Shown here: positions 1 to 35,773 of the stretch, piece by piece
Layout: the number at the start of each line of letters is the position of its first letter
Numbering within the stretch: the first letter of the stretch is position 1
Assembly: GCA_016742055.1 (NCBI GenBank)
Contig: JACVCK010000007.1
Coordinates: 1 to 35,773, forward strand
Length of the DNA stretch: 35,773 nt
Direction: 5' to 3'
Source: Phycisphaerales bacterium
GTDB lineage: Bacteria > Planctomycetota > Phycisphaerae > Phycisphaerales > UBA1924
Position numbers and translations under genes: made by a program
Notes under the pieces: model-generated
Database searches by the model: none
What the model saw: only the letters and a program-made list of their open reading frames with translations
Told to the model about the DNA's origin: nothing

Positions 1-633
1 CTCCAGGCCCGTGCGCTCGGCGGTCTGCGACTGCGACAGCCCGAACGTCTGCGACAACGCACGCAGCGCACGCGCCCGCTCCAGAGGGTGCAGGTCCTCG
101 CGCTGCATGTTCTCGACCAGCGCCCATTCCGCGGCCTCCTGGTCGCGGATGCTCACGATGATCGTCGGCGCGAACGCCAGGTCCAGCATCTTCGCCGCAC
201 GCCAGCGCCGCTCGCCCGCGATGATCTCGTACCCGCTCGAACTCGGCGACCGCCGCGCGACGATCGGCTGCATCATGCCCGAGACGCGGATCGAATCCGC
301 CAGCGCGCGCAGCGAGGCGTCGTCGAAGACGCGCCGGGGCTGGAAGCGGTTGGGCTCGAACGCGGCGACGGGGATCATCGTGAAGCGCGGCGCGCCCGAA
401 GGAGCGCCCTCGCCGGCGATGGTTGGCGCCCCCCCACCGCTCTGCCCGCGCGCCGTGCGCGCGGTGGCGCCCGCATCGGCGCGCGGCGCGCCGGGGGCGG
501 GCTCGCGATCCGTCGGCGCCATCACCGGCACGGGCGGCGTTTCGTTCAGCAGCGCGCTCAGGCCCCGGCCCAGGCGGCGCGTCTTGGGGTTGGCCGCGGC
601 GGCGGTGGGTCCGGACGGCGTCGGTGCGCTCAT
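1..633 (-). CDS. parB: Chromosome-partitioning protein ParB, N-terminal part (cut by window edge)
   Basis: ParB binds parS sites, spreads as a CTP-dependent clamp and loads SMC or works with ParA in chromosome segregation. The visible 211 residues hold the classic N-terminal RLGRGLSALL box (about 20-29), a disordered linker, then the ParB N-terminal domain with NRFQPR (95-100), the nucleotide-binding GERRWRA motif (140-146) and ENMQREDLHPLERA (174-187). The visible part ends in the start of the HTH (LSQSQTAERTGL). The ATG at 633 is preceded by GGGAG. No parA is seen directly upstream, where it often lies; the upstream neighbour is a divergent Nudix gene. Three parS-like sites within 1.7 kb support the assignment. 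Confidence 0.95.
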   Translation of the reverse strand, partial: MSAPTPSGPTAAAANPKTRRLGRGLSALLNETPPVPVMAPTDREPAPGAPRADAGATARTARGQSGGGAPTIAGEGAPSGAPRFTMIPVAAFEPNRFQPRRVFDDASLRALADSIRVSGMMQPIVARRSPSSSGYEIIAGERRWRAAKMLDLAFAPTIIVSIRDQEAAEWALVENMQREDLHPLERARALRALSQTFGLSQSQTAERTGLE

Positions 634-793
634 GGTCGATCTCCCAAACCGAGGATACCCAAACGTAAACCAAATATCAGAGTGTTCTGCGGATAGGCCG
701 CGATGTCGAGCGTATTTGATAGGATAATGTTTGGTATAGAGCCGCGGCCGAAGGAGTTGTGCTGGTAGGATGCCGATCTACGAGGAGTGGTGT

Positions 794-1279
794 ATGGCGT
801 CGAAGGCGGATCATATCGAGGTCATCGCGCGTGGGGTGTGGATCCAGAATGGATCGGTCCTCTTCTGTCGGAACGTGCAGAAGGGGTACCTGTACCTGCC
901 CGGCGGGCACGTGGACCCCGGCGAGGCCGCGGCGGATGCCCTGGCCCGCGAGTTCATCGAAGAAACCGGCGTCCACGTCGCCATCGGTGGGCTCCTGGCC
1001 GTTGCGGAGGTTCGGTTCGCGGCCGGCAAGCGTGAGCACCACGAGGTGAACCTGGTGTTCCACGTGGAACATGGCCCCGGGGGTCCACCACCGCTGGTGC
1101 GGTCGCTCGAGCCCGATATCGCCTTTGAGTGGGTGAAGGTGGGGGAACTGGGCGGTCGGGATGTGCGACCGGGGGCTCTGAAACGGTGGCTCCTCGGGCG
1201 ATTGGAGCATCCGGCGCGGGCCGCACATCCAGCGTCGGCGGCGGGGGAACGCATCGACTGGCTCTCCGCGCCTGAATAG
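794..1279 (+). CDS. Nudix hydrolase
   Basis: A 161-residue Nudix-fold pyrophosphohydrolase that would hydrolyse a nucleoside diphosphate linked to another group; the substrate cannot be read from the sequence. The Nudix box is complete at residues 38-60 (G38, E44, R52, E53, E56, E57, G59), so the metal-binding glutamates are present. I chose the ATG at 794 because GAGGAG lies 6 bases upstream; an in-frame ATG at 770 would add 8 residues but has a distant Shine-Dalgarno. A perfect parS palindrome is embedded in the reading frame and encodes Phe-His-Val-Glu-His, so this stretch of protein is constrained by DNA function. Confidence 0.9.
   Translation: MASKADHIEVIARGVWIQNGSVLFCRNVQKGYLYLPGGHVDPGEAAADALAREFIEETGVHVAIGGLLAVAEVRFAAGKREHHEVNLVFHVEHGPGGPPPLVRSLEPDIAFEWVKVGELGGRDVRPGALKRWLLGRLEHPARAAHPASAAGERIDWLSAPE
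1056..1071. promoter_or_regulatory. parS site 1 (inside Nudix gene)
   Basis: TGTTCCACGTGGAACA is a perfect 16-bp palindrome. It differs from the canonical parS TGTTTCACGTGAAACA only by the symmetric TTTC/GAAA to TTCC/GGAA change, a variant known from other bacteria. It lies about 420 bp from the parB start. Confidence 0.9.
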
Positions 1280-1333
1280 CCCCTGTCCCAAGTCCGAACT
1301 TGGTGGCGTGGTCCCGGCGAGCCGTTCGGCCGG

Positions 1334-1349
1334 TGTTCCACGTGGAACA
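1334..1349. promoter_or_regulatory. parS site 2 (between Nudix and kinase genes)
   Basis: An identical copy of TGTTCCACGTGGAACA, 278 bp from site 1 and upstream of the histidine kinase start. Two identical 16-mers this close together are not expected by chance and mark the ParB loading region. Confidence 0.9.
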
Positions 1350-1412
1350 GAGGGAAGCCCAACGCGGCGCCGGGCCGCGGTCAGGGCGGGCAGCACAGGC
1401 CAGAGCCAAGAG

Positions 1413-2243
1413 ATGCACCAGCCCAAGGCGCGACCGATCCCGCACGCCGAGGTGATGGATCGCCTCCTCGAGGCGGAACGTCAACTCGCGGACCTTCATC
1501 AGGAGGTGGAGCACCTGCACCGACTTTCAACGGTCGGGACGCTCGCGGCTGGCGTCGTCCACGAGATCAACAACGCCCTGACCCCCCTGCTCAGTTACGC
1601 CCAACTCGCCGCCGCAGCGCCGGGCGATGATGCGCTCGGGCGCCAGGTCGTGCAGAAGGCCATCGCCGCGGTGGACCGCGTCACTCAGATCACCGACGCC
1701 ATCCTGGGCTTCGTCCGCCCGGACGCGCTCGGCACGCCCGCCGATCGGGTGGCGGACGTTGGGGCGTGCATCGACGACGTTTTTTCGTGCATGGGACGGT
1801 CCTCCGGATGCGACGGCGTCCGCACGGTGGTGGAGGCGCCCATGGGGTGCCGCGTTCGAATGAGGCCCGTCGCGCTGCAGCAGGTGCTCCTGAACCTGAT
1901 CCTCAACGCGCACCACGCGATGGCGGGGCTCGGTTCGGGGACGCTGACGATCCGGGCCGAATGTTCCATGTGGGAAGGCGGACCGAAGAGGAAGGTCCGG
2001 ATCGCGGTTTCCGACACGGGCCCCGGGATCTCGGACGATGTGGCGCCGCGACTGTTCGAACCGTTCGTCACAAGCCGGGGCGGGAGCGGTGGGGGGAACG
2101 GCCTTGGCCTGGCGGTGTGCCGCCGACTCCTGACCGAGGCCGGCGGGCGCATCTGGGCCGAACGGGCGCCGGAGGGCGGAGCGATGTTCGTGATGGAGGT
2201 CTGGGGCGATGGCCCGTCGGACCCCTCCGCCGCAGCGGCCTGA
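1413..2243 (+). CDS. Soluble sensor histidine kinase
   Basis: A 276-residue cytosolic histidine kinase of a two-component system. It has a short N-terminal coiled coil (about 15-40), then a HisKA dimerisation domain with the H-box GVVHEINN (phosphorylatable His50). The HATPase domain shows the N-box NLILNAHHAM (Asn165), G1 DTGPGIS (201-207) and G2 GNGLGLAV (229-236). There is no transmembrane segment and no PAS/GAF input domain, so the signal probably comes from a partner protein or through the coiled coil. No response regulator gene is adjacent, so it is an orphan here. The ATG at 1413 has only a weak purine tract upstream; an ATG at 1455 is an alternative start. Confidence 0.88.
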   Translation: MHQPKARPIPHAEVMDRLLEAERQLADLHQEVEHLHRLSTVGTLAAGVVHEINNALTPLLSYAQLAAAAPGDDALGRQVVQKAIAAVDRVTQITDAILGFVRPDALGTPADRVADVGACIDDVFSCMGRSSGCDGVRTVVEAPMGCRVRMRPVALQQVLLNLILNAHHAMAGLGSGTLTIRAECSMWEGGPKRKVRIAVSDTGPGISDDVAPRLFEPFVTSRGGSGGGNGLGLAVCRRLLTEAGGRIWAERAPEGGAMFVMEVWGDGPSDPSAAAA

Positions 2244-2266
2244 ACCCGCTCGCGACCCTCATCGCC

Positions 2267-2282
2267 AGTTCCACGTGAAACT
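2267..2282. promoter_or_regulatory. parS-like site 3
   Basis: AGTTCCACGTGAAACT mixes one variant half-site (TTCCACGTG) with one canonical half-site (CACGTGAAA), keeping the CACGTG core. It sits in the intergenic region after the kinase gene. With sites 1 and 2 it forms a cluster spanning 1.2 kb. Confidence 0.75.
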
Positions 2283-2457
2283 CACCATAATAGGGGATGT
2301 TGAATCTGAGCGAGTGTTCACTATCTTGTGCCAACAACGTCCGAGAACCGCGTTTTTCCCGCACTCTTGGTAGTCATCGGTGGGGCGCTCCCCGGGGCCG
2401 GGGAGGATGGGGGTGAACCCGGGCGAGCGGCGCGGCGCGCGGGGTACATTGGGCGCC

Positions 2458-4068
2458 ATGAACACAGAACATGCGCGTCGGCGCCGGGGCGCCTGGGTGG
2501 TCGCGGGGCTCGGCGTCGCGGCGCTCGCGGGGTGCGCCGCCCAGCCGGACCCCTTCGCCAGCGTCGCCGAACTCTCCGCCTACGAACGCACCGCAACCTA
2601 CGCCGAGACCGTCGCGCTCATGGACCGCCTGGCCGACGCATCGCGCGACGACGCGCTGCGCGGCGCCCCGCTGCTGCGCCGCGCGTCGATGGGCCGCACC
2701 TACGAAGGACGCGACATCCCCCTCCTCATCCTCGCCGATCCGCCCGTGCAGCATCCGGACGAGGCGTTCGCCAGCGGCAAGGCGGTCGTGCTCGCCTTCG
2801 GCAACATCCACGCCGGCGAGGTCTGCGGCAAGGAGGCGTTGCCGATGCTCGTGCGCGAGATCGTGCGTGATCCCGCGGCGCCGTGGGCGCGGGCGATCCT
2901 CGACAACGTCGTGCTCCTGGCCGCGCCGATCTACAACGCCGACGGCAACGAGCGCTTCGCGCCGGTGGAGGTCAACCGCCCCGGGCAGGACGGCCCGCGC
3001 ATGGTGGGCGTGCGAGCCAACGCGCAGGGGCTCGACCTCAACCGCGACTACATGAAACTGGACGCGCCCGAGACGCGCGCGATGGCGCGCGTCCTGACGC
3101 TCTGGCGTCCGCACATGGTGATCGACGCGCACACCACCAACGGCTCACTGCACCGCTACACGCTCACGTTCGGCGCCTCGCAGTGCCCCGCCGGCGACTC
3201 GCGCCCCATGGACTGGTCGCGCGACGTCATGCTCCCCGAGGTCTCGCGCCGCCTGCTCGAGCGCGCCGGCTGGGACACCTTCTGGTACGCCGACTTCGAC
3301 CCCCAGAAGACCGAGTGGCGCACGTACCCGTCCAACCCGCGCTACGGCTCCAACTACCACGCGCTGCGCGGGCACGTCTCCGTGCTGTCCGAGGCCTACG
3401 TCCACGCGCCGTTCCGCGACCGCGTGCTGGCGACGATGGAGTTCATCCGCGAGTGCGTGTCCTACGCCGCCGAGAACCGCGTCGCGCTCCTCAACGTCGT
3501 CGAGGACGCGCGCCGCGCCACGGCGGCGGGGGAGCCGGCGGATGTGGGCGTGCGCTTCAAGGACGCGCCCTTCGACGGAACGGTGACGGTCAAGGGCTGG
3601 CAGGAACGCCCGCGCGAGGGCGGCGGGACGGAGTCCACCGGCGTTCCGAGGGACTACGAAGTCAAGCGGTGGGGGAGGTTTACGCCCACGATGACCGTCG
3701 CGCGCCCGCGCGCGTACCTCATCCCGCCGTCGCACGCGTACCTGCTCGAAAACCTCCGCGCGCACGGCGTGCGCGTGGACCCCGAGCGCATCGAGCGGGA
3801 CGCGGAGGTCGAGGAGTACGTCATCCTCAGCGTCGGCGAGGGCCGCGAGTTCCAGAAGCGCACCCTGCGCCTGCACGAGGTCGAGAAGCGCTCCGCCACG
3901 CGCCGCGTCGGCGAGGGCTGGTGGCGCGTGCCGGTGGACCAGGAACTGGGGACGCTGGCGGTGTACCTGCTCGAGCCCGCGGCGGACGATGGCCTCGCCG
4001 CTTGGGGCTTCTTTGGGGGAGAACTTGTCGGCAACTCCGTCTATCCGGTCGTTCGGATCCCCCGCTAA
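2458..4068 (+). CDS. M14-family zinc carboxypeptidase-like lipoprotein
   Basis: A 536-residue exported metallopeptidase. The N-terminus is a lipoprotein signal: a basic run, a hydrophobic stretch and the lipobox LAGC with Cys26. The M14 zinc site is visible as H118-x-x-E121 (NIHAGE) and His225 (DAHTT), with substrate-binding DLNRDY (193-198). The Glu in VLSEAY (Glu312) sits where the catalytic glutamate is expected. The roughly 200-residue C-terminal part after 330 is probably a beta-rich accessory domain. The likely role is trimming peptides at the cell surface. The start at 2458 is preferred because it places the signal peptide at the N-terminus; an upstream in-frame extension would bury it. 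Confidence 0.88.
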   Translation: MNTEHARRRRGAWVVAGLGVAALAGCAAQPDPFASVAELSAYERTATYAETVALMDRLADASRDDALRGAPLLRRASMGRTYEGRDIPLLILADPPVQHPDEAFASGKAVVLAFGNIHAGEVCGKEALPMLVREIVRDPAAPWARAILDNVVLLAAPIYNADGNERFAPVEVNRPGQDGPRMVGVRANAQGLDLNRDYMKLDAPETRAMARVLTLWRPHMVIDAHTTNGSLHRYTLTFGASQCPAGDSRPMDWSRDVMLPEVSRRLLERAGWDTFWYADFDPQKTEWRTYPSNPRYGSNYHALRGHVSVLSEAYVHAPFRDRVLATMEFIRECVSYAAENRVALLNVVEDARRATAAGEPADVGVRFKDAPFDGTVTVKGWQERPREGGGTESTGVPRDYEVKRWGRFTPTMTVARPRAYLIPPSHAYLLENLRAHGVRVDPERIERDAEVEEYVILSVGEGREFQKRTLRLHEVEKRSATRRVGEGWWRVPVDQELGTLAVYLLEPAADDGLAAWGFFGGELVGNSVYPVVRIPR

Positions 4069-4499
4069 AGGGGAGTGGAATGGCGGATTTGGGCCGGAAT
4101 CCGGGTGAAATCCCTTTAAAATCACCCAAAGTAGTGGGGACAAACCAACTTGGGGATCGGGTTGTCTCTGGTGTCGTTCGCAAGGACTGCGACGGCTCCG
4201 CAAGGACGCGGGTGGGACTCGCAAGGACGTGAGACATAGGCCGCAGGACGCGGCGGATGAGCCGGCTAGTGCGCTCCGGGTTTGGAGGTCGGACCCTGGC
4301 CTTGACCTCGCTCGGGAGCGGTTGAAGGGCTCCATCGGTTCCTTCGTCGGGCGTGATCGGAAGGTCGCGTCCGACGATTGGGTGAGTGGGCGGGTTGGCT
4401 GGGTTGAGTGTGCGCCCTGTCAGGATGGACGCGCGGCGGTGGGCCGCGCGGACATGGATGTCGTGTCTGTCGTCGATCGGGGCGATCAGGAGGTGGGCC
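4069..4499. other. Intergenic region with helically phased repeats
   Basis: This 431-bp gap has no convincing reading frame. Its first part is less GC-rich (a TTTAAAAT run near 4113) and could hold a promoter. At 4179-4228 it carries three direct repeats, listed separately. Confidence 0.5.
4179..4228 (+). repeat. Three direct repeats CGCAAGGAC
   Basis: CGCAAGGAC occurs at 4179-4187, 4199-4207 and 4220-4228, that is at 20- and 21-bp spacing. This is two helical turns, so all copies face the same side of the DNA, as expected for an array of activator or repressor binding sites. The next gene begins 270 bp downstream. Confidence 0.55.
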
Positions 4500-4991
4500 A
4501 TGCGAGGACGAGCGCTGCGTGACTGGTTGGGCGCGGGCGAGAACGGTGGGGGAGTGGACGAACTGAGCGGGCCGGCGCGGGAGGTGGACGCGGCGCTGGG
4601 CTGGCTCCGGGCCGCGGGAGACCTGCAAGCCGAACGCTGGGGCGCCGCCGTGTCGCGGATGACCCAGCGCGTGGACGCGATGCGATCGCGTCACCCCGGT
4701 TTAGGCGATCCAACCAGGTCGCTCATTGTGGCGTCCTTCGTCATGTTTGCGCGGGCGTCGGGCCTGCGCCCCGCGGAACTCGCGGCGCTTGTGGAAGTTC
4801 CGGGATGGCTGCAAAAAGATCTGGACCTCCTGCGCGATTGTGATACGCTGGCCAAGTCTGGACGGCGCCGCGGGAGCGGCGCAGGCCGGGCGCGGCGCCC
4901 CTCGGGGCATTCGTTCCGCTTGTCGACGCCCACCAAGCGCGTCGATGGTTCGGAGCACAGCGCCACGGACTACGGCGCGGACGACGCATGA
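4500..4991 (+). CDS. Hypothetical protein
   Basis: A 163-residue protein that I do not recognise. The start is well supported by AGGAGGTG just upstream of the ATG. Residues 1-125 look like a folded helical domain with LIVASFVMFARASGLRPAEL in its middle. The last 40 residues are Arg/Gly/Ser-rich and probably disordered. There is no signal peptide. The ECF sigma gene downstream is about 280 bp away and need not be co-transcribed. Confidence 0.6.
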   Translation: MRGRALRDWLGAGENGGGVDELSGPAREVDAALGWLRAAGDLQAERWGAAVSRMTQRVDAMRSRHPGLGDPTRSLIVASFVMFARASGLRPAELAALVEVPGWLQKDLDLLRDCDTLAKSGRRRGSGAGRARRPSGHSFRLSTPTKRVDGSEHSATDYGADDA

Positions 4992-5164
4992 GTTGACCAG
5001 GCCACGACGGAACCCGACGCGCGGTGGGACGCGCAGGGGGCTTCCGGGCGAAACGAGAGAGATTTCAAGACTTCGGCGCGCGGCGGAGCCGTGAGCGCGG
5101 AAGGGCGTGAAGACAACGGTCGGGACGCGCGCAACGGCGCCCTCCGGCCTCTGTCGAGAGTTCT

Positions 5165-5189
5165 TGCCAGACGCGGGGCGCGTCCGGCA
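5165..5189. promoter_or_regulatory. Inverted repeat upstream of sigma factor gene
   Basis: TGCCAGACGCG and CGCGTCCGGCA form an 11-bp stem with one mismatch and a 3-base centre. It lies about 85 bp upstream of the sigma factor start and could be an operator or a leader hairpin. Otherwise the 4992-5272 gap shows no gene. Confidence 0.35.
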
Positions 5190-5272
5190 GGTTTCAGGTG
5201 GGTCCGGCGATGTTCGCCGGCCGACAACCAAGGCCCCGCGCGGAGAGCGCGGCGTACGACAGAGGTATCGCC

Positions 5273-5821
5273 ATGACCGCGATCGGCTGTTCTGCGGAAT
5301 CCCGAAGCGCCCAGTGCGTCGGGCAACTTGCGCAGCGTCACTACGACATCGTCGTTCGATATGTGTGCCGGTGGGGATCGCGCGATCTGGCGGAGGACGT
5401 CGCCCAGGAGGTCTTCCTCCGGCTCATGGCCCTGCCCGGCGTCGCCGACCGCGAACTCTCCGCCGGCTACCTCATCGCCGTCGCCCGCAACATCCTCCGC
5501 CGACAGGCGCACAAGAACAAACGCGCCGCCGAGGCCCTCGCCGCGCTCCGCGCCGCCAAGGGCCAGGGCGAGGAGGCCGACGAAGCCGAAGGCGCGGCGC
5601 CGGGCGCGCGCGTCGAGCCCAAGTCCCTCCAGGCCGCCCTCGGCGAACTCTCCGACAAGCACCGCGACGCCGTGCAACTGCTCGTCTGCCGCGGCCTCAG
5701 TTACCGCGCCGCCGCCGCCGCCATGAACGTCGGCCTGAACACCGTCCACACCTGGGAACTGCGCGGGATCGACCGCATGCGCCGCCGCCTGCGCGGCGCC
5801 GAGCCGGCGCGCGCCGCCTGA
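5273..5821 (+). CDS. ECF-type RNA polymerase sigma factor
   Basis: A 182-residue group 4 sigma factor. Sigma region 2 spans about 18-52, with the core-binding segment LAEDVAQEVFLRLM. A charged Ala/Glu-rich linker follows (about 80-115). Region 4 HTH (about 120-175) contains LSDKHRDAVQLLVCRGLSYRAAAAAMNVGLNTVHTW, quoted here in spirit: the recognition helix is around NVGLNTVHTW. The ATG at 5273 has AGAGG 7 bases upstream. No anti-sigma factor is adjacent. A glycine-zipper stress protein and a DUF892 protein follow and might belong to its regulon, which is inference. Confidence 0.88.
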   Translation: MTAIGCSAESRSAQCVGQLAQRHYDIVVRYVCRWGSRDLAEDVAQEVFLRLMALPGVADRELSAGYLIAVARNILRRQAHKNKRAAEALAALRAAKGQGEEADEAEGAAPGARVEPKSLQAALGELSDKHRDAVQLLVCRGLSYRAAAAAMNVGLNTVHTWELRGIDRMRRRLRGAEPARAA

Positions 5822-6059
5822 GCCGGCGGGCCCCGACCAGGAACCTCCACCCCGACCGTTCCGAGCGCTGGTCGCCGGCACGGGGCGGGCGCGCGCTGGC
5901 GCCATCGGCGTGAAAGCGCGAATGAGCCCGGTTTCACCGCGCGTTCAGGGTTGATCCACTTCGGCGGACGATTGTTTCGTGCAAGCCCGGCGGGTCCGGG
6001 CCGCAACGAACCGCTCCGCCGCCCGGCCGCCCGTGGCGGATCAACGAAAGGACGACGCC

Positions 6060-6557
6060 ATGAGCAAAGTCATCACCGGCATCTTCGATTCCGCCTCCGC
6101 CGCCGCCCGCGCGGTGGGAACCCTTGAGGCCCGCGGGGTCCACGCCGCCGACATCAGCCTCGTCACCTCCGAACGCGTCGGACGTGAATCGTTCACCGTG
6201 GACAAGCACAGCAAACTCGCCGAAGGCGCCGCGGCCGGGGCGGGCATCGGCGGCGCCGTCGGCGCGCTCGCCGCGGGCCTGACCCTGGTCGGCGCCGTGG
6301 CCAGCGGCGGCGCGGGCCTGCTGGTGGCCGGCCCCCTCGTCGCGGCGCTCGCCGGCGCCGGCGCCGGCGCGGCCGCGGGCAGCGTCGTCGGCGGCCTCGT
6401 CGGCCTGGCCATCCCCGAACACGAACTCAAGTTCTACGAAGAAGCGCTGGATCGCGGCGGCGTCGTCGTCGCCGTCTCCTGCGAGAACGCCGACACCGCC
6501 AGCATGGTCAAGGACGTGCTGAAAGAGCGCGGCGCCACCAAAGTTTCCAGCGTCTGA
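6060..6557 (+). CDS. YflT-like general stress protein with glycine zipper
   Basis: A 165-residue protein starting SKVITGIFDSASAAARAVGTL, which resembles the heat-induced stress protein YflT / general stress protein 17M domain, in which a ferredoxin-like strand-helix unit recurs. Residues about 60-125 are an extremely Gly/Ala-rich glycine-zipper stretch that could insert into a membrane. The C-terminal unit (ALDRGGVVVAVSCENADTAS) repeats the N-terminal fold. AAAGGA lies upstream of the ATG at 6060. It precedes a DUF892 gene in the same direction, a common pairing among stress genes. Confidence 0.7.
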   Translation: MSKVITGIFDSASAAARAVGTLEARGVHAADISLVTSERVGRESFTVDKHSKLAEGAAAGAGIGGAVGALAAGLTLVGAVASGGAGLLVAGPLVAALAGAGAGAAAGSVVGGLVGLAIPEHELKFYEEALDRGGVVVAVSCENADTASMVKDVLKERGATKVSSV

Positions 6558-6721
6558 AACCAACGCACTCGCCCGCCGCTTCGGCGGCCCTGCATGCTCC
6601 GAGCCGCGAGGGCCCGAGCCGGCGCCGATGCACAGGCGGCGCCGGCCGGCCCCCCGCGGGCCTCGGCCCGGGGCCCCCGAAGCGGAACGGGCAAACGCAC
6701 CAGCAACGATCGGAGTTCCCC

Positions 6722-7225
6722 ATGGCCATGAAACTCGATCATCTTGAAAAGTTGTACGTCACCCAACTCAAGGACGCCTACAGCGCCGAAAAGCAACTGC
6801 TCCAGGCGCTGCCCAAACTGCGCGACAACGCCCACGACGAGAAACTCCGCGAGGCCTTCGAGGACCACCTCGGCGAGACCAAGGCCCATGTCGAACGCAT
6901 CGAGCGGATCTTCCAGTCCCTCGACAACAAGCCCGCCGGACACCGCTGCCGCGCGATGGAGGGCCTCGTCGAAGAGGGCGAAGAAGTCCTCGGCGAAGAC
7001 GGCGACCCCGGCACGCTCGACGCGGCGCTGATCTGCGCCGCGCAGAAGGTCGAGCACTACGAGATCGCCACCTACGGCTGCCTCCGCGAGTACGCCCGCC
7101 TCCTGGGCCACGAAGAGGCCGTCGCCCTGCTCGATCAGACGCTCGAAGAGGAGAAGAACGCCGACCTGCGGCTCACGCAACTCGCCGAAGACTGGATCAA
7201 TCAGGCCGCCATGCACGAGGCCTGA
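6722..7225 (+). CDS. DUF892 ferritin-like protein (YciE/YciF type)
   Basis: A 167-residue four-helix-bundle protein of the DUF892 family, which has a di-iron ferritin-like fold and is linked to stress responses. The N-terminal signature LYVTQLKDAYSAEKQLLQAL is present. Glu/His residues expected for the metal site recur in the helices (EDHLGETKAHVERIE, KVEHYEIATYG, EEEKNADLRL). The length is normal for the family. The ATG at 6722 is preceded by GGAG. The 164-bp gap before it is strongly palindromic and contains no gene. Confidence 0.9.
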   Translation: MAMKLDHLEKLYVTQLKDAYSAEKQLLQALPKLRDNAHDEKLREAFEDHLGETKAHVERIERIFQSLDNKPAGHRCRAMEGLVEEGEEVLGEDGDPGTLDAALICAAQKVEHYEIATYGCLREYARLLGHEEAVALLDQTLEEEKNADLRLTQLAEDWINQAAMHEA

Positions 7226-7305
7226 AACGCCCGACCACCACGTTAGGGCGGCGCCCGCGCACGGAGGGGAGGAGGAGACGCCTCCGTCCGCGACGCGTCA
7301 CCGAC

Positions 7306-7370
7306 GGGGCGGCCGTGTCCCCAAGCCCCTTGACCACCCGGGGCACGGGGCGCGGCCGCCCCGACCTTTT
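7306..7370. terminator. Probable bidirectional terminator between convergent genes
   Basis: GGGGCGGCC (7306-7314) pairs with GGCCGCCCC (7354-7362), with an inner GTGTCCCC/GGGGCAC stem. The plus strand continues into ACCTTTT. It lies between the DUF892 gene (plus) and the propeller gene (minus), where a shared terminator is expected. Confidence 0.55.
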
Positions 7371-7460
7371 GCAGACGGGCGCGACGACGACAGCGCGGGC
7401 CGGCGGACGTCCGTGTGTGCCGCGGACGCCCGTCGGCCCGCCGCCGATCCGGCGTTGGCT

Positions 7461-8414
7461 TCACCTCCGCCGACGCAGCCCGGCCAGCAGCAGCGCCGGC
7501 GCGATCGCGGCGGCGCCCGGAGCGGGGATCACCGTGAGGAACACGGGCCCGTTCAGGCCGATCGCGGCGCCGCTGGCGAAGACGTCGATGAACGCGCCGG
7601 TCGCCGCGTCAAACCGCAGCACGCTGTCGCCCTCGATCGACGTCACGAACATGAACCCGTCCGCGAACGCCAGCCCCACCGGCACGTCCAGCCCGCCCGC
7701 GCCAGGCGTCGTGAAGTTCCCCAGGAACTCGCCCGTCTGCGCGTCGTACCGCAACACCGCGTCCGCCGTCTCGCTCGTGACGTACAGCGAGTCGCCCCGG
7801 AACTCCAGCACGCGCGGCCGGCCGACGCCCGTGACGAACGAGCCCAGGAACGCGCCCGTGCCGCCGTCGTACTTCAGAATCGAGTTCGTGAAGTACGACG
7901 GGATGTAGAGGTGGCCGTCCGGCCCGAACGTCATGCCGTTGTCCGGCCCGTTCAGCCCGCCGGAGTTGGCGGCGACGAACGTGCCCAGGAACGCGCCGGT
8001 GTCGCCGTTGAACTTCTGCACAAGGTCCCGCGAGAACGACGCCACCAGCAGGTCTCCGTTCGCGTCCCACGCCAGCGCCGCCGGCTCATCAAGGATCGAA
8101 GACCCCGGCGCGATGAACGTGTCGATCAGCGACAGCGTGCCCGCGTCGAAGCGGAAGATGCGGTCCGTTCCCTCGCTCGCCACGTACAGCCGGCCGTCCG
8201 GGCCGACGCGCGAGCACAGCGGCGCCGCGAACCCCGGGATCGCACCCGTGTCGCCCAGACGGGCGCCCGAATCGATGTCGAACGACACGACGCGGCTGGA
8301 ATAGAACGAGGTGACCAGCAGGCGCTTGCCGGCGCCGTGGGCTTCGGCGGCGCCCGCGAACAGCGCCGCGACGCACGCGGCCCGGACGATGCGCAGAGAT
8401 CCCGAACAACTCAT
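7461..8414 (-). CDS. Exported beta-propeller (NHL/SMP-30-like) protein with PEP-CTERM-like tail
   Basis: A 317-residue secreted protein. A signal peptide (about 1-27) ends at AEA-HG. Then come repeated blades of the type 'F-D-a-x-T-G-a-f-l-G-x-F' with GPDG[RH]LYV, which match NHL-type six- or seven-bladed propellers. The C-terminus, IPAPGAAAIAPALLLAGL followed by four arginines, is a PEP-CTERM-like sorting signal of the kind seen in planctomycetes. The start at 8414 is chosen because AAGGAG lies 7 bases upstream and the signal peptide begins there. Function unknown; likely surface-attached or exported. Confidence 0.85.
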   Translation of the reverse strand: MSCSGSLRIVRAACVAALFAGAAEAHGAGKRLLVTSFYSSRVVSFDIDSGARLGDTGAIPGFAAPLCSRVGPDGRLYVASEGTDRIFRFDAGTLSLIDTFIAPGSSILDEPAALAWDANGDLLVASFSRDLVQKFNGDTGAFLGTFVAANSGGLNGPDNGMTFGPDGHLYIPSYFTNSILKYDGGTGAFLGSFVTGVGRPRVLEFRGDSLYVTSETADAVLRYDAQTGEFLGNFTTPGAGGLDVPVGLAFADGFMFVTSIEGDSVLRFDAATGAFIDVFASGAAIGLNGPVFLTVIPAPGAAAIAPALLLAGLRRRR

Positions 8415-8495
8415 GACGAACTCCTTCGAACTGGCGTGAACGGCCCGGCGGCCGGAATGGTGGCGCATGGACGACGGCTGAGGCGGCGGGCGGCG

Positions 8496-9392
8496 CTATC
8501 GCCGGGGCCGGCCCCGCTTGGACGGGCTCGGCGAGCGGTACCGGGAGATGAGCAGCGACTTGCCCGGCGAAGCGGACGACTCGAACGGACGCAGGCGGCG
8601 GAGGTCCTTCTGCAGTTCGGCCGCGCTCTCGCCCCGCTCGATCAGAGGCCGCAGCGACGAGAGCGACATGTGCGAGCACACGCCTGAATAGATCGACCAG
8701 TTCAGCAGCGGGTTGGCCGACCAGTGGGCCGAGAGCAGCGCGGATCCGTCGTGCGAGAACAGCGCGTGCAGGAACACGCGCCCGTCCGCGACCAGCAGCA
8801 GCCACTGCCCGGGGCCGTTCTCGACGGCCTGCACGCCCCGGGGGTCGGCGACGACCTCGACGCCCCGCAGCGGCGCGGGCTCGAACACCTTGGCCGCGAC
8901 CGGCACGCGCCGCGCCGCCTGCTCAAGGTCGGGCCCCAGTTCCGGCACGAGCGCGGGGCAGATGTTGGTCAGGACGAACGTCCGGGCGCCGGCGATCAAG
9001 GACCGAGCCCTTTCGAGCGCCCCGTCCCGATCGCGCAGGCGGTACAGCAGGTCGTCGGGCTCCTCATCCTCCGCCTCGTCGGCGAGCGCGTCGAGCGCGA
9101 GCGCGTCGTCCTCGAGGCGCCGGCGCAGGCGGGCGATCAGTTCCGCCGGCGGCGCCGCGCGGGCGACGCGGTTGCCCTCCTCCTCGCTCATGTACGCCGC
9201 GCCCTTCTCCTCGAGCGACTCCAGCGCCTTGTAGACCGCGCCCACGGGCCGGCCCAGGGCCTGCGCCACGCGGTATCCGGTGGCGGGCGAGCGCCGGACC
9301 AGGAACGCGTAGACCTCCGCCTCCGCAGAACTCAGCCCCATCCGCTGCAGGGCGGCAAGGGGGTCGTGGGCGATGGCCTCCATATTACTCAT
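8496..9392 (-). CDS. TrmB-family transcriptional regulator
   Basis: A 298-residue DNA-binding protein. The N-terminal winged helix (about 10-75) has the TrmB pattern LQRMGLSSAEAEVYAFLVR followed by GRPVGAVYKALESLEEKG. A helical linker (about 80-115) and a PLD-like effector domain follow, with RARSLIAGARTFVLTNICPA and GVQAVENGPGQWLLLVADGR. The C-terminal 45 residues are basic. The start is uncertain: ATG 9392 or ATG 9383, neither with a clear Shine-Dalgarno. Its regulon is unknown. It is the last chromosomal gene before the prophage. Confidence 0.82.
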   Translation of the reverse strand: MSNMEAIAHDPLAALQRMGLSSAEAEVYAFLVRRSPATGYRVAQALGRPVGAVYKALESLEEKGAAYMSEEEGNRVARAAPPAELIARLRRRLEDDALALDALADEAEDEEPDDLLYRLRDRDGALERARSLIAGARTFVLTNICPALVPELGPDLEQAARRVPVAAKVFEPAPLRGVEVVADPRGVQAVENGPGQWLLLVADGRVFLHALFSHDGSALLSAHWSANPLLNWSIYSGVCSHMSLSSLRPLIERGESAAELQKDLRRLRPFESSASPGKSLLISRYRSPSPSKRGRPRR

Positions 9393-9430
9393 GCGGAGAA
9401 GAATAACCCGGGTTCCGGGCCGGTCAAGCC

Positions 9431-9472
9431 AAAAAAAGGCGCGGGAAGGGCCGACAAGGGCCCCTCCCGCGC
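9431..9472 (-). terminator. Intrinsic terminator, minus strand, at prophage junction
   Basis: Read on the minus strand, GCGCGGGAGGGGCC pairs with GGCCCTTCCCGCGC through a short loop (one G-U wobble) and is followed by CC and seven T residues. It would end transcription entering from the right, yet the next gene on the right is now the prophage. It most likely served a chromosomal gene displaced by the insertion. Confidence 0.8.
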
Positions 9473-9626
9473 GTGACGGGCAGGGGAAGGTTGCAAAACG
9501 GCCTGACCCGGCCTTGTGCGGCCTAAACCGGCCTGGAATCAAGAGTTATGGCGGATTCGACGCGGCGGCGGCATTGCTGCAAAATCGCCACGGCGCGCGC
9601 GATGGGCAGGGAAGTTTGCAAAATCG
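9469..9626. repeat. Candidate prophage left end with transposase-binding repeats
   Basis: A ~32-bp repeat occurs at 9469-9501 and 9595-9626, exactly 126 bp apart. Its shared core is GGGCAGGG(G)AAG followed by [GT]TTGCAAAA. A third partial copy with GCAAAATCG lies at 9579-9587. Mu-type elements carry several transposase-binding sites at each end and usually terminate in 5'-TG; a TG at 9474 starts the first copy. The order terminator, repeats, phage genes fits an attachment end here. The precise boundary and target duplication cannot be fixed without the right end. Confidence 0.55.
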
Positions 9627-9757
9627 AACCGCGATGGCGTGTCGTGAGGGCCGATCAGCGCCTCGTCACGGCGCGCGCCGCGCGCGGAATCGGCCACGGC
9701 GCGCGCGCTTCGCGGGGCGTTTGCCGGGCGGTTGACGGGGCGTTGAACGCGCTTCAT
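9539..9757 (-). CDS. Possible small ORF at phage end (doubtful)
   Basis: A 72-residue frame starts with ATGA overlapping the methyltransferase stop, as other junctions in this operon do. However, it reads through the candidate transposase-binding repeats and is Arg/Pro-rich without domain character. The overlap may simply be a by-product of the duplicated tail repeat. Listed with low confidence. Confidence 0.2.
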   Translation of the reverse strand: MKRVQRPVNRPANAPRSARAVADSARGARRDEALIGPHDTPSRFDFANFPAHRARRGDFAAMPPPRRIRHNS

Positions 9758-9791
9758 CGGCTCGCTCCGGCGCCGGCGTGAGCGCGGAGGG
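9737..9791. repeat. Gene-tail repeat T1, copy 1
   Basis: A 55-bp sequence identical at 54 of 55 positions to 11126-11180. On the minus strand it encodes the last 11 residues of the methyltransferase (LRAHAGAGASR), its stop, and the first codons of the next frame (MKR-QRP). Confidence 0.9.
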
Positions 9792-10644
9792 GGACGCCGG
9801 CGGCCTGGGCGCGGGGCTCGAGGGCGCGGCGCGCGGCGGCGAAGTAGGTCGGGTCGAGTTCGGCGCCGGCGAAGGAGCGGCCGGTGTCGATGCAGGCGGC
9901 GGCGGTGGATCCGGAGCCGAAGAACGGGTCGCAGACGCGGCCGCCCTCGGGCGAGTAGAGACGCACCAGGCGGTCGAGCAGGGCGACGGGTTTCTGTGTC
10001 GGGTGGAAGCGGCCCTTGCCGCTCGGGCGAGGGAACTCCAGGACGTCGATCGGGTAGCGCTCGCCGGTGTTCACGCGGGCGGGGATCGCCCCCGCGGCTC
10101 GCCAGTGACCACCGACACACTCCCCGCGGGCGGACGCCTTGTAGGGCGCGTGGCCGGTGGTCATGACCGGGAAATACCTGGGCATCGTCTCGCCGAGGAC
10201 GAGGATGTCCTCGTGGATGCGCATCGGGCGGCGGCGCGCGTCGAGCCCGCCGGTCGCGCTTCCGATCTTGCGCCAGACGAGTTTGTACCGGAAGCGCTTC
10301 CCGGCGGCGTTCATCACGGCCTGCGTGAACTTGCCGGCGGCGAAGATCAGCACGGCGCCGTCGCGGGCGGTGACGCGGTGCAGTTCGTCGAGCAGCCGTG
10401 CGGCGTCGGGCGCCTTGTCCCACGCGAGGTTGGTGATGCCGAAGGGTGGATCGGTGAGCGTGAGATCGAACGCTGCGTCGGGCTGGGCGGCGAGGAAGTC
10501 CCACGCGTCGCCGCGGTGGAGATCCACGCCGCCGGGCGGGCGCCCATCGCCGTTGGCGCGTGCGCGCACACGGTGCGAGGCGGCGCGGGACCGCCTTGTT
10601 TCGGGGCGTTGGTGCGGGGGGTGGGGGGCCTTGCGGCGGTTCAC
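9754..10644 (-). CDS. Phage DNA methyltransferase, N4/N6 (beta-class order)
   Basis: A 296-residue S-adenosylmethionine-dependent DNA methyltransferase. Catalytic motif IV DPPF is at 65-68 and precedes the target-recognition region. HPTQKP (214-219) and the SAM-binding DPFFGSG (239-245) are at the C-terminal end, giving the beta-class motif order and the N6_N4_Mtase family. No restriction endonuclease is adjacent, so it is a solitary enzyme, probably protecting phage DNA from host restriction. The start is taken as GTG at 10644, preceded by TAAGG; a slightly later start is possible because the first 40 residues are Arg-rich and not conserved-looking. It is the last solid gene of the early operon. 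Confidence 0.9.
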   Translation of the reverse strand: MNRRKAPHPPHQRPETRRSRAASHRVRARANGDGRPPGGVDLHRGDAWDFLAAQPDAAFDLTLTDPPFGITNLAWDKAPDAARLLDELHRVTARDGAVLIFAAGKFTQAVMNAAGKRFRYKLVWRKIGSATGGLDARRRPMRIHEDILVLGETMPRYFPVMTTGHAPYKASARGECVGGHWRAAGAIPARVNTGERYPIDVLEFPRPSGKGRFHPTQKPVALLDRLVRLYSPEGGRVCDPFFGSGSTAAACIDTGRSFAGAELDPTYFAAARRALEPRAQAAGVPLRAHAGAGASR

Positions 10645-10793
10645 GATGGGGCCTTACGCTCGCGGCGTCTTCATCCTTGATTGGCCCCGCGGGCATCCAT
10701 GCTCGCGGGCGTGAGATTCGGGGCGATAAATCCGGGGGAGGTTCAGTCCCTCGCGTGGGCTCGACGCTCGCGGCGTGGCCCACGCCCCGTGTT

Positions 10794-11084
10794 TCAAGTC
10801 GGGATCGGCAGCACAGGTCCTTCAACCCGGATGCCTATTCGGGCGAGCGAGGTCAGCGCGTCGCCGGCCTCCTTCACGGTGCATCCGAATCGGGAAAACT
10901 CACGGGCGACGACTCGCGCCTCCGCTTCACCAATGACGAGGGTCGCGCCGTCGTAGCAGTTGATCGTTACCGAGGGCTCGCCGGCAACGCCAAAGGCGTC
11001 GATCTTCACCTCGGCAAACGGCGTGTAGAACGTGCGAGGAGGGTGGGCGATTCGGTTGTAGATCTTCCGTATGCGATGTTTCAT
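10794..11084 (-). CDS. Hypothetical protein (small phage protein)
   Basis: A 96-residue protein with balanced composition, unlike the Arg-rich shadow frames around it, so it is likely real. It starts MKHRIRKIYNRIAHPPRTFY and has a probable beta-rich centre (EVKIDAFGVAG, SVTINCYDGATLVIGEAEARVV). The ATG at 11084 has GGAG upstream and overlaps the stop of a 21-codon frame by ATGA. The gap 10645-10793 to the methyltransferase contains only CGCTCGCGGCGT twice. No function assigned. Confidence 0.65.
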   Translation of the reverse strand: MKHRIRKIYNRIAHPPRTFYTPFAEVKIDAFGVAGEPSVTINCYDGATLVIGEAEARVVAREFSRFGCTVKEAGDALTSLARIGIRVEGPVLPIPT

Positions 11085-11146
11085 CGGGATGCTCCGTGGT
11101 GATGATAGCGAGGCGAAGGCGGCGCGGGGCGTTGAGCGCGCTTCAT
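11081..11146 (-). CDS. Possible 21-residue leader/micro-ORF
   Basis: ATG at 11146 overlaps the upstream stop (CGATGA), and its own stop overlaps the ATG at 11084 (CGATGA). The peptide begins MKRAQRP and ends GASR. It could serve translational coupling only. Coding status is uncertain. Confidence 0.3.
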   Translation of the reverse strand: MKRAQRPAPPSPRYHHHGASR

Positions 11147-11180
11147 CGGCTCGCTCCGGCGCCGGCGTGAGCGCGGAGGG
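11126..11180. repeat. Gene-tail repeat T1, copy 2
   Basis: Second copy of the 55-bp T1 repeat (one mismatch to 9737-9791). It again encodes LRAHAGAGASR, a stop and MKR-QRP on the minus strand, here at the end of a 30-codon frame instead of a methyltransferase. Confidence 0.9.
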
Positions 11181-11235
11181 TGATTCCGGCGGCCTTGATC
11201 TGGCGGATCTGGCGGGAGCGGGAAGAGGGATTCAT
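11143..11235 (-). CDS. Possible 30-residue ORF ending in duplicated tail
   Basis: The frame opens with an ATGA overlap to the preceding 101-residue gene and ends in the T1 tail. Its last 18 residues (QIKAAGITLRAHAGAGASR region) resemble the methyltransferase C-terminus (AQAAGVPLRAHAGAGASR). It looks like a transplanted or residual gene end rather than an independent protein. Confidence 0.3.
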   Translation of the reverse strand: MNPSSRSRQIRQIKAAGITLRAHAGAGASR

Positions 11236-11537
11236 CGACGCGGGATCCAGAGGTGGTTTGACTCGTCGTTCTTCGCCTGCGTCACGGTGAGGAGCGTGCG
11301 GATGCTGCGGTCGCGCACGTCGTAGACGGCGACGGCGCGGGCGCCGTCGGGGAAGGTGACCAGGTGCATCGTACACTGCCGGTCGGCGTGGAGGCGCTGG
11401 AGTCGGCCGGCGCGGATGGCCTGCGTCATCCGCTCCAGGTCGTTGAAGGTGAGTTCGACGCCGAAGCGCTCGCGGGCGCGCTTGATCGCGTGGGCCATGC
11501 GGAGCCGGGCGACGGAATGAGGATGCTGGCGAGGCAT
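11232..11537 (-). CDS. Hypothetical protein (small phage protein)
   Basis: A 101-residue protein with a helical N-terminal half (MAHAIKRARERFGVELTFNDL) and a beta-rich C-terminal half (TMHLVTFPDGARAVAVYDV...TLLTV). This arrangement loosely recalls small RelE- or DUF4258-like folds, but I cannot assign it. ATG 11537 lacks a clear Shine-Dalgarno; the ATG of MAHAIKR, 13 codons later, is an alternative start. It overlaps the following micro-ORF by ATGA. Confidence 0.6.
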   Translation of the reverse strand: MPRQHPHSVARLRMAHAIKRARERFGVELTFNDLERMTQAIRAGRLQRLHADRQCTMHLVTFPDGARAVAVYDVRDRSIRTLLTVTQAKNDESNHLWIPRR

Positions 11538-11584
11538 AAAGCGCCATCGCGGGTGTCCCCGCGCGAGCGCTGGAGGAGGTTGGA

Positions 11585-11809
11585 TCAGCGGGAGACGCGG
11601 GCGCGTTGCTTGTACTTCTTGCGCGGAGCGGCGCGGTGGGCGGCGTCGCGTTCGCTCGCGCGGACTTCGGCGGCCCAGCGGATGCGTTCGCTGCGGGTCA
11701 TGCCCTGCACCATCGAGCGTTGTTCGGGCGCGATGGGACGGTTGAAGCCCGCGGCTTTGGCCGCGGCGGCGGAGGGGAACTCGCGGATCTCGCCGGTGTT
11801 GGTGTTCAT
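11585..11809 (-). CDS. Small hypothetical phage protein, basic
   Basis: A 74-residue protein starting MNTNTGEIREFPSAAAAKAAGF, followed by a helical basic region and a Lys/Arg-rich end (RKKYKQRARVSR). The opening is reminiscent of short phage proteins that begin with a 'GEIREF/I' strand. The ATG overlaps the stop of the DUF1643 gene by ATGA (11806-11809). Possibly a nucleic-acid-binding protein judging by charge; this is inference. Confidence 0.65.
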   Translation of the reverse strand: MNTNTGEIREFPSAAAAKAAGFNRPIAPEQRSMVQGMTRSERIRWAAEVRASERDAAHRAAPRKKYKQRARVSR

Positions 11810-12318
11810 CGAATCTTCTCCGGGATGGGGAACGGGATGAGCGGCGTGTCGCGCCGCAGACGGAGCGGGTGGAGCGGCGCGCCGTTGTTGGCGATGCCAA
11901 AGCACATGGGGACCAGGTGGTACGCGCGGATGCAGTCCAGCATCCATTGCTCCTGCCTCATGGCGAACGGATGAGCGCCCCACGCGACGATCACCGAGGC
12001 GCTGGCGGCGAGCGTGGCGGCGACGTGGCGCAGGTTCTCCGGCCCGACTGGATCGGCGGCGCGGACGAGTTCGCCGGGCCACGTCGATCGCAGCGCGAAA
12101 AGGTTGACCACGTGCATCGAGCCGTGGCCCTCGCGCCTCGCGAAGCCGATGCAGCGCCGGATCGTCGCGTCGTCGGTGAGGCCGTCCGCCGTCGAAGGGT
12201 TTAGCATCACGAACGTCACAGAACTGCCGACGGACCAGCCGCGCGTGAGCGTGTAGCGGTAGAGCCCGCACTCCGAGATCGTGGCGTGGGCGCGGGTGAA
12301 GCAATCGAACGGGTTCAT
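11806..12318 (-). CDS. DUF1643 domain protein
   Basis: A 170-residue protein with the DUF1643 signature: TRGWSVGSSVTFVMLNPSTADGLTDDATIRRC, seen as 'FVMLNPSTAD' (residues about 36-45) and 'DDATIRRCIGFAR', then VVNLFALRSTWP and a conserved IVAWGAHPF segment. The family occurs in phages and bacteria and its biochemical role is not established. The length fits the family. It is coupled by ATGA overlaps to the zinc-ribbon gene upstream and the 74-residue gene downstream. Confidence 0.85.
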   Translation of the reverse strand: MNPFDCFTRAHATISECGLYRYTLTRGWSVGSSVTFVMLNPSTADGLTDDATIRRCIGFARREGHGSMHVVNLFALRSTWPGELVRAADPVGPENLRHVAATLAASASVIVAWGAHPFAMRQEQWMLDCIRAYHLVPMCFGIANNGAPLHPLRLRRDTPLIPFPIPEKIR

Positions 12319-12361
12319 CGGCCCTCCCGGTTCTCGCGGCGCATGAGGGCGATGGCGCGGG
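12315..12361. repeat. Gene-tail repeat T2, copy 1
   Basis: 47 bp identical to 12757-12803. On the minus strand it starts inside RAIALMRRENREGR and ends at the TGA stop of the zinc-ribbon gene. Confidence 0.92.
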
Positions 12362-12737
12362 CGGGAGGGACAACGACGACGCCGCGGTCGCCGTGGGCGT
12401 CGGTCTCGAAGGCGGGCGCGTCGGAGGTGGGGCCGGGTTCCATCAGCGATCGCGTCGCGCCGCATCGGACGCACCGCCACACACCGTCGACCTCCAGCGT
12501 GAACGTCTGGTGCTGACAGGGCCGTGGCGCTGCGGGCTCCTCGTCGGCGTCCGGCTCGTTGCGCACGGCGGGCATATCGGCGGCGGCGATGATGAGGTCG
12601 GCGTCGCGGCGCAGGGCGTCGATGTAGCGCTGGAGCCGGCCATGCTCCCACTGGCTCATCCAGCGGCTGTCCTGGCCCGCGTGGGGAGCGCTGAGGGTGG
12701 CCATCACGATGGCGCGGAGTTGTTCAGGCGTCAGCAT
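12315..12737 (-). CDS. Zinc-ribbon-like phage protein
   Basis: A 140-residue protein. The N-terminal half is helical (LTPEQLRAIVMATL, GRLQRYIDALRRDADLIIAA). Residues 74-97 carry Cys74-x-His76 and Cys89-x2-Cys92, a probable zinc-binding treble. The C-terminal 14 residues (RAIALMRRENREGR) are shared exactly with the adjacent ParB-domain protein through the T2 DNA repeat. ATG 12737 has AAAGGA 6 bases upstream. Function unknown; possibly DNA-binding. Confidence 0.65.
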   Translation of the reverse strand: MLTPEQLRAIVMATLSAPHAGQDSRWMSQWEHGRLQRYIDALRRDADLIIAAADMPAVRNEPDADEEPAAPRPCQHQTFTLEVDGVWRCVRCGATRSLMEPGPTSDAPAFETDAHGDRGVVVVPPARAIALMRRENREGR

Positions 12738-12756
12738 GGGGTTCCTTTGGGGGCGG

Positions 12757-12803
12757 TCATCGGCCCTCCCGGTTCTCGCGGCGCATGAGGGCGATGGCGC
12801 GGG
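12757..12803. repeat. Gene-tail repeat T2, copy 2
   Basis: Second, identical 47-bp copy, covering the last 15 codons plus stop of the ParB-domain gene. Confidence 0.92.
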
Positions 12804-13212
12804 TGAGTCGGGTTCCGGAGAGGCGCTCGAGGGCGATGAGCCGCGCCAGCGTGTCGTCGTTGTCCGCGTCCTTGGTCAGGAGGCCCTTGACGGCGTTGGC
12901 CAGGTCGTCGCTCCAGTCCGTGCCGGGGCAGAGGTTGACGGTGACGAAGTGGACCGGGATCTCAAGGTCGATGTCTTCGCGCACGAAGCCGACGAGCGCC
13001 GCGTGGCGGTGCGAGCCGGTGAGCAGTTGCGGGCGGAGACTGCGGCCGGTGTCGATCGCCAGGAGCGGGCGGCCCGTCCAGCCGTAGTCATTGATCGAGG
13101 CGGCGAGGGCCGAGACGTACTCGCGTGATCGCGGGCGGTGCGGAGGGATGAAATACTCGTCCCGGTACTGCGCGACGGTGAGGCGCTCGGAGCGTTGGCC
13201 GATGTGGATCAT
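12757..13212 (-). CDS. ParB/Srx-like domain protein
   Basis: A 151-residue protein with a ParB N-terminal (ParB/sulfiredoxin-like) domain. The diagnostic part is PLLAIDTGRSLRPQLLTGSH followed by RHAALVGF, where TGSHRHAAL (65-73) matches the ParB 'GxHRxxA' loop. It lacks a C-terminal HTH, so it is not a partition ParB. Such short proteins in phages often sit near DNA-modification genes and may be nucleases or CTP-dependent modifiers, which is inference. The ATG overlaps the upstream stop (13209-13212). The tail comes from the T2 repeat. Confidence 0.75.
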   Translation of the reverse strand: MIHIGQRSERLTVAQYRDEYFIPPHRPRSREYVSALAASINDYGWTGRPLLAIDTGRSLRPQLLTGSHRHAALVGFVREDIDLEIPVHFVTVNLCPGTDWSDDLANAVKGLLTKDADNDDTLARLIALERLSGTRLTRAIALMRRENREGR

Positions 13213-13715
13213 GCCGCGGCCTCCGAACAGGCGGGCGGGCCACCGGGGGCGCCCGCCCCGCCACTGAGACTGCGCTTCCTCGCGACGACGGCGCGGCGGG
13301 TGGCGGCCATGCGCGCCCGCTCGGCCGGCGTGCGCCTGCGGCCCTTCTTGCGGATGAACAGGCCCTCGATCGAGCGGAGTTGTTCGACGGCCTGGACGTT
13401 GACCGTGTAGGCGTGGACGTTGTTGATGCCGGTGGGCCTGGCCAGGAGATAGCCGCGCTGATAGCACCAGCGCAGCGCCCGCTGCGCGAGCGAGGGGTTG
13501 CAGCCCAGGTAGTACGCCGCGCCGCGGGCGGCGAGGGGCACGTCCTCGAGGATGGCCGCCAGGAGCATCACGCCCTTGATCGCCGTGGGGCTCAGCCCGC
13601 TGCGGTACAGCCGCGCGGGCGGGAACGTGGCCAGCGTCACGGCGCGGAGCGCCCGCTCGTTGACCTTCAGCGCCGCGTGGGGATCGACGTCGTACACGCG
13701 CGTGGAGTCGCCCAT
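13209..13715 (-). CDS. Hypothetical protein with winged-helix-like core
   Basis: A 168-residue protein. The central region (about 45-115) reads as helices with a wing: SPTAIKGVMLLAAILEDVPL, AAYYLGCNPSLAQRALRWCY, then YLLARPTGINNVHAYTVN. The C-terminal 50 residues are basic (FIRKKGRRRTPAERARMAAT). These features suggest DNA binding, perhaps a transcription factor such as the middle-gene activator expected in a Mu-like phage, but no specific family is recognised. The last codons translate a copy of the GC palindrome family (GGAGAPGGPPA). Confidence 0.6.
   Translation of the reverse strand: MGDSTRVYDVDPHAALKVNERALRAVTLATFPPARLYRSGLSPTAIKGVMLLAAILEDVPLAARGAAYYLGCNPSLAQRALRWCYQRGYLLARPTGINNVHAYTVNVQAVEQLRSIEGLFIRKKGRRRTPAERARMAATRRAVVARKRSLSGGAGAPGGPPACSEAAA
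13231..13263. repeat. GC palindrome (REP-like) inside gene end
   Basis: GCGGGCGGGCCACCGG, GGGCGCCCGC and CCCGCCAC form an inverted repeat of the same family as those at 17345, 21478, 21579, 22666, 26181 and 27275. It lies in the last codons of the winged-helix-like gene. Confidence 0.6.
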
Positions 13716-14023
13716 CACGCGCCCCCTTCCGCGCCCAGGACGGCGCCGGAGCCGCCCCCGGGGGCGCCGGGCGGGCGCCAGCGGCCCGCCTCGTCGCGCT
13801 TCATGGCGATGACGCCGAGGCCGTAGACGGCGAGCGCTCGCACCAGTTCGCGGCGGGGCCTCGATGTCCGCGCGAGCGCGACGAGGCCGCGGTCCTCGGC
13901 CAGGCAGCGCATGAGCGCCTGGAGTTCGTCGATCGGGATCTCGTCGAGCCGCTCGTGCAGGCCGCTTTCGACCTGGTCGAAACTGGCCACGGCGCGGGGT
14001 AGGTAGAAGCGGAGGGCGCTCAC
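13715..14023 (-). CDS. Hypothetical protein, GTG start
   Basis: A 102-residue helical protein (DQVESGLHERLDEIPIDELQ, LVALARTSRPRRELVRALAV). Its end, PPGAPGGGSGAVLGAEGGA, is low-complexity. The GTG at 14023 is supported by GGGGAGG upstream and by a GTGA overlap with the PolX-like gene stop. No family recognised. Confidence 0.6.
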   Translation of the reverse strand: MSALRFYLPRAVASFDQVESGLHERLDEIPIDELQALMRCLAEDRGLVALARTSRPRRELVRALAVYGLGVIAMKRDEAGRWRPPGAPGGGSGAVLGAEGGA

Positions 14024-14787
14024 GGCCTGCCTCCCCTGGGATTGGCGCGGCGGGCGTCGATCGCGTGGTGCAGGGCCTCGCGCGTGCGGTTCTGCGGCGC
14101 CATGTGCGGCAGGTCCAGCGCGTCGAAGACGTCGGCCTCGGTGCGCGTGGGGACCACGCGGCCCACGTCGCCGCGGGCCGGGTCGTCGAAGCGCAGGAAC
14201 CCGCCGGCGAAGTAGAACCGCGGCTCGGCGCTCCCCTTGGCCTGGGCCCGCCGCCGCGCGTCGGGCGGGAGACCCAGCCCCTCGTACCGCGCGGCGGCCA
14301 CGAGCAGGTGCGCGAAGTCGGCCGGGCCGGTGCGGATCATCAGCGCCGCGCCGACGCTCTCGGGCGTGGCCAGCCAGAGTTCGATCCTGAGTTCCGGCCG
14401 GCGGGCGCTGCGCAGCGAGATCTTCCGCGAGTGGCGGTGGATGCGCGACGGGGGCTCGGCCACGCCGGTGAGCGTCAGTTGCTCGCCGCCGCGGAGGTCG
14501 GCCTCGCGCCAGAGTTCGCCGCGGCGCACGAAGTCCACGAAGCGCTGCGTCCACACGCCCCCGGAACCAACGCCCGGCTCCTGCTCGGGCACGACGACCA
14601 GGTCGAGGTCGTGGATGTGGTCCGGCTTCTTCCGGCGCACGCCGCCGGCGGTCCAGACCTGCTCGCACACGCCGCTGTCGCGCAGCGCGGCGGCGACCTT
14701 CTCCGCGGCGTGGGCCGCGACGGTGTAGGTCATGGAGAACGGCGCGGCGGGCGCCGCCGCCGGCGCCGCTGCGGACGGCGCTCCCAT
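14020..14787 (-). CDS. Minimal family-X DNA polymerase-like nucleotidyltransferase
   Basis: A 255-residue protein matching the catalytic palm of DNA polymerase X (Pol beta) enzymes. The motif AGGVRRKKPDHIHDLDLVVV corresponds to the PolX 'GSxRR...DxD' active site, with Asp60 and Asp62 as metal ligands. RIELWLATPESVGAALMIRTG (134 onward) aligns with the PolX 'R-V-D-L...GAALLYFTGS' segment, but Glu136 replaces the usual third Asp. FDALDLPHMAPQNR near the end matches the 'ALGLPWIPPELRE' terminus of bacterial PolX. The 8-kDa lyase/HhH and PHP domains are absent. It could add or fill nucleotides at gaps; the Glu substitution leaves activity uncertain. TGATG junction upstream. Confidence 0.78.
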   Translation of the reverse strand: MGAPSAAAPAAAPAAPFSMTYTVAAHAAEKVAAALRDSGVCEQVWTAGGVRRKKPDHIHDLDLVVVPEQEPGVGSGGVWTQRFVDFVRRGELWREADLRGGEQLTLTGVAEPPSRIHRHSRKISLRSARRPELRIELWLATPESVGAALMIRTGPADFAHLLVAAARYEGLGLPPDARRRAQAKGSAEPRFYFAGGFLRFDDPARGDVGRVVPTRTEADVFDALDLPHMAPQNRTREALHHAIDARRANPRGGRP

Positions 14788-15704
14788 CACGCACCGCCCT
14801 TCGGGGCGGCGCCGCCCAGGCGATCGACGATCAGGGCCTTGAGGCCGGCGCTGGGCGCGAGGACCCACAGGCCGTAGCCGCGGTCCAGGTACATCGCCGC
14901 GCGGTGCACGGGGATCTCGCCGACATTCGCCGCGCGCGTGATGAGGTATCGGCGGCGGCGGTGCAGGTCGTGGTGCGCCTGGAACCGCTGCGCGGTGATC
15001 CCCTGGTCGCGGAACTTCTGCTCGACTTTCGCCCAGGACATCGCCGCGAAGCCGGGCCAGTCGTTGGCGGGGTCGCCCCAGCCCTCGACGCCCAGGTGCG
15101 GGAGCGTGGGCGATGGCCTGTCGCCAGTGACGATGTAGGTCTCGATTCCGTTGGCCAGCGCAAACCTGTCGTTGTGGACGCGCGACTCCATCTGCACGGC
15201 CAACTGCCGCGCGAGGCCGATGCGGTGCGCGGTCGAATCGAGCAGGAACGTGGCCCCCTTGGTCTCCACGTAGGCCCACGTGGGCCACTGCCCGGGCAGG
15301 GGGACCGGGTCCGGCGGGCAGGTGTTGATGACGAGGTCACGGCCCTTGCTGCGGTGGTACGCGGCAAAGTCCCTGATCGCCATGTGATGGCCCGTGGTGA
15401 GGCCGCTCCACTGATCGTGCCACGTCCCCACGCCGCGTCCGTTGGCCGGGGCCTTCAGACAGAGCGCGTAGTCCACGCCGGGCAGCGCCTTCTCGACGCG
15501 TTCGGTGAAATCGACCAGCGCCGTGTCGGGCTCGCGCTTCCAGTCGGCGCGGTTGTCGAGGCGCGGCGTCGTCACGACGATGCGCGGCAGGTCGCGGAAC
15601 ACGGGCGCGGCGGGGCGCGGGCTGACCGAGTGCGCGGGCTGCGGAGAGGATGGCGCCGGCGCCAGCGGCGCTGTGGGCGAGGCGGCTTCACGGGTGGACG
15701 ACAT
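14787..15704 (-). CDS. Hypothetical protein, conserved-looking
   Basis: A 305-residue protein I do not recognise. After a Pro/Ala-rich disordered N-terminus (1-35) it has a compact domain rich in Trp, His and Asp: RIVVTTPRLDNRADW, GVGTWHDQWSGLTTGHHMAI, WAYVETKGATFLLDSTAHRI. The C-terminal part (HDLHRRRRYLITRA, YGLWVLAPSAGL) looks like a second small alpha/beta unit. ATG 15704 has GGAG upstream. It is the largest early gene after transposase and B protein and directly precedes the PolX-like gene with a one-base stop/start overlap, so the two may act together. Confidence 0.6.
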   Translation of the reverse strand: MSSTREAASPTAPLAPAPSSPQPAHSVSPRPAAPVFRDLPRIVVTTPRLDNRADWKREPDTALVDFTERVEKALPGVDYALCLKAPANGRGVGTWHDQWSGLTTGHHMAIRDFAAYHRSKGRDLVINTCPPDPVPLPGQWPTWAYVETKGATFLLDSTAHRIGLARQLAVQMESRVHNDRFALANGIETYIVTGDRPSPTLPHLGVEGWGDPANDWPGFAAMSWAKVEQKFRDQGITAQRFQAHHDLHRRRRYLITRAANVGEIPVHRAAMYLDRGYGLWVLAPSAGLKALIVDRLGGAAPKGGA

Positions 15705-15963
15705 GGCTGGTGTCTCCTGCTTGGTGAGGGGGGTGGGTTCGGAGCGCGTCGAGGCCGCGGGCGGCGAGCGCCGCGAAGGCCGCGCCGGCGACGGCTCCGG
15801 CGAGGAACGTCCATTCGCCGCGGGCCAGCAGCGCGCGGCCCCCGTGGGCGGCGTGCGCGCCGGCCCTGGCGCGGGCGCGCCACTCGAACCGGGCGGCGTC
15901 GGTCGCGGCGCGGCGCGGGGTGAACGCGCTGTGGACCGCTCGACGGTCGGGGGCGGTGGTCAT
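15688..15963 (-). CDS. Small membrane protein (one predicted TM)
   Basis: A 91-residue protein. The N-terminal 50 residues are Arg/Ala-rich and include ARFEWRARARAGAHAAHG. A hydrophobic segment WTFLAGAVAGAAFAALAARGL follows (about 56-76). It overlaps the next gene by 17 bases and the previous by 4. Function unknown; it could be a membrane-inserting early protein. Confidence 0.5.
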   Translation of the reverse strand: MTTAPDRRAVHSAFTPRRAATDAARFEWRARARAGAHAAHGGRALLARGEWTFLAGAVAGAAFAALAARGLDALRTHPPHQAGDTSHVVHP

Positions 15964-16322
15964 GCGTCCTCCCGCTGGGGGCGTTCGGGCGGCGCGAACG
16001 ACGCGTCGGCGTTGACGGCGGCGGCCAGGAGTTGCGCGAACGCCTCGGCGCACAGGCGCCAGGCGTCCGACGAGTCGGCCACGGACAGGCCGCCGGCGCC
16101 CTCGTGATGGGGCGCGTCGATCTCGGCGCGGAGCCGCGCGGCGCCGACGCGCAGCGTGACGGCCATCGTCCCGGGCGATCCCGGCACGCCGCGCACGTCC
16201 AGCGCGCGGCGGTCGAAGTTGTTCCGCTCGAGGGCGGCGTCCAGGCGCTCGGCGACGGCGCGGGCCACGCCCGAGCCGAAGGCGCGGCGGCGCTGCACGG
16301 CGGCGGCGGCGCGGCGGCTCAT
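15960..16322 (-). CDS. Hypothetical protein
   Basis: A 120-residue protein beginning MSRRAAAAVQRRRAFGSGVA, then VAERLDAALERNNFDRRALD, a beta segment TMAVTLRVGAARLRAEID and a C-terminal helix DAWRLCAEAFAQLLAAAVNA. Four-base overlaps on both sides place it firmly in the early operon. No family recognised. Confidence 0.6.
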   Translation of the reverse strand: MSRRAAAAVQRRRAFGSGVARAVAERLDAALERNNFDRRALDVRGVPGSPGTMAVTLRVGAARLRAEIDAPHHEGAGGLSVADSSDAWRLCAEAFAQLLAAAVNADASFAPPERPQREDA

Positions 16323-16780
16323 CGGTCGGCCTCCCGCAAGAGGCGGTCGTGGATGGTGTCGGCCAGGTCCTGCGTGGCGGCTTCGCAGCGCTCGCGCAGG
16401 CCGGCCTCGATCTCGGCCAGGAGTTTGGGCAGGTCCTCGCCCAGCGCCCGGCGCGCCGCCTCCAGGGCGTATTCGGCGACGGCGATGGTGTAGAGGTGCA
16501 TCCATTCGTGGAGCATCGCGTTCACGCGCCGCTCGGCGGAGAGGGTGAACCAGCGGTCGTGCACCCACACCGTGGCGCGGCGGTACTCGCGGTCGACGTT
16601 CACGGCGAGGATCGAGCCGCCGTCCTTGCCGCGCTCGAACTGGAACCGCGTGAGCCACGCCGGCGCGAAGGGCAGCAGGAGCGCGACGGCGTTGTCCAGT
16701 TCCTCCTGGCGGTCGGGCTCGAAGCCCTCGAACGACAGAGCGAGTTTGCGGCGGGGCTGGTCGAGGACGATGGACTTCAT
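16319..16780 (-). CDS. HExxH metallopeptidase-like phage protein
   Basis: A 153-residue protein with a zinc-peptidase signature NAMLHEWMHLYT: His91-Glu92-x-x-His95. The preceding strands (ILAVNVDREYRRATVWVHDR) and following helix (AEYALEAARRALGEDL) fit the minimal gluzincin/SprT-like layout; a third ligand, perhaps Glu103, lies about 8 residues on. It has no export signal, so it would act in the cytoplasm, perhaps cleaving a host or phage regulator. Four-base overlaps link it to both neighbours. Confidence 0.7.
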   Translation of the reverse strand: MKSIVLDQPRRKLALSFEGFEPDRQEELDNAVALLLPFAPAWLTRFQFERGKDGGSILAVNVDREYRRATVWVHDRWFTLSAERRVNAMLHEWMHLYTIAVAEYALEAARRALGEDLPKLLAEIEAGLRERCEAATQDLADTIHDRLLREADR

Positions 16781-17316
16781 CGGGCCGCCACCGACCCTTC
16801 CGGCAGGCGCTCGATCCGCCACACGGGCCGGAGCGACGAGTGCGCGTTGGCGCCGCTGATCGCGCGGCAGTTGCGGGCGCCGGCGAACGACAGGACGCGC
16901 TCGTTGCGCAGGCGCTGGAACATCGAACCGCTCGCGCGGTGGTCGATCGAGAGCGGCCGCTCGCCGCGCCTGGCCATCCAGTCGGAGAAGTCGGCGGCCT
17001 GGAACTCGCCGCCCACTCCGAGCGACATGATGAACTGGATGAGCAGGTCCTCCAGCGCGCGGAGGGCCGCGGCGCGCTCCCGGGTCGTCCGCAGCGACGC
17101 CCGCTCGATCGAGCGCTGGGCCGTGGCGCGGTCCGCCAGGCGGCGGCCGGGGCCGGCGACGGCGTCGCGCGCGGGGCGCTCGGCGGCGCGGAGGTTGGCG
17201 AACGTGCGCTGGCCGCGCGGGCCCTGCGCCTTGATCGTGGCGGAGCGCGGCTTCGTCGCCGCGCTGCCGGGGCGATGCACCTTTGCCGGGGCGCTGACTG
17301 TCGTGAGTCCTCTCAT
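16777..17316 (-). CDS. Hypothetical protein, probable winged helix
   Basis: A 179-residue protein. The N-terminal 75 residues are basic and low-complexity. Residues about 80-165 look like a DNA-binding winged helix: AALRALEDLLIQFIMSLGVG, EFQAADFSDWMARRGERPLS, then SMFQRLRNERVLSFAGARN. The ATG at 17316 has AAGGA upstream. It is separated from the gene before it by 69 bp containing a GC palindrome, one of the few real gaps in the operon. Confidence 0.6.
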   Translation of the reverse strand: MRGLTTVSAPAKVHRPGSAATKPRSATIKAQGPRGQRTFANLRAAERPARDAVAGPGRRLADRATAQRSIERASLRTTRERAAALRALEDLLIQFIMSLGVGGEFQAADFSDWMARRGERPLSIDHRASGSMFQRLRNERVLSFAGARNCRAISGANAHSSLRPVWRIERLPEGSVAAR

Positions 17317-17344
17317 TGGTCGCGTCCTTCCTTGGAAGCGGAGA

Positions 17345-17370
17345 GGCGGGCGAGACGCCCGCCCCACGGG
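17345..17370. repeat. GC palindrome (REP-like), intergenic
   Basis: GGCGGGCGAGACGCCCGCC followed by CCACGGG. It is an inverted repeat (GGCGGGCG/CGCCCGCC around AGA) with the family's trailing CCAC, sitting in a 69-bp intergenic gap. Confidence 0.7.
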
Positions 17371-17385
17371 AGCGGTGACGGGCCG

Positions 17386-18018
17386 TCAATGGCCTCGTGA
17401 AGACCTTTCGAGTTGGCGCCGCACATGCGGCGGGATGCGGAACGACTTGGGCTCGATGTCGCGCACGAGGAACTCGCGGCCGACCCACGCGCGGAGGCCC
17501 TCGGTCACTCGGTAGAGTTGGCCCTCGTCCAGGTCGCCGAGCCATTCCGCTTCGCGGCCGAGCGTGATCGAGGGCGGGTCGTTCCTGGTCTGCCGCGCGA
17601 TGAAGCCGCGCAGGGCCGAGGGCTTGCCGAAGATCTCCGGGATGCGCTCCGCGGCCTCGGCCCAGATCGCCTCGGCGAAGCGCAGCGAGCGGGAGCGTCC
17701 GGCCGCGGCGACGTCGCGCCAGCCCCGGACTCCGTGCTGCACACCCTTCTGATTCGGGAGGGGGAACTTGTCCAGGGCGTGGCGCTCCGCGGCCTGCGCC
17801 TCGGCCAGGGCCATGACGATCTCGAACTGCGCCTGCGTGTTGCGCGGGTGCTTGACGCTGGGCTTGTCCTTCTCGTCGTTCGGGCAGCCGGCGTGGCGCA
17901 TGGCGATGTGGCGCTGGGCGTCGTTCCAGCCGGCGCACGTGGCGGCGCGCAGGAGCATGATCGTCTGGGACTTGCTCCAGGCGGGGAGGGCCCGGGGGGG
18001 CGTGGAGGGGGCGGGCAT
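17386..18018 (-). CDS. Early phage protein, positional analogue of Mu Gp16/GemA
   Basis: A 210-residue protein directly after the B gene, where Mu-like phages encode the Gp16/GemA regulator. It contains SKSQTIMLLRAATCAGWNDA and QRHIAMRHAGC, with KHPRNTQAQFEIVMALAEAQ. These recall the helical DUF1018 pattern, but similarity is not strong enough to name it. The C-terminal half (LYRVTEGLRAWVGREFLVRD, PPHVRRQLERSSRGH) is probably a second small domain. The ATG shares one base with the B stop (TGATG). Confidence 0.6.
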   Translation of the reverse strand: MPAPSTPPRALPAWSKSQTIMLLRAATCAGWNDAQRHIAMRHAGCPNDEKDKPSVKHPRNTQAQFEIVMALAEAQAAERHALDKFPLPNQKGVQHGVRGWRDVAAAGRSRSLRFAEAIWAEAAERIPEIFGKPSALRGFIARQTRNDPPSITLGREAEWLGDLDEGQLYRVTEGLRAWVGREFLVRDIEPKSFRIPPHVRRQLERSSRGH

Positions 18019-19139
18019 CAGGCCACCGCCGCCTTCCGGCGCTGCTCGCGGCGGAGTTGCACGCGCTCGTAGTTGGCCCGGCCCTGGCTGGTCCGCTCGC
18101 AGGACCGCAGGAGTTTCGCGTCGACCCGCTCGCCCTGGGCCACGAGCGAGGCGTTGTAAAGGAGGCCCACCAGCGAGCGGAGACCGCCGGAGCCGGGGAT
18201 GCTCGCGCGGTCGCTGGCGTACTCCGCGCCGTCGCGCGTGAGTCGCACGCGCATGGATTCGGCGACCTTCAGCACGTCGTCCACGGTGAACAGCGGGTCG
18301 CCGTCCTCGGCGGATTCGCCGACGATGTCGTAGCGGTGCAGCAGGAGCGAACTCAGTTGACCGTAGAACTCCGACGCGTCGTCCACCTTCTGCTCGACGT
18401 CGATCGTGCCGCCGATCACCACCCCGCACCCGGACTGCTTATGGACGTCGCGGATCACGTGCAGCGCCCTGACGTTGAGGTAGTGCGCCTCGTCGATCAT
18501 CTGGAGCCGCTTGCTCCCGCGGATCGCGTCGATCAGCCGCATCTCCATCGCGTAGAGCGAGCCGTGCTGCGGCAGGCCCAGGGCCCGGCACCACTGCCGG
18601 GCGAAGTGCATCGGGCCCGAGGCCCCCTCGACGACCTCCACGTGGACGGAGCCGGGGATCAACTCCAGCGCGGCCCGGAAGCACAGCGACTTGCCGACGC
18701 CCGCCGGGCCGTACACCACGCTCATCCAGCGCCGCGCCTGGGTGTCCTTCAGGACGCCGAGGATGCGCTCGGCGACGCGTGTGCGCACGAACCCATCGGG
18801 CAGGCCGGGCCGCTCGCCGCGCGCGTGCTGTTCCAGCCAGTACGCGAGTTTGCGGGCCACCTGGTCGACGTCGCCCTCGTAGCGGCCGTTGCGCCACTGG
18901 CTGATCGTGGAAGTGCCCAGGCCGGTCTGGCGGGCGATGTCGCGGTTGCTCAGATTCGCCTGGCCGGCGCGGGCGTTCACGCGGTCGCGGAGTTCGGCGA
19001 TCTGTTCGGCGGTGGGGGATTGGCCTTTGGCGGGCATCCGTGGCTCCGGTGAGACCCGCGCGTCCTGCGCGAGCGTGTCGATCGGCGACTTGGCGGGCTC
19101 GGGCGTCAGCCGCGGCCCCATCGTGTTCTTTCCGCTCAT
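18018..19139 (-). CDS. MuB-like AAA ATPase, transposition target protein
   Basis: A 373-residue ATP-dependent DNA-binding protein that selects target DNA and activates the MuA-type transposase. The N-terminal HTH (about 60-90: LSNRDIARQTGLGTSTISQW) matches the lambda-repressor-like domain of MuB. Walker A GPAGVGKS is at 144-151 and Walker B LQMIDEAH at 212-219 (Asp216, Glu217). The sensor-1 region VVIGGTID follows. The C-terminal part is basic, as in MuB. The ATG overlaps the transposase stop (19136-19139), the usual A-B order. Confidence 0.92.
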   Translation of the reverse strand: MSGKNTMGPRLTPEPAKSPIDTLAQDARVSPEPRMPAKGQSPTAEQIAELRDRVNARAGQANLSNRDIARQTGLGTSTISQWRNGRYEGDVDQVARKLAYWLEQHARGERPGLPDGFVRTRVAERILGVLKDTQARRWMSVVYGPAGVGKSLCFRAALELIPGSVHVEVVEGASGPMHFARQWCRALGLPQHGSLYAMEMRLIDAIRGSKRLQMIDEAHYLNVRALHVIRDVHKQSGCGVVIGGTIDVEQKVDDASEFYGQLSSLLLHRYDIVGESAEDGDPLFTVDDVLKVAESMRVRLTRDGAEYASDRASIPGSGGLRSLVGLLYNASLVAQGERVDAKLLRSCERTSQGRANYERVQLRREQRRKAAVA

Positions 19140-21562
19140 GACAGGAGATCGAAGACGCTCACGCGCTCCGCCTCCGCCGCCCCGGATGTCTCGTCGTCAA
19201 AGGACGCGAAGGCGCCGCGGTCCATCCGCTCGGCGTCGGCGACGTCGCCGTCCGTCCTCGCGCCGCCGTGCATGAGCGCCAGGCGGTCCACCGCGCTCAG
19301 GCGCTCGGCGTCGTCGATGAACGCCCCCTCCGCGCCCGCGGCCTTGCGCCGTTCGGCGCGCTCGACTCGCTCGGCCTGGCCGTCGAGCGGCGTGCCCACG
19401 ATCCGCAGCGACGGCGAGGGCGCGTCCGCGGGCAGGGCCGCCAGGCCGCGCTGCTCGGCGAGCCGCGCGTTGGTCGCGTCCACGTCCATGCGGCGCTGCT
19501 CGCGCCACGCCAGTTCCGCGGCGGTGCCGGTGAGCGCCGTCATGTTCACGCGCTCGTTCACTCGGCGCGTCGCGGCCCGCTGCTGGGCAAGGCCGCGGCG
19601 GACCGCCTCGGCCGAGGTGCCGGCGCCGAAGCGCTCGTTCGGCTCGATCGTCGCGATGTAGCGCCACTCCTCGTCGTACACGCGGATGCTCGACACATCG
19701 AGTGGGTTGTACGAGACGCGCACCTTGCGCCCGGAGCCCTTGAAGATGTCCAGCGCCGGCTCGCGAGATCCGTACGTGACGGCGCGCCGCCAGGAGTCCA
19801 GCCGGAGGCTCACGCCCACCTTCGACACGCTCAGCGGGCGGGCCCACTCGTGCAGCAGCAGCGCCAGCGCCCCGCGGTCCTTGAGGACGCGGCGTGCGGG
19901 CGTGTGCCGGTCGAGGTACTCGCGCGGGCTGAGCCGCTCGCCCGTGTCGGGGCAGATCAGGTCGTCGATCGCGTGATCGGCGCGCGAGTTGTACCAGAGC
20001 TGCCAATCCTCGAACTTCTTGCGGATCTCGCCGATGGTGGGCAGCGCCATCACGTCGGCCTTGGCCGCGGCGAGGGACTTCGGATCGCGCGTGAAGGGCG
20101 TCGGGGTGGTGGCGCCCTCGGCGCGTGAGCCGCACCATGTGGGCTGCTCGCGGTCGAAGTCGCGGTGCACGAAATCGAAGAACTTCTCGACGCGCGACTT
20201 GCTGTCGGGTCGGTAGGGCTGGCCGAAGTGCGGCTCGATGCCCAGCGCGAGCAGCAAGCCGCTGGCCTCCGTCTCGCCGCCCTCCCATCCGAAGGCGCCG
20301 CCCAGGAACTTCGGGCCCTTGCCCTGGGCGTTGGCGACACGCCACGCGCGGCGCTGGGCGTTGGTTGCGCCGGTGATCGACGCGGACTTGAAGTCCTTGC
20401 CGTTGTCAAGCCACGCGATCTCGGGCGGGCCCCACTGATCGGCGTTCTCGCAGCGATCGAGCGCGGCGTGCAGGGCAAGCCGGATGGTGCGCGAGTTGGG
20501 CGTCTCGTCGATCCACCAGCCGCGGAGGGCGCGCGTGCGCCAGTCCACGATGGAAGTGAGCCATGGGCGTTCGGCGACCCACGTTCCCCCGCGCTGCATG
20601 CGGACGAAGAAGTCGAGCCGGGCGTGGTCGAAGTCCCAGCGCTGGTTCGGCGCCCACGCCTCGGGGTCCTGCTCCAGCGGCGCCATGAACTTCCGCTGGT
20701 ACGCGGTCTTCCCTTCACGCGCCAAGCTCTCGACCGACGGGGCGATCCGCTCGCGGCGGAGCTGCTTGACGCGGGACTCGCCCGGCCAGTTCCAGCCCTC
20801 GCGCATCGCGGCCGCGGCGACGGCGCGCCAGCACTTCTTGATGCTGGGCTTCGTGAGCTGGAGGTACAGCCCTTCAAACATCGCCCACGCCTCGTCGCTC
20901 ACGCCCCCGGCGCTCGGTCCTCCCTTGTGCGCGTCGGTGCGGCCGTCCAGCAGCGAGGCCGCGATCGTGCGGAAGTCCGCCGCGGCCTCGCTCGGCGCGA
21001 GCGCGTGCCAGTTGCGGATGCTGCGCGCCGAGACCGGACCGAACCGGCGCGTGAGATCGGCGAGGAAGTCGGGAAGATCGCGCGACTCGACGACGCCCGG
21101 CTGTCCCCGCCACTTCCGCCAGGCGGTCAGGATCGTCGCGCGGCGTTCGGCGGCTTCGCGCTGCTCGCGCGTCGCCGCGGCGAGGAGGTCGGCGGGCCTG
21201 ACCGGCGAGAGCGCCGACGCCGAGACGCCGAGCGCGAAGCGGGAAGCGTCTTCGCCATGCAACCGACGCGAGTACGCGCGGCGGATGAACCAACTCTCGT
21301 TGCGCTTGCCGGGCGTCCGCTGCTTGCGCGCGAGGCCGCGTCGGTGCAGGTCCGGCGCCTCGCGGCGCAGGTGCCCCGGCGTCACGCCCAGCAGCTCGGC
21401 GGCCTCGTCGATCGGGAGCCAGTCTTCGGAGAGCGGCGTGCGCGGGCGCGCGGGCGTGACGGCGGGCGAAGGAATCGCGGGCGGGCCCCCGGGGGCGCCC
21501 GCGCCACGGTGGTCCGCCAGGCGGAGCGAGTGCGCAGGGGCCGTGGCGCCGAGGGCGGTCAC
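19136..21562 (-). CDS. MuA-like DDE transposase
   Basis: An 808-residue transposase for integration and replicative transposition. Residues 45-100 form the HTH that reads the ends/enhancer (LPIDEAAELLGVTPGHLRRE). Residues 140-300 are further end-binding domains. The RNase-H-like core has D312 (WDFDHARLDF), D386 (LDNGKDF) and E459 (SRVEKFFDF), the DDE triad in rve/Mu context. After 560 comes the beta-barrel (SVSKVGVSLR...VSYNPLDVSSIRVYDEEW) and a charged tail that should contact the B protein. The start is taken as GTG 21562, which overlaps the preceding stop (GTGA); upstream in-frame sequence belongs to other genes. Residues 20-30 translate a GC palindrome. Confidence 0.94.
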   Translation of the reverse strand: MTALGATAPAHSLRLADHRGAGAPGGPPAIPSPAVTPARPRTPLSEDWLPIDEAAELLGVTPGHLRREAPDLHRRGLARKQRTPGKRNESWFIRRAYSRRLHGEDASRFALGVSASALSPVRPADLLAAATREQREAAERRATILTAWRKWRGQPGVVESRDLPDFLADLTRRFGPVSARSIRNWHALAPSEAAADFRTIAASLLDGRTDAHKGGPSAGGVSDEAWAMFEGLYLQLTKPSIKKCWRAVAAAAMREGWNWPGESRVKQLRRERIAPSVESLAREGKTAYQRKFMAPLEQDPEAWAPNQRWDFDHARLDFFVRMQRGGTWVAERPWLTSIVDWRTRALRGWWIDETPNSRTIRLALHAALDRCENADQWGPPEIAWLDNGKDFKSASITGATNAQRRAWRVANAQGKGPKFLGGAFGWEGGETEASGLLLALGIEPHFGQPYRPDSKSRVEKFFDFVHRDFDREQPTWCGSRAEGATTPTPFTRDPKSLAAAKADVMALPTIGEIRKKFEDWQLWYNSRADHAIDDLICPDTGERLSPREYLDRHTPARRVLKDRGALALLLHEWARPLSVSKVGVSLRLDSWRRAVTYGSREPALDIFKGSGRKVRVSYNPLDVSSIRVYDEEWRYIATIEPNERFGAGTSAEAVRRGLAQQRAATRRVNERVNMTALTGTAAELAWREQRRMDVDATNARLAEQRGLAALPADAPSPSLRIVGTPLDGQAERVERAERRKAAGAEGAFIDDAERLSAVDRLALMHGGARTDGDVADAERMDRGAFASFDDETSGAAEAERVSVFDLLS
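21478..21510. repeat. GC palindrome (REP-like) in transposase N-terminus
   Basis: GCGGGCGGGCCCCCGGGGGC followed by GCCCGCGCCACGG. Same family as the copies 90 bp and 1.2 kb away. On the minus strand it encodes GAGAPGGPPA. Confidence 0.6.
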
Positions 21563-21996
21563 GCGGGCGCTCCGATGCGCGCGGGCGGGACGCCCGCGCC
21601 ACGACGGAAAGCGCCCGCCGCGGCCCCCGCGGTCGGAAGTCCGGATTCGTCGGGTCCGGTCTTCGCCGCGCCGGGGGCCGCGACGGGGGGAGGAGAGAGA
21701 GAGGCCGTCTGCGCAGCCCGCGTCAGGTACGGGCTGTGCAGGATGATCCATTCCCGCGCGGTGTGCGCGGGGGACTGTCGCATGCTGATGAGCGACGCGT
21801 GGGTGAGGTCGCCGATCACTCGCCATGCGCGATGAGCGTCGATCCCGCTCAGGTGCGCGAGGTCCGCTACGGCCGCGAGACAGACGCCATCGGGGGAGGC
21901 GTGCCGCTCGATCGCGGTGAGCAGTTTCCGCGCGTCGGCGGTGAGACGCTGATACGTCTCCAGCGAGAAGAAGTGGCGGCCGCCGGTGACGCTCAT
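21559..21996 (-). CDS. Small winged-helix-like early protein
   Basis: A 145-residue protein upstream of the transposase. Residues 1-85 look like a winged helix: FSLETYQRLTADARKLLTAI, VCLAAVADLAHLSGIDAHRA, WRVIGDLTHASLISMRQ. The last 50 residues are low-complexity and include translated GC palindrome (GAGVPPARIGAPA). It probably binds DNA, perhaps as a Ner-like regulator or replication accessory; this is inference. ATGA overlap upstream, GTGA downstream. Confidence 0.65.
   Translation of the reverse strand: MSVTGGRHFFSLETYQRLTADARKLLTAIERHASPDGVCLAAVADLAHLSGIDAHRAWRVIGDLTHASLISMRQSPAHTAREWIILHSPYLTRAAQTASLSPPPVAAPGAAKTGPDESGLPTAGAAAGAFRRGAGVPPARIGAPA
21579..21603. repeat. GC palindrome (REP-like) at end of winged-helix gene
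   Basis: GCGCGGGCGGGACGCCCGCG followed by CCAC: GCGGGCG/CGCCCGC around GGA. It overlaps the 3' end of the coding region just before the transposase start. Confidence 0.65.
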
Positions 21997-22457
21997 CCCG
22001 TCACCTCCAGGCGGCGCGTGGTCGCGCGTTCGAAGCGGAGGGCGCTGGCGGCCACGCGGTGCGCGGCCTCGCTGATGCGCCTGGCGTGCGAGGCGCTGCG
22101 GTCGTGGACGGCGATCGCCGCCGCGGTGTTCATCTCGCCCAGGTCGCGCGCCAGCGGCACGGTGAGCGTGGCGACGTCGACCGATTCGGCGGCGGGCATG
22201 GGCACGATCACGTGGTCGGCGCCGCCGAGGAGGTAGCGCCGGAGTTCGTGGTCCTGCGTCTGCGCGTGCAGCCAGACCGCGGCGTGCAGGTGGATCGGGT
22301 ACTGCCCCGAGAGCATGCGGCTGATGTAGGACTCGCTGAGCCCGGTCGCGTCGGCGAGTTCGCCGGGCGTGACGCCGTGGCGGTGCATGACGCGGAGGAC
22401 GATCTCGGTGTCGCGGCGCTTCTCGGGCATCGGGTTGGCGTGGTCCGGTTGCTGCAT
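21993..22457 (-). CDS. HTH regulator, phage CII-like
   Basis: A 154-residue DNA-binding protein. The N-terminal HTH reads GVTPGELADATGLSESYISR followed by MLSG (about 29-52). The middle (YPIHLHAAVWLHAQTQDHEL, RRYLLGGADHVIVPMP) and the C-terminal helix (LARDLGEMNTAAAIAVHDRS) match the layout of phage regulatory CII-type (CP76-like) proteins. It is the first gene of the continuous early operon, so it probably controls early or lysogeny decisions. ATG 22457 is used; ATG 22430 is an alternative. Confidence 0.75.
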   Translation of the reverse strand: MQQPDHANPMPEKRRDTEIVLRVMHRHGVTPGELADATGLSESYISRMLSGQYPIHLHAAVWLHAQTQDHELRRYLLGGADHVIVPMPAAESVDVATLTVPLARDLGEMNTAAAIAVHDRSASHARRISEAAHRVAASALRFERATTRRLEVTG

Positions 22458-22665
22458 CGCGGGTCCGTGCGTGCGCCGTGGTTGGCTTGACGATCCCCGC
22501 ACGAACAGATCCGCGGGGCGAAGTTGTGTGCCGCGCGATCGGCGCGCGGCTAGGTTCGATTCACGCTGCGAGCGAGGAAGCGCGGCGCGTTGGCGCCCAT
22601 GCGAAGCGTTGAGATCGCGCGGCGCGGGTCCGCCGCGCCTCCCCGCTCGCGGCGGCAGAGGAGAC

Positions 22666-22698
22666 GCGGGCGGGCGCCCGGCGGCGCCCGCGCCACGG
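22666..22698. repeat. GC palindrome (REP-like), intergenic
   Basis: GCGGGCGGGCGCCCGG followed by CGGCGCCCGCGCCACGG; same family as the copy at 21478-21510, again ending in GCCCGCGCCACGG. Confidence 0.6.
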
Positions 22699-22712
22699 TC
22701 TGGAGGAAAGAA

Positions 22713-22741
22713 CGCCGTGCGCGGTCGGTCCGCGCACGGCG
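22713..22741 (-). terminator. Perfect 12-bp-stem hairpin, likely terminator of repressor transcript
   Basis: CGCCGTGCGCGG (22713-22724) pairs perfectly with CCGCGCACGGCG (22730-22741) around a 5-base loop. On the minus strand it is followed by TTCTTTCC. It lies 245 bp downstream of the XRE gene stop, so it could end that transcript and separate it from the early operon. It could also be an operator. Confidence 0.55.
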
Positions 22742-22769
22742 CGATGGGCGAGGCCCGCGGCGCTCCCGC

Positions 22770-22798
22770 CGGCGCCGGGAGGAACGGTCCCGGCGCCG
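22770..22798. promoter_or_regulatory. Perfect 11-bp-stem inverted repeat
   Basis: CGGCGCCGGGA (22770-22780) and TCCCGGCGCCG (22788-22798) around GGAACGG. There is no T-tract on either side, so an RNA structure or protein-binding site is more likely than a terminator. Confidence 0.5.
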
Positions 22799-22985
22799 CG
22801 GCCGCGCCCGCGGCCCGCGTCTGCGGCGATGGAGGTCGAGAAGCGGCGCATGCGTTCCACTCCAGAGAAGGGCCCGCCGACGAGGCGGGGGAGTCATGCG
22901 GGTTCCGAGAAAGCGGCGTGTGGCTTGTGGGCCACACGAACGCTGGAGGGTGGACGACGCCGCACCGAGCGGCGCCGTTTGACGG

Positions 22986-23228
22986 TCAGGCGGCGGAAGA
23001 AACTTCGAGCGAAGGAAGGAGGAGAGAGGGCTCGACGCCGAGCGCGGAGGCGATTCGGCAGAGCGTGTCGATCTGCGGCTTCGTGACGCCGCGCTCGTAG
23101 GAGCCGATCGACGCCGGATTCAGGCCGGCGCGTTCGGCCAGTTCGGCCTGCGTGAGGCCGGCGCGGGCACGTTCGGCCCGGAGGTTGGCGGAGAAGTCGC
23201 ACGCGGGGGCGGGCTGGAGGGGTCGCAT
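22986..23228 (-). CDS. XRE/Cro-CI-type repressor
   Basis: An 80-residue single-domain HTH regulator: FSANLRAERARAGLTQAELA, ERAGLNPASIGSYERGVTKP, then DTLCRIASALGVEPSLLL. This is a complete XRE fold with no oligomerisation or protease domain, so Cro/Ner-sized. It is transcribed divergently from the plus-strand arm and is the best candidate for the lysogeny/early switch repressor. Its promoter places the transcription start at or within a base of the ATG, so the mRNA appears leaderless. Confidence 0.88.
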   Translation of the reverse strand: MRPLQPAPACDFSANLRAERARAGLTQAELAERAGLNPASIGSYERGVTKPQIDTLCRIASALGVEPSLLLPSLEVSSAA

Positions 23229-23234
23229 GGCCCG

Positions 23235-23263
23235 ACGTTATCGGAGTCTTAGGTGATTGTCAA
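23235..23263 (-). promoter_or_regulatory. Sigma-70 promoter for repressor, leaderless
   Basis: On the minus strand a perfect -35 TTGACA (23263-23258) is followed by exactly 17 bp and a -10 TAACGT (23240-23235). Transcription would start about 23228, the first base of the ATG. Two TCTTAG copies (23247-23252 and 23272-23277) flank the -35 region and are candidate operator half-sites. Confidence 0.65.
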
Positions 23264-23366
23264 TAAGAAAATCTTAGCGAGTTGTTCCGATTGTTTTATC
23301 TCGGGTGGGGCTCCCCTGGGCCCGGGAACCGCGCACAATCCGGCTCCGGTTGGAGAAAGTCGGAAG

Positions 23367-23789
23367 GTGGAGACGGTGGCGAAGTCGAAAGCAACGCCCG
23401 GGAAGGGCGAGGACGCCGCCTGGTGGCAACAGGGCCTCACGGTCCCTCGCGACCTGGCGAAGGTATTCAAGGCGGAAGCGGAGACGGCCGGACCCGGCGG
23501 GTTCAAGGCCGTCGGCTCGGCCGCAATCGCGCTCTATCTCGGCGCCCCGCCGCACGTCCGAGAGGCGCTGGCGTTGTTCGTCACGATCGTGTCGCGGAAA
23601 GACCCGCAACTCGTGACGCCGGAAGCGGTGTGGCACGTCTTCGAGGCGGCGATGGCCCAGAGCGACGTGAACATCAACTTCTCGGCCGAGTGGTTCGTGA
23701 ATCGCATTCTCGACCCGGAGGTCACGCCTGCGCCGGGGCAGAAGGCGAGCGATAGGGAGCGCGGGAAGAACGGCAGGAAAGCCCAGTAA
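23367..23789 (+). CDS. Hypothetical protein, first gene of plus-strand arm
   Basis: A 140-residue protein with a Lys-rich N-terminus, a central domain (AAWWQQGLTVPRDLAKVFKA, GGFKAVGSAAIALYLGAPPH, VREALALFVTIVSRKDP) and a conserved-looking segment INFSAEWFVNRILDPEV. No known family recognised. The start is uncertain: GTG 23367 (GGAGAAAG upstream), GTG 23376 or an upstream GTG 23253. Its position opposite the repressor suggests a role expressed early after derepression or during lysogeny. Confidence 0.55.
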   Translation: METVAKSKATPGKGEDAAWWQQGLTVPRDLAKVFKAEAETAGPGGFKAVGSAAIALYLGAPPHVREALALFVTIVSRKDPQLVTPEAVWHVFEAAMAQSDVNINFSAEWFVNRILDPEVTPAPGQKASDRERGKNGRKAQ

Positions 23790-23806
23790 ACACAGGGAGA
23801 TTGGCG

Positions 23807-24469
23807 ATGGCGGAATGGATCGTGGAGGGCACGGAGCGCGACGGCCGCACGCCGCGCCGCGAGACGATCGAGGCGCCCAGCGCCGAGGCGGCGAAGGCCG
23901 AGGCGTACAAGCGGGGGATGGTGCCGGGCACGGCGCGGCGCGTGCGAGCGACGGCGGCGCCCGCCGCTCCGGACGTTCAACTCGGCGACGTGGTCGAATC
24001 GCGCGACGAGATCGCGGCCGGCGCGGGCTTTGTGCCGCCGGGCCAGCGGCTGAAGAAGGCGGCCGTCGCCGCGGGCTTCGGAACGGTCCGGCGCGTGGAG
24101 CACACCGACTGGCTCGTGCGCGGCGCGATGCGCGATACCGGCGTGCCCGTGGAGATCGTGGTCGCGGCCGCGGACCCCACGCAGGCGCAGGGCATCGCGC
24201 ACTCCAAGGGCCTGCTGGTGCGCGACATCACGCAGGCGAGCGCGGCGGTCGGCCGCGTGGGCGGACCGCCCATGCTGATCGAAAAAACAGCCAAAAAATG
24301 GAAGAAGACGATGCTCTGGGGCGTGGTCATGACCGTGGCCTCCGTGCCGATGTGCACGGGCGCAACCGGCTCGGGCGGCGCGGAGGTCGTCGGAGGGGTC
24401 CTGCTGTTCTGGTCCGGTCTCGCGGTCTTCATCGGCGCGCGGATCGCGGCCTGGTGGCATCACGGCTGA
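23807..24469 (+). CDS. Membrane protein with duplicated N-terminal domain
   Basis: A 220-residue protein. Residues 4-40 (WIVEGTERDG...AAKAEAYKRGMVP) and 102-141 (WLVRGAMRDTG...AQGIAHSKGLLV) are two copies of one short alpha/beta unit, 'W-[IL]-V-x-G...A-x-x-K/R-G'. A linker follows, then two hydrophobic segments at about 169-186 and 193-216, ending AAWWHHG. ATG 23807 has AGGGAGA upstream. Function unknown; perhaps a superinfection-exclusion type membrane protein expressed in the lysogen, which is inference from position beside the repressor. Confidence 0.6.
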   Translation: MAEWIVEGTERDGRTPRRETIEAPSAEAAKAEAYKRGMVPGTARRVRATAAPAAPDVQLGDVVESRDEIAAGAGFVPPGQRLKKAAVAAGFGTVRRVEHTDWLVRGAMRDTGVPVEIVVAAADPTQAQGIAHSKGLLVRDITQASAAVGRVGGPPMLIEKTAKKWKKTMLWGVVMTVASVPMCTGATGSGGAEVVGGVLLFWSGLAVFIGARIAAWWHHG

Positions 24470-24572
24470 TGGACAAGGCGCCGTGGGCGGCGGGCCGCTA
24501 CGCCGGATGGCGCGGGCGAAGCGCCTCCGGGGCCACGACTTACGGATTTTGTCGATTTTGGGCCGCAGACGC

Positions 24573-24600
24573 TTGACAGGGGTGGCCGATATGCTACTCT
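24573..24600 (+). promoter_or_regulatory. Sigma-70-like promoter
   Basis: TTGACA (24573-24578), a 16-bp spacer and TACTCT (24595-24600). It would produce a transcript with a leader of about 60 nt before the gene at 24668. Confidence 0.55.
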
Positions 24601-24610
24601 ATGGGCGTAC

Positions 24611-24655
24611 CCCGGCCAAGCCGGGCGCCCCACCACAAACCCCGGCAAAGCCGGG
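24611..24655 (+). promoter_or_regulatory. Two tandem leader hairpins ahead of Shine-Dalgarno
   Basis: CCCGGCCAAGCCGGG (24611-24625) and CCCGGCAAAGCCGGG (24641-24655) are two nearly identical 15-nt hairpins (6-bp stems, 3-nt loops) exactly 30 nt apart in the predicted leader. The second stem's final GGG abuts and partly includes the GGGAGGAG ribosome-binding site of the next gene. Confidence 0.6.
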
Positions 24656-24667
24656 AGGAGCAACGAA

Positions 24668-24979
24668 ATGCCCATCACCCAGAAGTCCGCCTTCGCCGCG
24701 ACCTACACGCTCGTTTCGTGGGAGTTCCCCACCGACTGCCCCGCCGCTGTCCGCAGGGCGAAGAAGTGGTGGCTGAAGCACGTCGGCCGCGCGCCCGGCC
24801 ACCACGGCAACTACCGGACCGGCATGGCCCTCGTCTGCCGGCCGTTCGACAAGTTCACGGCCGAGGCCCTCGCCGACGTGCCGGCGGACGGCGAGGTCCG
24901 ATGCGTTCCGGTGACGGACGCGCAGGTGCGCCGCGGCCAGAACGCGTGGGGCGCACGCCGCGGCAACCTGGCATGCTGA
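24668..24979 (+). CDS. Hypothetical protein with structured leader
   Basis: A 103-residue soluble protein (AFAATYTLVSWEFPTDCPAA, RRAKKWWLKHVGRAPGHHGN, GEVRCVPVTDAQVRRGQNAW). The last 15 residues are basic. No family recognised. It has its own promoter and an excellent GGGAGGAG ribosome-binding site preceded by twin hairpins, so it appears to be independently regulated; this is unusual in this compact phage. Confidence 0.6.
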   Translation: MPITQKSAFAATYTLVSWEFPTDCPAAVRRAKKWWLKHVGRAPGHHGNYRTGMALVCRPFDKFTAEALADVPADGEVRCVPVTDAQVRRGQNAWGARRGNLAC

Positions 24980-25037
24980 TCGGCCACGATCGATGAGGTC
25001 TGCGCGTCCCGCCCGCGAGAGCGACCGGGGCGCTTTT

Positions 25038-25319
25038 ATGCCCGCCCCCGACGCAGTGACCATGTGGCTCCCGCGAGCCGACGAGCACGACCTCGCGCAC
25101 TCGCTCAACCTGACCGAGTGCGCCGACCCCGCCGAGTTGCGGGCGCTGGTGGAGGCCGCCCAGGACGAGGCCGCGCGGATGCTTCCGGGCGTGCCCGTGC
25201 GGGTCTACCGGTGGCACGTCTGGCGCGTCGTCCGCGCGCTGCACCGCTGCGGCGTTTTGAACACGCCGGAGGGCCGGTCCCGCGCGTACCTCTGGCTCTC
25301 CCGCGAGCGCGCCGAATGA
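25038..25319 (+). CDS. Hypothetical protein
   Basis: A 93-residue helical protein (ADEHDLAHSLNLTECADPAE, LRALVEAAQDEAARMLPGVP) ending RSRAYLWLSRERAE. The region YRWHVWRVVRALHRCGVLNT resembles a DNA-binding helix pair. The start is uncertain (ATG 25038, ATG 24993 or ATG 25059). Its stop overlaps the next ATG (ATGA, 25316-25319), so it is coupled to an XRE regulator. Confidence 0.55.
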   Translation: MPAPDAVTMWLPRADEHDLAHSLNLTECADPAELRALVEAAQDEAARMLPGVPVRVYRWHVWRVVRALHRCGVLNTPEGRSRAYLWLSRERAE

Positions 25320-25522
25320 CCCCTGGCATCGCCGATCAACTCCGCGCCGCCGTCCGCGCCAGCGGCCTGACCCAGGCCGAGATCGCCGATCGCGCGGGCA
25401 TGCACCGCCCGGACGTGGCGCGGTTCATGTCCGGCGCGCGCGACCCGCGCGCGTCCACGATCGACCGCATCGCCCGCGCGGTCGGAGTCCATATCCGCGC
25501 GATCCCCAGGAGGTTGAAATGA
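25316..25522 (+). CDS. XRE-family HTH protein (small)
   Basis: A 68-residue regulator consisting of one HTH: ADQLRAAVRASGLTQAEIAD, RAGMHRPDVARFMSGARDPR, then RIARAVGVHIRAI. It may act as an antitoxin-like or Cro-like regulator of the local small operon (25038-25872). ATGA overlaps occur on both sides. Confidence 0.8.
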   Translation: MTPGIADQLRAAVRASGLTQAEIADRAGMHRPDVARFMSGARDPRASTIDRIARAVGVHIRAIPRRLK

Positions 25523-25872
25523 GCGACACGCCGCACGCATTCAACGGCGGGCCGGCCGACGTCTGGCCGCTCGATGTGCGCATAGCGCCACTGGCGGTCC
25601 CGAACGACATCATCGTGATGCAGCCGCCGCCGCAAGGCGGCGCCGGACTTTGGGACTGCCCGGCCGATCCGGCGCGGTGGAAGCCCCAGAAACTCCGCGG
25701 GCGTTTCCGGCGGATCGAACTCGCCAACGAATACGGCCTCTGCGGCGCCGCGGAGGTCGCGTACGAACCGACTACGCGCACGCTCGGGGTGTACCGCTTC
25801 ACCTTTTGGCGCCCAGGGCGCCCGGCGGCCGAGTTCGTGGCGTGGTACGGGGGGCGCTTGACGCGGGCGTAG
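25519..25872 (+). CDS. Hypothetical protein
   Basis: A 117-residue beta-rich protein (DVWPLDVRIAPLAVPNDIIV, YGLCGAAEVAYEPTTRTLGV, YRFTFWRPGRPAAEFVAWYG). ATG 25519 has a strong AGGAGG 5 bases upstream and overlaps the HTH gene stop. No family recognised. The pairing with an upstream HTH gene leaves open a toxin-antitoxin-like unit, but no catalytic motif supports that. Confidence 0.6.
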   Translation: MSDTPHAFNGGPADVWPLDVRIAPLAVPNDIIVMQPPPQGGAGLWDCPADPARWKPQKLRGRFRRIELANEYGLCGAAEVAYEPTTRTLGVYRFTFWRPGRPAAEFVAWYGGRLTRA

Positions 25873-26236
25873 GTGCGGCGTACCTTCCGCGCGACGCTGG
25901 ATTGGGTGGCGCGGCTTCGGCCGTGCGACGGACGCGACGGTGGCGGCGTGTGCCTTGTGGGCCTTAGGGCCCGCGCGTGTTCGAGATCAGCGAAAATCAC
26001 AATGAACTTTCCGCGTTGAGCGACGATCCGTCGTTCGCGCGTGACCGCGCGCCGTCGCTGGGCGGCGGCCTGCCCGCCGCGTCCGCGCACGCCCGCCGCC
26101 TCTGCGGCGCTGCCGCCACGCCCAACCACGATCCGGGAGACGAGTCGCCGTCGGCGCACTGATCCGCCAACCCCCAAGGCACGCGGGCGGGACGCCCACG
26201 CCACGGGGAACCAACACGGCCAAGGAGGGCCGCACC
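25873..26236. other. 364-bp region without a firm gene
   Basis: A possible 61-codon frame with GTG start (25977-26162, beginning MFEISENHNELSALSDDPSF) is the only candidate and lacks a ribosome-binding site. The region ends with a GC palindrome (26181-26206) and the ribosome-binding site of the lipoprotein gene. Confidence 0.4.
26181..26206. repeat. GC palindrome (REP-like), intergenic
   Basis: ACGCGGGCGGGACGCCCACG followed by CCACGG. Same family as 21579-21603 with one changed arm base. Confidence 0.6.
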
Positions 26237-26845
26237 ATGACCCCGAAACTCAAGACCGTCGCGCTGGCGCTCGCCGCCGCCGTCCCCGTGCTCCTGTGCG
26301 TCTTCGGCGCGGGCTGCATGTCGCGGGAGCAGGCGGCCGGCTTCCGCGCCGAGGCCCGCGCCGCGGTCGAGGCCGCCGCCGCCGCGGTGGACACGCTCGA
26401 AGCGCAGGCCGCCGCCATGCCCGAGGGATCGCCCGAGCGCGCGGCGCTGGAGGCGCGGATCGAAGATTTCCGCAAGGACACGCTTTCGCCGGCGCTCGAA
26501 GCGCTCACGCGGCTCGAAGTCGCCGTCTCGCCCGAAGGCGCCGTGGACTTCGGCGCGCTGCCCGGCGTCGCGGCGCCGTTCCTGCCGCCGCCGATCGGCG
26601 CCGTCCTGGTCGCGGCCGGGCCGCTGCTCGCGTGGGGCGTCGACGCCTGGCGCCGCACCAGCGCCGCCAAGTCGCTGGTGAAGAGCGTGCAGAAACTCCG
26701 CAGCGCGTTCCCCGACGTGGACGCGAAGTTCGACCCCGCCAACCCCGAGGGCCGCGCGGCGATCGCCATGCTCGACGCCACGCAGACGCCGCTGGCCAAG
26801 TCCATCGTCGATCGAGTGCAGAAGCAGGCCGCCGCGAGGGCCTGA
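26237..26845 (+). CDS. Phage lipoprotein with coiled coil
   Basis: A 202-residue predicted lipoprotein: basic start, hydrophobic 8-24, lipobox GAGC with Cys27. A long Ala/Glu-rich coiled coil follows (about 30-90), then a hydrophobic Pro-rich stretch FLPPPIGAVLVAAGPLLAWG (about 113-132) and a C-terminal alpha region. ATG 26237 has AAGGAGGG upstream. In this position before packaging genes it might be part of a lysis (spanin-like) module or a lysogenic conversion gene; neither is proven. It is followed by a strong terminator. Confidence 0.65.
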   Translation: MTPKLKTVALALAAAVPVLLCVFGAGCMSREQAAGFRAEARAAVEAAAAAVDTLEAQAAAMPEGSPERAALEARIEDFRKDTLSPALEALTRLEVAVSPEGAVDFGALPGVAAPFLPPPIGAVLVAAGPLLAWGVDAWRRTSAAKSLVKSVQKLRSAFPDVDAKFDPANPEGRAAIAMLDATQTPLAKSIVDRVQKQAAARA

Positions 26846-26869
26846 CGCAAGGCGACGTGTTTCCCGCTG

Positions 26870-26902
26870 GCGTGAAGGGCTCTCAACGGCCCTTCACGCT
26901 TT
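26870..26902 (+). terminator. Intrinsic terminator, twin copy A
   Basis: GCGTGAAGGGC (26870-26880) pairs with GCCCTTCACGC (26889-26899) around an 8-base loop and is followed by TTT. It is almost identical to the terminator at 27211. Confidence 0.8.
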
Positions 26903-26933
26903 AGAAGAATCCTCAGATCGGAAAGGATCAAAG

Positions 26934-27179
26934 ATGCACTACCGCAACGGGCGCGAAGCGAAGAACGGCGACAAGATCGTGCAGTTGGGATCCGGCGGCG
27001 CCGTCAGCGCGGTCGGCGTGCTGTACGACGCGAAGCCGGGCAACGACCATTGCAACGGCACGATCGCGCCCATCCAGGGCCCGCTGACCACGGCGTGCCT
27101 GTGCGACTGCCTGCACATCGACGACGTGGCGCAGATGCTCGGCGAGAAGGGCCTCGATCAGCGCCCCGCGGGCAAGTAG
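26934..27179 (+). CDS. Small hypothetical phage protein
   Basis: An 81-residue protein beginning MHYRNGREAKNGDKIVQLGS, with four cysteines (CNGT, CLCDC) that may bind metal or form disulphides. The N-terminal phrase 'YRNGREAKxGD' is common in small phage proteins of unknown role. GGAAAGGA precedes the ATG at 26934. It is bracketed by two near-identical terminators, so it forms its own transcription unit or cassette. Confidence 0.7.
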   Translation: MHYRNGREAKNGDKIVQLGSGGAVSAVGVLYDAKPGNDHCNGTIAPIQGPLTTACLCDCLHIDDVAQMLGEKGLDQRPAGK

Positions 27180-27210
27180 CGCCGCCGACCGAACCACACT
27201 CTCGGAGCCC

Positions 27211-27243
27211 GCGTGAAGGGCCCTCAACGGCCCTTCACGCTTT
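27211..27243 (+). terminator. Intrinsic terminator, twin copy B
   Basis: GCGTGAAGGGCC (27211-27222) pairs with GGCCCTTCACGC (27229-27240) around CTCAAC, followed by TTT. The 12-bp stem shares sequence and loop with copy A. Confidence 0.82.
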
Positions 27244-27274
27244 CGCAGAAAGCCCCGCAGGACGCGGGGCAAAG

Positions 27275-27300
27275 ACGGCGGGCGAGACGCCCACCCCACC
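27275..27300. repeat. GC palindrome (REP-like), intergenic
   Basis: GACGGCGGGCGAGACGCCCA followed by CCCCACC. Closest to the copy at 17345-17370. A further small hairpin GCCCCGC/GCGGGGC lies just upstream at 27252-27270. Confidence 0.6.
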
Positions 27301-27315
27301 ACGCAAGGAACCGCG

Positions 27316-27924
27316 ATGGCCGCCAAGACGAAGAAGCCCGGCAAGAAACTCGCCGCCCCGCTGACGGGCGTCGACGGCATCGGCTGGCGCCAGTTGTACC
27401 TGCTGGGCAAGGCCGCCGACGCCGCGGCGAAGAAACTCCGGGCCGACGCCGACTCCGACGTCGCGCCCGGCGCCTACCCCATCGACGCGGTGGTCCGCAT
27501 CACCGGCGACGCCGTCGTCGCCGAGGCCGTGCCGCCCAGCAAGGGCACGAAGGAGATCGTCGTCGCGGTCGGCCCCACGGCGCTCCTGGTGGCGCTCCTG
27601 ATCGCCGAGCGGCCCGAGGTCCTGAGCGACGATGAGGACCTGCCCACCGGCGCGCTCGACAAGGTGATCCGCAAGGCCCTCGACACGCTCGCCGGCGTGT
27701 GGGCGGACAAGAGCGTCCGCGCCCGCGTCGAACGCATCGGCGAGCAGGCGAACGAGACGCTCGAGCGGCTCGCCACCGAGGCGGGCTTCGTCGAGCAGAT
27801 CGTCAAGGGCCGGCACGACGGCCGCGCCGGCGCCGTCCGCTGCGACCCGGCGGTCCACGTCGAGTTCGTCTCGGTCGGCGAGCGCCGCGCCACGGACCCC
27901 GGGAGAGAGGCCGACGACGAATGA
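27316..27924 (+). CDS. Hypothetical phage protein
   Basis: A 202-residue protein with a Lys-rich start, then an alpha/beta domain (VDGIGWRQLYLLGKAADAAA, YPIDAVVRITGDAVVAEAVP) and a hydrophobic helix (KEIVVAVGPTALLVALLIAE). A helical C-terminal half follows (LDKVIRKALDTLAGVWADKS, ARVERIGEQANETLERLATE). No known family recognised. It starts the continuous late operon: its stop overlaps the next ATG (27921-27924). Confidence 0.6.
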   Translation: MAAKTKKPGKKLAAPLTGVDGIGWRQLYLLGKAADAAAKKLRADADSDVAPGAYPIDAVVRITGDAVVAEAVPPSKGTKEIVVAVGPTALLVALLIAERPEVLSDDEDLPTGALDKVIRKALDTLAGVWADKSVRARVERIGEQANETLERLATEAGFVEQIVKGRHDGRAGAVRCDPAVHVEFVSVGERRATDPGREADDE

Positions 27925-28262
27925 CGCGCGCCGCGATCATCCTGGCGAACGAGGCCGCCGCGGAGGGCGGGCCCACGTGGGCGTGGGTCGCCGCGCTGGC
28001 GCTGAGCGTGGTCGGCGTCCTGGTCGCCGCGCTGGCGGCGGTGTTCCTCCGCGCGCTCGGCGACAAGATCGACGGCGTGCACGGGGACTTGCAGGCGCTC
28101 AAGGAGCGCCTGGACCGCGGGGACGCGAAGTTCGGCGCCATCGAGGCGCAGATCGCCGCCGACCGGCTCGGCAGCGAGCGGCGCCTGACCGCGCTGGAGA
28201 CGCGGCTGTCGATCGGCCTGGACGAGATGCGGCGCGCGGCGCAGGGGGGCAAGACCGGATGA
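27921..28262 (+). CDS. Small membrane protein with coiled coil (holin/spanin-like position)
   Basis: A 113-residue protein: a transmembrane segment at about 20-45 (TWAWVAALALSVVGVLVAAL), then a coiled coil (LGDKIDGVHGDLQALKERLD, ALETRLSIGLDEMRRAA). One TM plus a coiled coil ahead of the terminase genes is the layout of Mu-type lysis or DUF2730/Gp25-like proteins, which sit just before the terminase in Mu. Assignment is by layout only. Confidence 0.6.
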   Translation: MTRAAIILANEAAAEGGPTWAWVAALALSVVGVLVAALAAVFLRALGDKIDGVHGDLQALKERLDRGDAKFGAIEAQIAADRLGSERRLTALETRLSIGLDEMRRAAQGGKTG

Positions 28263-29047
28263 CCGCCCGCGCCGCCAGGCCCAACCTGCCCGCCATGCCC
28301 GACCTCATGACCGAGCACCAGCGCATGCTGCTGGTGACCCGGGCGGTCGAGGAGGTCCGCGCGGGCGACCACCCCGGCCCCGCGCTGGCCGCGATGTCCA
28401 TCTCCCACGACACCTTCCTCGAGTCGTGCTGGGCGTACATCGCGCTCAACTGGTCGGCCGAGCGGATCGGCGAGGCGGCGGGCGTGATCGCCGCGCCGGA
28501 GCCGGCGGCGAAGAAGAAGGCCGGAGCCCGGGGCAAGGGCGCGGCCGCGCGGGAGGCCTCGAAGAAGGCCAAGGCCACGAACACCACCGCGCTGCGCAAC
28601 TTCAAGCGGGCGCTCGCCACGGTCAAGAACGTCTACCTGAAGATCTACCGCGAAGAGGTGAGCCGCCTGGCCTCGGAGGCGCGCTGCCTGACGCTCACGA
28701 GCGAGCCCGCGGAGACGGCGCGGAACCTGGGCGCGATGCTGGCGGCGCGCCTGCACGGGGCGCTGAACGACCAGAAGTCCTTCGACGCCCTCGACCGCCA
28801 CGAAAAGCACGTCCTGCTCCGCGGCGTCCACCTCCTGATGGAGTCGCCGCGCCTGAGCGCGGACGCCGAACTGCGGGAGGCGAAGAAGGACAAGATCATC
28901 TCCGTGATGGCGGCGCTCGCCGACAAGGCCGGGGACAGGCCCGGCGGCTCGGTGACGCGCGAGGACATCGTCAACTCGTTCGTCGAGGCCGGCCTCGGCA
29001 AGGACATCGCCGAGGCGCTCCGCAAGCGGAAGGCAGGCGCCGCGTGA
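28259..29047 (+). CDS. Candidate small terminase / packaging protein
   Basis: A 262-residue protein directly before the large terminase. The N-terminal part (LMTEHQRMLLVTRAVEEVRA, GPALAAMSISHDTFLESCWA) resembles an HTH DNA-recognition segment. A Lys/Ala-rich linker and helical domain follow (LATVKNVYLKIYREEVSRLA), and the C-terminal end reads DIVNSFVEAGLGKDIAEALR. In Mu the DUF3486 protein occupies this slot, but that signature is not visible, so the call rests on position and the possible HTH. ATGA overlap upstream and GTGA downstream. Confidence 0.5.
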   Translation: MTARAARPNLPAMPDLMTEHQRMLLVTRAVEEVRAGDHPGPALAAMSISHDTFLESCWAYIALNWSAERIGEAAGVIAAPEPAAKKKAGARGKGAAAREASKKAKATNTTALRNFKRALATVKNVYLKIYREEVSRLASEARCLTLTSEPAETARNLGAMLAARLHGALNDQKSFDALDRHEKHVLLRGVHLLMESPRLSADAELREAKKDKIISVMAALADKAGDRPGGSVTREDIVNSFVEAGLGKDIAEALRKRKAGAA

Positions 29048-30540
29048 GCGCCCCCGGAACCGCCCCCGGAACCGCCCCCGGAACCGCCGCTCTGATGACC
29101 GCCGCCGGCGCCGACAGCGCGCTGCTGCTGCCGTACCAGCGGCGCCTGTTCCTGGACAAGAGCCCCATGCGGCTCGTGGACTGGAGCCGCCGCATCGGCA
29201 AGGACTGGACGCTCGCCTGGGAATCCGTCGCGGAGCGGGCCGGCGGCGAGAACGACCGGAACCTGCTGCACACCGCCCACCGCGAGGGCAGCGCCCGCGA
29301 GTTCATCGCCTACGTCAACGAGTTTGCCCACCAACTCGACCTGGTCGCGGCCGACGCGATCGGCGAAGAGATCATCGGCGCGGACAACACGCGGGTGATG
29401 AGCGTGGCGATCCCGATCCCCGGCCGCGCCAAGCCCGCGCGGATCATCTCGCTCTCGGGCAACCCCGACGCGGTCCGCGGCTTCCAGGGCGACGTGATCC
29501 TCAACGAGTTCGCGTTCCGCAAGGACCCCGCGGCGGCGTTCAAGGCCGCGACGCCGCTGCTGCTGTGGGGCGGGCGACTGACGATCCCCAGCACGCACAA
29601 GGGCTCGAAGAATCTCTGGGCTCAGTTCGTGGCGATGGCGCGGCGCCTGGAGGAGGGCGCCCCGCTTCCCACGGACCTGAAGTTCAGCCACCACCGCGTC
29701 ACGCTCCTGGACGCGGTGAACGACGGCCTGGTCGAGCGGATCAACGCCATGACCGGGCAGGACCTGACCCGCGAGCAGTTCATCGCCGACTGCCGGAGCA
29801 AGTGCCGCACCGAGAGCGACTGGCTCGAGGAGTTCTGTTGCACGGCGGGCGCGGACGAGGAGTCGTACTTCCCCTTCGACGCGCTCCGCCAGGTGGTCCA
29901 CCACGACGACCCCAGGCCGTGCGCCAACCTCTCGGCGTTCATGATCGACGTCGCGCGGCGCTGCAAGGCCCTCAGGCCCGACGCGCTCTTCGCCGGCTGC
30001 GACATCGGCCGCGTGAGCGACCTGTTCGTCCTGCGCGCCCGCGCCAAGGTCGGCGGCGTGCTCCGCGTCGTCGGCGCGCTGGCCTTCACCGGCCGGACCT
30101 TCGGCGAGATGGAGGCGTCGATCACCACGCTCATGCGCGCGGAGTTCCAGGTCGCCGACCGCGCCCAGGCCGTGCGCGTGCGGCGCCTGTGCATCGACGC
30201 CAGCGGCCTGGGCATGCAACTGGCCGAGCGGATGACCGAGCGCTTCCGCGGCCGCGTCGAGGGCGTGACGTTCACCGCGGCCGTGAAGGAGGACCTCGCC
30301 ACCGGCGCCCGCCGCAACATCGAGGAGAAGACGGTCACGCTCGAGGACGACGCGCTGACGCTCGGGCACTGGAACGCCATCCGGCGCACGCTCACCGCCG
30401 CGGGCAACGCCCGCTACGACGGCGAGTCCGACACCGGCCACGCGGACATCTTCTGGGCCGACGCCCTGTGCATCCACGCCGCCGAGACGCGCGTCTCCCG
30501 CGCCCGGCCGCTCACGCTCAAGGGGGGTGCGTCATTCTGA
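29044..30540 (+). CDS. Phage terminase large subunit (Mu Gp28-like)
   Basis: A 498-residue packaging motor ATPase-nuclease. Walker A-type SRRIGKDW is at 48-55 (compare 'ARQSGKS' in relatives). The Walker B region is VILNEFAF (151-158), where Asn154 replaces the usual Asp before catalytic Glu155. The motif III region is SGNPDAVRGFQGD. RNase-H-like nuclease acidic residues are Asp320 (AGCDIGR), Asp385 (CIDASGLG) and Asp468/Asp473 (GHADIFWADAL). The start is GTG 29044 with a GTGA overlap. The N-terminus holds a Gly-Thr-Ala-Pro repeat from a 12-bp DNA repeat. Confidence 0.92.
   Translation: MSAPGTAPGTAPGTAALMTAAGADSALLLPYQRRLFLDKSPMRLVDWSRRIGKDWTLAWESVAERAGGENDRNLLHTAHREGSAREFIAYVNEFAHQLDLVAADAIGEEIIGADNTRVMSVAIPIPGRAKPARIISLSGNPDAVRGFQGDVILNEFAFRKDPAAAFKAATPLLLWGGRLTIPSTHKGSKNLWAQFVAMARRLEEGAPLPTDLKFSHHRVTLLDAVNDGLVERINAMTGQDLTREQFIADCRSKCRTESDWLEEFCCTAGADEESYFPFDALRQVVHHDDPRPCANLSAFMIDVARRCKALRPDALFAGCDIGRVSDLFVLRARAKVGGVLRVVGALAFTGRTFGEMEASITTLMRAEFQVADRAQAVRVRRLCIDASGLGMQLAERMTERFRGRVEGVTFTAAVKEDLATGARRNIEEKTVTLEDDALTLGHWNAIRRTLTAAGNARYDGESDTGHADIFWADALCIHAAETRVSRARPLTLKGGASF
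29049..29084 (+). repeat. Three tandem 12-bp repeats in terminase 5' end
   Basis: CGCCCCCGGAAC occurs three times without gaps (29049, 29061, 29073), encoding the GTAP repeat. Copy number could vary by slippage without changing frame. Confidence 0.85.
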
Positions 30541-32141
30541 CCCTCGCGAGCCACTCGCCGTTTTCCGGCGCCGGGGACCCCGGCTACGCCGGCGGGCCCG
30601 CGTGGGCCGCCGGCGAGGAGGCGCTCGCCGCCGCGCGGCGCCGCCGCCGCGTGGGCCGCCTCATGGAGCGCCTGTACCGCGGCGAGTGGTTCGAGGCGCT
30701 CGTGTGCGACCGGCGGACGCAGCACCTGTTCCGCCACATGGAGCGCCACGGCGGCAGGATCGCCCCGCTCCTCGAGAAACTCAACATCTTCCGCCTGGCC
30801 GTGAACATGCACGCGGACATCACCGGCCTGAACCCGGTGACGCTGGACGTGCCCGGAGAGTTCGAGGCGCAGTGGGAGCGCCTGCGCGCCATCCGCGCCG
30901 CCTCGCTCTTCGACGCCGCGTTCCACGAGGCGCTCAAGTGCGCCTCGCTTTACGGCGCGGCGCCCTTCCGCGTCGATCGCGCCCCTGGAAGTTCCGGCGG
31001 AGGCGCGGTCGTGACGCTCGACGATCCCGCGGAGACGTTCGCCCTGGGCGAGGACGGGCCCGACGGCCAGCCCACCGTGTGGGAGCGGCGCTGGACCGTG
31101 CGCCGCGAGGACGCCGCGGCCCGCCGCGTGCGCACGTGCCTGCGCGTGCAGCGCCACCGCGTGTCCGGCACGGGCGGCGTGGTCGAGGAGGAGGCGTACG
31201 CGGTGGACGGCGGCGGCTGCGACCTGCTGGCGGACCTGCGGCGCCTGCGGCGTGTGGCCCTGGCCGAGGCGCTGGGGACCAACATGCCCGCGGGCCTGCG
31301 CGATTCGACGCCCACGGGCGTGCCCTTCCCTTTGCTGGTGCGGATCGCCAACTCCACCTGGCGCGGCGAGCCCGAGGCGCGGCTGCCCGAGGCGGAGATC
31401 GACCTCATCGACCAGACCGCCGCCTCGCTCTCGCAGGTGGCCCGCGCCATGGCCCAGCACGCCGCGCCCAAACTCCGCTGGCCCGAGCGCCTGGTCGGCG
31501 AGGACGGCGTGATCGACGCGACGATCGAGGCGTTCGCCGACCCGGACAAGGAGGCCGAGTACATCGAGGTGAAGTTCGCCTTCGAGCCGATGCTGCGGTT
31601 CCTCGACCGCGCGCTGCAGAACCTGGCGACGGCGATGGAGATCACCCCCGCGCTCCTGGGCGTGGAGGTGCAGTCCGGCCAGGCCGCCGACTCCTACCGC
31701 AAACTCGCGCTCAAGGCCACGCAGACGCTCGCGGCCGCGCGCCGCGGCGTCCTGACGATCAAGCCCGCGCTCGAGCGCCTGTGGACGATCGCCAGCGCCG
31801 TGGACTCGGCGTCGGGCCTGACCGTGGGCGGCTACGACGTGGCGCCGGTCGAGGTGATCCTGCGGCCCGAGATCCCGCGCGAGCGCATCGACGCGGTCGA
31901 AGAGCAGGAGGCCATGCTCCGCGCCGGCCTGACCAGCCGCTTCCGCGCCATCGCCGAACTGCACGGCGAGGACCAGGCCGAGGTCATCCTCGCCGAGATC
32001 GAGGCCGAGGAAGGGCGAGCCGCGCAGCGCCAGCAGACCGCGCTGTTCGGCGCCGCGTTCGGCGACCCCCGGAACCCGGAGCCCAGCGGGACGGTCGTCC
32101 CGCCCGCCGACAACGCCCCCGACGCAGGAGCGGCCGCATGA
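30537..32141 (+). CDS. Portal protein (SPP1 Gp6-like), apparent CTG start
   Basis: A 534-residue portal that forms the DNA entry ring. Evidence: gene order terminase-portal-minor head, portal-like length, NIFRLAVNMHADITGLNPVT near the N-terminus, and FAFEPMLRFLDRALQNLATA with ALLGVEVQSGQAADSYRKLA, the conserved portal helix. No ATG or GTG is available at the junction. In frame lie ATT 30534 and CTG 30537; CTG gives a CTGA overlap identical in geometry to the neighbouring ATGA/GTGA junctions, with AAGGGGGGTG 7 bases upstream. The first ATG is at 30663 and would remove 42 residues. Confidence 0.82.
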   Translation: MTLASHSPFSGAGDPGYAGGPAWAAGEEALAAARRRRRVGRLMERLYRGEWFEALVCDRRTQHLFRHMERHGGRIAPLLEKLNIFRLAVNMHADITGLNPVTLDVPGEFEAQWERLRAIRAASLFDAAFHEALKCASLYGAAPFRVDRAPGSSGGGAVVTLDDPAETFALGEDGPDGQPTVWERRWTVRREDAAARRVRTCLRVQRHRVSGTGGVVEEEAYAVDGGGCDLLADLRRLRRVALAEALGTNMPAGLRDSTPTGVPFPLLVRIANSTWRGEPEARLPEAEIDLIDQTAASLSQVARAMAQHAAPKLRWPERLVGEDGVIDATIEAFADPDKEAEYIEVKFAFEPMLRFLDRALQNLATAMEITPALLGVEVQSGQAADSYRKLALKATQTLAAARRGVLTIKPALERLWTIASAVDSASGLTVGGYDVAPVEVILRPEIPRERIDAVEEQEAMLRAGLTSRFRAIAELHGEDQAEVILAEIEAEEGRAAQRQQTALFGAAFGDPRNPEPSGTVVPPADNAPDAGAAA

Positions 32142-33295
32142 AGGCGCTGACGAGCCGGCAACTCGGGTTCGCCGCGCTGGCCGCCGTCGCGCTCCTGGCG
32201 GTCGTGTCGTGCGCGGGAACGATCGCGCACGTCGTGAACGGAGGCGCCCGCTTGGCCAACGACAACCCCCGGAACCCCCGGAATCCCTCCGGCGTCACCG
32301 GCGCGAACCTGCCGCAGGTGGTCAACGGCGCGCCGGTCAGCACGACGCAGGTCCTGGTCGCCCTGTACGGCGACGCGGCGCAGCGGATCAACCACCAACT
32401 CGCCCGCGCCGTCGAGGACATCGCCGGGCGCAGGACGCAGGAGTTCAAGCGGGCCCGCGCCGCGCAACTGCTCCATGACATCGGCCGCACCCAGGCCCGC
32501 CTCGCCGCGCAGTCGGCGCCGGTCGTGCTCGAGGCGAACAAGGCCGCGTACGTCCGCGGCCTCCGGGACGGGATCCGGCAGGCGGAGGAGTTGGGCGTCA
32601 AGGGCGTGGCCGACGCGCTCGGCGCCCGCGCGGGATTCACCGCCGTCGATGAGGGCCCCGTGAACGTCGCCGCCCGCGACACCGCGGCGCGGATCAACGC
32701 CGCCGCGGGCCTGCACGCGCAGGGCGCGGCGTCGGTCTTCCGCTCGCTCAGCGAGGGCGCTCCGGCGGAGCCCGCCGTCAACGCGGCGATCGCTCGCGGC
32801 CTCATCACCGGCGACCCGCGCGTCGCCGACCGCGCGATGCGGGACCTGTACCGCGACCCGAACGCGCCGGAGATCGAAACCTACCGCCGCGTGGGCGCGC
32901 AGCAGATCACCGTGGGCGGCTGGACCGGCCCCGTCCGCGCCTACGTCGCCACCGTCGTGCGCACGCGCACCCGCGAGGCCACCGAGGAGGCCCGCGGCGA
33001 TCGACTGGACGCGCTGGGCCTGGACCTGGTGCAGATCACCGGCCGCGTGAGCGTGAACTTCTGCACGCAGTTCATCGGCCTGGTCCTGAGCCGCAGCGGC
33101 GCCGACCCGGACCACCCCGCGCTCGCCGACCTGCCCGGCGGCGGGCCGCCGTTCCACCCCAACTGCTCGAAGTCCACCGCGGCCTACCTGCCCGGCGCCG
33201 TCGGCGCCGAGCGGGCGGCCGCGGCGAGGAAGGCGGGCGCCGCCTTCGCCGAACTGCCCGCCCACCTGCGCACCGCGCCCCTGAGGGCCACGTGA
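32138..33295 (+). CDS. Minor head / head-morphogenesis protein (SPP1 Gp7 / Mu F-like)
   Basis: A 385-residue protein following the portal. The C-terminal end has GGPPFHPNCSKST (His340-Pro-Asn-Cys343) preceded by VNFCTQFIGLVLS, the Cys/His pattern typical of phage minor head proteins ('HPNCRC'). The centre is helical (FKRARAAQLLHDIGRTQARL). Oddly, the first 25 residues form a good signal-like hydrophobic segment ending VVSC (Cys25), which is not expected for a capsid protein. ATG 32138 overlaps the portal stop (ATGA). Confidence 0.75.
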   Translation: MKALTSRQLGFAALAAVALLAVVSCAGTIAHVVNGGARLANDNPRNPRNPSGVTGANLPQVVNGAPVSTTQVLVALYGDAAQRINHQLARAVEDIAGRRTQEFKRARAAQLLHDIGRTQARLAAQSAPVVLEANKAAYVRGLRDGIRQAEELGVKGVADALGARAGFTAVDEGPVNVAARDTAARINAAAGLHAQGAASVFRSLSEGAPAEPAVNAAIARGLITGDPRVADRAMRDLYRDPNAPEIETYRRVGAQQITVGGWTGPVRAYVATVVRTRTREATEEARGDRLDALGLDLVQITGRVSVNFCTQFIGLVLSRSGADPDHPALADLPGGGPPFHPNCSKSTAAYLPGAVGAERAAAARKAGAAFAELPAHLRTAPLRAT

Positions 33296-33366
33296 CGAAG
33301 CGATCGTTCATCCCGTTCCGGCGCGCGAGGCGCGCCGCAGCCACCCCGAAGTCGAAAGGCCGAACC

Positions 33367-34008
33367 ATGCCCATGACCGCCGAAGAACTCAAGCAGATCA
33401 CCGACGCCGCCAACGCCGCCGCCGCCGCCGCGGTCAAGCCCGTGGCCGAGGCGCTGGCCGCGATGGCCGGGAGCGTCAAGGCCATCGGCGAGCAGCAGAC
33501 CGCCGCGGCCGCCGCGATCGACGAGATCCGCAAGGCCAAGCCGGGCGAGCCGAAGCCCGAGCCCAAGAAGGACGACGCCGACCCGGTCCTCGCGAAGTTC
33601 ACCGCGGCCGTCGAGGCCGCGACCAAGCCCCTCATGGAGAAGGTGACGAAGATCGAGGAGCGCGAGGCCAAGTCCCAGGCGCGCACGAACGCCGAGGCCC
33701 TGGTGCGCAAGACGCTGGCCGAGAAGAAACTCGGCGGCTTCCTCAAGCCCGAGTTCGCGCGCACGCTGGAGCGCATCGTCTCCGCGCTGCCCGCCGACGA
33801 GGCGGCCGTGATGGCGCAGGTCGAATCGGTGCGGGGCGAACTGATCGCCGCGGGCGTGAAGCCCGAGGCGTTCGCCGCCGACCCCGCGGCCGAGGGCGCC
33901 GGGCGTGATTCCGGGGGCGGGGGCGGGTCCGGGGGCGGGGGCGACGCGAAGGAGGCCGAGCGCCTGAAACTCGAAGAGATCCAGGCCGGCAAGACCGCCG
34001 GCTACTGA
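33367..34008 (+). CDS. Scaffold-like head protein
   Basis: A 213-residue, Ala/Lys/Glu-rich, strongly helical protein just before the major capsid gene, where scaffolding proteins lie. Coiled-coil stretches at about 5-55 and 75-115 (VAEALAAMAGSVKAIGEQQT, TAAVEAATKPLMEKVTKIEE) are followed by FLKPEFARTLERIVSALPAD and a Gly-rich linker with a charged end. ATG 33367 has AAAGG upstream. A GTG at 33292 overlapping the previous stop would add 25 basic residues and is possible. Confidence 0.7.
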   Translation: MPMTAEELKQITDAANAAAAAAVKPVAEALAAMAGSVKAIGEQQTAAAAAIDEIRKAKPGEPKPEPKKDDADPVLAKFTAAVEAATKPLMEKVTKIEEREAKSQARTNAEALVRKTLAEKKLGGFLKPEFARTLERIVSALPADEAAVMAQVESVRGELIAAGVKPEAFAADPAAEGAGRDSGGGGGSGGGGDAKEAERLKLEEIQAGKTAGY

Positions 34009-34020
34009 ACGAACGACCGA

Positions 34021-34043
34021 CCGGCCGCGGCGTTCGCGGCCGG
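34021..34043 (+). promoter_or_regulatory. Hairpin between scaffold and capsid genes
   Basis: CCGGCCGCG (34021-34029) pairs with CGCGGCCGG (34035-34043). No T-tract follows, so it is more likely an mRNA-stabilising or processing hairpin that boosts capsid expression than a full terminator. Confidence 0.5.
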
Positions 34044-34109
34044 CGAGGGACCGATCGGCGCGGAAACAGGACGGCCGCGCGGGTTTGAGAAGCAAGGAGG
34101 CCACTGGCC

Positions 34110-35249
34110 ATGCTGACGATGACGAGTTTCAACGGGCCGTTCACGCCGGAGATCGCCAACGCGGTCCTGTTCCGGCAGGCGGCGAACTACTGCCCGATCT
34201 ACGCGCTGCTCCAGGCCCGCGGCCTGGCGCGGATGACCGTGGCCGAGAAGTTCGAGTGGTACACCAGCGAGCACCTGGCCCGCTCGACCGCGATCAACAA
34301 CGGCGGCGCGGCGTACGACGCCAACACCACGTCGATCGTGGTCGACGACGGGTCGGTCTTCTTCGACGACTCGCTCATCCTCTTCGAGGCCACGGGCGAG
34401 GTCGGCCTGGTGACCGACGTCAGCGGCAACACGCTGACCGTGGTCCGCGGCATCGGCGCGGTCGTCGCCTCGCACGCGAACTCGGTGGCCAACGACGCGC
34501 CGGTGCGCTGCCTGGGCTCGGCCGCGGGCGAGGCCGCGCCCAGCCCCGTGGGCCGCGAGGTGGACCTCGACGGCCAGTGGAACTACGTGCAGACGTTCCG
34601 CGAGGCCGTCGAACTCTCGGGCCGCAAGACCCGCGTGAAGACCGACACGCAGGACGAGCGCCCGCGGCAGCGCATGGCCGCGTTCCAGCGGCAGATCGCC
34701 AGCATCGAGCACGCGATCATCTTCGGCGCCCGCGGCGCCGTGGCGGGCGCGGAAGGGCGGCGCGTGACCACCACCGGCGGCATCCGCCAGACGGCGCTGA
34801 GCAACCGCGTGACCGGCGCCGGCGCCATCAGCCGCGATGACTTCAACGACCTGGTGCGCCCGATCTTCGAGGCCTACCCCGGCGACAAGGTCGCGTTCTG
34901 CGGCTCGGTCGCCGTCAACGCGCTCAACGCCCTGTGGCACAACGCCATCACCGTCGTGCCCACCACCACGCTCGTGGGCCTGGACGTGCGGCGCATCCTC
35001 ACGCCGTACGGCGCGGTGGACCTCATCCACCACCACCTGCTCAAGGGCGCGTACGCCGGCGACATCCTCGCGCTGGACCCGAGCCAGATCGCCTGGCGCT
35101 TCACCGACGGCGGCCAACTCCAGATCCTGCCCGACACGCAGGCGCAGGGCGACGACGCCAAGCGCGACGAGGTGTTCGCCGAGGGCGGCTTCGAGGCCGG
35201 CGACGAGGTCGCGCACGCCGTGATCGAGGGCGTGACCGGCATCAAGTGA
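34110..35249 (+). CDS. Major capsid protein (DUF5309 / SU10-like)
   Basis: A 379-residue capsid protein. EKFEWYTSEHLARSTAINNG near residue 45-65, TGEVGLVTDVSGNTLTVVRG and QTFREAVELSGRKTRVKTDT match the DUF5309/SU10-type HK97-fold capsid pattern. Later AEGGFEAGDEVAHAVIEGVT ends the protein. Length is typical. AGGAGG lies upstream of ATG 34110, strong as expected for a major structural protein. This capsid type differs from the Mu head protein T, pointing to a mosaic origin of the head module. Confidence 0.85.
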   Translation: MLTMTSFNGPFTPEIANAVLFRQAANYCPIYALLQARGLARMTVAEKFEWYTSEHLARSTAINNGGAAYDANTTSIVVDDGSVFFDDSLILFEATGEVGLVTDVSGNTLTVVRGIGAVVASHANSVANDAPVRCLGSAAGEAAPSPVGREVDLDGQWNYVQTFREAVELSGRKTRVKTDTQDERPRQRMAAFQRQIASIEHAIIFGARGAVAGAEGRRVTTTGGIRQTALSNRVTGAGAISRDDFNDLVRPIFEAYPGDKVAFCGSVAVNALNALWHNAITVVPTTTLVGLDVRRILTPYGAVDLIHHHLLKGAYAGDILALDPSQIAWRFTDGGQLQILPDTQAQGDDAKRDEVFAEGGFEAGDEVAHAVIEGVTGIK

Positions 35250-35268
35250 TCCTTTGTTCGATGCTCCA

Positions 35269-35298
35269 CGCCCCGCGGCGCCGACGCGCCGCGGGGCG
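35269..35298 (+). terminator. Hairpin after capsid gene
   Basis: CGCCCCGCGGCG (35269-35280) pairs perfectly with CGCCGCGGGGCG (35287-35298) around CCGACG and is followed by CTT. A weak terminator or mRNA 3' end stabiliser. Confidence 0.6.
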
Positions 35299-35359
35299 CT
35301 TGACCGACGCGAACCGCAACCCCCACCCCCAACCCCCAACCCGAACCGGAGAACAGCCC

Positions 35360-35743
35360 ATGACCGTCCACGCCGAGTTCCGCAGCATCTACCCACGCCA
35401 CCGCATGCGCGTCGGCGGCGGGTTCATCTCGTTCGAGCGCGGCCGCTACGCCGCGACCAGCGAGCGCGAGGCCGCCGCCATCCGCGCCAGTTCCGAGGCG
35501 CGGTCCGGCGTCGTCGTCGAGCTGACGATGGCCGAGACGCCCGCGCCCCCGCCCCCCGGGCGCCGGGCGGGCCCCGCCCGCGGGGCGCCCCCGCCCCCGC
35601 CCTGCCGTGCACCACCCCCCCCCCCCCCCCCCCCCCCCCAGGGGCCCCTGCCGATGCCGCCACCGAGGACACCGAACCGCCACGCCGGCCCGGGCCGTCC
35701 CGCCGCGTGCACGCCAGGCCGGGCCCGAGGATCCCGCCGGTGA
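35360..35743 (+). CDS. Proline-rich head-associated protein, interrupted by C tract
   Basis: A small protein after the capsid gene, where head-completion or decoration proteins lie. The first 55 residues look normal (TVHAEFRSIYPRHRMRVGGG, FISFERGRYAATSEREAAAI). Then a Pro-rich run leads into 25 C residues. Downstream in the annotated frame the sequence is Arg/Pro-rich and ends at 35743. One frame over it reads ADAATEDTEPPRRPG, which looks more like a natural continuation, so the frame may break in the C tract. A GTG at 35740 (VTLLLFVGGLA) could start the next gene by GTGA overlap. Confidence 0.5.
   Translation: MTVHAEFRSIYPRHRMRVGGGFISFERGRYAATSEREAAAIRASSEARSGVVVELTMAETPAPPPPGRRAGPARGAPPPPPCRAPPPPPPPPPQGPLPMPPPRTPNRHAGPGRPAACTPGRARGSRR
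35615..35639 (+). repeat. Homopolymer of 25 C
   Basis: An uninterrupted 25-base C run inside a coding region. It is either a sequencing/assembly error or a slippage-prone tract. Confidence 0.9.
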
Positions 35744-35773
35744 CGCTGCTGCTGTTCGTGGGCGGCCTCGCCC

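Follow-up and report, generated by a model that had tools for sequence, protein, structure and literature searches.

Mu-type transposable phages (saltoviruses) are elements of about 36-39 kb in total, which duplicate 5 bp of target DNA in the case of Mu and 6 bp in the case of B3. Every Mu- or B3-like end described to date is said to terminate in the conserved dinucleotides TG...CA, except for a Leptospira prophage with TA ends (PMC8705779). Here we describe a Phycisphaerales metagenome-assembled genome (2.59 Mb, fragmented into 268 contigs and ~70% complete) in which one whole contig, C36 (hereafter the window; 35,773 nucleotides, 72% GC), comprises host DNA up to position 9471 and, from 9472 onward, what is very probably a Mu-type transposable prophage, beginning with its left end (the early-operon side). 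In common with Mu (Muvirus mu, NC_000929), this prophage possesses MuA and MuB, three predicted L sites, the first at the same distance from the tip, a close pair of predicted R sites, and a 5-bp duplication. It differs from Mu in its likely left tip (CG vs. TG), its site sequence (GGAAGNTTGCAAAA), its SU10-type capsid, and the opposite directions of its early and head operons; the further L sites of Mu lie at +105 and +145, and its R pair is 22 bp apart. Transposable prophages of Leptospira similarly occur outside the usual hosts and depart from TG-CA ends, but the one described combines a 6-bp duplication with TA direct-repeat ends, compared to 5 bp and, apparently, CG in the window prophage (PMC8705779).

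Prophage genes and the left host flank

The early operon of the prophage reads leftward and includes a MuA-type DDE transposase adjoining a MuB-type ATPase, with a DNA methyltransferase as its final gene. The head and packaging genes, encoding a terminase, a minor head protein and an SU10-type capsid protein, read rightward within the same element (Table 1). From alignment, the MuA-like transposase retains the acidic residues D400, D474 and E547. Even the best Mu-like phage records share only 21-28% identity with it, and the alignment comprised 80 distant loci (IMG/VR contigs L130-L209) at ~22-33% identity, indicating that the group to which this MuA belongs has a wide distribution in metagenomes. 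Searching viral contigs with MuB, and with one element-side ORF from the predicted right end (contig C256, see below), yielded no close relative. C36 terminates inside the prophage; the assembled element amounts to 26.3 kb in the window and 3.3 kb on C256, with the middle missing; two relatives measure 34.9 and 38.8 kb. Also identified in the early region were a DUF1643 protein (11806-12651, minus strand; E 2e-37) and a 65-bp block present twice at 94% identity (9736-9800 and 11125-11189), which adjoins the end of the methyltransferase gene. Near the contig end, just inside the head operon, positions 35537-35660 consist of G and C only, with a long poly-C run, and are probably low-quality assembly.

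To the left, the prophage is flanked by a host gene for a TrmB-family regulator, 57% identical to the TrmB of a relative (G065) and followed in both genomes by the same NHL/phytase-like downstream gene. The promoter-like site of the TrmB gene is intact and lies outside the prophage.

Table 1. Positions of host, junction and prophage features (window coordinates unless a contig is named).
Feature	Position	Strand	Basis or remark
TrmB-family regulator, host	8496..9392	-	Pfam TrmB E 2.7e-15; left flank of prophage
Promoter-like site for TrmB, TTGACC-16-TATTCT	9400..9427	-	consensus scan; 0.0 expected in shuffles
Host intrinsic terminator, 14-bp stem then 7 T	9439..9472	-	folding z = -4.85
Target site duplication CCGCG (5 bp), left copy	9467..9471	+	right copy adjoins the C256 tip
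Likely left tip, 5'-CGTG	9472..9475	+	aligned with right end, tips of three relatives, and Mu
Predicted transposase site L1, GGAAGGTTGCAAAA	9485..9498	+	repeat comparison, motif search, end alignment
Weaker predicted site L2, core CTGCAAAA (9578-9585)	9571..9585	+	10/15 matches to L1, at +86
Predicted transposase site L3, GGAAGTTTGCAAAAT	9610..9624	+	13/15 matches to L1, at +125
DNA methyltransferase, prophage	9754..10644	-	PF01555 E 1.8e-25; phrog_67 E 2.3e-56
MuB-like ATPase	18018..19139	-	phrog_296 DNA transposition protein E 1.2e-46
MuA-like transposase	19136..21826	-	phrog_310 E 1.5e-73
Terminase large subunit	28426..30540	+	phrog_5909 E 1.9e-23
Minor head protein	30527..33295	+	phrog_4611 E 1.3e-16
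Major capsid protein, SU10 type	34110..35249	+	PF17236 E 5.4e-35
OsmC-family gene, host	C256, ends 2671		reads toward prophage tip; TetR gene behind it

Predicted transposase sites and the two ends

The initial annotation of this region reported two ~32-bp repeats exactly 126 bp apart together with a partial copy. Both repeats exist, comprising an outer pair (9468-9485 and 9594-9611; 89% alike over 18 bp) at a spacing of 126 bp and an inner pair (9484-9498 and 9609-9623; 93% alike over 15 bp) at 125 bp, the difference being due to one extra G in the left copy; the partial copy was also recovered, though it is weaker. The A/T-rich core TTGCAAAA occurs at only two places in the window, one in each repeat (0.12 expected), and the two-part motif is unique to this spot in the 2.59-Mb assembly. 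By analogy with relatives and with Mu, the repeats would correspond to MuA-binding sites L1, L2 and L3, and their proposed role as candidate transposase-binding sites gained support from inverted copies at the other junction and from a layout common to relatives and Mu. Conversely, the reading of 126 bp as 12 helical turns fails, because the L1-L3 spacing varies, being 125 bp here, 130, 156 and 156 bp in three relatives, and 145 bp in Mu.

The right end was sought by scanning the assembly for GGAAGNTTGCAAAA; allowing at most two mismatches, this returned both known sites and six others. A candidate R1 site (GGAACGTTGCAAAA; C256:2745-2758) is located on contig C256 at a host/element junction, between the OsmC-family gene and ~3.3 kb of unrelated ORFs, none of which matched a phage family. 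It is inverted and agrees with L1 at 13 of 14 bases, and is accompanied ~22 bp inward by a weak second site, R2 (7/15 matches). The element is thus bounded by inverted multiple sites, L1-L2-L3 at one end and R1-R2 at the other, of which L2 and R2 are weak. An alignment on the first site gives CGTGACGGGCAGGGGAAGGTTGCAAAA for the left end (window 9472) and CGTAGCGGCCAGCGGAACGTTGCAAAA for the right (C256 2732), the C256 tip reading CGTAGC. Given that C256 was chosen by its R1 motif, the independent tests are the tip and the duplication only. Outside both tips lies CCGCG, a short duplication of the kind anticipated just left of the tip, which matches at all five positions; only 1 of 27 offsets gives such a match, and it falls at the aligned tip (chance 0.0025 per offset). 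In a ranking of ~3,900 x 10,000 candidate tip pairs between the window and six G000 contigs, C36:9472 / C256:2732 scored 56.9, compared to 34.1 for the best pair with other sites at both ends. This ranking weighted matches by base rarity and used no R2 score, and was adopted after an unweighted version failed: in that first blind search of the window for end pairs, GC-rich matches swamped the result and the pair above was missed. Based on end sequence and the duplication, C36 and C256 would therefore flank one insertion, the middle of the prophage being unassembled.

Fragmentation of the assembly leaves room for another explanation, namely that C256 represents the right end of a second, different Mu-like element and that CCGCG matches by chance. 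We consider this highly improbable, since the assembly possesses only one MuA, one MuB and one L-type end, and the 5/5 duplication coincides exactly with the aligned tips. The other close motif match, on contig C5, was itself considered as a right end, but it sits between host genes and lacks both a second site and a duplication. We also examined C99, which carries the G000 copy of an M20 peptidase, as the other flank, as the gene upstream of TrmB in G065 encodes an M20 peptidase; it showed no sites and no junction.

With C36 and C256 taken as flanks of a single insertion, the position of the tips can be specified. A left end near 9474, beginning with TG, had been proposed; a left end is indeed found here, but its tip is more likely C9472 (5'-CGTGACGG). 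Because the two junctions have exactly CCGCG in common, taking TG at 9474 as the tip would eliminate the duplication, and its partner at the right end would then be TA. A 5-bp duplication, as in Mu, instead gives CG...CG tips rather than TG...CA, so that the right end, although it carries the expected inverted copies and short duplication, does not end in CA. CG was also obtained in the relative G039, where the junctions have 7 bp in common (GCCGCCG) and a 5-bp reading makes both tips alike; two further relatives, G137 and G044, have TG. In both the window prophage and G039, we therefore regard the CG tip as likely.

A terminator at the insertion point

The minus-strand terminator adjoining the left end was examined in relation to the insertion. 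The outer part of the 5' arm of its hairpin consists of CCGCG, such that 13 of the 14 stem pairs are older than the insertion; the remaining, outermost pair alone makes use of the first base of the element. On C36 itself, the nearest minus-strand gene upstream of the terminator is the prophage methyltransferase, ~280 bp away (9754). On C256, the OsmC-family gene has no other terminator-like site between 2500 and 3300. Given the duplication inside the stem and an OsmC gene without a terminator-like site of its own, the terminator appears to be host DNA, and it most likely served the OsmC gene originally. Removal of the prophage restores, on the minus strand, the order OsmC stop, ~60 bp, hairpin with seven T, and TrmB. 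The earlier suggestion of a terminator orphaned from its host gene is consequently borne out. The accompanying suggestion of an insertion just downstream of that terminator needs correction: the element most probably lies between the OsmC gene and the terminator, not beyond it. We looked for this exact site without the insertion and did not find one; OsmC and TrmB are not neighbours in G065. We also considered terminators as preferred targets, but such a preference is not supported, as host terminators are absent from the junctions of the G137 and G044 insertions.

Alternatively, the terminator might be the phage's own, ending the leftward early operon, with the true prophage end between 9393 and 9438. 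It does read in the early-operon direction, shortly past the last early gene. However, duplication and tip alignment place the end at 9472, with 13/14 stem pairs outside the element, and a tip at or before 9438 would put L1 ~45 bp or more away, whereas the remaining termini in the comparison have a distance of ~11-15 bp; a phage origin is accordingly highly improbable.

For a host terminator and an end at 9472, we propose that MuA would bind L1, L2 and L3 at the left and R1 and R2 at the right, and would join the 3' ends of the element to target strands cleaved with a 5-bp stagger at the base of the hairpin between the OsmC-family and TrmB genes, after which repair would leave CCGCG on both sides. 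With the target at the hairpin base, the terminator would remain next to TrmB, and the OsmC gene would come to lie beyond the opposite end of the element. Pointing outward, the captured terminator could then stop early-operon transcripts before trmB, and OsmC transcripts may run into the right end of the prophage. Insertion would thus split a gene from its terminator, leaving the latter facing out of the prophage.

Relatives and evolution of the ends

Comparison with other prophages revealed both shared and divergent features of the ends. A 34.9-kb prophage in a Phycisphaerales relative (G039:C49) encodes homologues of MuA, MuB, the terminase and the capsid protein, arranged as a mirror image, its MuA being 34% identical. 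Its ends, CGTAACCGGACCAGCGAAGTGTCG and CGTAGCACGCGGACCGAAATGTCG, have tips reading CGTA and a duplication, GCCGC; its further L sites lie at +86 and +130 and its R pair is 20 bp apart. This element therefore resembles the window prophage in its likely CG tips, 5-bp duplication and L spacing (86/130), and differs in site sequence (CGAARTGTCG), R-pair spacing and insertion site. Its two host flanks are contiguous in a congener, G043 (75% identity), a natural empty site which confirms the G039 insertion, the junction bases being too diverged to give the exact point. A second element, in G137, is 38.8 kb long with tips TGTA and duplication ACCCT. Blind end searches ranked the G039 ends first in G039 and the G137 element first in G137, such that both ends and an exact 5-bp duplication are available for two relatives; in G181 and G056, element ends were not recognised in the end search. 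A further 14.6-kb element (G044:C11 111780-126382) has tips TGTA and encodes MuA, MuB and a fragment of a terminase. Its duplication is imperfect, GCGAG being shifted by 2 bp at one of the ends, and the element is perhaps a deleted prophage or remnant. Just inside the right end, G039:C49 (~21007-21042) and G044:C11 (~111829-111855) each possess a G/C-rich hairpin followed by 5 T and reading inward, which could shield the prophage from host transcription.

The site sequences themselves differ, with GAAGGTTGCAAAA here, GAAATGTCGCAA in G039, GAAATGGCAA in G137 and GAAGTACGAAAA in Mu. As judged from these alignments, the predicted end layout (tip-to-first-site distance, three L sites and an R pair) is conserved while site sequence drifts. 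We give almost no credence to the idea that these are ordinary intergenic repeats, arising by chance or serving as operators and having nothing to do with transposition: weak repeats are abundant in GC-rich DNA, but these A/T-rich cores are unique in a 72% GC contig, inverted copies occur at the other junction, and the layout is kept in unrelated insertions.

We favour, with some reservation, a scenario in which a planctomycete Mu-like clade changed its terminal base pair from TG-CA to CG-CG, keeping the Mu site layout and 5-bp cut. If so, the 3' base that is joined to the target would be G instead of A, implying a matching change in end recognition by MuA. Should the CG tips be right, they would break with the TG-CA rule of this transposase class, and the TG relatives allow comparison. 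Taken together, these findings show that the Mu end layout outlasts almost complete loss of sequence similarity, and they make available, for Mu-type phages of the Phycisphaerales, experimentally usable end sequences and an exact insertion scar.
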